From Euhalothece natronophila Z-M001 (GTDB taxonomy: Bacteria > Cyanobacteriota > Cyanobacteriia > Cyanobacteriales > Rubidibacteraceae), in assembly GCF_007904085.1 (NCBI RefSeq), contig NZ_CP042326.1, forward strand, positions 1,674,001-1,738,000: DNA of 64,000 nucleotides, read 5' to 3'. The notes under the pieces were generated by a model. The model saw only the letters and a list, made by a program, of their open reading frames with translations, was not told where the DNA came from and searched no databases. The position numbers were made by a program, and so were the translations under genes. Shown here one piece after another: positions 1 through 64,000 of the stretch (its first letter is position 1; the number at the start of each line of letters is the position of its first letter).

Positions 1-346
1 GGGATGCTAGTCTTCTGTTATAGGGAGGTGCAAAAATTTGCTGTTTAGAGTTTTGCCAACGTTCAATGAGAGCTACCGCTTCTTGATCACTAAGCGATGA
101 TTTCTCTTGCTGCGAAATTTGTCCATTCTGGGGACGGCTGTCTTCTTCACTACTTGATGAGGAATCACTAGATCTATTTTGTGTTGATGATCCTCCTGAA
201 TCTGAACCAAAATTGGAAAAAATTGATGAAAACTGACCTCTAAGATTAGGATTGTTAAAGTTTAATATAAAAATTATCATGATGATACCAGTAATAATGC
301 TACCAATACTAATCAAGTTTTGCCTTTTTATTTTGTCCTGATCCAT
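1..346 (-). CDS. Membrane-anchored protein with probable IMS (ARC6-type) domain, 3' end outside window
   Basis: I read this partial gene directly. It starts at the ATG at 346, behind a strong AGGAGG ribosome site at 355-360. Visible residues: a short basic N-terminus, one transmembrane helix (about residues 11-29), a Ser/Glu-rich low-complexity linker (about 45-75), then SLSDQEAVALIERWQNSKQQ at about 85-104. That last stretch resembles the start of the IMS/DUF4101 domain of ARC6 and related cyanobacterial proteins; most of the domain lies beyond the window. It is the last visible gene of a minus-strand operon with two WXG100-like proteins and an FtsK-like ATPase. Role unknown; possibly a membrane partner or substrate receptor of that module. 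The domain call is tentative because only its first helix is visible. Confidence 0.7.
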   Translation of the reverse strand, partial: MDQDKIKRQNLISIGSIITGIIMIIFILNFNNPNLRGQFSSIFSNFGSDSGGSSTQNRSSDSSSSSEEDSRPQNGQISQQEKSSLSDQEAVALIERWQNSKQQIFAPPYNRRLAS

Positions 347-391
347 TGCGTTTTCCTCCTTTTTAATATCAACAAATAAAAATCAACCTTT

Positions 392-688
392 TTATAGACT
401 TGGCAAATTACCTACTTGACTACTTATTTTTTCTTGCTTCTCGATCATTTCTTCCACAAACTTAATATGCTTCTCGTTTGCTTGTTCTGCATCATTATAG
501 GTGCTTAATATTTTTTCAAATATATCTTCAAAGTCATTTCGCTGTTTATCTTCCCAAGATGATTTTAAATTACTCCATTGGTTTTGAAGCTGTGATTTTT
601 CTTGACGTAAGTTTTCTTGGCATTTTCTTAATTCTTGCAAAAAAGATTGTGCATCTTTAATGCTAAAAGAAAAATTATTAGAAGCCAT
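392..688 (-). CDS. WXG100-like small helical protein
   Basis: A 98-residue protein with no signal peptide, predicted almost entirely helical and rich in Gln, Lys and Glu. Two helices flank a central turn with W..LKSSWEDKQRNDF; the second Trp sits where WXG100 (Esx) proteins carry their W-x-G turn, but the third position is Asp, not Gly. Length and helix-turn-helix layout match the Esx family, which folds as four-helix-bundle dimers exported by type VII secretion. It follows a second, canonical WXG protein and the ATPase in the same operon, with its own AGGAGG site just upstream. Probably the heterodimer partner of the 91-residue protein; a canonical C-terminal export signal is not obvious. 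Confidence 0.72.
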   Translation of the reverse strand: MASNNFSFSIKDAQSFLQELRKCQENLRQEKSQLQNQWSNLKSSWEDKQRNDFEDIFEKILSTYNDAEQANEKHIKFVEEMIEKQEKISSQVGNLPSL

Positions 689-708
689 TTTTCCTCCTAC
701 TTAATTAA

Positions 709-984
709 CTAGGTTTGCTCATTCATCTCTTTCACTACTTGATAAAACTTTTCGATATATTCTAGAGCATCATCTCCATTTTTAGCAGCAGTTTTTAAGT
801 CGTCTAAAGTTTGTGTAAATTCTTTGCTAAATCGCTCTTTACTTTCTCCTTGCCAAGAGTCATCACATTTTTCCCATTTTCGCTCTAATGATTTCATTTG
901 CTCTTGAATAAAATCTTGAAAATCTTCCAAGATTCTTAAAAATTTTTCTAACTCTTGTTCATCAACGTCAATATCTCTAGACAT
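709..984 (-). CDS. WXG100 family protein (Esx-like)
   Basis: A 91-residue, acidic, all-helical protein with the W-x-G signature visible as DSWQGESKERF at mid-length, preceded by WEKC. No signal peptide or membrane segment. Size, central WQG turn and flanking amphipathic helices are those of the WXG100 family, whose members are substrates or co-chaperones of FtsK/EccC-driven type VII secretion. It lies 11 bp downstream of the FtsK-like gene and has an AGGAGG ribosome site, so it is surely cotranscribed with it. Whether it is secreted or acts inside the cell cannot be told from sequence. Confidence 0.82.
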   Translation of the reverse strand: MSRDIDVDEQELEKFLRILEDFQDFIQEQMKSLERKWEKCDDSWQGESKERFSKEFTQTLDDLKTAAKNGDDALEYIEKFYQVVKEMNEQT

Positions 985-995
985 AATTTTACCTC

Positions 996-3900
996 CTAAT
1001 AACGTTTTTGAAATTGTTCACTATAACTAGATAGTTCTTCTTTAGTGGGAACTGCGTAAGGTTTGAATTTTTCTAAATAATTAGATGCGTCATCATAAAA
1101 ATAGGCTCTCATCCTTGGTAATTTTTGAGCATAAGTTTCTCCAAACATTAAGCGAGAGTCAGATTCAGACATTGTTAAACCTACACGCAAGTCAAAATGA
1201 GTCAACCAAGAGCGATCATCAGCAGTCATTTTGAGAAAAGTTTTAAGGTCTTCTACCCATAGTATGGTATGAATACCTAGTTCAGAGCCTTGGGAAATAA
1301 GCTGACTAACTTTTTCTGCATCTTCTGATAACTCCTCACGATTGCGACGACCCATTGTTGGGCGTAAGTTTTGAGCTTGATTCAAACTTCCGATAGCATA
1401 GATAAAAAATATCGTTTCTCCAAAATCTTCTTCGTCTGGATTTTCGTTGCGCTTGTTAAGACGGCTGTCAAATTCTTCATAAACTTCTCTTAAAAGCATT
1501 GTTGACTTTAAAATTTGCTGTTCTTTATCAGAGAAACGCTTGGCGATTTGAATAGAGAAGTAAGGGCTAAAACAATCTCGAAAGTGAGTTGTCATCTCAG
1601 TCCAATAATTATCCTCATCAGGAATAGATAAATCAATAATTTTGAATTGAGCTGTCTCTGGCTTACGGGAATGAACTAAACTAACTAGGATACCACTAAG
1701 AATGCCAAAAATAATTTCTTCAGATGAACCCACTAAAAGCATATTACTACGAGGACGAGAGCGGAAAATTGCTTTAGTATGATTCCCAATTCGCATTGCT
1801 TCTCCGAGCCAAGCAACACTAGGAGCTTCTTGAACAATCCAATCTTTTTCTTTTAAAACCTGTTTATTTAACTCTTTCAATGAGAGCCATTGAGGGATTT
1901 CTGATAATTGCTTTAATTGACGATTCTGATTGAGATTAGTGGGTTGCGAACCATTAAATACCACCAGAGGTTCTGAGCGTTGATAGTTATTTTCCTCTGC
2001 AATAGATTTGATGTAACTTAGAGCCTTATATCGTTCTTGGGCAGAAATATTAGCTACTTGACCAATTTCGTTATGATTCTTTTTGCCAAACTCCTTATTG
2101 TAGATAACTTTCCCAGGTTTGTCTAATAAATCTACAGCGCTAGTATTCCCATCTCCCAAAATAGCACTGGCCGTACTTTCGTCCATTTGTTGAACCATCC
2201 TTAAATCTACCTGAGAATAGATTTCTCTAGACATATTCTGAACGTTGGGAGATTGAGAAGCAATGACTAAATGAATTCCAAAAGCACGTCCTTGTCGAGT
2301 TATATTATCCATAACTGTATTCAAGCGACGGGTAATTTGGTCGTTTTCTTGGAACATATACTGAAATTCATCAATCACGACCAAAATACGAGGCATTTTT
2401 TCTCCAGTCTGATCTCGATACTCCTGTAATTTATTCAGATTTCCTGCTGCCTTAAACTGATTACTACGTTCTTCTATTTGTTGATTAATATACTCTAGGA
2501 CACTTAAACCAAATTCACGGTCACTTTCGATAGAGACTACTTTTGCATGAGGTAAAGCATTATCTTCTTCATCGTCCTTCAATTCTGTAGAATTGAAATT
2601 ATTATTCCCCTTTTCCGAGTTGACATACATTTGAAACTCTACTCCCTCTTTAAAGTCAAGTAAATATAACTCTAATTCTTCAGGAGAGTATTTCATAGCA
2701 AGACTGGTAATAATAGCGTGCAGAGTAAAACTTTTACCTGAACCAGTTTTACCTGCTAATAAGCCATGACTAGTCAATTCTCCTTCTTCATTTTCTCCTA
2801 ACCAGAATTCTAATTTATCTTTTGCTCCCTTTAAACCAATGGATGTATTAATACCTCGACGAGTATCATATTTACTAGACCAAGGTTGTTCAGGATAGAA
2901 GTTAGAGAAAGGTATCGTATCAACTTGCGTACTTGTCGTTGCTTCTGTTACCGCTTTTATAATTTGGTTGAATTGTTCTGCAGGAGGAGGCTCATCTAAA
3001 GTTATAGGATATGGGCTTAAAGCCGCGGATATTTGGTGGTGATTTCCGAAATTTCCTCCTCTCAATACGGCAGTTCCGAATTTACCAATACCAAAGATTG
3101 AGCTAAATCTTTTATTTTCCGAATTTTCTAAAGAATTACCAACATGTAAAACAACATTTACCCCAGCCTTATGCCCTTTGACAAGAATACTGTTTAAGTC
3201 ATCTAGAGACCTTTGGGTAAATCCTGCAGGGTAATCGGCAATAAACAAATAACGATAAGGTTCAGCAATTGCTTGTGCTGCTTCATTGTATTCCGCAAGG
3301 TTTTGATAATCATTTCCTAAATAAGTTTGAATAACTTGTTCAATATGATCTGTTAATTGTCTTAATTGATCCTCAATATCATCGCTACGAGTATAAGTTT
3401 TTTGACCCGCTATAAATCGATGTAAATCTTTAAATGGAAAAGTATCCCCCATATTTACTGGATCAATAAAAATACATTGCAATTTTCGAGCTGGAAAAGT
3501 GCTAATTATTCGTAAAGCTGTTGATTGCAATCCTAAAATTACTTTCTCTCGATTTTCTGGGTCAAATTCGAATAATATATGAGGGTTGGTTTCGGAGATC
3601 CCAAAGGTTGGAGCAAGAGCAGGAACTTGTACTAATTGTGATTCCTTATTTTCTACCCTTAGCTCTCCTAGTCGTATAACTCCCGGTGCTAGACCGCTAG
3701 TTTGAGGCTGATAAGCATTAGGAGAATCATCAGGAAACCAACGTGGATCATCCCAAGGTAACGATAATAAACGGGGAGGAGACTCTGAATTAGATGGCGA
3801 ATTATCAAGTAGTTCTCTTAATTCTCTAATTTTATTTTCTACTTCAGAAACTTCAGAGTTTAAAGATTTTGTAAACTCTTTTTTTTCATCTTGCAATGAA

Positions 3901-4061
3901 GCAAATTTATCCTGCAATGAAGCAAGCTCATCGTCACAGCCTTTAATCTTATTACGAATATCTTCCTTTTGTTCTATTAGTTTATACCGTTGTTTTTTTA
4001 GGTTTTCTAATTTATCTTCTAAATTTGCTATTTGGTTAAAGATTTGTCCTAATCCAGGCAT
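996..4061 (-). CDS. FtsK/SpoIIIE-type ATPase, EccC-like, with N-terminal coiled coil
   Basis: 1021 residues. Residues 5-90 are a long coiled coil. Residues 120-390 look like an ATPase fold without a P-loop. Residues 400-690 form the intact FtsK-type motor, with Walker A GKTGSGKS at 437-444, Walker B ILVVIDEF near 559 and the sensor-like LVIASQSP near 598. Residues 740-1015 look like a third ATPase fold whose P-loop position reads VGSSEEII and lacks the GK[ST]. Three ATPase folds in tandem recall EccC of type VII secretion, but here an obvious transmembrane anchor is missing and a coiled coil takes its place. It precedes two WXG100-like genes in one operon. DNA translocation is an alternative role, though the partners favour protein export or assembly. 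Confidence 0.85.
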   Translation of the reverse strand: MPGLGQIFNQIANLEDKLENLKKQRYKLIEQKEDIRNKIKGCDDELASLQDKFASLQDEKKEFTKSLNSEVSEVENKIRELRELLDNSPSNSESPPRLLSLPWDDPRWFPDDSPNAYQPQTSGLAPGVIRLGELRVENKESQLVQVPALAPTFGISETNPHILFEFDPENREKVILGLQSTALRIISTFPARKLQCIFIDPVNMGDTFPFKDLHRFIAGQKTYTRSDDIEDQLRQLTDHIEQVIQTYLGNDYQNLAEYNEAAQAIAEPYRYLFIADYPAGFTQRSLDDLNSILVKGHKAGVNVVLHVGNSLENSENKRFSSIFGIGKFGTAVLRGGNFGNHHQISAALSPYPITLDEPPPAEQFNQIIKAVTEATTSTQVDTIPFSNFYPEQPWSSKYDTRRGINTSIGLKGAKDKLEFWLGENEEGELTSHGLLAGKTGSGKSFTLHAIITSLAMKYSPEELELYLLDFKEGVEFQMYVNSEKGNNNFNSTELKDDEEDNALPHAKVVSIESDREFGLSVLEYINQQIEERSNQFKAAGNLNKLQEYRDQTGEKMPRILVVIDEFQYMFQENDQITRRLNTVMDNITRQGRAFGIHLVIASQSPNVQNMSREIYSQVDLRMVQQMDESTASAILGDGNTSAVDLLDKPGKVIYNKEFGKKNHNEIGQVANISAQERYKALSYIKSIAEENNYQRSEPLVVFNGSQPTNLNQNRQLKQLSEIPQWLSLKELNKQVLKEKDWIVQEAPSVAWLGEAMRIGNHTKAIFRSRPRSNMLLVGSSEEIIFGILSGILVSLVHSRKPETAQFKIIDLSIPDEDNYWTEMTTHFRDCFSPYFSIQIAKRFSDKEQQILKSTMLLREVYEEFDSRLNKRNENPDEEDFGETIFFIYAIGSLNQAQNLRPTMGRRNREELSEDAEKVSQLISQGSELGIHTILWVEDLKTFLKMTADDRSWLTHFDLRVGLTMSESDSRLMFGETYAQKLPRMRAYFYDDASNYLEKFKPYAVPTKEELSSYSEQFQKRY

Positions 4062-4081
4062 TATTTTTCCTCCTTTTTGGT

Positions 4082-4471
4082 TTAGTTATGCCAAACAATC
4101 ACAATAAAAAACCCTGTTAAAATTATGGTAGCCCAAAGGCTTTGAAACAAACCCGTTACTAAAACTGCCACTGCCACTATACCTATAATACGGAAAGTTT
4201 TTCCTACATTAAGGTTTTCAATTTTAGATTCAGTCTCCCTTATCTGAACATCAACCTCGTCTATTTGACTACTAATACTATTTTTTTCATCGGAAAGTGA
4301 CGGCTTAGTTTGGTTTAAAAGTTCAGTCTTTTCATGGTTTAAAAGTTCAGTCTTTTCACGTTCAAACTCAAAAAACTCGAAACTTTTATCAATAATAGAA
4401 TTAATTAAGCGATAATACTCGCTGAAAATTTCTTGATCATTTTTTGAATTATTTGAATTATTGGTCATCAT
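4082..4471 (-). CDS. Coiled-coil protein with C-terminal membrane hairpin
   Basis: I place the start at the tandem ATGs near 4466-4471, giving about 130 residues beginning MMTNNSNN; an upstream ATG at 4528 would add 19 residues but neither start has a clear ribosome site. Residues 15-90 are strongly charged and coiled-coil-like, with a short internal duplication (EKTELLN twice). Residues 90-128 form two closely spaced transmembrane segments. It lies 20 bp upstream of the FtsK-like gene on the same strand, so it is probably the first gene of the WXG100 operon and a candidate membrane anchor for the coiled-coil N-terminus of the ATPase. No known family recognised. Confidence 0.65.
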   Translation of the reverse strand: MMTNNSNNSKNDQEIFSEYYRLINSIIDKSFEFFEFEREKTELLNHEKTELLNQTKPSLSDEKNSISSQIDEVDVQIRETESKIENLNVGKTFRIIGIVAVAVLVTGLFQSLWATIILTGFFIVIVWHN

Positions 4472-4528
4472 TTTTAATTTGTTCTTTTTATACAGTCCTC
4501 TTTTAAAAATTAAAGCGTAAGGGATCAA

Positions 4529-5185
4529 TGTATATCATTTTTCCAAAATAATTTTGTATCGCTATATGAGATAAAGTTAAGTTGCTTTATGCAAATCTTC
4601 GTTGCATCAAATGAAAGCCTTGATATAAAACCAATTTAAAGTAATTGATTAAGTTTTAAAGTAGGATCACTTCTTATTTAAGTTTTCCTCATACGTTGAT
4701 TGTATATCAGCGTAACCTGCCACTCATCTTAAAATCTCCATTTTTGAGTAAAGAGTTTTCTTAATATTGTTTTTATAATTTAGACAGATTAATACATGAA
4801 GCGACATGATTTAACGTGAACTTAGGTGATTCTTAGTTACAAATCCTCACTAGCTTTTAAGGGAGAAATTTACTTAGTAGTGAGTAAGTAACAACAGTTA
4901 CTAAATTGCTTTAACCAAAATCATCTAAAATTTTAGATTTTCGCAGTAATACTCTAGAATTCTCATCTTTAGCAGTAGTAATAAACCATGGAGAATGAAA
5001 GGAATACACCTCAACCCACTGCCTTCAATCTCCCTGCTTAAAAGTAGCTTAAGGTTACCTAGCCTTGAAGCAGAGTCAAAGAGCCTCACCTGCCTTAGTT
5101 TAAGATCAGGGCTGTTCATTCTTGGGAGAAAAATTGGCAGTCCCTATGGCAAAATTGCAAGTTATTGAGGTTTACATAAACAACG
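4529..5185. other. Intergenic region upstream of the WXG100 operon
   Basis: About 650 bp of AT-rich sequence that should hold the operon promoter. I see no convincing gene. A minus-strand open frame at 4925-5119 has no ribosome site or recognised motif and may be a decayed insertion sequence. A stretch at 5105-5135 (GGGCTGTTCATTCT) resembles one end of repeat family A. Confidence 0.4.
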
Positions 5186-5275
5186 ATGGTAGATTTTCCG
5201 TTAAGCAATATCCGCATTGTCTTAGTTGAACCTGCTGGGGCTTTAAATGTAGGCGCGATCGCGCTCATCCATTAG
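5186..5275 (+). pseudogene. Relic of a TrmJ/SpoU-type RNA methyltransferase (N-terminus only)
   Basis: A 29-codon open frame reads MVDFPLSNIRIVLVEPAGAL then NVGAIALIH and stops. The segment IRIVLVEPAGxLNVGAIA is the conserved beginning of TrmJ/TrmH (SpoU, SPOUT-fold) tRNA/rRNA 2'-O-methyltransferases, in which NVG-x-[IV]-AR starts the first catalytic motif. The frame ends just after the motif, at a HIP1-like GGCGCGATCGCGC site, and nothing downstream continues the family. It is therefore a truncated remnant, perhaps left by a deletion at the palindrome. It is unlikely to encode an active product. Confidence 0.6.
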
Positions 5276-5620
5276 TTCTAGAAATCTCCCTACTTAAGCC
5301 CTTTTTTCTATCAGTATCACTATTAAACAGCGATTCAATAATAAAACCACTTTTGAGTTTTTAGAAACTTATTTAAGGTATTAATCATGTGTTTGCTGTG
5401 CATTTTAACACGAAACAATGCACAAAGTGGGATTTATACTTAGGAAAATGTTATTTCCAATAACATAATGATGCAGAAAAGCTGATATATGATTTTGGGT
5501 GAATTTAGTCCTTTATTACTATATTGAAAGGTGATAGTGTAAATACCTCATACCATTTCTAAGAAGTTAGGTTAAAGTGACTTCTCAGCCTTCACCCCCT
5601 CAGTGTTGTGAATAATTATT
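5276..5620. other. Intergenic, nothing recognised
   Basis: About 345 bp of AT-rich sequence between the methyltransferase relic and the potassium channel gene. No ORF with a ribosome site, RNA gene or repeat was recognised. It presumably contains the channel promoter. Confidence 0.4.
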
Positions 5621-6448
5621 ATGAAAAAGCTTCATTTTTCTCTCAAATACCGAGTTTGTAAAACCCTAGACCTAGCAGAAACGAATGATCCACTCAGTAA
5701 AGCCTTTGATATCTTCCTGCTAGGACTAATTTTCCTCAACATAGTTGCTGTCGCTTTAGAAACTGTTGATTCATTATACGAAAATTACCGATATTTTTTT
5801 GAAGCCTTTGAGGGATTTTCAGTCTTATTCTTTACAGTGGAATATATTTTAAGAATTTGGAGTTGTACCGTTAAATTACACTATCGGCATCCGATTTGGG
5901 GTAGAGTCAGATATATAATTACGCCTCTTGCTTTAATTGACTTACTAGCAATTTTACCTTTTTTTCTTCCCTTACTCTCTCCTCAATTACGCATTGGTCG
6001 AAGCTTACGTTTACTCAGACTATTTCGCGTTCTAAAACTCAATCGCTATACCGATTCTCTGAGAATTTTAGGTCGTGTATTACGGTTAAAACAAGAAGAA
6101 TTGCTCCTCTCATTATTTGTTCTTGCTGTGTTATTAGCCGTTGCTTCTACAATGATTTATTTTGCAGAACATGACGCTCAACCAGAAGCCTTCTCTAGTA
6201 TTCCTGAAGCAATGTGGTGGGGAACAATTACTCTTACTACTGTTGGTTATGGAGATGTTTACCCCGTTACCTTACTAGGTCGGATTTTAGGAGCAATTTT
6301 AGCAATTTTAGGCATTGGCTTATTTGCCCTTCCTGCTGGGATTTTAGCCTCAGGATTTTCTGAGGAATTACAAGCTAGAAAAGCCAAAAAAAAGACTCAA
6401 CCCCAAATTTGTCCACATTGTGGCGAAATTATTAATCCCAAAGAATAG
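5621..6448 (+). CDS. Voltage-gated potassium channel with C-terminal zinc ribbon
   Basis: 275 residues with the six-transmembrane ion-transport fold. The S4 voltage sensor lies at about 124-145 with regularly spaced arginines (RSLRLLRLFRVLKLNR). The pore helix and K+ selectivity filter TVGYGD are at 207-212, followed by the S6 helix with Gly-rich ends. The subunit would tetramerise in the cytoplasmic membrane. The C-terminus ends in CPHCGE at 264-269, half of a zinc ribbon; a pair of such tails could share a metal. The gene is monocistronic, followed directly by a family A repeat. The potassium channel call is secure; gating properties are not predictable. Confidence 0.92.
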   Translation: MKKLHFSLKYRVCKTLDLAETNDPLSKAFDIFLLGLIFLNIVAVALETVDSLYENYRYFFEAFEGFSVLFFTVEYILRIWSCTVKLHYRHPIWGRVRYIITPLALIDLLAILPFFLPLLSPQLRIGRSLRLLRLFRVLKLNRYTDSLRILGRVLRLKQEELLLSLFVLAVLLAVASTMIYFAEHDAQPEAFSSIPEAMWWGTITLTTVGYGDVYPVTLLGRILGAILAILGIGLFALPAGILASGFSEELQARKAKKKTQPQICPHCGEIINPKE

Positions 6449-6630
6449 GCTGGGCTGTTTCATTCTCGGGGTGAAAATTGAAAGTAATACCCTGAAATCC
6501 TTACATGGTGGGGCGGTCGCGATTATTTCTTCTGATTTAAAATCTTCTTAACGTTCTATCTCCCTATCTCCCTATCTCCCCATCCATCTCCCCACCTGAG
6601 GAGATTTTCAGGAGAATGAAACCACCCTGC
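6449..6630. repeat. MITE-like repeat family A, complete copy (reverse orientation)
   Basis: 182 bp bounded by imperfect inverted repeats: GCTGGGCTGTTTCATTCTC on the left and the reverse complement of GCAGGGTGGTTTCATTCTC on the right. The interior carries a G/A-rich octamer tract (CTATCTCC repeated) and a conserved block with TTCTTCTGATTTAA. Related copies lie at 10476, 33623 and 49913 in the opposite orientation. No coding capacity. It sits immediately after the channel stop codon. Confidence 0.75.
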
Positions 6631-6672
6631 AAAGAAGAGGGGGGATAGATTTCCACCCCTAACCGCTAAGTT

Positions 6673-9201
6673 TTAAGCGTTAACTGCCTCCACTCCTTGT
6701 TCTTTATCAATAAAGTCTTGGACTCGTTGCCGATATTCTCGCAGAGCATTATCAACCCATTCGCGATCTTCACCATTAGCAAAAATATGAACTAAAGGTT
6801 CACCAGCATCCGGTAAAACAAGTACCCAATTATCTGTGTCAGGCTCTACAACTTTTACCCCATCAATTAACTCCAATTCATCGGACGAATGAGTTTCCAC
6901 CAAATAACGCATTAAAGCCCCTTTCACTGTCCAAGGGCAGCGCATAGTATAAGATTTATGACAAACTCGTGGTAACTCCGTCCGAATTTGCTCTAAAGAG
7001 CGTTCTTGCACCGTTAACATTTCAATCAGCTTGGCAATGGAGAACATGGCATCAAACCCAGGATGTAAATCTGGGAAAATAAAGCCAGTGTCTCCACTTC
7101 CCCCTAAAACCACATTCGGATTTTCTTGGGAGGCTTCCATCAAAGCAGTGGGACTGGCTTTAGTGCGAATGACTTTCCCATCATGACGACGGACAATTTT
7201 CTCTACCGCGCTAGAAGCATGAACAGGCACAACCACAGAGCTACGAGGATTTGCTGTCATCATCATATTGACCATCAGAGCCGTTAAAATCTCACCGCGA
7301 ATAGGTAAACCAGCTTCATCCACTAAAATTAGCTGTTCCCCATTAGCAGCTACTTGTACGCCCATATTTGCTTTTAGGGCTTCCACAACTTGACCTAATT
7401 CACCGAGTAAAGTCTCCCGTTCCTCGGCAGAAAGAGCCGACTGACTAAGACTGGCATTTAATACCACTGCATCACAGCCAAATTTGCCTAATAATAACGG
7501 CAATACTGCCCCAGAAACGGCATAGGCATAGTCAATGACCACTTTGGCGCGACTATTATTAACTGCCTCCACATTGAGATGAGTTTCAAAACTACGGCTA
7601 TAGACATCTAAGACTTGCGCTGGATAGAACACCTGTCCAATATCTGGAATTTGTGCTCGCCGTAAGTCTTCTTTGAAGTAAGCCCCTTCAATTTTTTTCT
7701 CTTTCGCTTTGGAAATATTAATCCCTTGTTCATCTACAAATTCAATCAGGAGGTAATCGTGGCGACTAGGATGTAAGCGAACATGAATTCCCCCTTCTAC
7801 CCCCATGGTTGGAATTAGAGTTCTGGTAATGGGTAATGCAGTTGCTTCTAGGTTTTGAACATTGATTCCGGCTGACATTAACCCTGCGACTAGGGAGCGA
7901 GTGACCATTCGAGAAACACTACGCTGATCCCGAGAAACACTGACGGTTGAACCAAGTTTAAGGGTAGAACCATAGGCAGCTCCAAGCTTAACAGCAAATT
8001 CAGGGGTAAGGTCAATGTTGGCAATGCCAGTTACTCCTTGCTGACCAAATAAATTACGCTGAGCCATGTTCCCCCAGATTAAATTAATATTTAGGGTGGC
8101 TCCAGATTCAATTTGTTTCCCGGGCCAGACTCTCACCCCTTGACTAATTTGAGCTTCTTCCCCAACGGTGCATAATGCTCCAAGAGTAACACCTTCATGA
8201 ATATGCGCTCGTCGATCTATTCTTGCTCCTCTAGAAATAGAACAAGCCCAAAGATGCGCTTGCTCACCAATAACCACACCATTCCAAATAATAGGAGATT
8301 TGAGATCCGCTTCTGCCCCAACAATGACATTATCACCAATAACAGTCCCCGCTTCAATATTGACTCTGGGGCCAATGCGACAATTATTACCAATCAGAAC
8401 GGGTGGCTGGATATGAGCACTGGGATCAATGGTTGTATTTTCTCCCACACGAATGCCGGAAGATTGTTGAGGATAAGCAAAATCAATTTTGACATCTCCC
8501 TGTAGGGCTTCATATTGAGATTCTCGATAAGCTTCTAAATGACCTACATCGCACCAATAATTATCAGCAATGTAGCCATACATGGGGTCACCCCGTTCTA
8601 AAAGTAGGGGGAATAAATCTTTAGAAAAATCACATTCTTCATTATCAGGGAGATGTTGTAAAACTTCCGGTTCAAGAATGTAAGTCCCTGTATTAACCGT
8701 ATCTGAAAAGATTTCACTACTAGAAGGTTTTTCTAAAAAGCGTTTAATGCGATTATCTTCATCTGTAATAACTACTCCAAATTCTACCGGATTAGGAACT
8801 CTAGCCAAAATTAGGGTTGCTTTTGATTGCTTTCGCTTGTGAAACTCAATGGCGGCACTAAGATCAAAGTCAGTCATGCTGTCACCACTGATGACAAGAA
8901 AGGTATCATCGAGTAATTCTTCCACATTTTTAACACAACCCGCAGTTCCGAGAGGCTGCTCTTCTTCTACTGCATAAGTCATTTGCACATCAAATTCACT
9001 GCCATCCCCGAAATAGTCTCGCATTACGTCAGGAAGGTAGTGTAAGGTAGCAATAATTTCTCGAATGTTGTGGCGCTTGAGTAGGTTAATGATATGTTCT
9101 GCCATTGGCCGATTAAGAACGGGTACCATCGGTTTAGGCATATCGCAGGTTAGAGGGCGTAGCCTTGTTCCCGAGCCTCCAGCCATTAATACTGCACGCA
9201 T
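6673..9201 (-). CDS. NDP-sugar pyrophosphorylase / left-handed beta-helix / degenerate phosphomannomutase fusion
   Basis: 842 residues. Residues 1-235 are a nucleotidyltransferase with signature GGSGTRLRPLT at 8-18 and metal-binding GDSMTDFD near 106. Residues 250-375 are hexapeptide repeats of a left-handed beta-helix. Residues 385-835 have the phosphohexomutase fold. The family is annotated as mannose-1-phosphate guanylyltransferase and would supply GDP-mannose for surface polysaccharide. In the mutase part the phosphoserine loop (SHNP in active enzymes) reads HVRLHPSR near 473, and the DGDxDR metal loop reads AANGEQL near 618, so mutase activity is doubtful. The ATG at 9201 has an AAGGAGG site. 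Monocistronic. Confidence 0.88.
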   Translation of the reverse strand: MRAVLMAGGSGTRLRPLTCDMPKPMVPVLNRPMAEHIINLLKRHNIREIIATLHYLPDVMRDYFGDGSEFDVQMTYAVEEEQPLGTAGCVKNVEELLDDTFLVISGDSMTDFDLSAAIEFHKRKQSKATLILARVPNPVEFGVVITDEDNRIKRFLEKPSSSEIFSDTVNTGTYILEPEVLQHLPDNEECDFSKDLFPLLLERGDPMYGYIADNYWCDVGHLEAYRESQYEALQGDVKIDFAYPQQSSGIRVGENTTIDPSAHIQPPVLIGNNCRIGPRVNIEAGTVIGDNVIVGAEADLKSPIIWNGVVIGEQAHLWACSISRGARIDRRAHIHEGVTLGALCTVGEEAQISQGVRVWPGKQIESGATLNINLIWGNMAQRNLFGQQGVTGIANIDLTPEFAVKLGAAYGSTLKLGSTVSVSRDQRSVSRMVTRSLVAGLMSAGINVQNLEATALPITRTLIPTMGVEGGIHVRLHPSRHDYLLIEFVDEQGINISKAKEKKIEGAYFKEDLRRAQIPDIGQVFYPAQVLDVYSRSFETHLNVEAVNNSRAKVVIDYAYAVSGAVLPLLLGKFGCDAVVLNASLSQSALSAEERETLLGELGQVVEALKANMGVQVAANGEQLILVDEAGLPIRGEILTALMVNMMMTANPRSSVVVPVHASSAVEKIVRRHDGKVIRTKASPTALMEASQENPNVVLGGSGDTGFIFPDLHPGFDAMFSIAKLIEMLTVQERSLEQIRTELPRVCHKSYTMRCPWTVKGALMRYLVETHSSDELELIDGVKVVEPDTDNWVLVLPDAGEPLVHIFANGEDREWVDNALREYRQRVQDFIDKEQGVEAVNA

Positions 9202-9412
9202 GAAACCTCCTTGGCAATTTTTGTAAGTAACGTTTTCGAGAGGTAGATAGAGATATACTAACTGTTGTCTCTCTTTAGTTTTATTATCAACCTACCGATG
9301 GTATCTTGCTAGAAGACTTTTCTCATCTTCCTTGTGCAAGATTTTCTCTATTTGCGACATTTTCGAGTATTTATTCCTAGAATTTTTAGCCGGGCTGACT
9401 GCACAAAGATTT

Positions 9413-9519
9413 TATAGTCGTTCCAATTCAGTTCCGTAGTGCAGCCATCTTGGCTGCTACTAGGGAGCAAGATGCTCCCACTACTTTTAGGTTGCTGTTT
9501 TTTATTTGGAATCACTATA
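9413..9519. repeat. MITE-like repeat family B, copy 1
   Basis: 107 bp between inverted ends TATAGTCGTTCCAA and TTGGAATCACTATA. Inside are two hairpins: GCAGCC/GGCTGC at 9441-9457 and GGGAGCA/TGCTCCC at 9463-9479. Identical in length to copies at 34418 and 38714. It lies in the 414-bp gap between the sugar nucleotidyltransferase and TauE genes; the rest of that gap shows nothing else. Confidence 0.85.
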
Positions 9520-9615
9520 ATTATTTTTGTTTTTCCTTATCTTCCTAATTTAAGCGAACGCTGAGTTGTTACACTCTCAACAGCTTTTAAAACATCTCAG
9601 AGACGATATCTTGAG

Positions 9616-10422
9616 TTATGGCTTTTTGAACAGTATATAGCTCACAGAGGCAGCATTATAGTCTTGCCATGCTTGTATAAAAATATAAACTGAGAGTATC
9701 AATAGCATGGATCGAAATAAAATGCTAACAGCGCGATCTGGTAACTTGGGTAGAAAACGGGTACTAAATTGAACGCCAACTAAGCCACCACCCCCAAGAA
9801 TTAAACCCTGAATCGGTAAAATATTCCCAGCAGCAGCGTGACCGGCAGAAGAAGAAATTGCAGTAAGAACAATCACGCCTAAACTTGTTTGAATAGCAGT
9901 TTTAATCGCATTTCCCAATAGTAAAATTTGTAAGGGAACCATAATCACTCCGCCTCCAACACCAAATAAGCCAGCCAAAAATCCTGCTAACCCACCAGTC
10001 ACTAAACGGGCAGCTAATGGTGTCATGATCTGAACAGGATCTGCTCCTTTATTTACCAGTTGCTTACGTAGTTGTACCAAATAAATATTGCTCAACAGGA
10101 GGATACCAAACCCTGTCAGTAACATATAAGACAGGAAGCGACTGGCTAAAAACGCCCCTGCTTGAGCCATGATCACTGCTGGAATCCCTAATAAGATAAC
10201 TTGACGCCAGCTTAAAAAGCCCATTCGCCAATTTTGAATACTGCCAGCAGTTGAGGTGACGAGAATGGCAAGGCTGCTAGTGGCTACTGACTGAACAGGG
10301 GTATAGCCAAATGCTACCATCATTGGGACGAGGACAACTCCACCACCAATCCCTAAAAATCCTGCAAGAGTTCCAGAAAATAGCCCTCCTAGAATGAGTA
10401 AAATAATATCCTGCGTTTCCAT
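9616..10422 (-). CDS. TauE/SafE family anion exporter
   Basis: About 268 residues, starting at METQDII; the frame also opens at a TTG three codons earlier. Two homologous halves each begin with the family glycine-rich helix: GTLAGFLGIGGGVVLVPMM near 18-36, and GFLAGLFGVGGGVIMVPLQ in the second half. There are seven to eight transmembrane helices. TauE/SafE (DUF81) proteins export sulfite, sulfoacetate or other organic anions across the cytoplasmic membrane. No neighbouring sulfur-metabolism gene fixes the substrate. Full length for the family, no defects seen. Confidence 0.9.
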   Translation of the reverse strand: METQDIILLILGGLFSGTLAGFLGIGGGVVLVPMMVAFGYTPVQSVATSSLAILVTSTAGSIQNWRMGFLSWRQVILLGIPAVIMAQAGAFLASRFLSYMLLTGFGILLLSNIYLVQLRKQLVNKGADPVQIMTPLAARLVTGGLAGFLAGLFGVGGGVIMVPLQILLLGNAIKTAIQTSLGVIVLTAISSSAGHAAAGNILPIQGLILGGGGLVGVQFSTRFLPKLPDRAVSILFRSMLLILSVYIFIQAWQDYNAASVSYILFKKP

Positions 10423-10475
10423 TATGATCAATTACTTAACTATTGGTGTTGGCACTGTTCCCCCTTATGTAAATA

Positions 10476-10640
10476 GCAGGGTCGTTTCATTCTCATGAAA
10501 TTCCCCTCAGGTGGGGAGATGGGGAAATAGGGAGATGGGGAGATAGGGAGACAAAACGTTAAGAAGAAGTTAAATCAGAAGAAATAATCGCGATTGCCTT
10601 TGGCAAATGGCGGAGCCATATCGCGCCACCCTGTAAAGGT
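10476..10640. repeat. MITE-like repeat family A, right end lost
   Basis: Begins with GCAGGGTCGTTTCATTCTC and shares the G-rich octamer tract (GGGAGATG/GGGAAATA) and the AAGAAGAAGTTAAATCAGAA block with the copy at 49913. The terminal GAGAATGAAAC expected on the right is absent, so the copy is truncated or diverged near 10640. Confidence 0.65.
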
Positions 10641-10702
10641 TTCAAAAATAACGATGAATACTTGCTAGTCAACAAACAAAAGCCTAGTCTAGCATGAAAA
10701 TG

Positions 10703-10903
10703 CTACTGTGATTTTTTCATTAAAAGCTTCATAGTTGGTGTGGTCAACATGGCAAATGCTAGCATTAAAAAACCAAGCACTTCTAAGATTACGCTCTCAG
10801 AAATTCCGCCAATATAAAGTACTGGCATTGATAAAAGAGCAACGACTCCTGCTAGGGTTTGTACTTTCATTTTTGAACTCATTTTTATGATAAAATTTTC
10901 CAT
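10703..10903 (-). CDS. Small two-helix membrane protein
   Basis: 66 codons from the ATG at 10903; alternative starts at M8 or M12 are possible because none has a good ribosome site. After a basic N-terminus come two hydrophobic helices (about 15-35 and 38-57) and a basic tail (KLLMKKSQ). Not recognised as any named family. The composition is membrane-like rather than random, which supports a real gene. Isolated between a family A repeat and a long noncoding gap. Confidence 0.5.
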   Translation of the reverse strand: MENFIIKMSSKMKVQTLAGVVALLSMPVLYIGGISESVILEVLGFLMLAFAMLTTPTMKLLMKKSQ

Positions 10904-11268
10904 AATTTGACAATAGATATGGATATTAATTATTAGAAAACGTGGTCTCTAATTTATGACTTAAAGCTTATTGTAAAGACCATTCAAGTTGTTATTACTA
11001 AATAGGGATATTGCTAGCTACGTAATGGAAATTCAATGAAATAAGTCTAAGCGAAAATATACCTAAATTCTCTTTATAGATTACCAATACATTCTAAGTA
11101 TCCTAACCCCTCAGTGTATCAGCTCTATGAGTTAAAATATAAAATGCACAGTAGCTTACATAACTCTTCCTTTAAGCCTGCTTTGACAAATTAGATGTTT
11201 TCCAGCTTATCATCATTCTTCCTTAATGTTTAAATTGCCATTTCATTTAAAATATAAAGGAAGGTGAT
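10904..11268. other. Intergenic, nothing recognised
   Basis: About 365 AT-rich bases between the small membrane protein and repeat C. I saw no ORF with a ribosome site, RNA gene or clear repeat. Confidence 0.4.
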
Positions 11269-11406
11269 ATAGCAAGATAATCTCATTTGTAAAAAGTAGC
11301 TTAATTTGCGTAGGGTGAAAGCTGAGACGTAGGCACCCCCCTAACTCCCTTATTTATTCAAGGAGCGAACTAGGGTGAAAGTTTACAAATGATTTAGGAT
11401 TGCTAT
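11269..11406. repeat. MITE-like repeat family C
   Basis: 138 bp with imperfect terminal inverted repeats: ATAGCAAGATAATCTCATTTGTAAA-type on the left (11269 onward; first 8 and last 9 bases match best) and TTTACAAATG..TTGCTAT ending at 11406. Contains a direct GGGTGAAAG repeat and a C-rich CACCCCCCTAACTCCC segment. No coding capacity. It ends 15 bp before the glucosidase start, so it may alter that gene's leader. Confidence 0.6.
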
Positions 11407-11421
11407 CTATTTAGCTATGGG

Positions 11422-13110
11422 ATGAGAAAAGAGTTAATGTTTAAAAGAGAACCTAAATGGTGGGAAACTAGTGTAATTTATCAAATCTATCCCCTAACAT
11501 TTGCCGATGCTAATGGGGATGGCATAGGAGATTTACAAGGAATCATTCAACGATTAGATTATCTCAATGATGGCAAAGATAATCGAAATTCTCTTGGAGT
11601 TGATGCGATTTGGTTATCTCCTATTAATACTTCTCCCATGTTTGACAATGGGTATGATGTCAGTGATTATTATGATATTTGTAAAACGTTTGGCACGTTA
11701 GATGATTTTAAGTTACTACTCAGTGAAGCGCATCATCGCAATATTAAAGTCATTCTTGATTTAGTGATTAATCATACCTCTAATGAGCATCCGTGGTTTT
11801 TAGAATCGCGATCGAGCCGTTATAATCCTAAAAGTGATTGGTATTTATGGCATGATCCAGCCCCAGATGGCGGTGTTCCTAATAATTGGTTATCTTATTT
11901 TGGTGGCACGGGTTGGACGTATGATGAACGAAGACAGCAATATTATTATCATGCTTTTAATACTAATCAACCTGATCTCAATTGGCATAACCCTGAAGTT
12001 CGCTCTGCGATTTATAATGTGATTCGTTATTGGTTAGATTTAGGAGTAGATGGCTTTCGTCTGGATGCGTCTAGTGTTTATAGTCAAGATAAATATTTTC
12101 GCAATAATCCCCTAAAATTTGAAGCTACTGGCAATAAATATAATGATCAGTTTCATATCCATGATAAAAACTTACCTGAGAATCATGAAATTATTCGCGA
12201 AATTAGACGAGTAATAGAAGAATATGATAATCGTCTTTTAATTGGGGAAACTTTTATTGATAATCGTCTTTATGATTCTTTAGTTTTTTATGGTGTTAAT
12301 AATGATGAGTTACATCTTCCCTTTACATTTGAGTTTCCGTTAAGCCCTTGGTATCCGGGGTATTTGCAAAGAGAAATTGAGAAAAAAGAATTACTCACGC
12401 CGAAAGATTGTTGGCAAGTTTATTTCCTCAATAACCATGATCTCCCCAGACATCTTTCTCGATGGTCAGAGTGTAGTTTATGTTTTGATACGATCGCGAT
12501 CGCTCAAGCCGCTGCTACCATTTTATTAACTGTGCGTGGCACTCCCATTTTATATTATGGGGAAGAATTGGGAATGATGAATCATGAAAATATCCCGATT
12601 GAACAAGTGCGGGATAAAGCAGCAATTAGTTGTCTCGATGAGGAATGTTTACCGTCCCGAGATGGAACTCGCACCCCTATGCAATGGGATGATTCTTCAC
12701 AGGCTGGGTTTAGTTTTGGGAAAGATGTTACTCCTTGGTTACCTGTCCATGAAAATTATGAGTATGTGAATGTCAAAACCGAATTAGCAGAAGAAACTTC
12801 AATTCTTAACTTTTATCGGGCTTTAATTCAACTTCGCAAAGACAGTGAAGCCCTTAAAAAAGGGAGTTGGAAATCACTAATTTATTATCCCTATGAGCAT
12901 TTGGCTTATTTGCGAGAAACCGAAGAAGAAACTATTTTAGTGGTGATTAATTTTTCTTATGAAAAGAATTTTGAGCGCGATCGCGCCATCCCTGAACACA
13001 ACTGGGAAGTCTTGCTTTCAACTTGGTTAACAGTTGGAGAAGTAATCTCTTTACCGAAAATCTTACAACCGTTTGAAGTGTCAATTTATCGCTTCCGTGG
13101 GGAAAGCTAA
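11422..13110 (+). CDS. GH13 alpha-glucosidase (alpha-amylase family)
   Basis: 562 residues forming a complete GH13 barrel. It opens WWETSVIYQIYPLTFADANG and has the family's calcium-type turn NGDGIGD at 31-37. Catalytic residues: nucleophile D215 in GFRLDAS, acid/base E276 in IGETF and the third carboxylate D340 in FLNNHD. Domain order and length match oligo-1,6-glucosidases and alpha-glucosidases that hydrolyse maltose-type or sucrose-type linkages. No signal peptide, so cytoplasmic. The start may be the ATG at 11422 or M6 at 11437; the latter follows a weak AAAAGAG site. Substrate is uncertain; trehalose or glucosylglycerol metabolism is possible. Confidence 0.9.
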   Translation: MRKELMFKREPKWWETSVIYQIYPLTFADANGDGIGDLQGIIQRLDYLNDGKDNRNSLGVDAIWLSPINTSPMFDNGYDVSDYYDICKTFGTLDDFKLLLSEAHHRNIKVILDLVINHTSNEHPWFLESRSSRYNPKSDWYLWHDPAPDGGVPNNWLSYFGGTGWTYDERRQQYYYHAFNTNQPDLNWHNPEVRSAIYNVIRYWLDLGVDGFRLDASSVYSQDKYFRNNPLKFEATGNKYNDQFHIHDKNLPENHEIIREIRRVIEEYDNRLLIGETFIDNRLYDSLVFYGVNNDELHLPFTFEFPLSPWYPGYLQREIEKKELLTPKDCWQVYFLNNHDLPRHLSRWSECSLCFDTIAIAQAAATILLTVRGTPILYYGEELGMMNHENIPIEQVRDKAAISCLDEECLPSRDGTRTPMQWDDSSQAGFSFGKDVTPWLPVHENYEYVNVKTELAEETSILNFYRALIQLRKDSEALKKGSWKSLIYYPYEHLAYLRETEEETILVVINFSYEKNFERDRAIPEHNWEVLLSTWLTVGEVISLPKILQPFEVSIYRFRGES

Positions 13111-13146
13111 CGTTATCCTAGAAGCAGTAGCAGTAGTGGAATAGAG

Positions 13147-14301
13147 ATGCAACGTCCAATTTATTTAGACTGTAACGCCACCACCCCAGTTGATTCTCGG
13201 GTTTTAGAGACGATGCTTCCCTATTTTACCGAGCATTTTGGTAATCCTTCTAGTGTCTCTCATGCTTATGGGTGGGAAGCAGAAGCAGGGGTAAAACAAG
13301 CCCGAGAAATGATTGCAAAAGCAATTAACGCTTCTCCTGAGGAAATTATCTTTACCAGTGGCGCAACCGAAGCCAATAATTTAGCCATTAAAGGGGTAGC
13401 TGAGGCCTATTTTAGCCAAGGACAACATATTATTACAGTCGCAACGGAACATCGAGCGGTTTTAGATCCCTGTTTATATTTGGAAAGTTTAGGCTTTGAG
13501 GTGACGTTTCTCGCAGTCGATGAAGATGGGCTAATTGATTTAGACGTTCTCGCTGATAGTATTCGTTCTGACACCATTTTAGTTTCTGTGATGGCTGCCA
13601 ATAATGAAATTGGGGTGTTACAGCCGATTCAAGAAATTGGGCGTATTTGTCGCGAAAAAGAGGTTTTTTTCCATACGGATGCAGCACAAGCCCTTGCCAA
13701 AATGCCCCTTGATGTGGAAGCGATGAACATTGATTTAATGTCTTTAACCGCTCACAAAATTTATGGGCCAAAAGGGATTGGGGCGTTATATGTGCGTCGT
13801 CGTCACCCTAGGGTTCGCATTGCTTCACAAATCCAAGGCGGTGGACAAGAACGGGATTTGCGCTCAGGAACACTATACCCTCCCCAAATTGTTGGTTTTG
13901 GGAAAGCCGTGGAATTAGGGTTAGCAGAAATGGACACAGAAGGGGAAAGATTACAAAAACTGCGCGATCGCGCTTGGGAAGAATTATCGCAATTAGAAGG
14001 GGTTTATCTCAATGGTCATCCCAACCAACGGCTTTCGGGAAACTTAAATGTCAGTGTGGCGGGAGTCGATGGAACTGCTTTAATTTTAGGCTTACAACCT
14101 GTCATGGCAGTATCTTCAGGATCAGCCTGTGCGTCTCAATCTACCCAACCGTCTCATGTGATTAAAGCACTGGGAAGAAGTGACAAATTAGCTCATGCTT
14201 CAATTCGGATGGGAATGGGGCGATTTACCACTGCTGAGGAAGTAGATCAAGCAATTTCTCATGTTATAACCACGATTGAATCTTTACGGAAGTCGCAATA
14301 A
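13147..14301 (+). CDS. Cysteine desulfurase (NifS/IscS family)
   Basis: 384 residues of a fold-type I PLP enzyme. The N-terminus is IYLDCNATTPVDSRV, the PLP-binding lysine is K204 in SLTAHKIYGPKG and the catalytic cysteine is C328 in SSGSACASQ. The enzyme removes sulfur from cysteine as a persulfide for Fe-S cluster assembly or tRNA thiolation. The lysine context and short loop before the cysteine fit the IscS/NifS group rather than SufS. Its stop codon overlaps the next gene's ATG (TAATG), so the two are translationally coupled. No Fe-S scaffold gene is adjacent. Confidence 0.93.
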   Translation: MQRPIYLDCNATTPVDSRVLETMLPYFTEHFGNPSSVSHAYGWEAEAGVKQAREMIAKAINASPEEIIFTSGATEANNLAIKGVAEAYFSQGQHIITVATEHRAVLDPCLYLESLGFEVTFLAVDEDGLIDLDVLADSIRSDTILVSVMAANNEIGVLQPIQEIGRICREKEVFFHTDAAQALAKMPLDVEAMNIDLMSLTAHKIYGPKGIGALYVRRRHPRVRIASQIQGGGQERDLRSGTLYPPQIVGFGKAVELGLAEMDTEGERLQKLRDRAWEELSQLEGVYLNGHPNQRLSGNLNVSVAGVDGTALILGLQPVMAVSSGSACASQSTQPSHVIKALGRSDKLAHASIRMGMGRFTTAEEVDQAISHVITTIESLRKSQ

Positions 14302-15809
14302 TGTCTTTAGATGTAATCATTGTTGGCAGTGGCATTGGTGGCTTAACTGCAGGAAGTTTATTAGCTCGATATGGCTATAAGGTTTTAATTTGTGAAAGTC
14401 ATAGTATCCCAGGGGGGGCGGCTCACAGTTTTACCCGTAAGGGGTTTACCTTTGATTCTGGCCCCTCATTTTATGCAGGAATCGGCTCTCAACAAGAAAG
14501 CTTAAATCCCCTACAGCAAGTTTTAAGAGTATTGGGAGAAACTTTAGAAACGGTGCCCTATGATCCCCTCGGTGAGTTTCATTTTCCGGAAGGAACGTTT
14601 GCCGCCTACCAAAACAATGAGCAATATTGTCAGGAAATTAGCAAAATTACTCCTGAGGGCGGAAAAGAATATCAAAAATTTCTCCGAGAAATGTTGGGCC
14701 TATATGACACCCTTAAAGAAATTCCTACTATCGAGTTACGGGGGGATAGAAAAGTTGTACAAACTTTAATTCCAAAATACTTGCCAGCATTATTAAAATC
14801 CTTACCCAAACTGCCTTTAATGGGATCATCGGTGGGAAAAATTCGAGACAAAACGGTAAGTGATCCTTGGGTGAAACGGTTAATTGATTTAGAGTGTTTC
14901 TTGCTTTCTGGATTAAAGGCTGAGGGCACGATCGCGCCAGAAATTGCTTTTATGCTAGGAGAACGATCCTGTGTGGGAGTAGAATACCCAATTGGTGGCA
15001 GTGGGGCAATTGTGGAGGCTCTGATTCGGGGATTAAAACGCTGGGGAGGAGAGATTAAACTTAATGCCCATGTGGAAAACATTTTAGTGACTTCTGGAAA
15101 AGTAGAAGGAGTTAAATTGCAGAATGGAGAAACAATTAAAGCCCCCATTGTTATTTCCAATGCCACCATCTGGGATACTTATAATTCTCTCTTGAACCCC
15201 CAAGACTTACCAACTTCTTATCGCCAAAGCAGTCTAGAAACTCCTGCCTTAAATAGTTTTATGCACCTTCACCTTGGCATTCGTGCTGAGGGCTTAGAAA
15301 CAATCAACGGTCATCATGTAGTTGTGCATGATTCTAACCAAGATATTGCCACTCCCGGCAATACCTGTATGATTTCTATTCCCACCGTTTGGGATTCTAG
15401 TTTAGCGCCACCGCAACATCATCTGATCCATGCTTATACCCTAGAACCTTATCAGGGATGGCAACGAGATCATAATTATCAACACAACAAACGAACTCAA
15501 GCAGAAACCCTGTATCAAGCCATAGAGAAAATTATTCCTGATCTGCGATCGCGCATTACTCTGGAATTAATTGGTTCGCCCTTGACTCATGCCCATTATT
15601 TACGGCGTTATCAGGGCACTTATGGTCCGGCAATTCCCGCCGAAGAAGGTCTCTTTCCTCGCCATAAAACTCCGATTTCTGGACTCTATCGGGTAGGAGA
15701 CAGTACCCTTCCTGGGATTGGTGTTCCTGCAGTGGCAGCGTCAGGCATACTATGCGCTAATAGTCTCGTTTCCCCTCAACAGCAGCAGTGGGGGATTACG
15801 CGCTTGTAA
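14301..15809 (+). CDS. CrtISO/phytoene desaturase-type FAD oxidoreductase
   Basis: 502 residues with the dinucleotide-binding motif VGSGIGGLTAGSLLARYG at 8-25, followed by GGAAHSFTRKGFTFDSGPS typical of the carotenoid isomerase/retinol saturase/phytoene desaturase superfamily. The C-terminal FAD signature GLYRVGDSTLPGIGVPAVAA is intact. Such enzymes isomerise or reduce polyene substrates at membranes. It is coupled by a one-base overlap to the cysteine desulfurase, a pairing with no obvious pathway logic. Candidate carotenoid cis-trans isomerase or paralogue; exact substrate is unknown. Confidence 0.85.
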   Translation: MSLDVIIVGSGIGGLTAGSLLARYGYKVLICESHSIPGGAAHSFTRKGFTFDSGPSFYAGIGSQQESLNPLQQVLRVLGETLETVPYDPLGEFHFPEGTFAAYQNNEQYCQEISKITPEGGKEYQKFLREMLGLYDTLKEIPTIELRGDRKVVQTLIPKYLPALLKSLPKLPLMGSSVGKIRDKTVSDPWVKRLIDLECFLLSGLKAEGTIAPEIAFMLGERSCVGVEYPIGGSGAIVEALIRGLKRWGGEIKLNAHVENILVTSGKVEGVKLQNGETIKAPIVISNATIWDTYNSLLNPQDLPTSYRQSSLETPALNSFMHLHLGIRAEGLETINGHHVVVHDSNQDIATPGNTCMISIPTVWDSSLAPPQHHLIHAYTLEPYQGWQRDHNYQHNKRTQAETLYQAIEKIIPDLRSRITLELIGSPLTHAHYLRRYQGTYGPAIPAEEGLFPRHKTPISGLYRVGDSTLPGIGVPAVAASGILCANSLVSPQQQQWGITRL

Positions 15810-15986
15810 ATAGAAGGTGCTTGCTTTAAAATCTCCACAGCTTTAAAAACTTCGGACTCCAATGGTTGTTACGAAACCCATTTTAAATATGTTTCTCCAT
15901 TAAAGTTAGACTCATTAGATCAACAATCTTGAGCAGAAAGGCGCGATCGCGCTACTGAATCCTCTTTATTTATGAATTTTACTTAT

Positions 15987-16038
15987 ATAGTAGGAAAAAG
16001 AGAATAATTATTTTTAAATATTTAGCATTTCCTACTAT
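15987..16038. terminator. Inverted repeat between convergent genes, possible bidirectional terminator
   Basis: Perfect 11-bp inverted repeat ATAGTAGGAAA (15987-15997) / TTTCCTACTAT (16028-16038) with an A/T-rich 30-base spacer. It lies in the 316-bp gap (15810-16125) between the convergent oxidoreductase and outer-membrane protein genes. The rest of the gap shows one HIP1 site and no gene. Confidence 0.35.
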
Positions 16039-16125
16039 AGTAGTCTTGGCTTACAAATTTCATATTCGGGAAATTAAGATTACAGAAGAAACTATTTTCT
16101 TTAAAGGAAGAACGATGATTAAAAA

Positions 16126-18960
16126 CTAGAAATTTGCATTTCCCTCAATCCGAAATTCTGGGCTAGAATTACCAAATCCAAGGCGAGCTTCTAGAGCAAC
16201 ATCTTGATTATTTAAATCAACTTTCATCACTGGACCAAACATAAAAACGGAGTCACGTCCGGGGAGACCTGTCAAAGTGCGACGAAAATTACGAATAAAC
16301 CCACCCAATGCAATCTCAGAGCTAACATCTTGGGTTGTTTCTAGAGTATAAAATAACTCATCCCGAGCCTCTAAAGAGCCATCAATACTTAACCCCGTAT
16401 TGAAATCAACTCCTCCACTCAAGATACCAATTAAATCTGTTTCTGTTTCTTCTTCTTCCTGACCATTTGGAATGTAAGCAATTAAAGGGGAAACTCTAAA
16501 AGAGCGATTTTGTCGTTGATTCAGATAAGTATAAGACGCGATCGCGGTAAAAGGATTACGTTCATTAGTGGCACTATTCCAAGAAACGCGAAATGAGGGA
16601 ACATGAGCATCAAGGCCGATGGTCTGTCCCTGATCATTTTGGCGCAGATCCCGAATAATCCAATTTAAGTTACCACTGAGATACGCCCCTGCTGATGGCT
16701 CTTCTACTCCTAGAGTATTTTCTTCAACTCCTGGGGCTGAGTCAGCATCAACATTAAACCACGCTCCAGCACTTAGACCATAATTAAAATTTTGGTCAGA
16801 ACCACTCCAAAGCAACTCCACACTGGGGAGACTTAAACGACCAACAAACTGGCTAAAATTAATATCCCGAGTATCAATACGAGCAAGTTCTAGGCGATCA
16901 AAAGCTGCGGCAAATCCTTTAGTGGGAACAGGGGCTTCTGGGGCAATTTGTTCAACAAATTGTTCCCCCTCAGGAGTAATCAATCCCACCTGACCACCAA
17001 TATTATCAGTGAGTTCTTCAGAAGAACCATCAATGGGAACCCCGATAAAATTCAAATTGAAATCATCCTGAGATAAGCGCGTTTCTGAGAAAAAAGGTTG
17101 CCCTTGATTGGTGGAAACCGATTGATCTTGAAAATCCACTGATCTTGAGTGTAATCCTGTTCTCAATTGTAAAACACTAGACTGGTCTGGGGTAATTGTA
17201 CTAGGAAAGGTAACTGTTCCTGAAACTTGTTCTAACTCGCTGCTAGTATTACCAGTTCTCAAGGTTTGGTTTAATCTTTGGTTGATTTGCTGTCTTTCGT
17301 TAGAGGTAGCTTCTGTATTAAGAGGGCTAAACTCTTCTCCAGCTTCAGACTTTTCTTTGGCTTCATCAATAGACCCTTGTAAGTTATTGAGATTACCAAA
17401 CCCTGCAAGAGGAAATCCTAGTAGCATTCCTAATGTAGAATTGATTGATTGGGTACTATCCACTTCCCCTTCATCAAAAGATAAAGTAATTCCCCCTCCA
17501 GGATTGAGATAAACATTTGTATAAGTGGCATTAACCTCATCTTCGCCATATTCCAACATTCCACGATTATAAGAGGTGCTAAAGTAAAAGCGATGCCAGT
17601 CGAAATCTTCGCGACGCTCTTGTGTAAACACTTCAGGCTCTTGCTGACCTAACCAAGCCCACAAAAGAGAATTAAGATATCTCTCATCTCGTTCTTCATC
17701 ACTGAGAAAAGGATTCACAAGGACATTGAGCAAATCTAAGTTATCAAAAGTCTCTCTCTGACCAATTTTCAATCCAGGATCTGAGGAAAAGGCAGTACTA
17801 AAGCCGGGAACTTCCTCAGTCAGCGGACTACCAAAGGTTAACCCAGCATCCTCTAACGCGGAATCGGGAATCTCTGCTCCTGCTTCTAGAGGAACATTTC
17901 CACCATCTAAGAGAGGACGCAGATCCACAGTAGGAAAAGCCTGTAAAATACGGGGGGCGTTAGCCGGATCAATTTCCCCAAATAAAGAGCCACCTCCTTG
18001 AATTCGATCACTGGTTCCGGTTCCGGTTCCAATCAGAGAGCGAGTCTCTTCATCACTCTCAAAATCAATATCGGCAATATCAATATTAATATCGATATTT
18101 TCTCCAGCAAATAACTCTTCTGGCCCTCCAGCTTCCGCTATTATTGAAAAAACCGTAAACTCATCAAGATCTTCTTGCTCTCCTTCCACTAAACTAAGGT
18201 CACCTGAAAATGTCCAAATCGCTTGCACGCCAAAAAAGGCTTGTCGTAGCAAAAAGGCTTCATTAATTTCTACTTCGTTGGTTTGCCCTTGATATTGTAC
18301 GCCCGACTGAACTCCTTGAGTTTCAAAAACAATGCGATTCCCACTCATTTGCCAGTAAAATTGGTCTTCTTTCCGGAAATGACCAACGCCTAGTTGTTTC
18401 AGAGCAGGATTATCTTCTGCAAAACGAATATCAAAGTCTGAATAAGTTTCTACTTGATCAGGAGAAAACTGATCTTCAGAAATGGTTAAATTATCAAATG
18501 GATTGAGAATAAAGGGATATCTTTTATTAGTATTAGAAAGAGATTCTAGGATTAATTCTTGTTGTTCTTCTGCTTCTTCAGGATCAGGGGGTTCTGGTTC
18601 TTCTTCAGGGAGTAAATCTTCTGGCTCAATTTCTCGAAATAAATCATCATCTTCAGAGTCAGAAGGTAAAACATCATCCCGTTGGGCTAACTCATAGAAG
18701 GGGGCTTCTCGGTTAACTGAAAGGGAATTAGATTTAGTGATACTGGTATCCTCAACATCTAGAAAATCAACACCTAAAATCTTATGGTTATCTTCATGAT
18801 TAACCTCATTAAATTCTAATTTAGAGTGATCTGTCACTTCTAAATTATTAAAATCAGGAGAGGAGGCACTAGCTTGGTTCTGACTACCATACGCGATGAT
18901 TAGGGTAAATATGCTGATGACAATTTTAATCTTAAAAAGACTTACATAAATTTTTTTCAT
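16126..18960 (-). CDS. Large outer-membrane beta-barrel protein, DUF3769-like
   Basis: 944 residues. A signal peptide (basic start, hydrophobic 10-25, QASA about 29-32) precedes a very acidic segment near 110-135 (DSEDDDLFREIEPEDLLPEE). The conserved-looking core contains FYWQMSGNRIVFETQGVQ near 206-223; a conserved GNR motif is what I recall for the cyanobacterial family DUF3769. The last part has alternating beta strands and the chain ends EFRIEGNANF, a terminal Phe as in BAM-inserted barrels. An LptD-like or porin-like role is conceivable but unproven. It is 30 bp downstream of an exported repeat-protein gene on the same strand and probably cotranscribed with it. Confidence 0.72.
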   Translation of the reverse strand: MKKIYVSLFKIKIVISIFTLIIAYGSQNQASASSPDFNNLEVTDHSKLEFNEVNHEDNHKILGVDFLDVEDTSITKSNSLSVNREAPFYELAQRDDVLPSDSEDDDLFREIEPEDLLPEEEPEPPDPEEAEEQQELILESLSNTNKRYPFILNPFDNLTISEDQFSPDQVETYSDFDIRFAEDNPALKQLGVGHFRKEDQFYWQMSGNRIVFETQGVQSGVQYQGQTNEVEINEAFLLRQAFFGVQAIWTFSGDLSLVEGEQEDLDEFTVFSIIAEAGGPEELFAGENIDINIDIADIDFESDEETRSLIGTGTGTSDRIQGGGSLFGEIDPANAPRILQAFPTVDLRPLLDGGNVPLEAGAEIPDSALEDAGLTFGSPLTEEVPGFSTAFSSDPGLKIGQRETFDNLDLLNVLVNPFLSDEERDERYLNSLLWAWLGQQEPEVFTQERREDFDWHRFYFSTSYNRGMLEYGEDEVNATYTNVYLNPGGGITLSFDEGEVDSTQSINSTLGMLLGFPLAGFGNLNNLQGSIDEAKEKSEAGEEFSPLNTEATSNERQQINQRLNQTLRTGNTSSELEQVSGTVTFPSTITPDQSSVLQLRTGLHSRSVDFQDQSVSTNQGQPFFSETRLSQDDFNLNFIGVPIDGSSEELTDNIGGQVGLITPEGEQFVEQIAPEAPVPTKGFAAAFDRLELARIDTRDINFSQFVGRLSLPSVELLWSGSDQNFNYGLSAGAWFNVDADSAPGVEENTLGVEEPSAGAYLSGNLNWIIRDLRQNDQGQTIGLDAHVPSFRVSWNSATNERNPFTAIASYTYLNQRQNRSFRVSPLIAYIPNGQEEEETETDLIGILSGGVDFNTGLSIDGSLEARDELFYTLETTQDVSSEIALGGFIRNFRRTLTGLPGRDSVFMFGPVMKVDLNNQDVALEARLGFGNSSPEFRIEGNANF

Positions 18961-18990
18961 CTTTCACACACTTATAAAAAGTTTTTGATA

Positions 18991-20358
18991 CTACTCTAAG
19001 CCGACATTCGGTTCATTTAAGTCTTGAAAAGAACGCTCTCTCTCTTGGGTAATCGCCTTAACAAGAGAGATAACCTCTGATATAGTTAAGTCCTCCTCTT
19101 GTACTTTAGTGGCAATTGCCTCTTCTAAACTGAGACTGTCTTCATCAATAAAGTATTCAATCTCTAACCCCTCTACCCGAATAGGGTCAGTTTCGCTCCC
19201 CTCCAACTCAGAGGTAACAGTGACGAGAGTTCCCCCCTCTTCTCCAATAAGCTGACCTCGCGCTAGTTCTACTTCTCCTGCGGCCACCGAAAGCAGATCA
19301 TTATCCTCATCCTCTCGTTGATCGTCAACCAAAGAAGCCCCACTGACTCGCGCTTGTTCTTGTTCTCCACCATCGCCAAATGCCCTTACAAGGGAAATAA
19401 TCGAGGAAGCCTGATCAAAGTCAGCCTCTTCAATCGCTTGGGCTAGCTCAACTTCTAAGTTTTCATTGTCTGTTAGGATATCGCTATTATTGCTTTCAAT
19501 GGTTAATTCGCTGAGAACTTCAACGCCATTAAACTCCTGAGTTTTAGTGCTTGTTGTAATGTTATTCTGATCAAAACTCTGTCCAGGAGCAAGTTCTACT
19601 TCTGTAGCGATGACTGAGCGAACAGTATTGTCTGCATTAGCTTCTTCCTCTCGAAAAGCGGTTGCTGTCACCCGATCGCGCTCTTGAATCCCGATTCCTT
19701 CTGTAAAGGCTCTGACTAGAGAAATAAGTTCTGACTCACTGAGATCGTCTCCCACTTCAAAATCAGGATCATCTCCGTCTATTGTCTCAAACTCAATTTT
19801 TAATTCTGTTTCATTTAAATCATCAATATCCACTGCATCGCGGATTGATTCACCAGCAAAGGTAATATTCACCTCATCAAGTAACTCCCGAGGCTTTTCT
19901 AATAAAACTTGAGTCGCGATCGCGTCTAATGTTCCTTTCTGACTGACTGCTGCAACCACATTAATAAAAAAAGTGTCATCTAATTCTAATTCGTCATTCT
20001 CTACTTCTACCGCCTCAATTAATGCTTGTTGTAACTCACTATCTTCTACTAGCGCCTTGATTAATTCTTGCTTCGACTCCTTATCGGCTGCCTCTCCTGC
20101 GTCTCCAAGGCGTTCTAGTAATTCCTGAACATCTCCATCCACGAAATTTTCTAAATCTTTTGCTTCTACCGCTTCAATGACATCATCTTGTAAATCGACC
20201 CCCACATCAATTCCTGTTTCTTCGGCTACCCTCTCTAGTAAGTTAACGCGATTTTCATTAGCATTAGCAGGAAGGGTAAAAACAGAAACTAGACTTGCTA
20301 GCGCGATCGACAAGACAGGAGTGAAATTACTCTGATGAAAGTAAAACTTGATTTTCAT
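18991..20358 (-). CDS. Exported acidic repeat protein, three ISLV[RK]A-type repeats
   Basis: 455 residues with a signal peptide (FTPVLSIALASLVSVFTLPA, cleavage near ANA). Residues 35-150 are helical and extremely acidic (DVQELLERLGDAGEA). There follow three repeat ends at LISLVRAFTEG, IISLVRAFGDG and VISLVKAITQE; the last two are preceded by a beta-type segment of the form ARVSGASLVD..LLSVAAGEVELARGQ. The chain ends NVGLE. It shares this repeat and C-terminus with the two genes upstream. No known family recognised. Exported to the periplasm or outside by inference. Probably cotranscribed with the outer-membrane protein 30 bp downstream. Confidence 0.78.
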   Translation of the reverse strand: MKIKFYFHQSNFTPVLSIALASLVSVFTLPANANENRVNLLERVAEETGIDVGVDLQDDVIEAVEAKDLENFVDGDVQELLERLGDAGEAADKESKQELIKALVEDSELQQALIEAVEVENDELELDDTFFINVVAAVSQKGTLDAIATQVLLEKPRELLDEVNITFAGESIRDAVDIDDLNETELKIEFETIDGDDPDFEVGDDLSESELISLVRAFTEGIGIQERDRVTATAFREEEANADNTVRSVIATEVELAPGQSFDQNNITTSTKTQEFNGVEVLSELTIESNNSDILTDNENLEVELAQAIEEADFDQASSIISLVRAFGDGGEQEQARVSGASLVDDQREDEDNDLLSVAAGEVELARGQLIGEEGGTLVTVTSELEGSETDPIRVEGLEIEYFIDEDSLSLEEAIATKVQEEDLTISEVISLVKAITQERERSFQDLNEPNVGLE

Positions 20359-20456
20359 AGCATGGAAGCCTCTTTTTATCTACTTTTGATAAATATTTCG
20401 ATTGGCGGTGACCTTTTGACGTTGAGGATGTCAGAAGAAGGACAACTGATATAGCC

Positions 20457-20546
20457 CAGTAAGTCCTTTTCCTGATGAGATATCTTGGCAAGGAGAAAAG
20501 GCTTCTCGGTTAGCAGTGCAAGAAGTGTTACTCTAAACCAACCACT
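20457..20546. repeat. Conserved 3' flank of repeat-protein genes, copy 1
   Basis: Matches 21461-21541: both contain TAAGTCCTT, a GATGAGATAT core, TTGGCAAGG and AAGGCTTCTC, followed by the shared C-terminal codons. A stem AAG.CCTTTTC/GAAAAGG.CTT is possible, so this may be a terminator duplicated together with the gene. Confidence 0.55.
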
Positions 20547-21392
20547 TCTTCACTGCTACCTGCACTTTCCTCGGTGAATGCTTTAACTAAGGAGATGACA
20601 TCAGATTCGCGATCAGTGTCAAAGTTATTAGCAACAACGTCAGCGATCGCGCCTTCTAGCAAATCTTTTGAATCTCGAGAGAGAAATTCAGAACTAAATG
20701 CAAAGTCAAGATCTAGTTCCGTCAATACCCCATTCTCTACTGTGGGATCAATCGTAAGTGGACGAAATACTTGTTCAACTTCAATAAAAGGAAAAGAAGG
20801 AATAATACTAAAGTCACGGCCAGTCAAACCACCACGATCTGCTAATACTTGTCCACGGGCTAATGTTGCTTGACCAGCAACTGCAGAAAGTTCCTTCCCA
20901 GTATCGAACGTTGCTGCACCAGTGACTTGTGCTTGCCCCAGGGGAGAATTAATTTCGCCAAAGCTTTTAACCAAAGAAATAATGTCAGATTCATTGCTAA
21001 AATCAGCCTGCCCCACTGCTTGAGCAATTCTTTCTTCTAGAAGGGTAGTATTACCACGACCAGCAGGGGTGGCAATAGGAAATCCTAGATCTAAGCTTGT
21101 AACAGCATTATCAGCGTCATCAATGCTGCCAATTTCTGGGTCAATCTGAACATCAATAGTTGCAGGTATCGACCCCAAGTACAGGTCTGTCACCAAAGCG
21201 TTCCCCAGGAGATAAAATGGCTTCCCCTGCTACAGCAGAAACCGTACTGGCATCATCTACTAGGGAAGCCCCAGTGACTCGCGCTTGCCCAGCTTGGGCG
21301 CTTGAAGTGCTTAATACGCCCATTAAGCCTAAGATACCGATGAGAGAGAAACTCATCAAAGGAATCGTCTTTAAGAATGTTTGTGTCTTCAT
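20528..21392 (-). pseudogene. Exported two-repeat acidic protein, interrupted by a frameshift
   Basis: Two overlapping frames make one gene. The first, from the ATG at 21392, encodes a signal peptide ending SSAQA, then GQARVTGASLVDD..VSAVAGEAILSPGE and a premature stop at 21153. The second frame (to 20528) continues with IPATIDVQIDPEIGS, ESDIISLVKSFGE, a second GQAQVTGAATFD repeat and the family tail ESDVISLVKAF..VVGLE. Removing one base from the CCCC run at 21173-21176 rejoins them as PVLGSIPATI. The architecture then matches the neighbouring 255-residue paralogue. Either a recent mutation or a homopolymer sequencing error; the intact downstream half argues for recency or error. Confidence 0.75.
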
Positions 21393-21460
21393 ATTTACCT
21401 ACCTTGATTTATAGATCTATTGCTTTCGAGGAGATCAGGAGAAAGATAAGGGATATAATG

Positions 21461-21541
21461 CAATAAGTCCTTCTCTTGATGAGATATTTTGGCAAGGAAA
21501 AAAAGGCTTCTCAGTTAGGAAGTGTTACTCTAAACCAACCA
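21461..21541. repeat. Conserved 3' flank of repeat-protein genes, copy 2
   Basis: Counterpart of 20457-20546, with TAAGTCCTTCTC, GATGAGATAT, TTGGCAAGG and GGCTTCTCAGTTAG before the shared final codons. It shows that the duplication unit included the gene's downstream region. Confidence 0.55.
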
Positions 21542-22292
21542 CTCTTTCACTGCTACCTGCACTTTCCTCGGTGAATGCTTTAACTAGAGAAATGACATCC
21601 GATTCGCGATCAAAATCTGCGTCATTTACAACGTCAGCGATCGCTGCTTCTAGTAAGGGGATATCATCTTCTTCTACTGAGAAATTAATGTCTAATTCAC
21701 TCAAGACTTCACCCTCTAAGTCATCCTCGTCCTCAATAGTTGGGTCAATAGTAGCTACTGGGTCATCATTATTATCAGGTTCTGCTAAAAGCTGTCCACG
21801 AGCTAAGGTTGCTTGACCAGCAATTGCAGACAGGGTATTGTGAGTATCGAAAGTAGCCGCACCAGTGACTTGCGCTTGTCCTAGGGGAGAGCTAACACCG
21901 CCAAAATTTTTAACCAGAGAAATGATATCCGATTCATCAGTAAAATCGTCAGTGCTAATTTTATTAGCGATCGCCGCTTCTAGAAGAGCAGCCTCATTAT
22001 CATCAATGTCAAAATCAATGTCTAACTGTTGTACAGCAACATTTTCACTGTTGGGAATATTATCAATGTCTGGGGTAATAGTAATACCCTCACCTAGACT
22101 TTGCCCCGGCGCTAAAATGACCTCCCCAGCAACTGCTGAAACCTCGCTATCATTATCAACAAGAGCCGCACCAGTGACTCGCGCTTGCCCTGCTTGTGCG
22201 CTTGGAGTCCCTAAGACTGCCATCATACCTAATGCACCTGTAATCGAAGCACCTGCAAAGAGGATTTTTGTTAGAGATAAATGCTTACTCAT
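21525..22292 (-). CDS. Exported two-repeat acidic protein (reference copy of the family)
   Basis: 255 residues. Signal peptide MSKHLSLTKILFAGASITGA through TPSAQA, cleavage before GQARV. Two repeats of about 105 residues follow. Each begins GQA[RQ]VTGAA, continues as a beta-like [LV]SA[VI]AG[EQ]..LA.GQ strand pair, then an Asp-rich LDI[DN]F strand, a helix LLEAAIA, and ends ESD[IV]ISLVK.F. The tail is SSERVVGLE. The mature protein is strongly acidic, as expected for an exported protein in saline medium. No known domain recognised. A 200-bp upstream gap likely holds its promoter. Function unknown. Confidence 0.8.
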   Translation of the reverse strand: MSKHLSLTKILFAGASITGALGMMAVLGTPSAQAGQARVTGAALVDNDSEVSAVAGEVILAPGQSLGEGITITPDIDNIPNSENVAVQQLDIDFDIDDNEAALLEAAIANKISTDDFTDESDIISLVKNFGGVSSPLGQAQVTGAATFDTHNTLSAIAGQATLARGQLLAEPDNNDDPVATIDPTIEDEDDLEGEVLSELDINFSVEEDDIPLLEAAIADVVNDADFDRESDVISLVKAFTEESAGSSERVVGLE

Positions 22293-22535
22293 GTTATGTT
22301 TGAGTCTCTTTACGCTTGACTATGAATTTTGTATTGACAGTTTAAGTGAGAAAATTCACTTAATTTATGTATGCAGTTATAGTAACAATGTTTTTACTAG
22401 GGGTCAACTCATAAATCATTAAAAAATTTATAGAAACGCTAAGTCTTAGTTACACTAGCAGCAATTTTCTTCTAAAGACTCAGGTGGCTTGCTAAGTTGA
22501 AGGCAGAGTTATGTAGTTTAAGATACAACTTTAAA

Positions 22536-22709
22536 ATGAAAGCCTCACCCCAAAGCGACCTGTTAAACACAATTGCCATCTCTGCTGTTGGTGCTGGAAT
22601 TGTAACCTCTTTTGCTGTCAGTCAAGGACAATCGCCTTTAGTCGCTCTATTGATCACTGCGATCGCAACTGGGTTTGCAGTGATTTGTCATCGGTCAGGA
22701 TTAGTTTGA
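22536..22709 (+). CDS. Small hydrophobic protein
   Basis: 57 residues from the ATG at 22536 (MKASPQSDLLNTIA); the longer frame would need a TTG start. Two hydrophobic stretches (about 10-28 and 33-50) end in CHRSGLV. Looks like a small integral membrane protein of the kind conserved among cyanobacteria, but I cannot name the family. Divergent from the repeat-protein genes and followed by two other plus-strand genes. Confidence 0.55.
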   Translation: MKASPQSDLLNTIAISAVGAGIVTSFAVSQGQSPLVALLITAIATGFAVICHRSGLV

Positions 22710-22780
22710 GTTATCCCCCTATACAATAGCTCTCAGACATGGGATAAGATACATTGGGAAAGAAACTCACGTTTGATTTT

Positions 22781-23041
22781 ATGTTCTCAATTGATCTAAC
22801 TTTGAAATATAGCCCCCTTCCTCTGAGTGTCCAACGGAAAGAATCCGAGACTGCCCAAACCTTGTATCAAGAAATCTTAACGGCTTTGAAAGCTGACTCA
22901 CCTCAATTACTGGAATTAACTTGTGAAAAGGATCCAGAAAAGAAAATTGCCGTTATGAGTGACCAAATTGTTGCTGTGATTGTCTCGCAAAAAGATGGCA
23001 CAGCAACCGGTCGCGCTCCTGGATTTTTCATGCAATCCTAG
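22781..23041 (+). CDS. Small conserved soluble protein
   Basis: 86 residues from the ATG at 22781 (MFSIDLTLKYSPLPLSVQRK). No signal peptide or membrane segment; alternating beta and helix with a central helix SETAQTLYQEILTALK, a CEKDPEKKIAV strand and a C-terminal GRAPGFFMQS. It resembles a cyanobacterial conserved hypothetical protein, without known function. A CCCCC/GGGGG hairpin at 23059-23075 separates it from the ABC ATPase gene 47 bp downstream. Confidence 0.6.
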   Translation: MFSIDLTLKYSPLPLSVQRKESETAQTLYQEILTALKADSPQLLELTCEKDPEKKIAVMSDQIVAVIVSQKDGTATGRAPGFFMQS

Positions 23042-23088
23042 ATAATAGAAGAGGTTATCCCCCTACTTTTGGGGGCAAAGGTGGGTTA

Positions 23089-23757
23089 GTGAAAGACGTA
23101 GCAATTTCTGTTCAAAATTTAACATTTGGTTGGTCTGCTCAAAAACCAATTCTCAAAGGTTGCTCTCTGGAAATTCCTCAAGGAGAGTTTTGGATGCTTT
23201 TGGGGAATAATGGCAGTGGTAAATCAACGTTATTAAAAATTTTAAGTGGTTTATTGAGTCCTCAGAGTGGGGAATGCTATGTGCAACAACCCTTAGGGTT
23301 TGTGTTTCAAAATCCTGATCATCAGTTAGTGATGCCAACAGTGGGGGCGGATGTGGCATTTGGGTTGGTATCAGAGGGGTTAAGTTGGCCCCAAGTGCGC
23401 GATCGCGTTCAAGAAGCCCTCAGCGCTGTTAATTTGTTGGGTTGGGAGAGACGACCAATTTATGCCCTCAGTGGAGGACAAAAACAACGAATTGCCATTG
23501 CCGGCGCGATCGCGCGTCATTGTCCAGTATTATTATTAGATGAACCAACAGCACTCCTTGATCCTGAGACGCAAGGGGAGTTAGTAGAACAGGTGCGTTC
23601 TCTGGTGAAAAGTCGCGGTATGACTGCTCTGTGGGTGACCCATCGCTTGGATGAACTTGACTACTGCGATCGCGCTTTTATCCTCGAAGAAGGCAACATT
23701 ACCAAAGAAGGTCCACCACAGGAATTAAAAAATTATGTTATTCAGTCCACTGCTTGA
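23089..23757 (+). CDS. ECF/CbiO-type ABC transporter ATPase
   Basis: 222 residues, GTG start with GGTGG upstream. Walker A is GNNGSGKST (about 39-47), the Q-loop is FVFQNPDHQLV, the signature is ALSGGQKQR and Walker B is VLLLDEPTALLD, with H-loop WVTHRLDEL. QNPDHQL and the short length are typical of CbiO/EcfA ATPases that energise cobalt, nickel or vitamin uptake. No S-component or EcfT gene is adjacent, so the partner subunits must be encoded elsewhere. All nucleotide-binding motifs are intact. Confidence 0.88.
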   Translation: MKDVAISVQNLTFGWSAQKPILKGCSLEIPQGEFWMLLGNNGSGKSTLLKILSGLLSPQSGECYVQQPLGFVFQNPDHQLVMPTVGADVAFGLVSEGLSWPQVRDRVQEALSAVNLLGWERRPIYALSGGQKQRIAIAGAIARHCPVLLLDEPTALLDPETQGELVEQVRSLVKSRGMTALWVTHRLDELDYCDRAFILEEGNITKEGPPQELKNYVIQSTA

Positions 23758-23811
23758 CTTAACTCCAAAACCCTTTACAGTAATAGCAGATTAACATTTA
23801 CTCAGGATGAC

Positions 23812-26070
23812 ATGAGTATTGACCGGCGACAATTTTTAAAACAAGTTTGGCTCACTGTATTTGCCTGGAGCGCATCGAGAGAAGTCCCATTATCCCTCAC
23901 TAGCAAAACTTATCAGTATAGTCAGGCTTTAGCCAGTTCTAGGAGCAGAAAGCTCGCCTTATTAGTGGGGATTAATCAATATCAACAGGAAAATCATCTC
24001 AAAGGCTGTTTGACAGATGTGGAACAACAAGCCGAACTTTTACAGTATCGGTTTGGGTTTCAAGGGTCAGATATTCTCACCCTCACCGATGGGGAAGCAA
24101 CGCGCGATCGCATTGTTAACGCCTTTATTGACCATTTAATTAATCAGGCTCAACCTGATGACATTGTTGTCTTTCACTTTAGTGGGTACGGGACAAAAGC
24201 CAAACTTCCTGATTCACTTCAACAAGAAAATGCCCCCTCAGCAATTAATTGTCTTCTCCCCACTGACGCATCAGCTTCAGGAAGATGGTTCACTGACCAC
24301 AATTTCCTATTAGAAAGCACCTTAGCTACTTTAGCGCGATCGCTGTCAACGAATAAAGTCACCTTTGTGCTTGATACGAGCTATTTAGGAGTGGGTCAAA
24401 ATCTACAAGGTCATTTAAGGGTTCGCTCCATTAATAATTCTCGCACCTCTCCCATTAGTGAAGATGATTTAGAATTTGCCCGCAAGATAGAAGCCAAATT
24501 TCACAATACTGCCCATTCTTTAAGGAATCTTATCGACCAAGGTCAAAATTTACCCGGCATTGTCATTACGGCAACCGGTCCCCAACAAATTGCCACTGAA
24601 ACTGATTGGGGAGGGTTTAATGGGGGAGTCTTTACCCATACCCTCACTCATTCTCTGTGGGAAGCCATTTCCGCTAGTAATATTCAAATTTCCCTCACTC
24701 GCAGTGCCCAAACTATTGAACGCCTATTAGGACCCCAACAGCAACCACGTTTATTTGGACAAGATCAAGGGAAAACGATTGTTCCCTATTATGCCTTCTC
24801 TGACTTATTTGGGGCAGAGGCAGTGATTACCAATGTGGAGAAGGAAGGAACCCTAGAACTACGTTTATCTGGAATTCCTCCGACTCTCCTTAAAGACTTT
24901 GGGGTGAATTCTCTCTTCTCTGTTCCCTCTAATCAAACGGAAGAAAACTTGTCTTTGGTGGAACTGGTGACTCGTGAAGGGTTAGTAGGAAAAGCGCGAT
25001 CGCTGCAGGAAACGCCCAATTTAGAAGTAGGACAGGGCTTACAAGAAGAAATCCGAGTTATCCCTCGTAACCCAGGATTAATTGTCGCTCTAGAGTCAAA
25101 TTTAGGGCGTATTGAACGCGTTGATGCCACCAGTGCCTTTTCCAGTGTCCCAGAAGTGTCTTCGGTGATTATTGCGGGAGAAGGAACAGCAGACTGTTTA
25201 TTTAGTAAAGGACAATCTCTGCAAGGAAATCCGCCCATTAAAGCCACTACAGAAAAAGGTTATGGGTTATTTTCTGTAGGGGGAATCCCCATTCCTAGTA
25301 CTGTAGGCACACAAAACGAGGCTGTTAAATCAGCAGTTATGCGGGTGCTTCCGAAACTAAATACCCTTTTAGCTGCCAAATTATGTCGCTTAACCGTCAA
25401 TGAAGGTTCTTCGCGCTTAGGATTACGGGCTAGTTTAGAAATTGTTTCTCAAGCAGGACAAATTACCCCTGTTATTAGTCAAGAGACATTTCGTTATCGT
25501 CAAGGAAAAGAGTTTTTCTTTAATAATCAATTGTTACCCTATGCCTTAGCGGGGGCATTTCCACAATTAGAAACGGGTACTCAAATTCAATCTCGGTTAA
25601 CAAATATCAGCGATCGCGCGATTTATGCTTTATTATTAGGGGTAGATTCTGGAGCTAATCCGATCGCCTTCTATTCTCCTGATTCCTCGGCAGTTCCCGA
25701 TCCCTCCCAAAGTATTCAACCATTACAAGAGTTGAAAATTTCCCCAAGGGAAGAGCGGGTGATTCCTAAAAACAAAGCCTCTTATAATTGGACAGTTACA
25801 GGCCCTGCTGGCTTATCAGAAATCTATATCATTGGCAGCACTCAGCCTTTTACAAAAACTCTCAATCTCCTATCTCAAATTCCCCAATCTAAGGGAGAAG
25901 GGGAACGCATTATTGATCTCCCTGAACCCCTAAAAGTGGTACAAGCCCTACAAGAAGACTTGGCAGCTGCTAGTAATGTTGAGAGCGAACTTATCAATTC
26001 TGGTAGTAACTCTTATGCGTTAGATGTCAATTGTTGGGCAACTTTGAGCTTTGTTTACCAAGTGGTTTAA
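23812..26070 (+). CDS. Caspase-fold protein (orthocaspase-like) with Tyr/Ser in place of the His/Cys dyad
   Basis: 752 residues. The N-terminus MSIDRRQFLKQVWLTVFAW resembles a twin-arginine export signal (RRQFLK). The peptidase C14 fold spans about 46-330: KLALLVGINQYQ, then HFSGYG at 122-127 where active caspases have H-x-G-H-G, and VLDTSYLG at 186-193 where they have D-x-C-x-S-G. Tyr126 and Ser190 thus occupy the catalytic His and Cys positions. The remaining 400 residues carry beta-rich repeats seen in long cyanobacterial orthocaspases, ending CWATLSFVYQVV. Likely non-proteolytic, perhaps a binding or regulatory protein outside the cytoplasm. Confidence 0.85.
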   Translation: MSIDRRQFLKQVWLTVFAWSASREVPLSLTSKTYQYSQALASSRSRKLALLVGINQYQQENHLKGCLTDVEQQAELLQYRFGFQGSDILTLTDGEATRDRIVNAFIDHLINQAQPDDIVVFHFSGYGTKAKLPDSLQQENAPSAINCLLPTDASASGRWFTDHNFLLESTLATLARSLSTNKVTFVLDTSYLGVGQNLQGHLRVRSINNSRTSPISEDDLEFARKIEAKFHNTAHSLRNLIDQGQNLPGIVITATGPQQIATETDWGGFNGGVFTHTLTHSLWEAISASNIQISLTRSAQTIERLLGPQQQPRLFGQDQGKTIVPYYAFSDLFGAEAVITNVEKEGTLELRLSGIPPTLLKDFGVNSLFSVPSNQTEENLSLVELVTREGLVGKARSLQETPNLEVGQGLQEEIRVIPRNPGLIVALESNLGRIERVDATSAFSSVPEVSSVIIAGEGTADCLFSKGQSLQGNPPIKATTEKGYGLFSVGGIPIPSTVGTQNEAVKSAVMRVLPKLNTLLAAKLCRLTVNEGSSRLGLRASLEIVSQAGQITPVISQETFRYRQGKEFFFNNQLLPYALAGAFPQLETGTQIQSRLTNISDRAIYALLLGVDSGANPIAFYSPDSSAVPDPSQSIQPLQELKISPREERVIPKNKASYNWTVTGPAGLSEIYIIGSTQPFTKTLNLLSQIPQSKGEGERIIDLPEPLKVVQALQEDLAAASNVESELINSGSNSYALDVNCWATLSFVYQVV

Positions 26071-26075
26071 TATTG

Positions 26076-26134
26076 TTAGTCCTTTGTCATTTGTCCTTTG
26101 TCATTTGTGCAGGAGTGACTAATGACCAATAACT
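26076..26134. repeat. Heptamer-type short repeats
   Basis: GTCCTTTGTCATTTGTCCTT-type direct repeats followed by GACTAATGACCAATAAC. The same word family recurs at 53297-53376 and 63301-63368. Such tandem heptamers (STRR-like) are common at cyanobacterial gene ends; function unknown. Confidence 0.6.
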
Positions 26135-26139
26135 AGGGA

Positions 26140-26448
26140 TTAAAATTCCTTCTGGTATTCCTCTAAGATCTCCATAAGATCACTAAGGGCTATTTGAGGT
26201 ACTAAGTCAAGTAAGGGTAATTGGGTTTTGCCGCCACCAAGCTTAACAGAAATTTGCTTAAGAACTGTTTTTACTTGTTCTTCAGTAATACTTTTATCTT
26301 CGAGGAGGGAATAAAGCTGTTCAGCAACAGTAGTGTGAAGATGGGCATCAGAGAGATACAGATGCCATTTGGCAACATCAATGTAAACTTTATCGCCAAT
26401 TTCTGCGGCGAGGCGTTCAATTGCTTGAGTGGAGTTAGAATTAGCCAT
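26140..26448 (-). CDS. DUF3181-like cyanobacterial protein
   Basis: 102 residues with no signal or membrane segment. The core AAEIGDKVYIDVAKWHLYLS followed by DAHLHTTVAEQLY and a VKLGGGKTQLPL segment is what I recall of DUF3181, a small family of cyanobacteria and plastids with no established function. Predicted largely helical. Its ATG lies inside the end of the upstream 2TM gene (8-base overlap), indicating coupled translation. Confidence 0.7.
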   Translation of the reverse strand: MANSNSTQAIERLAAEIGDKVYIDVAKWHLYLSDAHLHTTVAEQLYSLLEDKSITEEQVKTVLKQISVKLGGGKTQLPLLDLVPQIALSDLMEILEEYQKEF

Positions 26449-26701
26449 CGGTTTTTTTAGAGTTAGTAGAATAATCAGCGATTGCGCTAATATAAATCAA
26501 ATGAACTGCCAAAACGATTAACCAGCCCAATGTAAGCCAACTTGCCCATTGCCAGTTAGCACTATTGAGTTGTTTAAAGAACCAAACCCCAGAGTTAATC
26601 AGACCAAACGTTGCCACATGAAGAGCAAAATTGATGCGGTCTTCTAGCTTTCGATAAGCGGGATCTTCACGGGTAGGCTGACGGGGCCAACGCGGTGGCA
26701 T
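26441..26701 (-). CDS. 2TM-domain membrane protein
   Basis: 86 residues from the ATG at 26701 (MPPRWPRQPTREDPAYRKLE); a TTG two codons earlier is less likely. A charged start with a RKLEDRINFALHVATFG segment leads into two transmembrane helices (about 25-42 and 50-72), the layout of the 2TM domain family (PF13239). Function unknown. It overlaps the DUF3181 gene by 8 bases and is divergent from petM, so the 26702-26789 gap must hold two promoters. Confidence 0.7.
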   Translation of the reverse strand: MPPRWPRQPTREDPAYRKLEDRINFALHVATFGLINSGVWFFKQLNSANWQWASWLTLGWLIVLAVHLIYISAIADYSTNSKKTDG

Positions 26702-26789
26702 AAGCAAGCATCTTCCATAATCGACATAACTATATTATCATTGTTGTAGAAAATATCGTTCTAACACCCTAGATTAATAATAGAAAATT

Positions 26790-26900
26790 ATGACTGCTAA
26801 TAGTATCATTTTTAACAGTGCAATTTTGTCATTCACTTTAATTTTAGTGGGATTAGCCTGGGGCTTTTTGCTACTTAAAATTCAAGGCAATGAAGAATAA
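26790..26900 (+). CDS. petM: Cytochrome b6f complex subunit PetM
   Basis: A 36-residue ORF starting [11 protein letters not shown] with one transmembrane helix and ending [16 protein letters not shown]. The motif GLAWGF..(K)(I/L)QG.EE is characteristic of PetM (subunit VII), a peripheral single-helix subunit of cytochrome b6f in the thylakoid membrane. Length equals the family's usual 35-36 residues. Monocistronic, followed by a clear rho-independent terminator. Recognition is by motif and length, and both are specific. Confidence 0.92.
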
Positions 26901-26922
26901 TTGCAGTTTTTCTAGCAATACT

Positions 26923-26954
26923 CCCCCACCTAAGAAAGGCAGGGGGATTTTTTT
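26923..26954 (+). terminator. Rho-independent terminator of petM
   Basis: CCCCC (26923-26927), an inner CCT/AGG pair, GGGGG (26942-26946) and then a run of seven T. It lies 22 bases after the petM stop. The hairpin and U tract are textbook. Confidence 0.85.
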
Positions 26955-27019
26955 ACTTACAGTTGACCAGTCAGAAAGCCATCCGTTTGAAACGGATGGA
27001 TGAATGGCGACAAAGGACT

Positions 27020-27172
27020 TTAGTCTTCTGTGTCCTTGTAATTTGGCATTTCTAAGGTATCAATCCAGTCTTCTACTAGCTGAGTCATTGTTTTTCTTTT
27101 ATGTCTTGCATACAGCCTCAACTTTTCAAGTCTCCCTACTTCGATCCGAATGGAAAATTGTTCTTTTTTCAT
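27020..27172 (-). CDS. Small ribbon-helix-helix-like protein associated with tnpB
   Basis: A 50-residue ORF reading MKKEQFSIRIEVGRLEKLRL at its start, then RHKRKTMTQLVEDWIDTLE. A short strand (FSIRIE), a helix and a second helix after TMTQLVEDWI fit the ribbon-helix-helix (CopG/Arc) pattern of small DNA-binding proteins and antitoxins. It is divergent from tnpB, with 58 bp between the two starts, and lies inside the element. Small RHH genes beside tnpB are common in cyanobacterial elements, so it may repress tnpB from the shared intergenic region. Confidence 0.65.
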   Translation of the reverse strand: MKKEQFSIRIEVGRLEKLRLYARHKRKTMTQLVEDWIDTLEMPNYKDTED

Positions 27173-27230
27173 CTCTTGTCAATGACTTGATTTATGCTAT
27201 AGTTATTTTAACAGAGTAAGCAAGATAACT

Positions 27231-28529
27231 ATGTATGGATGTCAACAAAATCGAGTTCGATCTAGTTCAGATTTAATTCCTGTTTTGGAGTATATTTGTC
27301 GGATTGCAAACAATCTAACTAATTGTGGGATTTATCTGGCTCGTCAAACTTTCTTCAAAGAAACCCGAATCGTTGGTAAGTTTGATTTAGAGAAATCCCT
27401 AAAACAACAGGAAAATTATCAAGCACTGTATTCCCAATGCTCCCAACAAACTTTAAGAAGTGTCGCTGAATCTTTTAAGTCGTTTAAGGAGTTAAGAAAA
27501 TGCTTCTTTAATGGTGAAATTGATAAACACCCGAAACTTCCTACCTATCGAGAAAAAGGTGGTTTAGCGGTAGCTACCTATCCGAAACAATCCCTTAGAC
27601 TGAAAGATAATCATGTAAGAGTACCTCTTGGTAAAACTGCCAAATCTCAGTTAGGTAAAAAAGAATTTTTCCTTCCCTTTCCTTCTAACTTAGAGTTTAA
27701 GCAGATTAAAGAACTTAGGATTCTTCCTAGAAATAAAGAGTTTTATCTGGAGTGGGTTTATGAAACACCAGAAGTCAAGAAGACGGTTAACTCAGAAGAA
27801 GCCTTAGGAATTGACCCTGGTATTGATAACTGGTTAACTTGTGTTGCTACTCTCGGTGAGTCTTTCATCATTGATGGAAGAAAAGTAAAATCTTTAAATC
27901 AAAACTATAATCGTCGAGTCTCTTCCTTGAAAGAAGGAAAGCCTCAAGGTTATTGGAATTTTGAGTTATCTAAAATCACTGAAAAACGGAATCGTCAAAT
28001 CAGAGACGCTGTGAACAAAGCAGCCCGAATGGTCATTAACTATTGTCTTGATAAAAACATAGGAACAATTGTTTTTGGATGGAATCAAGGTCAGCGACAG
28101 GGAATAAACATCGGAAAGAAAAACAATCAAAACTTTGTCCAGATTCCCACAGCTAAGTTAAAGGCTCGTATTCAACAATTAGCAGAAGAACACGGACTTG
28201 AGTTTGTAGAAACTGAAGAATCTTATACCTCAAAAGCCTCTTTTCTAGACCGTGATTTGCTACCGACATTCGGTGAAAAACCCGAAAGGTGGCAGCCATC
28301 AGGTAAAAGAGTAACAAGAGGATGCTATCAAGATTCAAAAGGAAGAATTGTAAATGCTGACGCTCAAGCAGCGGCGAACATTCTGAGAAAAGTAGAGATA
28401 CAGCTAGGCTTAGTTCTAGCCAAGGTCAATAGGGCAGCTTTGACTCTGCCATCCAGACTATACATCTGGCACTCTAAGAGAAAGAGCGGAGCAACGAGGT
28501 TTTTAACCCGTTGCGAAGCCACCTCTTAG
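27231..28529 (+). CDS. tnpB: TnpB-family RNA-guided nuclease homologue
   Basis: 432 residues, near full length for the group. RuvC motif I is GIDPGIDN (Asp near 193) and motif III is NADAQAAANI (Asp near 379). At the motif II position, where typical TnpB has a glutamate, it reads IVFGWNQGQRQ; the following ETEESYTSKAS region may supply a displaced acidic residue. The usual CxxC..CxxC zinc ribbon between motifs II and III is absent. TnpB proteins cut DNA guided by RNA from the element's right end and help element retention. An intact ORF with a good start suggests recent activity or selection; nuclease competence is uncertain. Confidence 0.85.
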   Translation: MYGCQQNRVRSSSDLIPVLEYICRIANNLTNCGIYLARQTFFKETRIVGKFDLEKSLKQQENYQALYSQCSQQTLRSVAESFKSFKELRKCFFNGEIDKHPKLPTYREKGGLAVATYPKQSLRLKDNHVRVPLGKTAKSQLGKKEFFLPFPSNLEFKQIKELRILPRNKEFYLEWVYETPEVKKTVNSEEALGIDPGIDNWLTCVATLGESFIIDGRKVKSLNQNYNRRVSSLKEGKPQGYWNFELSKITEKRNRQIRDAVNKAARMVINYCLDKNIGTIVFGWNQGQRQGINIGKKNNQNFVQIPTAKLKARIQQLAEEHGLEFVETEESYTSKASFLDRDLLPTFGEKPERWQPSGKRVTRGCYQDSKGRIVNADAQAAANILRKVEIQLGLVLAKVNRAALTLPSRLYIWHSKRKSGATRFLTRCEATS

Positions 28530-28558
28530 AATCCTCGTCTCTTTAGAGCGAGGAGAAG
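28440..28558 (+). ncRNA. Putative right-end guide RNA (omegaRNA/reRNA) region
   Basis: By analogy with other TnpB elements, the guide RNA covers the 3' end of tnpB and runs to the right end. This segment contains a CCTCG..CGAGG hairpin near the boundary. The RNA would use sequence beyond 28558 as guide. Position inferred only. Confidence 0.35.
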
Positions 28559-29833
28559 TCAATCCATTGGTTGTTGATCATTTTTCTCACTATTGGTTTC
28601 ACCCAACCGTTCCACTGTTTTGGGAATATCAATCCCAGTGCTTTCTCGTAACTGTTCCATAAAGGTTGCAAGTTTAGTGGCATTACCGCCTTTAGCGGGA
28701 TCAATAACCGTTACCTTCTGCACATCAATATCAGGAACAGTATTCACCATACTGGATAAGAGTGGTTCCAGCTTCTGAAAGAGGAAGATTTCTCGGGCAT
28801 TTTCTCCAGAAGCCTTCCAAGACTCAGCGAGGGCTCTTAAGCCATCGGCTTGGGCTTTCCCATCTTCAATAATACTGGCGGCTTGTCCTTTCGCATCAGC
28901 TTGGGCGCGTTGACAGTCAGCTTCAGCAGGCGCGATGACATCTGCTTGTAATTGCTGTTCCACTTGTTTGCGCCGTTCCCGTTGTACTGACAAATTCGCT
29001 TGGGTTTTTGCCACTTCCGCCGCAATTTCTGATTCTGCTTCGGCTATTCCCGCTTCTCTTTGAGTTAAAGCATTTTGCAGACGGCGGTTCGCTTCGGCGC
29101 GAGTGGTTTCAATTCTGGCTTCAATTTGGCGCAGAGAGGTATTTTTCTTGTTTTCGGCTGCTTTTAGTGCTGATTCGGCTTTAGTATTGGCTTCAGCAAT
29201 GCGGGAATCTCGCAATAAGTCGGCTCGTTGTTTACGCCCAATGGAGTTAAGATAATCTACGTCATCAGAGATATTCTGAATTTGCAGGTTATCTAAAACT
29301 AAGCCTAATTTTTGTAAGTCGTCTTCCGCTTCATCTAAGAGGTTGCGAACAAATGCCATTTTGTCTTCATTGACTTCTTCTGGCGTGAGACTAGCAAGCA
29401 CCCCTCTTAAATTTCCTTCTAGGGTTTGCTGGGCCATAGTTTCGATTTCTTGTTGGCTTTTGCCGAGTAACCGTTCAATGGCGTTGTGAATGGCAGGTTC
29501 TTCTCCCGCGATTTTAATATTCGCTACTCCATCCACTTTTAAGGGAATTCCCCCCTTAGAATAAGCATTAGTTACCTTCAAATCAATGATCATGTTGCTG
29601 AGGCTCATTTTAAACACTTTTTCTAAAAGGGGTCTGCGGATACTACTACCGCCTTTCACTAAGCGATAACCGACACTACCACCGCCAGTTACAGGTTGAC
29701 GACTGCCAGCAAAAATTAGGATTTCACTGGGTTGGCAAATGTAGTAGAGATTTTTGATCACTAGGGCTATAGCGCCTGTTGCCGCTAAAGCTATAATTAG
29801 GAGAGTAACTCCTGTTTCTCTAAGATTTATCAT
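28559..29833 (-). CDS. Flotillin-like SPFH protein 2
   Basis: 424 residues. One N-terminal membrane segment (about 8-27), the SPFH/band 7 domain (about 30-215) including IFAGSRQPVTGG and YLNSIGRKQRADLLRDSRIA, then a long Ala/Glu/Arg-rich coiled coil (about 215-340) and a C-terminal tail. This is the flotillin/FloT layout; such proteins assemble into membrane microdomain scaffolds. It starts 2 bp after its paralogue, with which it is clearly duplicated. Its TGA stop lies within the end sequence of the TnpB element (GTCA), so insertion may have replaced the original stop. Confidence 0.85.
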   Translation of the reverse strand: MINLRETGVTLLIIALAATGAIALVIKNLYYICQPSEILIFAGSRQPVTGGGSVGYRLVKGGSSIRRPLLEKVFKMSLSNMIIDLKVTNAYSKGGIPLKVDGVANIKIAGEEPAIHNAIERLLGKSQQEIETMAQQTLEGNLRGVLASLTPEEVNEDKMAFVRNLLDEAEDDLQKLGLVLDNLQIQNISDDVDYLNSIGRKQRADLLRDSRIAEANTKAESALKAAENKKNTSLRQIEARIETTRAEANRRLQNALTQREAGIAEAESEIAAEVAKTQANLSVQRERRKQVEQQLQADVIAPAEADCQRAQADAKGQAASIIEDGKAQADGLRALAESWKASGENAREIFLFQKLEPLLSSMVNTVPDIDVQKVTVIDPAKGGNATKLATFMEQLRESTGIDIPKTVERLGETNSEKNDQQPMD

Positions 29834-29835
29834 GT

Positions 29836-31182
29836 TTAATCTTCCTCCATTTCAGTTTGCTCGGTATCTTGATTATTTTTCCCAGATAGTTTGATCCCCA
29901 ACGTTTCCTCTGATTGCTGGAGGAACTGACGGATCATTTCTGGATAGGCATTGGAGAGAGACGCAAGCGCCTTCCCATCCCCATTGTCAATGACACTCAC
30001 TTCTCCTAAATGCAAGCGGTGAGGGACTTTGGTAGCTTGCTTGAGAATCATCTCCATTTGTTGGACAAGGAATAATTCGGAAGCATCCACTCCTGTTTCT
30101 TGCCAAACTTGGGCTAACATTTCATTGACTTGTGCTGAGGCTTTGTTATCCTCGGCAAGTTTCGCCGCTTTGCCTTTTGCTTCCAGTTCATTAGCTTGTT
30201 GTTGAGCTTGTGCCGGGAGAACTTGGTCAACTTCTAACCGCGCTTTCTCTAATTCCGCCCTTACGGATTGTAATTCTTGTTGCGCTCTTGCTCTAGCTTC
30301 TTCAGCTGCAGCTGTGGTTCGTTCCTCTTCCATTTTGGCTTCTTTGCCTACTTCTGCGGTGATGCGTCGCAATTCATTTTGTTTTTCTTCGGTAGCAGTG
30401 GCAGTTTCAGTTTCAGCAACTTCCGCTTTACGATTACAGTCTGCTTCGGCTTGTTCAGCTTCTGCGATCGCGTTTGATTCGGCAATTTCAGCATCCCGAA
30501 CAATCGTTGCAATTTGTCGTCGCCCAATGGAGTTGAGATAATCCACATCATCAGAAACACTTTGGATTTTTAGAGTATCCAATTGTAACCCCAATTTCGC
30601 TAAATCAGAGGCGACATCATTGGAAATGCGTTCAGCGAATTGCAGGCGATCTTCATTCAGCTGTTCTGGGGTGAGTGTCGCAACTACCCCCCGTAAATTT
30701 CCTTCTAAGGTTTCTCTGGCTACCCGAGAAATTTCTTCACGTCCGCGTCCTAAAAAGCGTTCAATAGCATTGCCTACCACTGACCAATCCCCAGAGATTT
30801 TGACATTGGCAATGGCTTGGATATTGAGGGGAGTTCCCCCTTTAGCATAAGCATTTGTTACTTCAATGGGAACAGGTATCGTCCTGACATCCATAGTTTC
30901 TACACTTTCGAGGATGGGAATTCGAAAAGTACGTCCCCCATAAATGACGCGATAGCCAAGTTCTTGACCATCTTCCCGCTTATATTTGCGACCTGAAATA
31001 ATGAGAATTTTATTGGGGTCACAAATTTGAATCATTGTATTCAGTACGCCAATTCCCAGCAAAATCACAATAATAACAATGGTAATAATTAAGCCCGCGT
31101 CAGCCCTCACTAAATTACTTTCCACTGTAAGGGGAGATGGCTCTGCTCTAGTTTCTGATCGAGTTTCAATATATTGATTCAT
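29836..31182 (-). CDS. Flotillin-like SPFH protein 1
   Basis: 448 residues. A polar N-terminus, one transmembrane segment (about 28-50), the SPFH domain (ICDPNKILIISGRKYKREDG, IPVPIEVTNAYAKGGTPLNI), then YLNSIGRRQIATIVRDAEIA and a long coiled coil rich in Ala and Glu, ending with an acidic tail (TEQTEMEED). Homologous throughout to the next gene, with which it is cotranscribed. With the NfeD-like protein upstream it forms the classical flotillin/NfeD pair (compare Bacillus FloT-YuaF). Expected at the cytoplasmic or thylakoid membrane as an oligomeric scaffold. Confidence 0.88.
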   Translation of the reverse strand: MNQYIETRSETRAEPSPLTVESNLVRADAGLIITIVIIVILLGIGVLNTMIQICDPNKILIISGRKYKREDGQELGYRVIYGGRTFRIPILESVETMDVRTIPVPIEVTNAYAKGGTPLNIQAIANVKISGDWSVVGNAIERFLGRGREEISRVARETLEGNLRGVVATLTPEQLNEDRLQFAERISNDVASDLAKLGLQLDTLKIQSVSDDVDYLNSIGRRQIATIVRDAEIAESNAIAEAEQAEADCNRKAEVAETETATATEEKQNELRRITAEVGKEAKMEEERTTAAAEEARARAQQELQSVRAELEKARLEVDQVLPAQAQQQANELEAKGKAAKLAEDNKASAQVNEMLAQVWQETGVDASELFLVQQMEMILKQATKVPHRLHLGEVSVIDNGDGKALASLSNAYPEMIRQFLQQSEETLGIKLSGKNNQDTEQTEMEED

Positions 31183-31207
31183 AAATTGTCTTCACTCCAG
31201 TAGTAAG

Positions 31208-31858
31208 TTAATTTTCTTCCTGTAGGGCTTTCGCTGAGACCACCCACACTTTATTATCGGAGAAGGAAACCACGAGAACTTGATCTCCTGGCTTAAACTC
31301 AGCTTGTTCTTCGGTCATGGCCGAAAAACCAACCGTTGAACCTTTCAGGGGAAGTTGAACTTTGCCACGGCTATTAGCATCAAAGGGGATTTCCACCCTT
31401 CCCACCGCCCCGACTAAATCCTCAGTACGCGTGATACTATTGGTGTAATTTCCGCCTAAAACTTTTAATAACCAAGCCATAGTGGTTCCAATGGCGAATC
31501 CCATTGCGAGCGCGATCGCGCCAATGATTCCTTCTCCTAACTCAGGTTCTAGTAACGTTAACGCCAGTCCCGTTAAACCAAAGAAACAGACACCAAATGT
31601 CCAAAACTTAAAGCTATAAAAGGGTAGCCAGCGCTTTTTCCGAGAAGAAAACCTTTTTTCCCTTTGATCTGGTTGAGTGCCAAAGTCCACATCATCGACA
31701 GCATCTCCATCGAAATCCGCATCCGCATCCGCGTCGAAATCCATATCAACATCGGCATCGGCATCTGCTTCCACATCAAAGCCTTCAAACCCACCCGATA
31801 CGGATAAAAGAACAAAGAGACCGCCGATCAGGGAACAGGCAATATAAATAACGAGCAT
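31208..31858 (-). CDS. NfeD-like membrane protein with acidic insert
   Basis: 216 residues. First membrane segment at 3-22; then an Asp/Ala-rich stretch at about 27-58 (DADADVDMDFDADADADFDG), a basic patch, two or three more hydrophobic helices (about 80-140), and a C-terminal OB-like beta domain (GRVEIPFDANSRGKVQLPLK, GDQVLVVSF). The OB fold on a membrane anchor is the NfeD/YuaF layout that partners flotillins. It heads the three-gene operon. The acidic repeat resembles calcium-binding or halophile linkers; its role is unknown. Its DNA is a GCATCNGCATC-type repeat, so copy-number slippage is likely. Confidence 0.8.
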   Translation of the reverse strand: MLVIYIACSLIGGLFVLLSVSGGFEGFDVEADADADVDMDFDADADADFDGDAVDDVDFGTQPDQREKRFSSRKKRWLPFYSFKFWTFGVCFFGLTGLALTLLEPELGEGIIGAIALAMGFAIGTTMAWLLKVLGGNYTNSITRTEDLVGAVGRVEIPFDANSRGKVQLPLKGSTVGFSAMTEEQAEFKPGDQVLVVSFSDNKVWVVSAKALQEEN

Positions 31859-32059
31859 TGTCTTTTAAGTTGGCAATCAGACCCAACCTTCTTACGCCTT
31901 TACTTTAAACAAGAGCATTGGGAAAGGAGGGGATTTGTTTATGTTTCTTAACAACTCTTGTCAAAATGGAAAATTTTGGCTTGTCTAATTGCCAAGAGAA
32001 TGTCAAAGTGTCTATGGGAGGTTAATTCCTCAGTATCAGGTAGAATTGAACTGAAATTT

Positions 32060-33562
32060 ATGCAACTTGAGCGAGCAAGCGGAATTTTATTACACCCCAC
32101 TTCTTTTCCTAGTCGCTACGGCATTGGAGATTTAGGGGCAGAAGCGTACGAATTTATTGATTTTTTAGCCGGTAGTGGGCAGCAACTGTGGCAAGTGCTT
32201 CCTTTAGGGCCCACTGGCTTTGGGAATTCTCCTTATTTATCCTATTCTGCTCTAGCTGGAAACCATTTGTTAATTAGTCCCGACAAACTGGTGGAATTTG
32301 GCTTATTAACCCATGAAGATATCGCCAATTTTCCTGAAATGCCGTTAGAAACGGTAGATTATGATCGGGTAGAAGCGGTCAAAATGCCCCTTTTACGCAA
32401 GGCCTTTGAACGGTTTGCGGAGTTACCTGAAGATCAGCGTAGCCCCTACCATGACTTTTGTTATAAACATGGGTATTGGGTAGAAGATTTTGCCTTCTTT
32501 ATGGCACTTAAAGATGCTAATGATGGCATTAGTTGGCATGAATGGGAAGAAGGTTTAGCAAGGCGCGATCCCAAAACTTTAGAGGAATGGAAAAAGCATT
32601 TAGGATGGGAGATTTATTATCACAAATATCTCCAGTTTGAGTTTTACCGTCAGTGGCAAGCCCTAAAATCTTACGCCAATGAACGACAAATTAAAATTCT
32701 TGGCGATATCCCGATTTATGTGGCCCATGATAGTATGGCGGTTTGGGTTCACCAAGATATTTTCTGCATTGATCCTGAAACCCTACAACCTTCGATGATG
32801 GCAGGGGTTCCCCCAGATTATTTTAGTGAAGGGGGACAACTTTGGGGGAATCCTGTTTATAACTGGGAACAAGTGGAAGCTAATGGCTTTGACTGGTGGT
32901 TACACCGCTTTGAGGGCACCCTTGATTATGTGGATTTATTGCGAATTGACCATTTCCGTGGCTTTGAGTCGTTTTGGGCAGTTCCTGAAGGAGAAGAAGA
33001 TGCCCGCAATGGTCATTGGGTGAAAGCCCCAGGGGAGAAGTTTTTTAATCTTTTACGAGAGAGACTGGGGGAATTACCAATTGTTGCTGAAGATTTAGGG
33101 ATTATTACTGATGAGGTAGAAGCCTTAAGAGCGAAGTTTGATTTTCCCGGCATGAAAGTATTACACTTTGCCTTTGATGATGGGCCAGGGAATCCGTATT
33201 TGCCCTTTAATTATCATGATCGCAATTGTATTGTTTATACCGGAACTCACGATAATGATACGACTGTAGGCTGGTATAAAAAGCGCAATGCACAACAAAA
33301 AGAGATTGTGCGTCAGTATTTAGGGGGAATTAGCTCTGAAGGCATTCATTGGAGTATGATTCGTTTAGCTTTAGGATCAGTGGCTAATCAAGCGATTATT
33401 CCTTTACAAGATGTGCTGGGGTTAGGAAGTAACGCACGGATGAATACTCCCAGTAGTCTTGGGGAAAATTGGGCCTGGCGCTATCGTCGTGATGAGTTAA
33501 CTGAACAGTTGCGCGATCGGTTGGGAATGTTAACCTATCTTTATGGTCGTAGCCCAGAATAA
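32060..33562 (+). CDS. malQ: 4-alpha-glucanotransferase (GH77, amylomaltase)
   Basis: About 500 residues from the ATG at 32060 (MQLERASGILLHPTSFPSRY); the frame extends upstream only through a TTG. GH77 hallmarks: GIGDLG, LPLGPTGFGNSPY, DIPIYVAHDS, the nucleophile in LLRIDHFRGFE, the acid in VAEDLGIIT and the third carboxylate in THDNDTT. MalQ transfers alpha-1,4-glucan segments and recycles short maltodextrins during glycogen turnover. Full length; no partner gene beside it, although glgC lies near the window end. Confidence 0.95.
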   Translation: MQLERASGILLHPTSFPSRYGIGDLGAEAYEFIDFLAGSGQQLWQVLPLGPTGFGNSPYLSYSALAGNHLLISPDKLVEFGLLTHEDIANFPEMPLETVDYDRVEAVKMPLLRKAFERFAELPEDQRSPYHDFCYKHGYWVEDFAFFMALKDANDGISWHEWEEGLARRDPKTLEEWKKHLGWEIYYHKYLQFEFYRQWQALKSYANERQIKILGDIPIYVAHDSMAVWVHQDIFCIDPETLQPSMMAGVPPDYFSEGGQLWGNPVYNWEQVEANGFDWWLHRFEGTLDYVDLLRIDHFRGFESFWAVPEGEEDARNGHWVKAPGEKFFNLLRERLGELPIVAEDLGIITDEVEALRAKFDFPGMKVLHFAFDDGPGNPYLPFNYHDRNCIVYTGTHDNDTTVGWYKKRNAQQKEIVRQYLGGISSEGIHWSMIRLALGSVANQAIIPLQDVLGLGSNARMNTPSSLGENWAWRYRRDELTEQLRDRLGMLTYLYGRSPE

Positions 33563-33622
33563 TACTAATCAGGGTCATTAGTAATTTGTTAATACGAATA
33601 ATTACGATCCCCGCCTAACCCC

Positions 33623-33680
33623 CAGGGTCGTTTCATTCTCCTGAAATTACCCTCAGGTGGGGATATAGGGGAGATAAATC
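33623..33680. repeat. MITE-like repeat family A, fragment
   Basis: Begins CAGGGTCGTTTCATTCTCCT and continues CCCTCAGGTGGGGATATAGG as in the 49913 copy, then diverges. Only the left end and part of the octamer tract remain. Confidence 0.6.
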
Positions 33681-33693
33681 TTAACTGTATGAC

Positions 33694-34314
33694 TTAAAAG
33701 GCTTTAGCAGTTTGTTTCTCATCATCAAACTGAAACCTTTTATTTGCTTCTGTTTCTCCGTATAAGTTTAAGGTAATTGTTGCCTCCTCGCCAACAGCTT
33801 CTATCCTATGAATTGCCTCAGAAGTAAAACTAATGATTTCTCCCTGCTGAATAATTTTTTCCCCAACATACTCAATACGATTAGGATGATTTTCTGTAGG
33901 ATTTCGTCGCCAAAACCAATTTTTTTGCTGCCCTTTTAATACTGCTACAATTCCCCATGTTCCATGATTATGAATGGGCGATTTTTCCCCTAAACAGTTG
34001 ATTTCTGTTTGAATCGTAATTGGTAAACCCAACTCATCATATAGCATTGCAACAGCATTTTCTTGATTTTGGTTCAGTTGATGGCAAGAGGATTGAACAA
34101 CCGAACAATTAAGGATTAATTTCCTCACTAGGGGACGTAGTTGTGAGAGTAAAGTTTCTTCATCCGTTCCTTGGGAAACTGCTAAGTTAATCCGATCTTC
34201 TACTTCGGTTAAAAAGCGATACAAGCGATAGCCTGCATCTAAAAAATCCCAGTCTCTTACTAAAGTACAACGGGAACACACACCATTATCTTTAACTAAC
34301 CAATCCGCTTTCAT
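33694..34314 (-). CDS. Cupin protein, cysteine dioxygenase-like
   Basis: 206 residues. The N-terminal half is helical with several Cys; the second half is a small beta-barrel with PIHNHGTWGIVAVLKGQ, supplying the H-x-H metal ligands, and a later SFTSEAIHRIEAVG containing the third histidine. This pattern fits the cysteine dioxygenase type I/3-mercaptopropionate dioxygenase cupins, which use Fe(II) to oxidise thiols to sulfinates. Substrate is not determinable here. Monocistronic on the minus strand between malQ and a family B repeat. Confidence 0.7.
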   Translation of the reverse strand: MKADWLVKDNGVCSRCTLVRDWDFLDAGYRLYRFLTEVEDRINLAVSQGTDEETLLSQLRPLVRKLILNCSVVQSSCHQLNQNQENAVAMLYDELGLPITIQTEINCLGEKSPIHNHGTWGIVAVLKGQQKNWFWRRNPTENHPNRIEYVGEKIIQQGEIISFTSEAIHRIEAVGEEATITLNLYGETEANKRFQFDDEKQTAKAF

Positions 34315-34417
34315 TTTTCCTTGTTTTTCGCTTCACTAGAGTGTCTCAAAAGGTTGTCAATGCAATTTTGATGATCAAATTCACTAATTTGAACGTTAGC
34401 GCGGCAGTCCTCAATTT

Positions 34418-34524
34418 TATAGCCATTCCAATTAGTTTCCGTAATGTGACCGAGACGGTCGCTAGTAGGGAGCAAGATGCTCCCACTACTTTTCACCTGA
34501 TGGTTTTTATTTGGAATCACTATA
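34418..34524. repeat. MITE-like repeat family B, copy 2 (diverged)
   Basis: 107 bp, ends TATAGCCATTCCAA and TTGGAATCACTATA. The first hairpin reads GTGACC-GAGAC-GGTCGC (34446-34462) instead of GCAGCC-ATCTT-GGCTGC in the other copies, with paired changes that keep the stem. The second hairpin GGGAGCA/TGCTCCC is unchanged. Open frames across it are incidental. Confidence 0.8.
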
Positions 34525-34653
34525 GTAATAGCGAATTGAAGAAGGATAGCGCAGAAATTTAAGGATTCAACCTCCGAAAAATTCTAAATATGCTACAATC
34601 CTAGCCTAAAGTTTAGTCACTTAAGCGGGCTTTTTTAATTGGAAAAAGGCAAA

Positions 34654-35268
34654 TTACTGACTACTTTGTGCCAAACGCCAGTTATAAAGATTCCATTGAT
34701 AAACTCCAGGAATTTCTAACTCTTCCCCATTATCAAAGCGAATGGTGCAGTTTTGATAGCGGTGACCTTTATACTCTCCTTGTGAAAGATTAATTACAGT
34801 TGCAGGATACCAATCGGGATTATCATCTTGTACCCATTCCCAAACGAAATTAGAGACTTCAATGCGATCGCCGATTTGTAATTGAATCTCTTGGGCGCGA
34901 TCGCTGTTTTCTAAATACTGGGCTAGGTGATAGGGTTGCACTCGATTCAGCCATTGTGGTCCATATTCTTTTCGTAAAAATTGTACTTTCCCTGAATCTT
35001 TTCCCTGTAACCAGTCATTGAGTAACTTTGCTTTCCATGAACCTTCTCGTTGTTCTATGATAAATTCAAGTAAAGCCTCTCGTTGCTCAGAAGTTAGTTC
35101 ATCAAGGGGATTTTCCCAGCTTGAAGCCTCTGAGGCGATAGAGGTGGTGAAAAACTCAACCAGTACCTGTTCCAAAATCTCTTGCTGTTGATTGGAAAGG
35201 GGAGTTTTTGCTTGTTCACAACGGCGAACTATTGCTTCTATCAGGGACTGAATTTGCTGATCATCCAT
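34654..35268 (-). CDS. Conserved cyanobacterial protein of unknown function
   Basis: 204 residues, soluble, no signal. The helical N-terminal half (SLIEAIVRRCEQAK to QREALLEFIIEQ) is followed by a Trp-rich beta-type half (VWEWVQDDNPDWYPATVINL, CTIRFDNGEELEIPGVYQWN) that looks like an SH3/Tudor-like barrel. I recognise the type as a cyanobacterial hypothetical protein but cannot assign a function. Divergent from the photolyase gene, with only 36 bp between their starts, so regulation may be shared. Confidence 0.65.
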   Translation of the reverse strand: MDDQQIQSLIEAIVRRCEQAKTPLSNQQQEILEQVLVEFFTTSIASEASSWENPLDELTSEQREALLEFIIEQREGSWKAKLLNDWLQGKDSGKVQFLRKEYGPQWLNRVQPYHLAQYLENSDRAQEIQLQIGDRIEVSNFVWEWVQDDNPDWYPATVINLSQGEYKGHRYQNCTIRFDNGEELEIPGVYQWNLYNWRLAQSSQ

Positions 35269-35304
35269 CAGTTTCAGTAAACTTCACGTTAACCCAATAT
35301 TCTA

Positions 35305-36747
35305 ATGTCTGAACTCATTCTTTTTTGGCATCGTCGCGACTTACGTATTAATGATAATGTTGGACTCTCCCAAGCCTATCAGCAAACCTCAAGAGTGGTG
35401 GGTGTTTTCTGTCTTGACCCCTATATTTTAGAATCAGATCAAATTGCTCCAGCCAGAGTTAAATATTTATTGGGATGCTTAGAGAGACTACAAGAGAGTT
35501 ATCAAAGGGTTGGCAGTGATTTATTAGTATTACAAGCTGATCCCGTTACCATGATCCCGCATCTTGCCCTTACTCTTAACGCTCAAGCGGTATTCTGGAA
35601 TCAAGATGTTGAACCCTATGGGATGAAGCGCGATCGCGCTGTTACTACTTCTCTACAAGAACAGGGAATCAAGACTCAAACGTTTTGGGATCAACTTCTT
35701 CATGCCCCCGGAGAAATTCTTACCAAGGGAGAAGCACCGTATAAGGTTTATACGCCCTTCTGGAAAAATTGGCAACAACAAGAGAAAGCCCAGCCTGTAG
35801 GCAACATTACCCAACTCAGTGGCTTAACTTTCCAAGAACAAGAGAAAGTAAATCAAATGGGGAGAATTGCTGTACCAACCCTAGCAGAATTAGGGATTAC
35901 TTGGGAGAATGAATTACCCTTAGAACCTGGCTATGTAGCTGCTAAAGCAAAATTAGAACAATTCAGCGATCGCGCCATTGCCGACTATGACCAAAACCGC
36001 AATTATCCTGCCGTTGATGGCACATCTATACTTAGTGCGGCTCTCAAATTTGGAGTAATTGGCATTCGAGAAGTTTGGGAAACTACGGAACTAGCATGGG
36101 AAAATACCCGTAGCGATGAAGCTAGACACAGCATTCAAGCCTGGCGACAAGAACTAGCGTGGCGAGAATTTTATCAGCACGCCCTTTACTTTTTTCCTGA
36201 ACTGGCAGATGGTCCCTATCGTCGAGAATTTCAAAACTTCCCTTGGGACAATAACCAGCAACACTTTCAAGCCTGGTGCGAGGGAAAAACCGGTTATCCC
36301 ATTGTTGATGCTGCCATGCGCCAATTAAACATAACTGGATGGATGCACAACCGTTGTCGAATGATTGTGGCAAGTTTTTTGACTAAAGACTTAATCATTA
36401 ATTGGCAATGGGGAGAACGCTATTTTATGCAAACCCTCTTTGATGGTGACTTAGCCGCTAATAATGGGGGTTGGCAATGGAGTGCTTCTAGTGGCATGGA
36501 TCCCAAACCTTTACGTATCTTTAATCCAGCCTCTCAGGCGCAAAAATTCGATCCTGATGCTGAATATATTCGCTATTGGCTACCTGAGTTGAGTTCCTTA
36601 GAAACTGAAGAGTTATTAACCGGGAATTTTTCTCCTCTTGAACGAGAAAGTCTCGATTATCCGCAACCCATTGTGGATCATAAACAGCAACAACGAGAAT
36701 TTAAGCGCCGCTATCAGGAACAGAAAGAACGAGATAGCGTTTCTTAG
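35305..36747 (+). CDS. phr: Deoxyribodipyrimidine photolyase (class I CPD type)
   Basis: 480 residues with both domains. The N-terminal antenna domain begins [15 protein letters not shown]. The C-terminal FAD domain has [18 protein letters not shown], the photolyase signature region [23 protein letters not shown], and [19 protein letters not shown] near the end. It repairs UV cyclobutane dimers with blue light. Cyanobacterial members of this class usually use the 8-HDF (F0) antenna, and cofH in this window fits that. Length is normal and all FAD-site motifs are intact; a cryptochrome role is less likely. Confidence 0.92.
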
Positions 36748-36985
36748 TCATTGCTTTACAAAGGATAAAAACCTCATTATCGAGAAAACTGCTATAACTA
36801 AAATTTTTAACGTAAAAATATGAAAATTACGTTAAAATCTGCTTAGTAACGGATGTAATTTCGTTTACAATCAAATCAACGCACAACGTTGCTTCTTTTT
36901 ATAAGAGAGAGCAAAGTTGCAATTAAGTTTCTTAATGTTTACACCAGATCTGTTTTAACTGTTTAGATGTGAGGAGTGTCAGATT

Positions 36986-38656
36986 GTGAGCCTATCTTGG
37001 AAAAAATTTTTAGTTATTGCGCCTTCTTTAGGAGCCTTAGCAATGGTGCAAACAGCCCTTGCTGAGGAATTACCATTTTCTGCATCAGCAGAGGATCAAT
37101 CCAGTGAACTGCTTGATCAAATTGATCTTTATAATCAAGAAAGTGGTAGCTCGATCAATCAAGTTAATAGTGTTTTTCAACTGGAAGACGTTTCCCCAGA
37201 TGACTGGGCATTTGAAGCTCTACGTAACTTAGTGGAACGTTATGGCTGTATTGCGGGTTATCCTGATGGAACCTTTCGGGGAAATGAGGCGATGACTCGT
37301 TACGAGTTTGCGGCAGGGTTAAATGCTTGTTTACAGCAAATCGAAACTTTGATTGCAACCGATGGTGCTGATGTCAGTGAAGAAGACTTAGCAACGCTAC
37401 AACGGTTAACCCAAGAATTTGAAGCGGAACTTGCTACCCTCGCAACACGAGTTGACGATTTAGAAGGCCGCACTGCATTTTTAGAAGATACTCAGTTTTC
37501 TACCACAACTCAGCTTAATAGTCAAGTAGTGTTTGACTTGGCAGGCGCTAATAGTGTTGATAAAGCAGTGGCAGCTCAAGACGAGTTTGATGATGATCTT
37601 GGGGAAGTAGATAGCAATCTCCATTTAACTCGCCGGATTCGCATGAACTTTGATAGTAGCTTCACAGGGGAAGATCGTCTGCGAGTACGCTTTCAAGAAT
37701 CAACTAGCGATACTTTAGCTGGCGCGACAGGTGCTCGTGCTGCCACCCGTAATCTTTCTGCCGGGGGCACTGATGGTAACTTTGAACTGGGGCAATTAAT
37801 GTATAGTTTCCCTGTGGGAGATAATGTCGTTACTCATTTAGGGGCACAAGGGGTGTTAATTGATGACGTGTTTAATGCTGGTCCCACAGCGGGTTTTGCC
37901 TACAATTCGATTAATCTCTTCACTGCCTATAATAATCTTGTTTATGATGTGAGTGCTGTAGGCGGAGCAAGTATCGGTGCTAATATTTTCCTCGGCGATC
38001 GCGTACAAGTAGATTTAGGCTATTTTGCTACTGATGGTCGCGATCCAGAAGAAGGATTATTTGGCGGTGATTACTCTGCAGGGGGACAAATTGGTGTCGA
38101 TTTAGGAGATGTTGACCTTGCTGCCACCTATCTCCGCAGTTATCAAGGCGGAGGTCCCACTGATGATGATCAGTTCAATTATGACCTTTCTGGTTTTGTT
38201 GGCAGTCCCGCTGCAGCAAATCCTTTTCGTCAAGCCCAAGATGGTGATGATTTAGCAGCCTCTGCAGATCATTTTGGATTACAAGCAAATTGGCGTGTGA
38301 GTCCTCGCTTTAATGTTGGAGGCTATTTTGGTTACGTCAACGCTAATACTCAAGCTGGACCTGATGGTGATGCCGAACTAATTAACTGGCTGGTTAATGC
38401 CTCCTTCCCTGATTTAGGGGCAGAAGGAAGTGCTCTTATTTTAGCCTTTGGTCAACCACCTAAATTAACCTCTTCTAGTGGTTCTGCGGTTGATACTGAC
38501 CCTGATAATGGATACTTACTCAGTGCAGAATATCAGTTCCCAGTGAGTGATAATATCGATATTGCCACAGGTGGTTATGCGTTATTTAATCCCAACCACA
38601 ATAGCGACAATGATGATATCTATGTTGGTCGTGTGAGAACTGTGTTTAGTTTCTAA
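36986..38656 (+). CDS. SLH-domain porin (iron uptake porin type)
   Basis: 556 residues, GTG start behind a GAGGAG site at 36971-36976. Signal peptide ends near ALAEE (residue 26). The SLH domain is at about 68-118 (DWAFEALRNLVERYGCIAGY, GNEAMTRYEFAAGLN), then a short coiled coil (about 128-165) and an OprB-type beta-barrel of about 380 residues rich in Asp and Gly, ending GRVRTVFSF with terminal Phe. This is the usual cyanobacterial porin layout: SLH binds peptidoglycan-linked polymer and the barrel forms the outer-membrane channel. Some homologues carry iron or inorganic ions. A strong hairpin follows the stop. Confidence 0.92.
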   Translation: MSLSWKKFLVIAPSLGALAMVQTALAEELPFSASAEDQSSELLDQIDLYNQESGSSINQVNSVFQLEDVSPDDWAFEALRNLVERYGCIAGYPDGTFRGNEAMTRYEFAAGLNACLQQIETLIATDGADVSEEDLATLQRLTQEFEAELATLATRVDDLEGRTAFLEDTQFSTTTQLNSQVVFDLAGANSVDKAVAAQDEFDDDLGEVDSNLHLTRRIRMNFDSSFTGEDRLRVRFQESTSDTLAGATGARAATRNLSAGGTDGNFELGQLMYSFPVGDNVVTHLGAQGVLIDDVFNAGPTAGFAYNSINLFTAYNNLVYDVSAVGGASIGANIFLGDRVQVDLGYFATDGRDPEEGLFGGDYSAGGQIGVDLGDVDLAATYLRSYQGGGPTDDDQFNYDLSGFVGSPAAANPFRQAQDGDDLAASADHFGLQANWRVSPRFNVGGYFGYVNANTQAGPDGDAELINWLVNASFPDLGAEGSALILAFGQPPKLTSSSGSAVDTDPDNGYLLSAEYQFPVSDNIDIATGGYALFNPNHNSDNDDIYVGRVRTVFSF

Positions 38657-38663
38657 TTGGCAT

Positions 38664-38701
38664 TGTCGGAAAGGGCTTTCCTGAAGAAGCTTTTTCCGAC
38701 A
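38664..38701 (+). terminator. Porin gene terminator hairpin
   Basis: Perfect stem TGTCGGAAA (38664-38672) / TTTCCGACA (38693-38701) with an inner GCTTTC/GAAGC pair, starting 8 bases after the stop codon. Only a weak T tract (CTATTTTG) follows. Confidence 0.6.
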
Positions 38702-38713
38702 CAACTATTTTGT

Positions 38714-38820
38714 TATAGTCGTTCCAATTCAGTTCCGTAGTGCAGCCATCTTGGCTGCTACTAGGGAGCAAGATGCTCCCACTACTTTTAAGTTGCTGTT
38801 TTTTATTTGGAATGACTATA
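38714..38820. repeat. MITE-like repeat family B, copy 3
   Basis: 107 bp, nearly identical to the copy at 9413: ends TATAGTCGTTCCAA and TTGGAATGACTATA, with hairpins GCAGCC/GGCTGC and GGGAGCA/TGCTCCC. Located between the porin terminator and the convergent reductase gene. Confidence 0.87.
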
Positions 38821-38862
38821 ATTAGTTGGGAGCAATCGGTCAGAAAATCAAATAATATAATG

Positions 38863-39642
38863 TTATAACCCAGGAGTGCTTTGAGCAAATAAGCTAGCAA
38901 AGTCTGAAGTAACTTCTTCTGGAGAGGCTTCTTCCGAAACCACATCAAAAGCCTTATTTTTGGCTTCTGGAATAAATAACGCTTGGACAATTACCTCTGC
39001 AACATCTTCTCGAGGAATCGTCGGTGACTCTCGTTGTAGTAATTTATCATCTTTACCTACTAATAGTTTTCGCTTTCCTCCTGGTTCATTGAGTAAGCCA
39101 CCTGCGCGAACAATCGTGTAGTTAATACCAGAATCAATTAAATATTGTTCCGCCTTTCTTTTCCAGATTAAAATGTTACCATTGCCAATTTTATTTAAGG
39201 GATGATTTTCATTAGTTCCCCCCATTGATCCCATTAAAATAATGTGTTCTACCCCTGCTTTTTTAGCTGCATTAATTTGATTGACTTGTCCTTGATAATC
39301 AATAATTTCTGGGGTTGCATCTTCAGGATAAGTAAACTCAGGACGTTCTCCCTCTGCAGGTGGAGATTTCATTTGTGGCGTAGCACTGGTGACAATAATC
39401 AGTGTATTACAATCATTAATAGCTGGTTCTAAACTATTTTCTTCGCGAATATCTCCAAAATAAAACCCTTCAGTTGTTCCAAATAATTCTTGAACCTTAG
39501 AGCGCGATTGGACTCCGTCCATGCTTCGCAAACGCGCAAACCCAAAAACCTCTAAATCATTCCCCTTTTGACGTAATTTTTTTAATACAATTGAGCCAGT
39601 TCTTCCCGTTGCTCCCGTCACCAACACTTTTTTCTTCGCCAT
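38863..39642 (-). CDS. Atypical SDR, NAD(P)-binding protein
   Basis: 259 residues from MAKKKVLVTGATGRTGSIVL; the frame also opens at a TTG at 39666. The TGATGRTG glycine motif at 9-16 and a Rossmann layout with IVTSATPQ, HIILMGSMGG and YTIVRAGGLLNEPGG identify an atypical short-chain dehydrogenase of the NAD(P)H-binding group, related to plant chloroplast proteins such as At5g02240. The catalytic Tyr-x3-Lys of classical SDRs is not seen, so it may act as a cofactor-binding regulator or reductase. Function unknown. Confidence 0.8.
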   Translation of the reverse strand: MAKKKVLVTGATGRTGSIVLKKLRQKGNDLEVFGFARLRSMDGVQSRSKVQELFGTTEGFYFGDIREENSLEPAINDCNTLIIVTSATPQMKSPPAEGERPEFTYPEDATPEIIDYQGQVNQINAAKKAGVEHIILMGSMGGTNENHPLNKIGNGNILIWKRKAEQYLIDSGINYTIVRAGGLLNEPGGKRKLLVGKDDKLLQRESPTIPREDVAEVIVQALFIPEAKNKAFDVVSEEASPEEVTSDFASLFAQSTPGL

Positions 39643-39913
39643 AACCAAACTTTCAATCAATATCAAGGGTTTCTTGCTTTACCCTTTGATTGTAAAATAT
39701 CGCTTCCAATTTCATAAAGCAATCAATCCAGAAATCTTGCTAGTAATTACGACTTAATCCCTTTAATCATGGGCATTGTAGCCCCTAGCTATTGCTCAAG
39801 ATTTTCCTATTTTCCCAGAGCATGAGATAATATTCTTTATAATGTGTAACAAATAACAGTAACTGCTTCAACAAGAGAAACATTCGAGCTGTCGATTGAG
39901 AAATTAGAAACTT

Positions 39914-42900
39914 ATGACAACTACTAAAACAAAAGTAAAAAGCGCATTTTTAGAGCGTCTTCACTCACCAGAGCGTCCCGTTCTCGTCTTTGACGGCGGA
40001 ATGGGAACTTCCTTACAGAGACAAGAATTAACCTTAGAAGACTTTGGCAGTGCCACCCTAGAAGGCTGTAACGAATATCTGGTTAAATCAAAACCAGAAG
40101 CCATTGAACAAGTGCATCGGGAATTTTTAGAAGCCGGGGCTGATGTGATTGAAACCGACACCTTTGGTTCTAGTTCCGTGGTTTTGGCGGAATATGATAT
40201 TCCTGAGCAAGCCTACGAACTCAGTAAAATGGCAGCGGAACTTGCGAAGCGAGTGGCAAAAGAATATTCCACTCCCGAAAAACCTCGCTTTGTCGCTGGT
40301 GCAATGGGGCCAACTACCAAACTCCCCACCCTTGCTCATATCGACTTTGACACCATGAAAGAGTCCTACCGTGAACAAGCAGCCGGGCTTTATGATGGGG
40401 GGGTTGACTTATTTATCATTGAAACCTGCCAAGATGTTCTTCAAATCAAATGTGCTCTCAACGCAGTAGAAGAACTCTTTGAAGAAAAAGGCGATCGAAT
40501 TCCCATCATGGTTTCTATCACGATGGAAGTCATGGGAACCATGCTAGTGGGAACAGAAATTGACGCAGCTTTAACCATCCTCGAACCCTATAACATTGAT
40601 ATTTTAGGGCTTAACTGCGCCACTGGCCCCGACAAAATGAAAGAACACATTAAATACTTGTCGGAACATTCTCCTTTTCCCATCTCCTGTATCCCCAACG
40701 CGGGACTACCAGAAAACGTTGGTGGACAGGCTCATTATAAGCTCACTCCTATGGAGCTACGGATGGCGCTAATGCACTTCGTTGAAGACTTGGGTGTACA
40801 AATTATCGGAGGTTGCTGTGGGACTCGTCCTGACCATATTGAACAGCTTGCTGACATTGCCAAAGATTTAAAACCTGCCGAACGTCATCCGAAAAAAGAA
40901 GTAGCTGCCGCCTCCATTTACAGCACTCAGAACTACATTCAAGACAACTCCTTCCTCATTGTTGGAGAACGTCTTAATGCCAGTGGCTCGAAAAAAACCC
41001 GCACCCTGCTTAACGAAGAAGACTGGGACGGCTTAGTATCTATCGCTAAATCACAGGTCAAAGAGGGAGCGCACATCCTTGATGTCAACGTGGACTACGT
41101 GGGGCGTGACGGTGAACGGGATATGTACGAAGTGGTTTCACGTCTCGTCAATAATGTCACCCTTCCTCTGATGGTGGACTCCACCGAATGGACAAAAATG
41201 GAAGTGGGATTAAAAGTAGCTGGTGGGAAATGTCTGATTAACTCCACTAACTACGAAGATGGAGAAGAACGCTTCTTTAAAGTTTTAGAACTAGGGAAAA
41301 AATACGGCGCTGGCGTTGTTATCGGAACGATTGATGAAGACGGAATGGCGCGAACTGCCCAGAAGAAATTTGAAATTGCCCAACGTGCTTACCGTCAAGC
41401 AGTAGAATATGGCATTCCTCCTTACGAAATCTTCTTTGACCCTCTGGCTTTACCCATTTCCACAGGGATTGAAGAAGACCGCGTGAATGGGAAAGAGACC
41501 ATGGAGTCCATTAAGATGATTCGGGAGAACTTACCCGAATGTCATATTATGCTTGGGGTGTCTAACCTTTCCTTTGGTTTAAACTCTGCTGCCCGAGTTG
41601 CCCTTAACTCTGTATTTCTCCATGATGCAGTAGAAGCAGGAATGGATGCGGCCATTGTCAGTGCCAGTAAAATTGTTCCTCTCGCCAAAATTGAAGAAGA
41701 ACATAAACAAGTTTGCCGTGATTTAATTTATGACCGTCGTCAATTTAATGAAGATGGCATTTGTACTTATGATCCCCTCACGAAACTAACAGAACTCTTT
41801 GCTGGTAAAAAAGCCGAAGTGGCTGGTTCCAGCATGGAAAACCTCTCCATTGAGGAGAAATTAAAACAGCACATCATTGATGGGGAACGTATTGGCTTAA
41901 ACGATGTTCTCGATGAAGCCATGAATACTTATCCGCCCTTGGATATTATTAATAAGTTTCTCCTTGATGGCATGAAAGTTGTGGGAGAACGCTTTGGTGC
42001 TGGAGAAATGCAGCTTCCCTTTGTGTTACAGTCCGCAGAAACGATGAAAGCGGCGGTGGCGCATCTTGAACCTCACATGGAAAAAGATGATGCAGGGGAT
42101 AATGCGAAAGGAACCGTTGTCATTGCCACTGTTAAAGGAGACGTACATGATATTGGTAAAAACTTAGTAGATATCATTCTCTCTAATAATGGCTATCGCG
42201 TCATTAACATTGGCATTAAACAGACAGTCGATAATATCATTGCCGCTTACAGAGAACATAATGCTGACTGCATTGCCATGAGTGGACTGTTAGTAAAATC
42301 CACTGCCTTTATGAAGGATAATTTAGAAACCTTCAATGAAGAGGGCATTACTGTTCCTGTCATTCTCGGTGGCGCGGCGTTAACCCCGAAATTTGTCTAT
42401 GGTGACTGCCAAGAAGCCTATAACGGCAAAGTGGTTTACGGAAAAGATGCCTTCTCTGACCTCAACTTCATGGATAAGTTAATGCCAGCAAAAGAGGCTG
42501 GTCAATGGGATGATTTACAAGGCTTCTTAGGGGAGTTTGCTGAAGAAGAAGAAGAAGGTAAAGCCGTCAAGGCGAAGGCGAAAAAAGAAAAAGCCGAAAG
42601 TAATGGCGCAGCCGAAGAGGAAGACGGTAAAGCTGAAGAACCGCAAGTGGTTGATACCCGTCGCTCAGAAGCTATAGAGGTGGATGTTGAGCGTCCAACA
42701 CCGCCATTCTGGGGTTATAAGTTACTCAATCCCGATGACATTCCTTATGATGAGATGCTGTGGTATCTCGATAAGCAAGCCCTGTTTGCTGGTCAATGGC
42801 AGTTCCGCAAGAAGAAAAGTCAATCGCGAGAAGAATATGATCAATTCTTACAAGAAACGGTTGAGCCAATTCTCGCAGAGTGGAAGCAACGCGCAAAAGA

Positions 42901-43522
42901 AGAAAATCTGTTGCATCCGCAGTTAATTTATGGCTATTTCCCTTGCTATGCCCAAGGAAACACCTTACATCTGTTTGACCCGAAATTAATGGAGGAGAAG
43001 GGAACCATTCCTGAAGGCAGTGAACCCATTGCCAGCTTTGAATTCCCTCGTCAGGGTTCAGGACAGCGGATGTGTATTGCTGACTTTTATGCACCAAAAG
43101 AGTCAGGAATGATTGATGTCTTCCCGATGCAGGCGGTAACGGTTGGTGAAATTGCCACTGAGTACGCTAAAGAACTGTTTGCTCAGGATAAATACACTGA
43201 TTACCTCTATTTCCACGGGTTTGGGGTACAAGCCGCAGAAGCTCTCGCCGAATGGGGACACGCTCTGATCCGAAAAGAGTTAGGATTTGGTGACGAAGAC
43301 CCCGATAATATTCGTGATATTTTAGCGCAACGTTATCGTGGTTCTCGCTATAGCTTTGGCTATCCAGCTTGCCCAAATATTCAGGATCAATACGCCCTGT
43401 TGGACTTGTTAGAGGCGAAACAAATTAACCTCTACATGGATGAAAGCGAACAGTTGTATCCTGAGCAGTCAACAACAGCGATTGTGTCTCATCATCCGAA
43501 AGCCCGTTACTTCAGTGCTTAA
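39914..43522 (+). CDS. metH: Cobalamin-dependent methionine synthase
   Basis: 1202 residues with the full MetH order. The homocysteine domain has zinc cysteines C235 (LNCATGP) and C301-C302 (GGCCGT). The pterin-binding domain begins near [17 protein letters not shown]. The B12 cap/Rossmann pair has axial His745 in DVHDIGKNL. The C-terminal activation domain has [10 protein letters not shown] and [16 protein letters not shown]. It methylates homocysteine with methyltetrahydrofolate. A Lys/Glu/Ala-rich linker (about 877-925) separates the B12 and activation domains. I looked for a cobalamin or SAM riboswitch in the 247-bp leader and recognised none. Confidence 0.97.
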
Positions 43523-43635
43523 GGCCTTGCTAGTCACTGCACCTTAAATTAAATCCTCGCAGCGATCGCGTTTTCTACAGCGCGATCGTTAAAAAATTTA
43601 TTGGGATCAAGAAGCTGAGAATTCTTAAAAAAAAC

Positions 43636-43721
43636 GGAGAGGGAGGGATTCGAACCCCCGAGGAGCTTGCACTCCTAGCGGTTTTCGAGACCGCCGCAAT
43701 CAACCACTCTGCCACCTCTCC
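43636..43721 (-). tRNA. trnS-CGA: tRNA-Ser (anticodon CGA)
   Basis: 86 nt on the minus strand. The acceptor stem GGAGAGG pairs with CCTCTCC, the anticodon arm GCGGT-CTCGAAA-ACCGC has anticodon CGA, there is a long variable arm (TAGGAGTGCAAGCTCCTC), and the T-arm has GGTTCGAATCC. The long variable arm and anticodon specify a class II serine tRNA reading UCG. CCA is not encoded. A T-run follows the 3' end. Confidence 0.95.
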
Positions 43722-43855
43722 AAATGGCTACTCAATTTTAACTTGTAAAGGGCTATGCTTCAACAAGCGTGGCGAGGATTTTCCCTAAGTCAAGGGCATA
43801 AGCAAAAGAAATGTTTGTTAGGCTTAACATTAAGATAAATTAATCATAATTGCCG

Positions 43856-44434
43856 ATGATGGAAATTGACATTCCTAGCGTTATTTCCGGTTACTCACAA
43901 GGATTATTTTTAATGGCAGATGAGGTAGGTAATTTAGGTTGGTACGCTAGCCGATCTCATGCTCTGATCCCTCTAGATAACCGCTTCTCTTATCCTAAAT
44001 CTTTGCGACGAGCTATTAACCAAAATTGGTTTGATGTAGCTATTAATAAGAACTTTTGGGAAGTTTGTGTCGGTTGTGCAGATCGCAAAAGCACTTGGAT
44101 TTCCCCTGAATTACAGGAAGTTTATTGGCAATTATATCAGGCAGGCTGGGCATATAGTTTTGAAACGTGGCAGGGAGATAAATTAGCAGGGGGGATTTTA
44201 GGAATTGTTATTGGAGGGGCTTTTATTGGCGAATCAATGTTTTATCGTATTCCGGAAGGCTCAAAGGTAGCTTTAGTCAAGTTAGTAGAGTATCTGAAAG
44301 AACAGAATTTTTTAGTATTTGATGCTCAACTACAAAATTCTCATTTATCTCGGTTTGGTGCTTACGAAGTTTCAGAAAAAGAGTATAAAAAATTATTAAA
44401 AGTAGCGATCAAGCAAGAATGCAAATTTATCTAA
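43856..44434 (+). CDS. aat: Leucyl/phenylalanyl-tRNA-protein transferase
   Basis: About 192 residues from the ATG at 43856 (or the next ATG at 43859); a TTG two codons upstream opens the frame. Family landmarks: GYSQGLFLMAD near the start, the nucleic-acid/peptidyl pocket CADRKSTWISPELQEVYWQL, SFETWQGDKLAGGILGIVIG, and FIGESMFYR with FDAQLQNSHLSRFGAYEV at the end. The enzyme adds Leu or Phe to proteins with N-terminal Arg/Lys for N-end-rule degradation by ClpAP/ClpS. Convergent with, and abutting, the DUF92 gene. Confidence 0.9.
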   Translation: MMEIDIPSVISGYSQGLFLMADEVGNLGWYASRSHALIPLDNRFSYPKSLRRAINQNWFDVAINKNFWEVCVGCADRKSTWISPELQEVYWQLYQAGWAYSFETWQGDKLAGGILGIVIGGAFIGESMFYRIPEGSKVALVKLVEYLKEQNFLVFDAQLQNSHLSRFGAYEVSEKEYKKLLKVAIKQECKFI

Positions 44435-45196
44435 TTAAGTAATCGCTAAAAGAACACCAGCAATAAGTGCACCTAGAAAAGTATTAATAATATTAACAAT
44501 TTCATTAGTTAAAAAATCAAATCTCTCTTGCAAAGTCGCCCCAATCAGGCTTTCTAAGTTGGTAGCCACAAAGGCGGCTAAAATACAGTATAACACTCCT
44601 ACTATTGAAATTAAGCCCACACTCCATCCAACAACAGCAATCACGGTTGAAGCTAAAATACCCGCTAAGGTTCCTTCTAAACTAATGGCTCCTTCTGTAC
44701 CAGGAGAAACGGGTTTTAAGGTGGTAATTAAAAAAGTACGTTTGCCATAGGCTTTTCCTACTTCGCTGGCGGTGGTATCAGATAGTTTGGTACTAAAACT
44801 TGCCACATAAGCTAATAAGAGAACTGAGGCGGGAATTATTGTAACATTATTATTTTGACTAAAAAAAAGCGCGATCGCGCAAATAGTTGCTACTAATGCT
44901 GATCCCCAAACATTTTCTGGCCCCCGCGCCCCAGAACGTTTTTCTGCAATGCCTGCAGCTTCTTTTTTAGCACTGCCAATTCGAGTCACTGCCGATCCTG
45001 TTAAAAAATAGAAACCTACAATCACATAACCTTGCCAACCTAATATCCCCCAAATAATAACTCCCAATAACCAAGCATTAACTACACCAGCAGGAGTTAA
45101 AAGTTTTTTAGGAGCCAATGCCACAATCGATAATAAGATTGTATTCAGGATAGCTCCCACTACCCACGGAACTAAAATTGGGGACAAAGTTGTCAT
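44435..45196 (-). CDS. DUF92 membrane protein, phytyl phosphate kinase-like
   Basis: 253 residues with about seven transmembrane helices. The motif KRSGARGPENVWGSALVATI and the conserved SDTTASEVGKAYGKRTFLIT followed by PVSPGTEGAISLEGTLAG are those of the DUF92/TIGR00297 family, which includes plant VTE6. VTE6 phosphorylates phytyl phosphate to the diphosphate when phytol from chlorophyll is salvaged for tocopherol and related lipids. Membrane protein by hydropathy. It has a good AAGGAG ribosome site. Kinase role is by family, not shown here. Confidence 0.88.
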   Translation of the reverse strand: MTTLSPILVPWVVGAILNTILLSIVALAPKKLLTPAGVVNAWLLGVIIWGILGWQGYVIVGFYFLTGSAVTRIGSAKKEAAGIAEKRSGARGPENVWGSALVATICAIALFFSQNNNVTIIPASVLLLAYVASFSTKLSDTTASEVGKAYGKRTFLITTLKPVSPGTEGAISLEGTLAGILASTVIAVVGWSVGLISIVGVLYCILAAFVATNLESLIGATLQERFDFLTNEIVNIINTFLGALIAGVLLAIT

Positions 45197-45420
45197 TATT
45201 ACTACTCCTTCCTTAATTAAATTGCCACCTTCAAGCTCTCCCCTATAGGGCTAGTTTAGCAAGCCTCTGCTAATCATTGTATTCTAGGGTAGGTTGCGCG
45301 ATCGCGTTTCCATTAAAGATTCTAAATCAAGAATTAAGTATCTTTAACTTTGAAGGAATTTTTCAAAAAAAAGTATTTGGTTTTATTTATTAATATTTAT
45401 TCCTATCTTAAATGGCGCGA

Positions 45421-45880
45421 GAGGACTCCCGTTATGATCTTCCAAGAGATTTAACGGTTAGACGAGGCTTTCAAGGGGGCGAATGCGATTCGCCCCACAG
45501 CCCCTCATGAATCGCGCCCAACAAAAAAAAGTCTGTGTTTGACATCCTTAATTGGGTTAAATTGTGATAGCATAGAAAAAGCGCTAAGGCGCGTAAGAGA
45601 TTCAGGGATTGACCTGCCCAAGAGAGTACCTCGCAACAAATATCACCCTTGAAAATGTAATGGTGACGGGTCTCGACCAACTTGAAGCTGTAAAGTGCAA
45701 GGTCATCACAACCCAATAAAGATTCAAATCCTTCTGCGGTCGGACGGCTCGTGGAAGTAAAACTAAAATGCTTGTGGATTCGGTTTGACGGGGATGGTTT
45801 CATTTTTGATACTGTCTAGTTAAGTGGAGTAGAAGCAAGAATCTCCCGTTAAATCAAAGATTATAACGGGACAGCGTCAA
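45421..45880 (+). mobile_element. Non-autonomous IS200/IS605-derived element (PATE-like), no ORF
   Basis: Flanked by similar subterminal hairpins: CCGTTA..TAACGG at 45429-45457 on the left and TCCCGTTA..TAACGGGA at 45844-45871 on the right, the latter preceded by GTAGAAGCAAGAATC, which I recognise from right ends of cyanobacterial IS605-type elements. Inside are a perfect hairpin GGGGCGAAT-GCG-ATTCGCCCC (45476-45496), a TTGACA promoter-like box at 45538, GCGCTAAGGCGC and a decayed tnpB-like tail. It carries no intact gene but a conserved-looking noncoding segment. Boundaries approximate; the gap from 45197 to here shows one HIP1 site only. Confidence 0.6.
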
Positions 45881-45903
45881 TTACAATCAGGAGATGAGCA
45901 GTC

Positions 45904-46095
45904 ATGATTAATCTCAAAGTTTCCAGCATTAAATGCGAAGGATGTGCTGAAGCCATTACCAACGAAATTAAAAATAATGACCCCAAGGCAAAAGTCGATG
46001 TGGATGTGGATAGCAAAATAGTGAAAGTGGAAACTACTGCCCAAGAAGAAGCCGTTAAAAATATGATTACTGCGGCTGGACATACTGTAGGATAA
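45904..46095 (+). CDS. Heavy-metal-associated domain copper chaperone
   Basis: 63 residues, a single HMA domain of the ferredoxin-like fold. The metal site is IKCEGCAEAI (C-x-x-C near residues 11-14), followed by alternating strands VDVDVDSKIVKVET and a final helix. Such Atx1-like chaperones carry Cu(I) to P-type ATPases in the cytoplasmic and thylakoid membranes. An AGGAGATGAG site precedes the ATG. Unusually acidic for the family (KNNDPKAKVDVDVDSK). Monocistronic; no ATPase gene beside it. Confidence 0.88.
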   Translation: MINLKVSSIKCEGCAEAITNEIKNNDPKAKVDVDVDSKIVKVETTAQEEAVKNMITAAGHTVG

Positions 46096-46155
46096 GTGTC
46101 AAATTAAGTTATATTTAGTTACAGTTGGAGTCATATCACGCCACTTGCTTCCCAA

Positions 46156-46674
46156 ATGAGAGAAGAAGACACCTTTTATTACTTTGCTTACGGTTCTTGT
46201 ATGTGTCCTGTTGATCTAAAGCGTACCTTACAAGAACCTGCCCATCCCTATATTGTGGGGCCAGCCACCCTTCCCCATTATCGTCTCGGATTTTATCACC
46301 GTTCGCCCAGTCGCAATTGTGGGGTTTTGGACGTTGTGCGCGATCGCAGTGCTTCCGTGATGGGAGTTCTCTATCAACTACCTTGGCGGTTTAGTCAAAA
46401 TCTTGATATCCGCGAGGAAGTCCCCACTAATGGCTATCGACGGGAAGAAGTTAGCGTTAAATGTCAAGGAAAATGGTATCACGGAGTTCGCACTTATACC
46501 GTCGTTAATAAACTCCCCCGAGAAATTCCTCCCAATGAGTGGTATTTTCATGTTGTCTTACGTGGTGCAACTACTTGTGGACTTCCTGAAGACTATCGCT
46601 GGCAACTGTTTTATCAAATGCACAATTTACAGCAAGCAAGTCAATCTTTAGATAAGATAGCTTCAGAATCTTAA
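46156..46674 (+). CDS. Gamma-glutamylcyclotransferase-fold protein
   Basis: 172 residues with the fold's opening FYYFAYGSCMCPVDLKRTL (the YGS loop binds substrate) and continuing YRLGFYHRSPSRNCGVLDVV and VMGVLYQLP. This matches the gamma-glutamylcyclotransferase/AIG2-like family, which releases 5-oxoproline from gamma-glutamyl compounds such as glutathione breakdown products. The usual catalytic Glu lies around DIREEVPTNGYRRE. Cytoplasmic, no signal. Function within the family is uncertain. Confidence 0.8.
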   Translation: MREEDTFYYFAYGSCMCPVDLKRTLQEPAHPYIVGPATLPHYRLGFYHRSPSRNCGVLDVVRDRSASVMGVLYQLPWRFSQNLDIREEVPTNGYRREEVSVKCQGKWYHGVRTYTVVNKLPREIPPNEWYFHVVLRGATTCGLPEDYRWQLFYQMHNLQQASQSLDKIASES

Positions 46675-46749
46675 TCAACCAAACAAGTTCAAAAATCCCA
46701 ATCCTTTGACATGAGTTAGTTCTTGGGAAGTTGGAATTTCATTTTTCAT
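46675..46749 (-). CDS. Candidate 24-residue small protein
   Basis: Reads MKNEIPTSQELTHVKGLGFL and ends NLFG before TGA. It has a strong AAGGAGAGG site 5-13 bases ahead of the ATG, far better than chance for so short a frame. It sits convergent to the cyclotransferase gene, in an otherwise empty 387-bp gap. A polar, precursor-like N-half and a hydrophobic Gly-rich C-half suggest a small membrane-active or processed peptide. No family recognised; could still be fortuitous. Confidence 0.4.
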   Translation of the reverse strand: MKNEIPTSQELTHVKGLGFLNLFG

Positions 46750-47082
46750 TATGCCTCTCCTTCTTTCGCTTCAGATCTCTGTGAGTAGAAATTGATTAAT
46801 GCTATCGTGGGAAACATCTGCGAAAATTTTAAACAAGTGACAATACTCTCCCTGCTTCAGTTACGAGGGTAAAAATAAGGTTTCGTTTTCGAGACTGTGT
46901 CGTACCGTAGAGTTTACTAGTAGTCTAGGAACAAATTATGACAGGTTGACTGTACAAATGAATCAGAAAAAAATTACCTATCAAAATTAGATTGGTGAAG
47001 CATTGGTTTTTTAAATATTCTTAGATCTTCGCTTTAGCATTTATCAATTTTTAAGTCCTAATTGAATTATGTAAGGAGTGTT
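46750..47082. other. Intergenic, presumed cofH promoter region
   Basis: About 330 AT-rich bases with no ORF, tRNA or repeat that I can support, ending with the AAGGAG ribosome site of cofH at 47073-47078. Confidence 0.4.
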
Positions 47083-48234
47083 ATGACCCCAAAAGTAAAT
47101 ACTATCTTAAATCGAGCTACCCAAGGAAAACAAATTTCTCAATTGGAGGGAGAATTTTTACTGCATCAACGTGATGTTACTACACGAGAAGCAATTAGAG
47201 AAACGGCTGACTTTCTCCGTAAAAAACAAGCAGGAGAAACGGTTACTTATGTAGTGAATCGTAACATTAATTTTACTAATATTTGTGAGCAACATTGCAG
47301 CTTTTGCGCTTTCCGCCGTGATTCCAATACATCGGGATCATATTGGCTAAATTTTGAAGAAGTTTTAGCGAAAACCGCAGATGCAGTTAATCGAGGAGCA
47401 ACGGAAATTTGTATGCAGGGGGGACTCAACCCAGAAGCAAAAATTAAAGGTTTGAGTTTACCCTATTATCAAAAGTTAGTGAAGACAATTAAAGAGGCGT
47501 TTCCAAAACTTCATTTTCATGGCTTTTCCCCTCAAGAAATCCAATTTATTGCCCGAGAAGATAACCTCAGTTATGAAACAGTCATTGAAAAACTAAAAGC
47601 AGTAGGCGTAGGTTCAATGCCAGGTACGGCTGCAGAAATTTTAGACGATCGCGCTCGCCGTATTATTTGCCCAGAGAAAATTAATAGTCAAACTTGGCTA
47701 GACATTGTTAGCACTGCCCACCGCCTAGGAATGCCTACTACTAGCACTATGTTATCAGGGCATATTGAAACCCCATCACAGCAAACCTATCATTTAGAAA
47801 GACTGCGATCGCTGCAGGAAACGGCAATTAACAACGATTATCCTGCCCAAATTACAGAATTTATTATTTTACCCTTTGTGGGAAAAGAAGCCCCAAAACC
47901 GCTTCGTCAGAGAGTAGGACGAGATCAACCAATTATAGAAGATATGTTACTTCTCACGGCAGTGGCTAGAATTTACTTAGGAAACTGGATACAAAATCAT
48001 CAACCGAGTTGGGTTAAGCTAGGGCTAAAGGGAGCAACAGAAGCTCTAAATTGGGGCTGTAATGACATCGGTGGTACGCTCATGGAAGAACATATTACTA
48101 GTATGGCTGGAGCGCAGGGAGGAACTTGTATGGAGGTTTCCACCCTGCAAAATAGTATTACCGAAATTGGTCGTCCTTACCAAGAAAGAAATACTCTTTA
48201 TCAACCTGTTGCTCAACCGATTTTATCCAGTTAA
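47083..48234 (+). CDS. cofH: F0 synthase subunit 2 (CofH), radical SAM
   Basis: 383 residues from the ATG at 47083, directly behind AAGGAG; the longer frame starts at TTG. The radical SAM cluster motif is C-x3-C-x2-C in [12 protein letters not shown], and the family-specific [27 protein letters not shown] and [13 protein letters not shown] follow. CofH joins tyrosine to 5-amino-6-ribitylaminouracil, and CofG then makes 8-hydroxy-5-deazaflavin (F0). In cyanobacteria F0 serves as the photolyase antenna. cofG is not in this window. Confidence 0.9.
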
Positions 48235-48252
48235 CGATCACCTTTTTTTCTT

Positions 48253-48573
48253 ATGTCTAATAACAATAATAATCATCAGCGAGAGCAACGTAATGGTTTT
48301 CATCCCTATGTAGAGCCAGTTTTTCGAGAAGATAATCAACAGTTTCCATCTCGAGAGTCTGAGTGGCAAGAAGACGAAAATTATTTAGATCACTCCTCCC
48401 AACCATTAACAGAACAAGGTCGGGAAAATTTACGAATATTACGGCGTTTTTATATTAGTTTAATTGTTTCAGGTCTTGTAGTTGGTGGCTTGTTAACTTG
48501 GGGGATTGTTACTTTATTGAATGAGTGGAATCTAATGGATCCACCAGCAGAACAACAGCTTAATACCGATTAG
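48253..48573 (+). CDS. Single-pass membrane protein, unknown
   Basis: 106 residues. A long polar, Asn/Gln/Glu-rich N-terminal region (about 1-70), one transmembrane helix (about 73-95, YISLIVSGLVVGGLLTWGIV) and a short tail. It starts 18 bp after cofH and is probably cotranscribed. Similar N-in tail-anchored small proteins are common in cyanobacteria; I cannot name this one or predict a role. Confidence 0.6.
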   Translation: MSNNNNNHQREQRNGFHPYVEPVFREDNQQFPSRESEWQEDENYLDHSSQPLTEQGRENLRILRRFYISLIVSGLVVGGLLTWGIVTLLNEWNLMDPPAEQQLNTD

Positions 48574-48726
48574 TCACTGCCTTTTAATACAACACAACAC
48601 AAATTAATTGCGCGATCGCTGCTCACAACCAGAAAATACAGGGTCTAAGTCTGAGTAATTACAGATAAGCTAGGAAGTTAAAAAGGCTATGCCACACTAA
48701 AAGAAAAGTCGTCTTGCTATTTAACC

Positions 48727-49875
48727 ATGAAACTGTCTTCTCTCGAAACAACTCCCAACCCTCACTGCATGAAACTTAATCTGGATGAAACCATTGCTGA
48801 GAAACCTATTACTCTGAAAGCTGGTGATCCTTGTGATGAAGTTCCTCATTCAGTTGCTCAATTACTGAACATTGAAGGGGTGCGAGAAGTGTTCCTCAGT
48901 AGTAACTTTATTGCGGTTATTCGCCAAAGCCAAGCCGACTGGGAACCCATCCTTTCACAAGCTGCCAAGGTATTTGGAGTTACTGAAAACGCAGATACGG
49001 AATTACTGTCGCAAGCCTCCTCAGAGGAAAGCAGTAGCAAGGAGTTAGGGGAAGTGGAAGTTGCTGTGTTATATTTTCGGGGCATTCCCACCCAAGTTCG
49101 CGCTAATGGGGAAGAACAAAAACGGGTTGCCATGCCAGATCGCTTTGTAGAAGCCATGCAGCGAGTAGTAGAAGCCACAGGAGTGAATTATGTGATGGAA
49201 CGGTATTGGGAACCCTATGCCTCTCGGAATGGGGAACCAGAAGCAGTGGCGAATATGGTCGCTGAAGAAGTGGCGAGTCTCATTGATGAGGAAGAATTAC
49301 AGCAAATTGAAAAACAGGCGATAGCAGGAGAGTCACAGCAGGCAAACAGTGCTAAAAATACGGAAACGGCTGATTTGTTAGCAATATTAAAGCAAAGTGA
49401 GGATTGGAAAGAACGCCTGAAAGCAATTCAGAAACTAGAAATTAACCAAGAGACATTTCCTGCCATTGTTAACGCCTTGAAAGACGATCGCGCTACTATT
49501 CGTCGTTGGGCAAGTGCCTTATTAGGGGCAAGTGAAACCGAAGAAGCGATTTCCCCTTTAAGTGAAGTAGTATTAAATGATCCCTCTGTCATTGTTCGTC
49601 GTACTGCTGGGGATGCCCTTAGTGATTTGGGTAATCCTCAAGGCATTCCTACTATGTGTCAAGCACTACAAGACAATTCAAAATTAGTACGCTGGCGGGC
49701 TGCCCGATTTTTATATGAAACAGGAGATGAAAGCGCGATCGCGCCACTGGAAACTGCTCAAAATCAAGAATCAGAATTTGATGTTCGTCTCGAAATTAAA
49801 GCCGCCTTAGATCGCATTAGTCGGGGAGAAGAACGTCAGCTACCCATGTGGATGCGGTTATCTCAAACTTCTTAA
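48727..49875 (+). CDS. Nfu_N / virulence-factor-domain / HEAT-repeat protein
   Basis: 382 residues. Residues 1-85 form an Nfu_N-like domain starting LSSLETTPNPHCMKLNLDE. Residues 105-190 contain VAVLYFRGIPTQVRANGEEQ and MPDRFVEAMQRVV, typical of the conserved virulence factor C (CvfC)-like domain. Residues 215-375 are HEAT repeats (IRRWASALLGASETEEAISP, LVRWRAARFLYETGDE). The combination is that of CvfC-like proteins; Nfu_N domains occur in Fe-S scaffold proteins, but the CxxC NifU domain is absent here. Soluble scaffold or adaptor role is inferred. Followed by a family A repeat. Confidence 0.8.
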   Translation: MKLSSLETTPNPHCMKLNLDETIAEKPITLKAGDPCDEVPHSVAQLLNIEGVREVFLSSNFIAVIRQSQADWEPILSQAAKVFGVTENADTELLSQASSEESSSKELGEVEVAVLYFRGIPTQVRANGEEQKRVAMPDRFVEAMQRVVEATGVNYVMERYWEPYASRNGEPEAVANMVAEEVASLIDEEELQQIEKQAIAGESQQANSAKNTETADLLAILKQSEDWKERLKAIQKLEINQETFPAIVNALKDDRATIRRWASALLGASETEEAISPLSEVVLNDPSVIVRRTAGDALSDLGNPQGIPTMCQALQDNSKLVRWRAARFLYETGDESAIAPLETAQNQESEFDVRLEIKAALDRISRGEERQLPMWMRLSQTS

Positions 49876-49912
49876 AACCAAAAATCTCCCCCATTTTAAT
49901 GAGCAGGGTCGT

Positions 49913-50079
49913 TCCATTCTCCTCAAATCACCCTCAGGTGGAGAGATGGGGAGATAGGGAGATGGGGAGACAACACCTTAAGAAGAAGTTAAATCAGAAG
50001 AAATAATCGCGATGTCCCCACCATGTAAGGATATCAGGCGATTATTTCAATTTTCACCCCGAGAATGAAACAGCCCTCC
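49913..50079. repeat. MITE-like repeat family A, complete copy
   Basis: 167 bp with inverted ends GCAGGGTCGTTCCATTCTC and GAGAATGAAACAGCCCT. Interior: GGGAGATA/GGGAGATG octamers, AAGAAGAAGTTAAATCAGAA and AATAATCGCGAT. Located between the CvfC-like gene and the convergent rplY. Confidence 0.75.
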
Positions 50080-50102
50080 ACTTTAATGAGGGAGAAATCC
50101 TT

Positions 50103-50756
50103 CTAAACTGAAACATCTCCCAGTTCTTCCACAACGCCACCTTCGATTTCTTCTTCTTCGGCAGTGGTTTCTTCCTCTTCTGGGGGTTCTTCTGCTTGGG
50201 CTTCTCCAATGGTGAGAACTGTCCGTTCGGGATCATCACTAGCTGTTACCCCTTCAGGAAGTTTTAAGTCTCCAATATGAAGGGTTGTCCCCACGGGCAT
50301 ATCTGTAACATCAATGTCGATGACTTCGGGAATTTTGTCGGGAGGACATTGAATCGTTAATTCAGTGATAATTTGTTCCATTACGCCTCCTTCTTCTCTA
50401 ACCCCTTGGGCTTCACCATTGAGGCTAACTGGAACCACAACTTCCACACTATCTTGTCCTGCCACAGCAAAGAAGCTGACATGATAAATATCAGGTCGCC
50501 AAGGATGGGTTTGTACTTCTCGAATCAAGGCTTTTCCACGCCAAGACTGATCAGACACATCCACATCCACTAGCGTATTATTAATGGAGGCTTTTTTGAG
50601 CAACATCTCCACATCTTTGGCTTTGGCTACCAGCGACATAGATTCTGCGCCTTTGTGTCCATAGAGAACAGCAGGAATGAATCCTTCACGGCGTAACGCT
50701 CTGGATTTAGTTTTATCGGAGCGAGTTTGGCATTCAAATTTTACAGTAGTTGTCAT
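50103..50756 (-). CDS. rplY: Ribosomal protein L25/Ctc (two-domain)
   Basis: 217 residues. Residues 1-95 are the L25 5S rRNA-binding domain (FECQTRSDKTKSRALRREGF, PAVLYGHKGAESMSLVAKAK). Residues 96-185 are the TL5/Ctc beta domain (VVVPVSLNGEAQGVREEGG, IDIDVTDMPVGTTLHI). The tail is extremely acidic (EEEETTAEEEEIEGG). The protein binds 5S rRNA in the large subunit. It lies 32 bp downstream of purA on the same strand. Confidence 0.93.
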   Translation of the reverse strand: MTTTVKFECQTRSDKTKSRALRREGFIPAVLYGHKGAESMSLVAKAKDVEMLLKKASINNTLVDVDVSDQSWRGKALIREVQTHPWRPDIYHVSFFAVAGQDSVEVVVPVSLNGEAQGVREEGGVMEQIITELTIQCPPDKIPEVIDIDVTDMPVGTTLHIGDLKLPEGVTASDDPERTVLTIGEAQAEEPPEEEETTAEEEEIEGGVVEELGDVSV

Positions 50757-50788
50757 TGTTTTTCTCGTATTTTAGTTTACAGAATGAA

Positions 50789-52203
<1,415 letters not shown>

Positions 52204-52270
52204 TTAAACTAGGAATTGTCAATTGAATGTAACAAAGCCAGTACATAAGATAATTTTCGGGAGGTTAGTT

Positions 52271-53293
52271 GTGGCTCTGTATGCAGATTTACATCGTCAT
52301 TTAGGGGGTTCGGTTGTTCCACGGGTGTTATGGCGATATTTTCAACGGCACGATCGCGCTTTAGGGCAAAAGTTTCCAGATTATTCTGAGTTTGAAGACT
52401 ATTATACTCGTCCTCGTAATACTCTAGAGGAATATTTAGAATTACATACCCTAGTAGAAAGTGTCCAAACCTTAGACACCCTACCCTATTTTATTTATCG
52501 CTTGATTCGTGGGGCTTATATTTTTGAAAACCTTGCTTACTTAGAATTACGTTATACCCCCTATCTCCGCACGGATGAAAGTTTAGAAACCTCCCAACGC
52601 ATTGATCAAATGCGCGACATTGTAAAAGTAGTGGGAGAAGCAGTCAGGGTAGGAGAGTATCCAGTTCTCACCAGTCAAATTTTATGTATGCACTCTCGCC
52701 TATCTTATGAAGTAAATCGGGCGATTGTGGATGTGGCAGCAGATCATCCTGAATATGTCTGTGCGGTGGATTTAGCAGGAGGAGATGCCCTTTATGCCGA
52801 ACGGATGGATGAATTAAAAGAATTATACCGCTATGCGCGATCGCGCGGCTTAAAAACCACAGGTCATGTGTTTGAAACCAAAGATGGCTTATACCCCGAA
52901 TTATTACCCTATTTAATGCGGATTGGTCACGGTATCCAAATCCCCCTCAAGCATCCCGAATTGCTCCCAGAATTAGCGGAAAGAGGGCAATGCTTGGAAG
53001 TTTGTCCTACTACTTACACAAAAACGGGAACCCTAGATAATCTCTCGCAACTGAAAACGGTGTTTGATCGCTGTTTTGAGGCAGGGGTTGATATTGCTAT
53101 TTGCACCGATAATGCTGGATTACATAATGTGCGTCTTCCTTTTGAGTATGAAAACTTGCTCACCCTTGATGTCATTGGGTTTGATCAATTACAAGCCTGT
53201 CAAGAAGCCGCCTTTCGTCATGCTTTTGCTTGGCCCTATAGTCAACCACCAGCATCCCTCTTAACAGGGTTATTACAGGGACGGTATGATTAA
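52271..53293 (+). CDS. Adenosine deaminase-family protein with altered active-site motif
   Basis: About 340 residues from the GTG at 52271, seven bases after GGGAGG; the frame extends upstream only through a TTG. Metal-dependent deaminase barrel: DLHRHLGGS supplies the H-x-H ligands, GHVFE (for HAGE) the catalytic Glu, and RIGHGIQ a His. At the end where adenosine deaminases have S/T-D-D the protein has ICTDNAGLHN, so the second Asp that contacts substrate is Asn. A related purine or modified nucleoside may be the substrate. Divergent from purA, consistent with purine metabolism. Confidence 0.78.
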   Translation: MALYADLHRHLGGSVVPRVLWRYFQRHDRALGQKFPDYSEFEDYYTRPRNTLEEYLELHTLVESVQTLDTLPYFIYRLIRGAYIFENLAYLELRYTPYLRTDESLETSQRIDQMRDIVKVVGEAVRVGEYPVLTSQILCMHSRLSYEVNRAIVDVAADHPEYVCAVDLAGGDALYAERMDELKELYRYARSRGLKTTGHVFETKDGLYPELLPYLMRIGHGIQIPLKHPELLPELAERGQCLEVCPTTYTKTGTLDNLSQLKTVFDRCFEAGVDIAICTDNAGLHNVRLPFEYENLLTLDVIGFDQLQACQEAAFRHAFAWPYSQPPASLLTGLLQGRYD

Positions 53294-53296
53294 TCA

Positions 53297-53376
53297 TTAG
53301 TCATCAGTCATTAGTCATTGGTCATTGGTTTACAAACAACAAAGGACGAAGGACAAAGGACAAAGGACAAAAGACC
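53297..53376. repeat. Heptamer-type short repeats
   Basis: Direct words TCATTAGTCATTGGTCATTGG followed by ACAAAGGACAAAGGACAAA-type repeats between the deaminase-like gene and rpmI. Inverted relative to the copies at 26076 and 63301. Widespread at cyanobacterial gene ends, function unknown. Confidence 0.6.
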
Positions 53377-53440
53377 TTGCTTAACTTGTCCAAATTAGAT
53401 TACAATTGGATGCTGTGCCAAAAAATGTTGATCACGGAAA

Positions 53441-53641
53441 ATGCCTAAATTAAAAACCAATCGTGCCGCCGCCAAGCGGTTTCGCGCCACTGGACGAGGA
53501 AAGATTCGCCGTCGCAAAGCCTTCAAAAATCACTTATTAGAACCGAAGAAAACCAGCCGTAAGCGGCGTTTATCTAAATTAACCTTCGTCAATGAGAGAG
53601 ATGCAGAGAAGGTTGAGCAAATGTTGCCCTATATGAAGTAA
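53441..53641 (+). CDS. rpmI: Ribosomal protein L35
   Basis: 66 residues, strongly basic: [20 protein letters not shown] and [20 protein letters not shown] are the classical L35 start and core. Large-subunit protein. It precedes rplT by 24 bp, the conserved rpmI-rplT order seen in most bacteria; infC is not adjacent. The upstream leader shows no confident L20-binding structure by eye. Confidence 0.97.
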
Positions 53642-53665
53642 TGTATTAAGGATAGGATAAAAACT

Positions 53666-54016
53666 ATGACACGAGTTAAAAGAGGAAATGTCTCCCAAAA
53701 ACGACATAAGAAGGTCTTAAAATTAGCCAAAGGATTTAGAGGCGGTCATTCTAAGCTCTATCGTACTGCTAACCAGCAGGTGATGAAAGCGTTACGGCAC
53801 TCCTATCGCGATCGCCGTCGTCGCAAACGTGATTTCCGTCGTCTCTGGATTTCTCGCATTAATGCGGCTGCTAGACAAAATGGCATGAGTTATTCTCAGC
53901 TTACAGGACAACTGAGAAAAGCTGATATCCAACTTAACCGTAAGATGCTAGCAAATTTAGCAATGCTTGATCCTGAAGCATTTACCAAAGTGGTAGAAAC
54001 TGCCAAAAAAGCCTAA
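53666..54016 (+). CDS. rplT: Ribosomal protein L20
   Basis: 116 residues, full length. Basic N-terminal extension [20 protein letters not shown], then [20 protein letters not shown] and [21 protein letters not shown]20 binds 23S rRNA early in assembly and in many bacteria represses its own operon. Cotranscribed with rpmI. Confidence 0.97.
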
Positions 54017-54034
54017 GAATTTGGGAGTTAAGTT

Positions 54035-54844
54035 ATGGCTAAAGTGAACTCGGTTTCTTGGGGAAGCCGAGTTTTAAGGTTAGGTGGGGTCATCGCCCTA
54101 TTTAGTTTTTTCTCTGTTCTCCCCACGGCAATCAAAGCAGCAGAATTGTCCGAAATTGAGGCGCGAGGATATCTCAATGTGGCAGTAAAGGATAACCTTC
54201 GTCCGTTAGGATTTGAAGACGCTGAGGGCAATTTACAGGGGTTTGAAATTGATCTGGCTAGACGCTTGGCAAAAGAAATTTTAGGAGATGCTGAAGCCGT
54301 AGAATTTAAGCCTGTACCAAACACAGACAGGTTAGATGTGGTTTTAAAAGGAGAGGTGGATTTAACCATCGCCCAAGTTAGTCAAACCAAAGCGCGATCG
54401 CGCATCGTGAATTTTAGCCGTCATTACTATCTTGATCGAATCTCCTTTGTGACGAAAGATGACAGCATCAACAGCAAGCGCGATCTCTCCCAAGACAAAA
54501 TTGCAATTCTCAATGAATCTAATACTATTGCTGAAGTCAGATTTAAACTTCCCGAAGCAGAATTAATTGGCGTTGACTCCTATCAGCAAGCCCTTTCCTT
54601 GCTGGAAGAGGGAGAAGCCACTGCTTTTGCTGGGGATCATACCGTTTTAGCAGGATGGATTCAACAATATCCCCAATACCGCTTACTTTCCCAACAAATT
54701 AGCGGTGAGGCTTTAGCAGTGGTAATGCCAAAAGGATTACAGTATTCCTCTCTCCATCGACAGGTTAACCAAACCATTCTGGAGTTACGAGAATCAGGCT
54801 GGTTAGAGAAAAAAGCAAAAGAATGGGGGTTAAGTTTAGAGTGA
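54035..54844 (+). CDS. Periplasmic solute-binding protein, family 3 (amino-acid type)
   Basis: 269 residues. Signal peptide (hydrophobic 16-32, cleavage near IKAAE at 33-37), then the family 3 pattern RGYLNVAVKDNLRPLGFEDA, LQGFEIDLARRLAKEILG and GEVDLTIAQVSQTKARSRIVNFS. Such proteins bind amino acids in the periplasm and deliver them to ABC permeases, or serve as sensor domains. The permease and ATPase are not adjacent. It starts 18 bp after rplT, probably by chance rather than shared function. Confidence 0.85.
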   Translation: MAKVNSVSWGSRVLRLGGVIALFSFFSVLPTAIKAAELSEIEARGYLNVAVKDNLRPLGFEDAEGNLQGFEIDLARRLAKEILGDAEAVEFKPVPNTDRLDVVLKGEVDLTIAQVSQTKARSRIVNFSRHYYLDRISFVTKDDSINSKRDLSQDKIAILNESNTIAEVRFKLPEAELIGVDSYQQALSLLEEGEATAFAGDHTVLAGWIQQYPQYRLLSQQISGEALAVVMPKGLQYSSLHRQVNQTILELRESGWLEKKAKEWGLSLE

Positions 54845-54871
54845 GACTTGATTCCCCCCCATCTTTCACTA

Positions 54872-55225
54872 TTAGGGAAGAAACCGATCTAAGGCTGCTT
54901 TCAGTTCTTCTAATTCGGTGTCGATATTCCCTTCTTTAGAAGCCCGAGTAATACATTCACTAAGATGTTCGTCTAAAATCATCCGTGCCACGCGATCTAA
55001 AGCACCTCGTACCGCGGCGATTTGCATTAATACTTCCGGACAGGGGCGACTTTCTGAAACCATAGTTTTCACCCCCCGAATGTGTCCTTCTAAGCGGGAG
55101 AGACGATTAATAATGCGCCGTAAGGACTCTTCACTGTGAACATGGGGATGACTTTCAAAGTCTGAGTGAGTGTGAGAGTGAGAAAGGGCGTTATTTTCAG
55201 CTTTAGGAGAAGGGTTTTCAGTCAA
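54872..55225 (-). CDS. CsoR/RcnR-family metal-sensing repressor (InrS-like)
   Basis: 117 residues from a TTG start; no closer Met exists. His-rich N-terminus (SHSHTHSDFESHPHVH). The CsoR-family core begins RRIINRLSRLEGHIRGVK. Metal ligands are C62 (RPCPEVL), H87 and C91 (LDEHLSEC), the W-X-Y-Z arrangement of CsoR/InrS. With the extra N-terminal histidines it most resembles cyanobacterial InrS, a nickel-responsive repressor of nickel efflux; copper sensing is the alternative. No efflux gene is next to it. Confidence 0.82.
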   Translation of the reverse strand: MTENPSPKAENNALSHSHTHSDFESHPHVHSEESLRRIINRLSRLEGHIRGVKTMVSESRPCPEVLMQIAAVRGALDRVARMILDEHLSECITRASKEGNIDTELEELKAALDRFLP

Positions 55226-55269
55226 GGGGGTTTTGCTCCAACTTCAATGACAATCCGATTATTTCTAGT

Positions 55270-55578
55270 TTAACTTGAGTAAGGGGAGGTCGCCTTGCGC
55301 CAAATCCACCAGGCAGCAGCACAAAGAGTAATATTGCCTAATAAGGTCATACTGGCTTGTAGAACCACTAACCAGTCTAGGGTTTCAGCATTATCGAAAA
55401 AGTGCCAGGTAACAGCACACATCGCCCCAATCAGTGCGGGAAACATGGCAATCGAAAGCCACCACCACTGTTTTTGTCCTGTGATTTCACCATACCGCCA
55501 AATTAGCCAAATAGCGAGAATCCACTCTATAATACTGGAAACATGAACAATCCAAGTGGGAATTGATAGTGCGTGCAT
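55270..55578 (-). CDS. DUF2499 membrane protein
   Basis: 102 residues with three transmembrane helices. The sequence MHALSIPTWIVHVSSIIEWI and the later CAVTWHFFDNAETLDWLV are those I know from DUF2499, conserved in cyanobacteria and plastids; function unknown. It starts 13 bp after the stop of the upstream 63-residue gene and is probably part of the minus-strand run that begins with the Uma2 genes. Confidence 0.88.
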   Translation of the reverse strand: MHALSIPTWIVHVSSIIEWILAIWLIWRYGEITGQKQWWWLSIAMFPALIGAMCAVTWHFFDNAETLDWLVVLQASMTLLGNITLCAAAWWIWRKATSPYSS

Positions 55579-55591
55579 AATTACTATGAGT

Positions 55592-55783
55592 TTATCTGAC
55601 TTTTTTTCCTAATAAAATCTTTTTGGGATGGGGTTCTCCCAGATAATAAAATTCGTTAATTAGTTGTTGTTCTTGTTCTCGTTTTTCTCGTTCTTTTTGC
55701 CAGAGGAGTTGTTTTCTTTCTTCTCGGGAAGGCGGTTTCCTTCCTTCGGCTAAAAAATTAATTTGGCTAATATTTTCCATCAT
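55592..55783 (-). CDS. Small charged coiled-coil protein, unknown
   Basis: 63 residues. A hydrophobic-poor N-terminus (ISQINFLAEGRKPPSREERK), then a highly charged helix WQKEREKREQEQQLINEFYY and a basic tail HPKKILLGKKVR. Its ATG overlaps the stop of the upstream gene (TAATG), so the two are translationally coupled, which supports reality. Not recognised. Confidence 0.65.
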   Translation of the reverse strand: MMENISQINFLAEGRKPPSREERKQLLWQKEREKREQEQQLINEFYYLGEPHPKKILLGKKVR

Positions 55784-56919
55784 TAAAAGGGGTATTGGTC
55801 AACAACTTTCCCATCAACAATAGCATATCCCCACTCGGGATGTTTAGCGATTTGTTCTTCAACCCAATGTTTTGTCATAGGAGAGTTATATAGGTTTTGT
55901 AAATCTTCTAAATTGGGAATTTCAGGAGGGCTTTTTTCTTCTGTTCCTAAGGTTTGTTCAGGCGGTGCATCTTCTTCAAGTAAGGGGGTATCAGCTTCTA
56001 GTTGCGATAATTTTGCCATCACACTTTCTTTGCTGACTTCTGAAGTTTCACTGAAAGACGGGGGAAGATAGGGATTGGTTACGCCCATTTTTTTGGCTTT
56101 GAGGGCTTCATCAGCAACGCGATCGCATTTTCTTAAAAAGCCTTCCCATAAGTCTCTTGCCTTGACTGGATCTCGCAATTCCGATCGCGCTTTCGCCACG
56201 GCGGACTCTAAGGGTTCTCCTTTATTAGTATAATATTGGATACGTTCTCTTTCAAAAGCTGGATAAGGAACTCCTGGTTCAATTTCCCATTCTTGTTGCA
56301 CTTTTTGGCTTTCTCCTAAGGGAATATCGGCGATAAATTCTTCCCAAAAAGGGGACTTAATTCCTTTAGAAATACCATCAATAATTTTAAAAACCCAAGC
56401 CCCGGGGTTAGGATGTCCTTGTTGTTTCGCATACTCTAAAAGGGCATCTTGAAAGCGATCTAATTGTTTTTGTGAGTTCCAAGGACCACTAAATTGATAA
56501 TGAGGCGTTACTTTTACTGCAATAGATTGACGACGTGGGGGAAAGTAGGGATCGTTTTTTGGGGGTGAATAAGATTGAGTAGGGGTTGTTGGTTCGCGAG
56601 ATGAATCATTAGCAAGGATTACTTCTAATTGTTCTAAATTAAGTTCATAAGACCAAATTTGGTTTTCAGGAGAAATGAGGGTTAATTTTAACAGCGATCG
56701 CGCTTCTAATTCTTCCTTAGCCAACCTTTGTTCTGTATCACTTAATCCAGTTGCTTCAGCTATTTCCTCCCAAGAAAACTGTTGTTTACTCTGCTCAGTT
56801 AACCATTGCCATAAAGTTAAATATAAAATCGTAGCACTCACTCCCCCTAGTTTTTTAGCTAGCTGGGGATAATAAATACTACCTTGACCAAAATTTTCCC
56901 AAAACTGTTTTAACTCCAT
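55783..56919 (-). CDS. Conserved cyanobacterial protein, winged-helix-like start
   Basis: 378 residues, soluble. The first 95 residues look like a winged helix (TILYLTLWQWLTEQSKQQFS, IAEATGLSDTEQRLAKEELE), followed by a Pro-rich linker, a conserved middle (LLEYAKQQGHPNPGAWVFKI, AKARSELRDPVKARDLWEGF) and an acidic tail ending DGKVVDQYPF. I do not know its function; DNA-related adaptor is a guess from the fold. Its start abuts the stop of the last Uma2 gene, and it is coupled to the 63-residue gene downstream. Confidence 0.7.
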   Translation of the reverse strand: MELKQFWENFGQGSIYYPQLAKKLGGVSATILYLTLWQWLTEQSKQQFSWEEIAEATGLSDTEQRLAKEELEARSLLKLTLISPENQIWSYELNLEQLEVILANDSSREPTTPTQSYSPPKNDPYFPPRRQSIAVKVTPHYQFSGPWNSQKQLDRFQDALLEYAKQQGHPNPGAWVFKIIDGISKGIKSPFWEEFIADIPLGESQKVQQEWEIEPGVPYPAFERERIQYYTNKGEPLESAVAKARSELRDPVKARDLWEGFLRKCDRVADEALKAKKMGVTNPYLPPSFSETSEVSKESVMAKLSQLEADTPLLEEDAPPEQTLGTEEKSPPEIPNLEDLQNLYNSPMTKHWVEEQIAKHPEWGYAIVDGKVVDQYPF

Positions 56920-57696
56920 TTAAACTGTCTCTGGATCAATTCCTAGCTCTCGTAATTTTGCCGTTAGTTTTTCATTGGTTTGCTGTATTTGTTGAGCTTC
57001 TTGTTGGGCTTCCTGAGCTTCTTGTTGGGCTTGTTGTGCCTCTTGCTGTGCTTGCTGTGCTTCTTGTTGTGCTTGTTCCCTCAACTCTCTTTCTGTAGGA
57101 AGCAACTCTCCCTCTAAAGTTTCCCAACGCAGCCAAACCGTTTCTACTCCTTTATAACTTCCTTGCCATTGTACTAAGGCTAATCCTAATTGTTCTGAAA
57201 TATAGCGTTGTTTCTCATCTTTTTCTAAAGGCTGATATTCACTTTTTTCTAAAGCAAACCCAGCCCAATCTTCAGGATTAAAGGGATCATACCAGAAGTA
57301 TTCTGGCACTCGCATTTGATTTTGATAAACTTGTTTTTTGCGCGTTTTATCTTCTTGCTTGGTGCTTTCTGATAATAATTCAATCACCACATTTGGGGCT
57401 TTTCCTTCTTCCCAAACCACCCAACTTTTCCGTTCCGTTTTCGGTACGCCTAAGACGGCAAAAAAATCGGGGCCGCGAAAGTCTTGGTTTCTGGCTTGTT
57501 CGGTACTAAAATAAATAAACATATTGCCACCGATATAGCCATCTTCCCGTTGATCAAGCCAAAATTGGAGGGTATCGAGGAGTAAGTCCATTTGCAGTTT
57601 ATGGCGTTGGGTTTCCATGGGAATACCATCATCACAGGGAAGTTCATCTTGGGTAGGTGGTAAGGGAATTTCGGGGGTGGAAATAACTGAGGTCAT
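56920..57696 (-). CDS. Uma2-family nuclease-like protein, copy 4 (divergent tail)
   Basis: 258 residues. The first about 205 residues are nearly identical to the three copies upstream. The PD-(D/E)xK-type residues are D77 in GPDFFAV and E106 in VVIELLSES, followed by lysines near 117-121. The tail differs: a coiled coil of QQEAQQA heptads ending TAKLRELGIDPETV. Uma2 (DUF820) proteins are abundant in cyanobacteria and are annotated as putative restriction endonuclease-fold proteins; their biological role is unsettled. A 14-base spacer with AGGAG precedes the ATG. Confidence 0.87.
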   Translation of the reverse strand: MTSVISTPEIPLPPTQDELPCDDGIPMETQRHKLQMDLLLDTLQFWLDQREDGYIGGNMFIYFSTEQARNQDFRGPDFFAVLGVPKTERKSWVVWEEGKAPNVVIELLSESTKQEDKTRKKQVYQNQMRVPEYFWYDPFNPEDWAGFALEKSEYQPLEKDEKQRYISEQLGLALVQWQGSYKGVETVWLRWETLEGELLPTERELREQAQQEAQQAQQEAQQAQQEAQEAQQEAQQIQQTNEKLTAKLRELGIDPETV

Positions 57697-57710
57697 GGTA
57701 AGCTCCTAAT

Positions 57711-58424
57711 TTAAACTTCATCAGGGTTAATTCCTAATTCTTTAAGTTTGTTAGCTAATTTTTCGGCTTTAGTTTCTGCTTGTTGAGCTTTAGTTTCTGC
57801 TTGTTCCCTCAACTCTCTTTCTGTAGGAAGCAACTCTCCCTCTAAAGTTTCCCAACGCAACCAAACCGTTTCTACTCCTTTATAACTTCCTTGCCATTGT
57901 ACTAAGGCTAATCCTAATTGTTCTGAAATATAGCGTTGTTTCTCATCTTTTTCTAAGGGTTGATATTCACTTTTTTCTAAAGCAAACCCTGCCCAGTCTT
58001 CAGGATTAAACGGATCATACCAGAAGTATTCTGGCACTCGCATTTGATTTTGATAAACCTGTTTTTTGCGCGTTTTATCTTCTTGCTTGGTACTTTCTGA
58101 TAATAATTCAATCACCACATTCGGGGCTTTTCCTTCTTCCCAAACCACCCAACTTTTCCGTTCCGTTTTCGGTACGCCTAACACGGCAAAAAAATCGGGG
58201 CCGCGAAAGTCTTGGTTTCTAGCTTGTTCGGTACTAAAATAAATAAACATATTGCCACCAATATAGCCATCTTCCCGTTGGTCAAGCCAAAATTGGAGGG
58301 TATCGAGGAGTAAGTCCATTTGCAGTTTATGGCGTTGGGTTTCCATGGGAATACCATCATCACAGGGCAATTCATCTTGGGTGGGTGGTAAGGGAATTTC
58401 GGGGGTGGAAATAACTGAGGTCAT
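57711..58424 (-). CDS. Uma2-family nuclease-like protein, copy 3
   Basis: 237 residues, near-identical to its neighbours; D77, E106 and the trailing lysines are intact. The coiled-coil tail has one ETKAQQA heptad before ETKAEKLANKLKELGINPDEV-type ending (20 residues of it shared). Preceded by the same 14-base spacer containing AGGAG as copies 2 and 4, showing that the spacer was duplicated with the gene. Confidence 0.87.
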   Translation of the reverse strand: MTSVISTPEIPLPPTQDELPCDDGIPMETQRHKLQMDLLLDTLQFWLDQREDGYIGGNMFIYFSTEQARNQDFRGPDFFAVLGVPKTERKSWVVWEEGKAPNVVIELLSESTKQEDKTRKKQVYQNQMRVPEYFWYDPFNPEDWAGFALEKSEYQPLEKDEKQRYISEQLGLALVQWQGSYKGVETVWLRWETLEGELLPTERELREQAETKAQQAETKAEKLANKLKELGINPDEV

Positions 58425-58438
58425 GGTAAGCTCCTAAT

Positions 58439-59131
58439 TTAGACTTCATCAGGGTTGATTCCTAATTCTTTGAGCTTGTTAGCTAATTTTTCGGCTTTAG
58501 TTTCTGCTTGTTCCCTCAACTCTCTCTCGGTAGGAAGCAACTCTCCCTCTAAAGTTTCCCAGCGCAGCCAAACCGTTTCTACTCCTTTATAACTTCCTTG
58601 CCATTGTACGAAGGCTAATCCTAATTGTTCGGAAATATAGCGTTGTTTCTCATCTTTTTCTAAAGGCTGATATTCACTTTTTTGCAGAGAAAAACCTGCC
58701 CAGTCTTCAGGATTAAAAGGATCATACCAGAAGTATTCTGGCACTCGCATTTGATTTTGATAAACCTGTTTTTTGCGTGTTTTATCTTCTTGCTTGGTAC
58801 TGTCTGATAATAATTCAATCACCACATTTGGGGCTTTTCCTTCTTCCCACACCACCCAACTTTTCCGTTCCGTTTTCGGTACGCCTAAGACGGCAAAAAA
58901 ATCGGGGCCGCGAAAGTCTTGGTTTCTAGCTTGTTCGGTACTAAAATAAATAAACATATTGCCACCAATATAGCCATCTTCCCGTTGATCAAGCCAAAAT
59001 TGGAGGGTATCGAGGAGTAAGTCCATTTGCAGTTTATGGCGTTGAGTTTCCATGGGAATACCATCATCACAGGGCAATTCGTCTTGGGTGGGTGGTAAGG
59101 GAATTTCGGGGGTGGAAATAACTGAGGTCAT
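58439..59131 (-). CDS. Uma2-family nuclease-like protein, copy 2 (shortest tail)
   Basis: 230 residues. Same catalytic residues as the other copies; small differences include LLSDST for LLSEST, GFSLQKSEY for GFALEKSEY and AFVQWQG for ALVQWQG. The tail lacks any ETKAQQA heptad. Coupled to copy 1 by the 14-base AGGAG spacer. Confidence 0.87.
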   Translation of the reverse strand: MTSVISTPEIPLPPTQDELPCDDGIPMETQRHKLQMDLLLDTLQFWLDQREDGYIGGNMFIYFSTEQARNQDFRGPDFFAVLGVPKTERKSWVVWEEGKAPNVVIELLSDSTKQEDKTRKKQVYQNQMRVPEYFWYDPFNPEDWAGFSLQKSEYQPLEKDEKQRYISEQLGLAFVQWQGSYKGVETVWLRWETLEGELLPTERELREQAETKAEKLANKLKELGINPDEV

Positions 59132-59145
59132 GGTAAGCTCCTAAT

Positions 59146-59880
59146 TTAAACTTCATCAGGGTTGATTCCTAATTCTTTGAGTTTGTTAGCTAGTTTTTCG
59201 GCTTTAGTTTCTGCTTGTTGAGCTTTAGTTTCTGCTTGTTGAGCCTTCGTTTCTGCTTGTTCCCTCAACTCTCTCTCTGTAGGAAGCAACTCTCCCTCTA
59301 AAGTTTCCCAACGTAACCAAACCGTTTCTACTCCTTTATAACTTCCTTGCCATTGTACTAAGGCTAATCCTAATTGTTCTGAAATATAGCGTTGTTTTTC
59401 ATCTTTTTCTAAGGGTTGATATTCACTTTTTTCTAAAGCAAACCCTGCCCAGTCTTCAGGATTAAAAGGATCATACCAGAAGTATTCTGGCACTCGCATT
59501 TGATTTTGATAAACCTGTTTTTTGCGTGTTTTATCTTCTTGCTTGGTACTTTCTGATAATAATTCAATCACCACATTTGGGGCTTTTCCTTCTTCCCACA
59601 CCACCCAACTTTTCCGTTCCGTTTTAGGCACACCTAAGACGGCAAAAAAATCAGGACCGCGAAAGTCTTGGTTTCTAGCTTGTTCGGTACTAAAATAAAT
59701 AAACATATTGCCACCAATATAGCCATGTTCCCGTTGGTCAAGCCAAAATTGGAGGGTATCGAGGAGTAAATCCATTTGCAGTTTATGGCGTTGGGTTTCC
59801 ATGGGAATACCATCATCACAGGGGAGTTCGTCTTGGGTAGGTGGTAAGGGAATTTCGGGGGTGGAAATAACTGAGGTCAT
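59146..59880 (-). CDS. Uma2-family nuclease-like protein, copy 1 (operon head)
   Basis: 244 residues, first gene of the four-copy array. D77 and E106 intact; one visible change is DQREHGYIG for DQREDGYIG. The tail has two ETKAQQA heptads, so copies 1, 3 and 2 differ by exactly 7 residues each (244, 237, 230). The upstream 82-bp gap is shared with the divergent gene at 59963 and must hold the operon promoter. Function as for the family; the repeated dosage is unusual. Confidence 0.87.
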   Translation of the reverse strand: MTSVISTPEIPLPPTQDELPCDDGIPMETQRHKLQMDLLLDTLQFWLDQREHGYIGGNMFIYFSTEQARNQDFRGPDFFAVLGVPKTERKSWVVWEEGKAPNVVIELLSESTKQEDKTRKKQVYQNQMRVPEYFWYDPFNPEDWAGFALEKSEYQPLEKDEKQRYISEQLGLALVQWQGSYKGVETVWLRWETLEGELLPTERELREQAETKAQQAETKAQQAETKAEKLANKLKELGINPDEV

Positions 59881-59962
59881 GGTTATTTCAAGAGATTCAG
59901 TTTCTTTACATTATAGATGGTAGAGTAAGTGAAGCATCGGAGGAGATGTCGGAGAAAATTTT

Positions 59963-60853
59963 ATGACAGAAGAAAACAATAATCCAGAAGCCCCCCAACC
60001 CACCCCTGAACCGAAACAACCGCAAAAATCTTTCTTGACAAAAATCACGATTCGGATTTTGCGAGGAATCATTAATCGTTTGGAAAACACAGTGCAGAAG
60101 TTAGAAGCCCCTCCTACGCCACAAGCGGAAACCGCAAGCCAAGAAGGGGAATCGCAAGTGACTGCTACCACAGAGGAAACGCAGTCAGAAGCAGCCCAAC
60201 CTGCATTAGAAGAATTACGGGGATGGGATAAAATTTTACGGCGAGTGCGCGATCGCGCTCCTTTGACACAATCTCTTCCTGATTGGTTCTTAACAACAGT
60301 TTTAGTGGGAGGAACTTTAGCAATTGTCTGGGGTGCCGTTGCCATTATTCCCAATCAACTCTTAGACTCCACCTCAACCCCCGATGCAGAAGTTTCAGAA
60401 AAACCGCAACCGCCGATTCCGCTGCCTGAAGAAAAACCAGTGGAGTCTCAGCCTGAAGTAACTCCAAAGGAAAAATCTCAACCGAAACCACAGCCAGAAA
60501 CACAACCAGAAGCTGAACCTGAATTAACCCCAGAACAAGGTTTAATTGCTGCCATTCAAGAACAAGTCTCAGAAATTACCACTCGCTATGCCGAAGGCTT
60601 AATTGAGTCTATTGAAGCCAATTTCCGAGATGGTCGCCTGATTATAGCTGTGAGTGAAGACTGGTTTACCTTAAATAAAGATCGTCAAGATAAACTAGCC
60701 AAAGAAATGTTAGCGCGATCGCGCCAATTAGACTTTACGAAACTAGTTCTCACCACTCCTGATGGAAAACTTCTTGCTCGTAGCCCAGTGGTTGGGGAAA
60801 ACATGGTGATCTTACAAAGAGAACAACCTGTTTCCCCTAGCGTCAAAAGTTAA
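59963..60853 (+). CDS. Conserved cyanobacterial single-pass membrane protein beside rne
   Basis: 296 residues. Polar N-terminal half with Pro/Glu-rich linker, a short amphipathic segment FLTKITIRILRGIINRLENT, one transmembrane helix (about 109-130), a Pro/Lys/Glu linker, then a compact C-terminal domain (about 190-285, EANFRDGRLIIAVSEDWFTL). I recall such proteins as conserved cyanobacterial hypotheticals; no function known. It is convergent with rne and overlaps its stop by 4 bases. Confidence 0.7.
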   Translation: MTEENNNPEAPQPTPEPKQPQKSFLTKITIRILRGIINRLENTVQKLEAPPTPQAETASQEGESQVTATTEETQSEAAQPALEELRGWDKILRRVRDRAPLTQSLPDWFLTTVLVGGTLAIVWGAVAIIPNQLLDSTSTPDAEVSEKPQPPIPLPEEKPVESQPEVTPKEKSQPKPQPETQPEAEPELTPEQGLIAAIQEQVSEITTRYAEGLIESIEANFRDGRLIIAVSEDWFTLNKDRQDKLAKEMLARSRQLDFTKLVLTTPDGKLLARSPVVGENMVILQREQPVSPSVKS

Positions 60854-62868
60854 CGAGCAGAAGAACGGCGGCGACGACGACGAACGACTTTTTGCGGTTC
60901 TTGCTCCTGTTGTTCTGATTGAGAGGAGTCATTTTCCGCCGCCATGGCAAATGATTCAGCAGCTTCTGTCTCTGGAGAAGTTTCACTGACCGAAGATGAC
61001 TCCGTTGTTTCAATGGCATCACTATTGTGGGAAACCATCGACTCAGGGCTTTTTTCTTTTTCCTGTTGATGACCATTACCCTCATTCACACTAGTGTCTA
61101 TCTCCTCGGTGGTTCCTTGTTCTTGATTCCCTTCTTGAGGCTCAACTGCATAAACACGAGTCTTACGAGGATCCACCTCTTCATCTAAGCGAACGAGGGG
61201 AGATAATCCCATCAAGGCATAAATCTCTTGTTCCCAAGGAGTCATTTCCACCTTGACAGTTTGTTTTGGTTCTTCTCGTTGCGGAGGTCGCGCTCCGGAG
61301 CGTCCTTTAGTTTTAATTTCCTTATTGTCTTTATCCCCTTTATTAGATCCCTTATCAGAATCTTTCGTCCCATTATTGCCTTTCAGTTTGACGCTTTTAT
61401 CCCCTTCAGCGCGATCGCCTTTTGTGGGCACATCAATACTGCGGCGACGGCGACGACGGTTAGTATTATCTCCTCCAGACTCTTGATAACTGGGATGATT
61501 TACCAAGGGAGTATCAGTTTCAGGAGTTTTGGCTTCTATTGGGGTAAAATCAGCTATTTCTTGGGGTTCTTTTGCTGGAATCCTGGGGGCAGCGGGAATC
61601 CCTGCTACAGGCACAGCAGCAACTGCTTCTTGTTCGCCAGGTAAATGAACTAAATGTCCTAAGCCACCACAAGTGGGACAAGTTTGGCCAAAAATCTCAT
61701 ATAAGCTTTGTCCTTGTCGCTTACGAGTTAACTCAATTAACCCTAATTCAGATAACTGTGAAATTTGTGGACGGGCTTTATCCTTTTTCAACGCCTGTTC
61801 AAAGGATTCGAGAACCTTCATTTGATCCTGTCGGGAATCCATGTCAATAAAGTCAACAATAATCACCCCGCCAATTTTCCGTAATAATAACTGACGAGCA
61901 ATTTCTACCGCTGCTTCACAATTTGTCCAGAGAACCGTCTCCCGAGAAGTCGCTGATCGAGTAAATGATCCTGAATTGACATCAATTACGGTGAGAGCTT
62001 CTGTTGGCTCAATAATAATATAACCGCCAGAAGGCAAGTCAACTCTTGGTTTTAGAGCTTCTCGAATCGCGGCATTAACGCGGAAATATTCAAGAATTGG
62101 CTGTCTTTCTCGATGATGATCAATTAACACACCATTCGGAATCCGCCCTCCATTCCAACTGGCTAATTGTTGTTTAACTCGTTTTACACCAGCGTTAGAA
62201 TCAACAACAATGCGGTTGACCTGATTAGTATAAATATCTCGTAATACCCGTTGAATAAAATCATCATCCCGATTGAGTAGAGCTGGTGGAGAAGCAGTAT
62301 TTGCTGCTTGTTGGATAGACTCCCACTGCTGCTTGAGAGCCTCTAAGTCCTCCATAATCGCTTCTTCCGGTTGCCCTTCCGCTTCCGTGCGAACTAATAG
62401 CCCCATTCCTGCAGGTTTAACTAAAATAGCTAAGGCTCGGAGCCGACTACGCTCGCTCTCTTTATTAATTTGTCGTGAAAGATTGACACCCCGTCCATAA
62501 GGCATTAAAACTAAATATCGTCCAGGTAAGCTAATATTACCCGTTAAACGTGGGCCCTTATTTCCCGTTGGCTCTTTCATCACTTGCACAAGAGCCTTTT
62601 GTTGGGGGGCAACTAACTCAGTAATCGCTCCAGAACTTCGTTTTAATCGCAACGGACCTAAATCTGTAACGTGGATAAAGCCATTGCGTTCTGCATCTCC
62701 AATATTGACAAAAGCAGCATCAATTCCAGGGATGACATTCTCTACCACCCCAAGAAAAATATCACCAATTTGTTGATTTCCTGTAGAAACAACAATTTCT
62801 TCAATCAGATTTTCGGAAAAAATTGCAGCCGTATGATGTTGCTCGGCAATAATAATTTGTTTTGGCAT
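60850..62868 (-). CDS. rne: Ribonuclease E/G
   Basis: 672 residues. S1 domain at about 35-120 (GDIFLGVVENVIPGIDAAFV), then the RNase H-like and DNase I-like catalytic core with the Mg-binding aspartates in LTVIDVNSGSFTRS (about 296) and IIVDFIDMDSR (about 340). The zinc link CPTCGG lies near 397. The C-terminal noncatalytic region is polar and carries an RRRRRR basic patch in the middle and VVRRRRRRSSAR at the end; a C-terminal arginine peptide binds PNPase in cyanobacteria. It processes and degrades mRNA and matures rRNA/tRNA. Confidence 0.95.
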   Translation of the reverse strand: MPKQIIIAEQHHTAAIFSENLIEEIVVSTGNQQIGDIFLGVVENVIPGIDAAFVNIGDAERNGFIHVTDLGPLRLKRSSGAITELVAPQQKALVQVMKEPTGNKGPRLTGNISLPGRYLVLMPYGRGVNLSRQINKESERSRLRALAILVKPAGMGLLVRTEAEGQPEEAIMEDLEALKQQWESIQQAANTASPPALLNRDDDFIQRVLRDIYTNQVNRIVVDSNAGVKRVKQQLASWNGGRIPNGVLIDHHRERQPILEYFRVNAAIREALKPRVDLPSGGYIIIEPTEALTVIDVNSGSFTRSATSRETVLWTNCEAAVEIARQLLLRKIGGVIIVDFIDMDSRQDQMKVLESFEQALKKDKARPQISQLSELGLIELTRKRQGQSLYEIFGQTCPTCGGLGHLVHLPGEQEAVAAVPVAGIPAAPRIPAKEPQEIADFTPIEAKTPETDTPLVNHPSYQESGGDNTNRRRRRRSIDVPTKGDRAEGDKSVKLKGNNGTKDSDKGSNKGDKDNKEIKTKGRSGARPPQREEPKQTVKVEMTPWEQEIYALMGLSPLVRLDEEVDPRKTRVYAVEPQEGNQEQGTTEEIDTSVNEGNGHQQEKEKSPESMVSHNSDAIETTESSSVSETSPETEAAESFAMAAENDSSQSEQQEQEPQKVVRRRRRRSSAR

Positions 62869-63300
62869 TCAATTCCCTCAAATTTCTAGCATTATTTGTT
62901 ACACGCTATGTTGATATTTTCCCCTTGATCAGATGAGTTTGGGTAAATATCGAAGTCTAACCTAATCCCAGATCACCAATAGAAAATCACCTGTAACAAA
63001 TAAGAAAAGACCAGGCTTTGATATTGGTTGATTAATGGTTACGTTATGATAAGGCTCGGAATGGTTTAGTCAAGCGATTTGACATTATACGGTATCACTT
63101 AAAGATACAGCGTAAGGAAACAATGAAATTGATTTTCTATTAACAAGTCTCGAACAAAAAACATGAATAAGTTAACGCAACGGTTAGCACAATCCTGAAA
63201 AACAAAGGACTCTGCTAGGTCTGGATTTAATCCTCAGTTTTTTAGCAGTTTCCAATTTCCCTGCTATTCTATCACGAAAGTTTCATTTGATCCCACCTTA
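62869..63300 (-). promoter_or_regulatory. Long leader/promoter region of rne
   Basis: About 430 AT-rich bases upstream of rne without an ORF. Cyanobacterial rne mRNAs are known for long leaders used in autoregulation by RNase E cleavage of A/U-rich sites. No specific box or hairpin is assigned here. Confidence 0.35.
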
Positions 63301-63368
63301 TGTTGTTTGTCCTTCGTCTTTCGTCCTTCGTCTCTTGTCCTTTGTAACCCAATGACTAATGACTAGAG
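63301..63368. repeat. Heptamer-type short repeats
   Basis: GTCCTTCGTCTTTCGTCCTT-type direct repeats ending GACTAATGACTAG. Same word family as at 26076 and 53297. Next to it, GGGGAG/CTCCCC at 63375-63393 could form a weak hairpin after glgC. Confidence 0.6.
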
Positions 63369-63426
63369 TCAAGAGGGGAGCAGAATACTCCCCCAATCTC
63401 TAGCTAGGGTGGTACTACAGTTTTTT

Positions 63427-64000
63427 TTAGATGACCGTATCATCAGGAATCGTCGCATTTTTTAGCACGACGACAATGCCACTGCGAATATAGAAACCTT
63501 CTTCTTCTCGGTTAGCTTCTTCTACCCGATCTTTATTCATAATTAGGACATTTTTGCCGATACGGGCGTTTTTATCCACGATCGCGCGACGGATTTTCGT
63601 ATTTTCCCCAATGCCAATGGGAATTTGATTATCTAGTCTGCCACCAGAAGACCTTTCAATATGGGATTCATAGAAATCAGCCCCCATAATCATGCTATTT
63701 TCCACAGAACAGCCTTGTTCAATGCGAGTGCGAATCCCAATCACAGAACTGCCAACGGTGCATTCTTTCAAGATACAACCTTCCCCGATAATGGACTCGG
63801 TGACTTCACAGTGCAACAGTTTTGTCGGCGGAAGATAACGCGCACGGGTATAAATGGGAGCATCCTTATCATAAAAGCTAAAGGGTGGCTTCGGTTGTAA
63901 GGTCAAGGCAAGATTCGCTTTATAGAAGGCTTCAATTGTCCCAATATCTTCCCAATAGTCATTAAACAGATATGCTTGCACTCGATGATTAGGGGCAGCC
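63427..64000 (-). CDS. glgC: Glucose-1-phosphate adenylyltransferase, C-terminal part (start outside window)
   Basis: The visible about 190 residues begin within the catalytic domain ([20 protein letters not shown]) and continue into the left-handed beta-helix: [40 protein letters not shown] and [20 protein letters not shown]. These segments are specific to cyanobacterial/plant GlgC, which makes ADP-glucose for glycogen and is regulated by 3-phosphoglycerate through C-terminal lysines. The gene continues past 64000. No defect in the visible part. Confidence 0.95.

Follow-up and report, generated by a model that had tools for sequence, protein, structure and literature searches.

What do three neighboring genes encode when their products are exported, strongly acidic and built of repeats that fit no described protein family? 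We addressed this question for a locus of Euhalothece natronophila Z-M001, which lies in a stretch of 64,000 nucleotides (the window) that was analyzed as a whole. An earlier note on this DNA had described three adjacent genes for exported acidic repeat proteins at 18991-22292, and their coordinates, signal peptides and acidity were borne out. The genes, here called C, B and A, are arranged head to tail on the minus strand (Table 1). Each starts with a Sec-type signal peptide (ending in ..SAQA, ..SAQA and ..PANA, respectively), and in their mature form C and A have a pI of 4.05, contain 23-27% Asp plus Glu (D+E) and lack cysteine. As the note had stated, the VGLE end is common to all three proteins, and the repeat ends (..ISLV[KR]..) number three in A and two each in B and C. 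The repeats, given there as about 105 residues long, are present and span about 103-136 residues, the first repeat of A being degenerate.

Table 1. Features of the repeat-gene locus (window positions).
Feature	Position	Strand	Description
944-aa outer-membrane barrel-like protein	16126..18960	-	next gene, same strand; conserved partner of the pilin-like family
Gene A	18991..20358	-	455 aa, intact; signal peptide; C-terminus VGLE
Gene A, extra acidic N-terminal segment	about 20259-20002	-	
Gene A, putative pilin-type domains	about 20001-19684, 19683-19360, 19359-18994	-	first degenerate, other two clear
Gene B	20528..21392	-	two domains; tandem duplicate of C; frame broken; C-terminus VGLE
Gene C	21525..22292	-	255 aa, intact; two putative pilin-type domains; C-terminus VGLE
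Gene C, signal peptide	22292-22191	-	
Gene C, putative pilin-type domains	22190-21882, 21881-21528	-	matched in register by the profile of the single-domain family alone

When C was used as the sole query in a search of the whole genome, B (60% identity, E 1.4e-42) and A (38% identity, E 3.3e-14) were recovered, and nothing beyond them was significant. The similarity among the three proteins is far beyond chance. At the DNA level, B and C agree at 87% over 114 nt of the gene end and at 77% over 90 nt of the spacer. Since the spacer is also shared, the two genes are the product of a tandem duplication. The acidity is not confined to the repeats: the neighboring 944-aa protein contains 17% D+E, compared to 9-13% in its homologues. 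Because this neighbor is acid-rich as well, the acidity reflects, at least in part, a general feature of the locus in a halophile.

Searches that started from the window proteins returned little. No family match was obtained with Pfam, NCBIfam or PADLOC, in agreement with the earlier observation that no named domain shows this pattern, and a sequence search of the PDB with C found no match either. A profile built from the repeats, which had been suggested as a check, gave no convincing match in either 391 genomes of the order or 386 genomes of the phylum. In their window form, the repeats were not detected in any other sampled genome, five congeners among them. The sole profile match in another genome (L007) was weak, belongs to a GAF-domain sensor protein and was taken as chance. 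No repeats were found when genome and viral collections were scanned by pattern, or when plasmids were searched. AlphaFold, run on the window sequences alone, gave models of low confidence (pLDDT 36 and 50); they suggest strands followed by two helices in each domain, and a fold search with them gave no usable match.

The main clue to function was a gene that the earlier note had missed, located at 16126-18960. Homologues of its product are encoded in 29 other genomes among the 293 of the order that were sampled (30/293 with the window genome), mostly at 32-44% identity, and in one genome outside the order. Eight further genomes of the family were sampled, and the gene was found in none of them. 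Outer-membrane barrels typically end in phenylalanine, and this C-terminal residue was invariant in all 21 full-length proteins examined (21/21). The barrel proteins match no known family; none of 14 homologues hit a Pfam family at E 0.1. The tree of the barrel proteins did not place the window copy, which forms a long branch. In one genome that also has an intact barrel gene, another copy is a pseudogene with 12 in-frame stops (G296:C168, 27614-30376).

In other cyanobacterial families, the barrel homologues adjoin small exported single-domain proteins of about 140-160 residues (typically ~145); near the barrel of locus L051, there are four of them in a row. Their common plan is a signal peptide, then QA.ARGA.T...SG..SVSGE..LP.G, LTVTP and A..L..A...D.A.IIRA.AG, and finally GLE, GLD, ALE or ALD, an end kept in nearly all of these pilin-like proteins. 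When aligned, this plan is the same as that of the window repeat. A single hhalign comparison between the window repeats and the small family gave a probability of 91.6 and an E-value of 8e-7. To avoid circularity, a profile was built from 21 small proteins only, without window rows, and run against all window ORFs together with 2000 composition-matched shuffles of the window proteins. The best match was to C (E 3.4e-8), with both domains in register and aligned nearly end to end. A (E 0.01) and B (E 0.013) ranked second and third, ahead of all shuffles (best 0.03); both are marginal by themselves and are linked to C by direct similarity.

Judged by these alignments, the window repeat belongs, as a divergent form, to a broader family of small proteins exported by cyanobacteria. 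The profile search yielded no convincing match from the repeats themselves, but distant homologues were found beside the barrel homologues. One might instead hold that the repeats are unrelated to pilins, constituting an acidic secreted family specific to this lineage whose resemblance to the small proteins is due to chance or composition, as the missing library matches and the unproductive repeat profile would allow. We give this explanation hardly any credence. The non-circular profile outranked 2000 shuffles in register, and the repeats share their partner barrel with the pilin-like family. Moreover, the single-domain family contains only 8% D+E, so composition does not drive the match.

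The small family led to a solved structure. Its profile matched PDB 9BTQ, deposited as "pilin" (158-residue precursor), with an E-value of 2.6e-12 along its length, including the final LD. A profile without signal peptides, in which two window repeats were included, still gave E 1.7e-8, and one member of the small family alone gave E 4.5e-20. The profile without signal peptides also matched carcinoembryonic antigen and WRAP, weakly, and these matches were set aside. Window repeats did not match 9BTQ directly, and the link runs through the single-domain family. Like 9BTQ, the single-domain relatives, which are clearly homologous to it in sequence, have a signal peptide, the same order of motifs in one domain and an [AG]L[ED] C-terminus. 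The signal peptide of the AxA type and the VGLE end of all three window proteins, and the corresponding features of their relatives, also fit a 9BTQ-type pilin family. The window proteins differ from 9BTQ in having two or three domains per chain and in being far more acidic. The designation "undescribed family" therefore holds for Pfam and NCBIfam, but not for solved structures, considering the homology of the small relatives to this pilin. Our literature search found no paper on 9BTQ or on the pilin-like family.

The pilin-like family and the barrel occur together. Pilin-like genes were detected in 25/293 genomes and barrel genes in 30/293, and all 25 pilin-bearing genomes also have the barrel. 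In 21 of these 25, the two genes are within 2.3 kb of each other; in two they are about 10.8 kb apart, and in two they are on other contigs. The five genomes with a barrel only comprise three fragmentary or contig-limited matches and two genomes of one genus. If genomes were independent, an overlap of this extent would be expected with a probability of about 1e-31; shared ancestry weakens this figure, but several families are involved. When the ORFs around 21 loci were clustered, only the barrel and the pilin-like families recurred widely across families. The other recurring ORFs were an antisense shadow ORF located within the barrel gene, and generic genes (sensor, ABC and similar) common to two families. 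No third conserved gene family, in particular no chaperone, was found around these loci. Gene neighborhood and the C-terminal residue together suggest that the 944-aa protein acts as an exporter or assembly platform of pilin-type subunits.

Multi-domain chains of the pilin-like family are not restricted to the window. Proteins of ~530-555 aa occur beside single-domain ones in another cyanobacterial family (f13), forms of 371-373 aa occur in two genomes, and such chains also adjoin the barrel in other genomes. What is peculiar to the window is that only multi-domain copies were found, with no single-domain pilin of this family detected in the genome, that they are strongly acidic, and that A has an extra acidic N-terminal segment. 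Covalent multi-domain chains, strong acidity and the lack of a single-domain subunit would also suit a salt-exposed coat, that is, exported surface or matrix proteins resembling an S-layer or a sheath, of pilin ancestry, which form no filaments and for which the barrel is a secretion pore or an anchor. We regard such a coat as unlikely, as the match of the family to a deposited pilin extends over the full length and the single-domain forms have this same barrel as their partner.

Two observations bear on the history of the locus. First, it is missing from the congeners, in which its two flanking conserved genes are not adjacent; it was therefore either gained here by transfer or lost elsewhere, and the barrel tree favors neither. 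Second, the reading frame of B is broken, which the earlier note had missed. In the ORF list, B appears only as an ORF of 222 aa (20528-21196) with a TTG start, because its N-terminal part sits in a different frame: the signal peptide and the first ~35 mature residues are read from an ATG at 21392. A single frameshift, around 21150-21225, accounts for the break, and it may be a true mutation or a sequencing or assembly error. For the Euhalothece sp. Z-M001 genome, the long-read assembler HGAP4 was used (PMC6971039), so an error of assembly may be the cause.

The frame break, the degenerate first repeat of A and the absence of the locus from eight genomes of the family could also mean that it is the decaying remnant of a filament system acquired from, or common to, other cyanobacteria. 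Decay seems quite improbable to us. The ORFs of C, A and the 944-aa gene are long and uninterrupted, and their ends are conserved; an error of one base is possible in a long-read genome (PMC6971039).

Two further genes were noted close to the locus. A caspase-domain (Peptidase_C14) protein with a DUF4384 domain (23812-26070 of the window) adjoins a conserved ABC ATPase and is kept in the congeners. A transposon-associated TnpB-like ORF is found at 27231-28529, and in a congener (L076) a split copy adjoins another conserved gene.

Taken together, we consider it probable that the products of the three genes are multi-domain pilin subunits and form, with the barrel as their dedicated exporter and assembly platform, a two-component outer-membrane system. 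Each subunit chain would be exported by Sec and would consist of two or three linked pilin-type domains, each with a strand-rich N-terminal part, probably two helices and a short acidic C-terminus of the GLE type. At the outer membrane, the barrel probably recognizes the conserved acidic C-terminal end, which is the likeliest recognition or locking element, and would then pass the subunits out. Once released, they would polymerize outside the cell into extracellular filaments, and the pre-linked domains would serve as ready-made filament segments. Strand exchange between domains is conceivable, but this is speculation that takes chaperone-usher pili as its model. The earlier note had proposed an extracellular or periplasmic, structural or adhesive role; it is the extracellular structural role that our results support. 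More tentatively, and with somewhat less than even confidence, we suggest that cyanobacteria have a chaperone-free pilus pathway of two genes, not represented in the family libraries, in which one barrel is enough to export and polymerize pilins bearing a C-terminal [GA]L[ED] signal, and some lineages make their filaments of covalent polypilin chains.

The proposed system was compared with known ones. The gene clusters of chaperone-usher pili likewise encode small exported subunits together with a single large outer-membrane protein. However, no usher model matched any of 14 barrel proteins, no chaperone gene is conserved around the loci, and the subunits match no fimbrial family. In the export of the functional amyloids Fap and curli, secreted repeat-bearing subunits also adjoin a dedicated outer-membrane protein, but here neither subunit nor barrel has a Pfam match at E 0.1 and no accessory genes are conserved. 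Type IV pili of cyanobacteria are surface filaments, as those of the window system would be. In contrast to them, no type IV pilin model matched, the signal peptides are by inspection of the Sec type ending in AxA, and the locus contains no motor genes.

Apart from type IV pili, the surface filaments of cyanobacteria are poorly understood. The window locus is ordinary in having relatives; its architecture is unusual, and so is the simple machine that it implies. Three orphan repeat genes become a testable system, with the GLE end as a candidate export signal. A solved pilin for which no family model exists gains a likely outer-membrane partner, which was present in every sampled pilin-bearing genome with no chaperone seen. 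In the window lineage, only acidic multi-domain chains take the place of single pilins.

Other exported or repeated proteins were observed near barrel or pilin-like genes. One of the two congeneric barrel-only genomes encodes a 319-aa exported protein (L064, 8748-9707) that adjoins a divergent barrel gene; its resemblance to the pilin domain is faint (SGSVTFTSAGEAISAYAVEV), and it may be a far relative. In family f13, several similar tandem proteins (MAVY.YTG...) are located beside a pilin-like gene (L060, 9614-13860). Two loci of family f8 (L066, 3416-4225; L067, 3915-4613) encode, directly upstream of the barrel gene, exported proteins in which IPTVNVT..NNIP units are repeated and which end in LD. 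These repeat proteins are possibly another type of substrate of the barrel.
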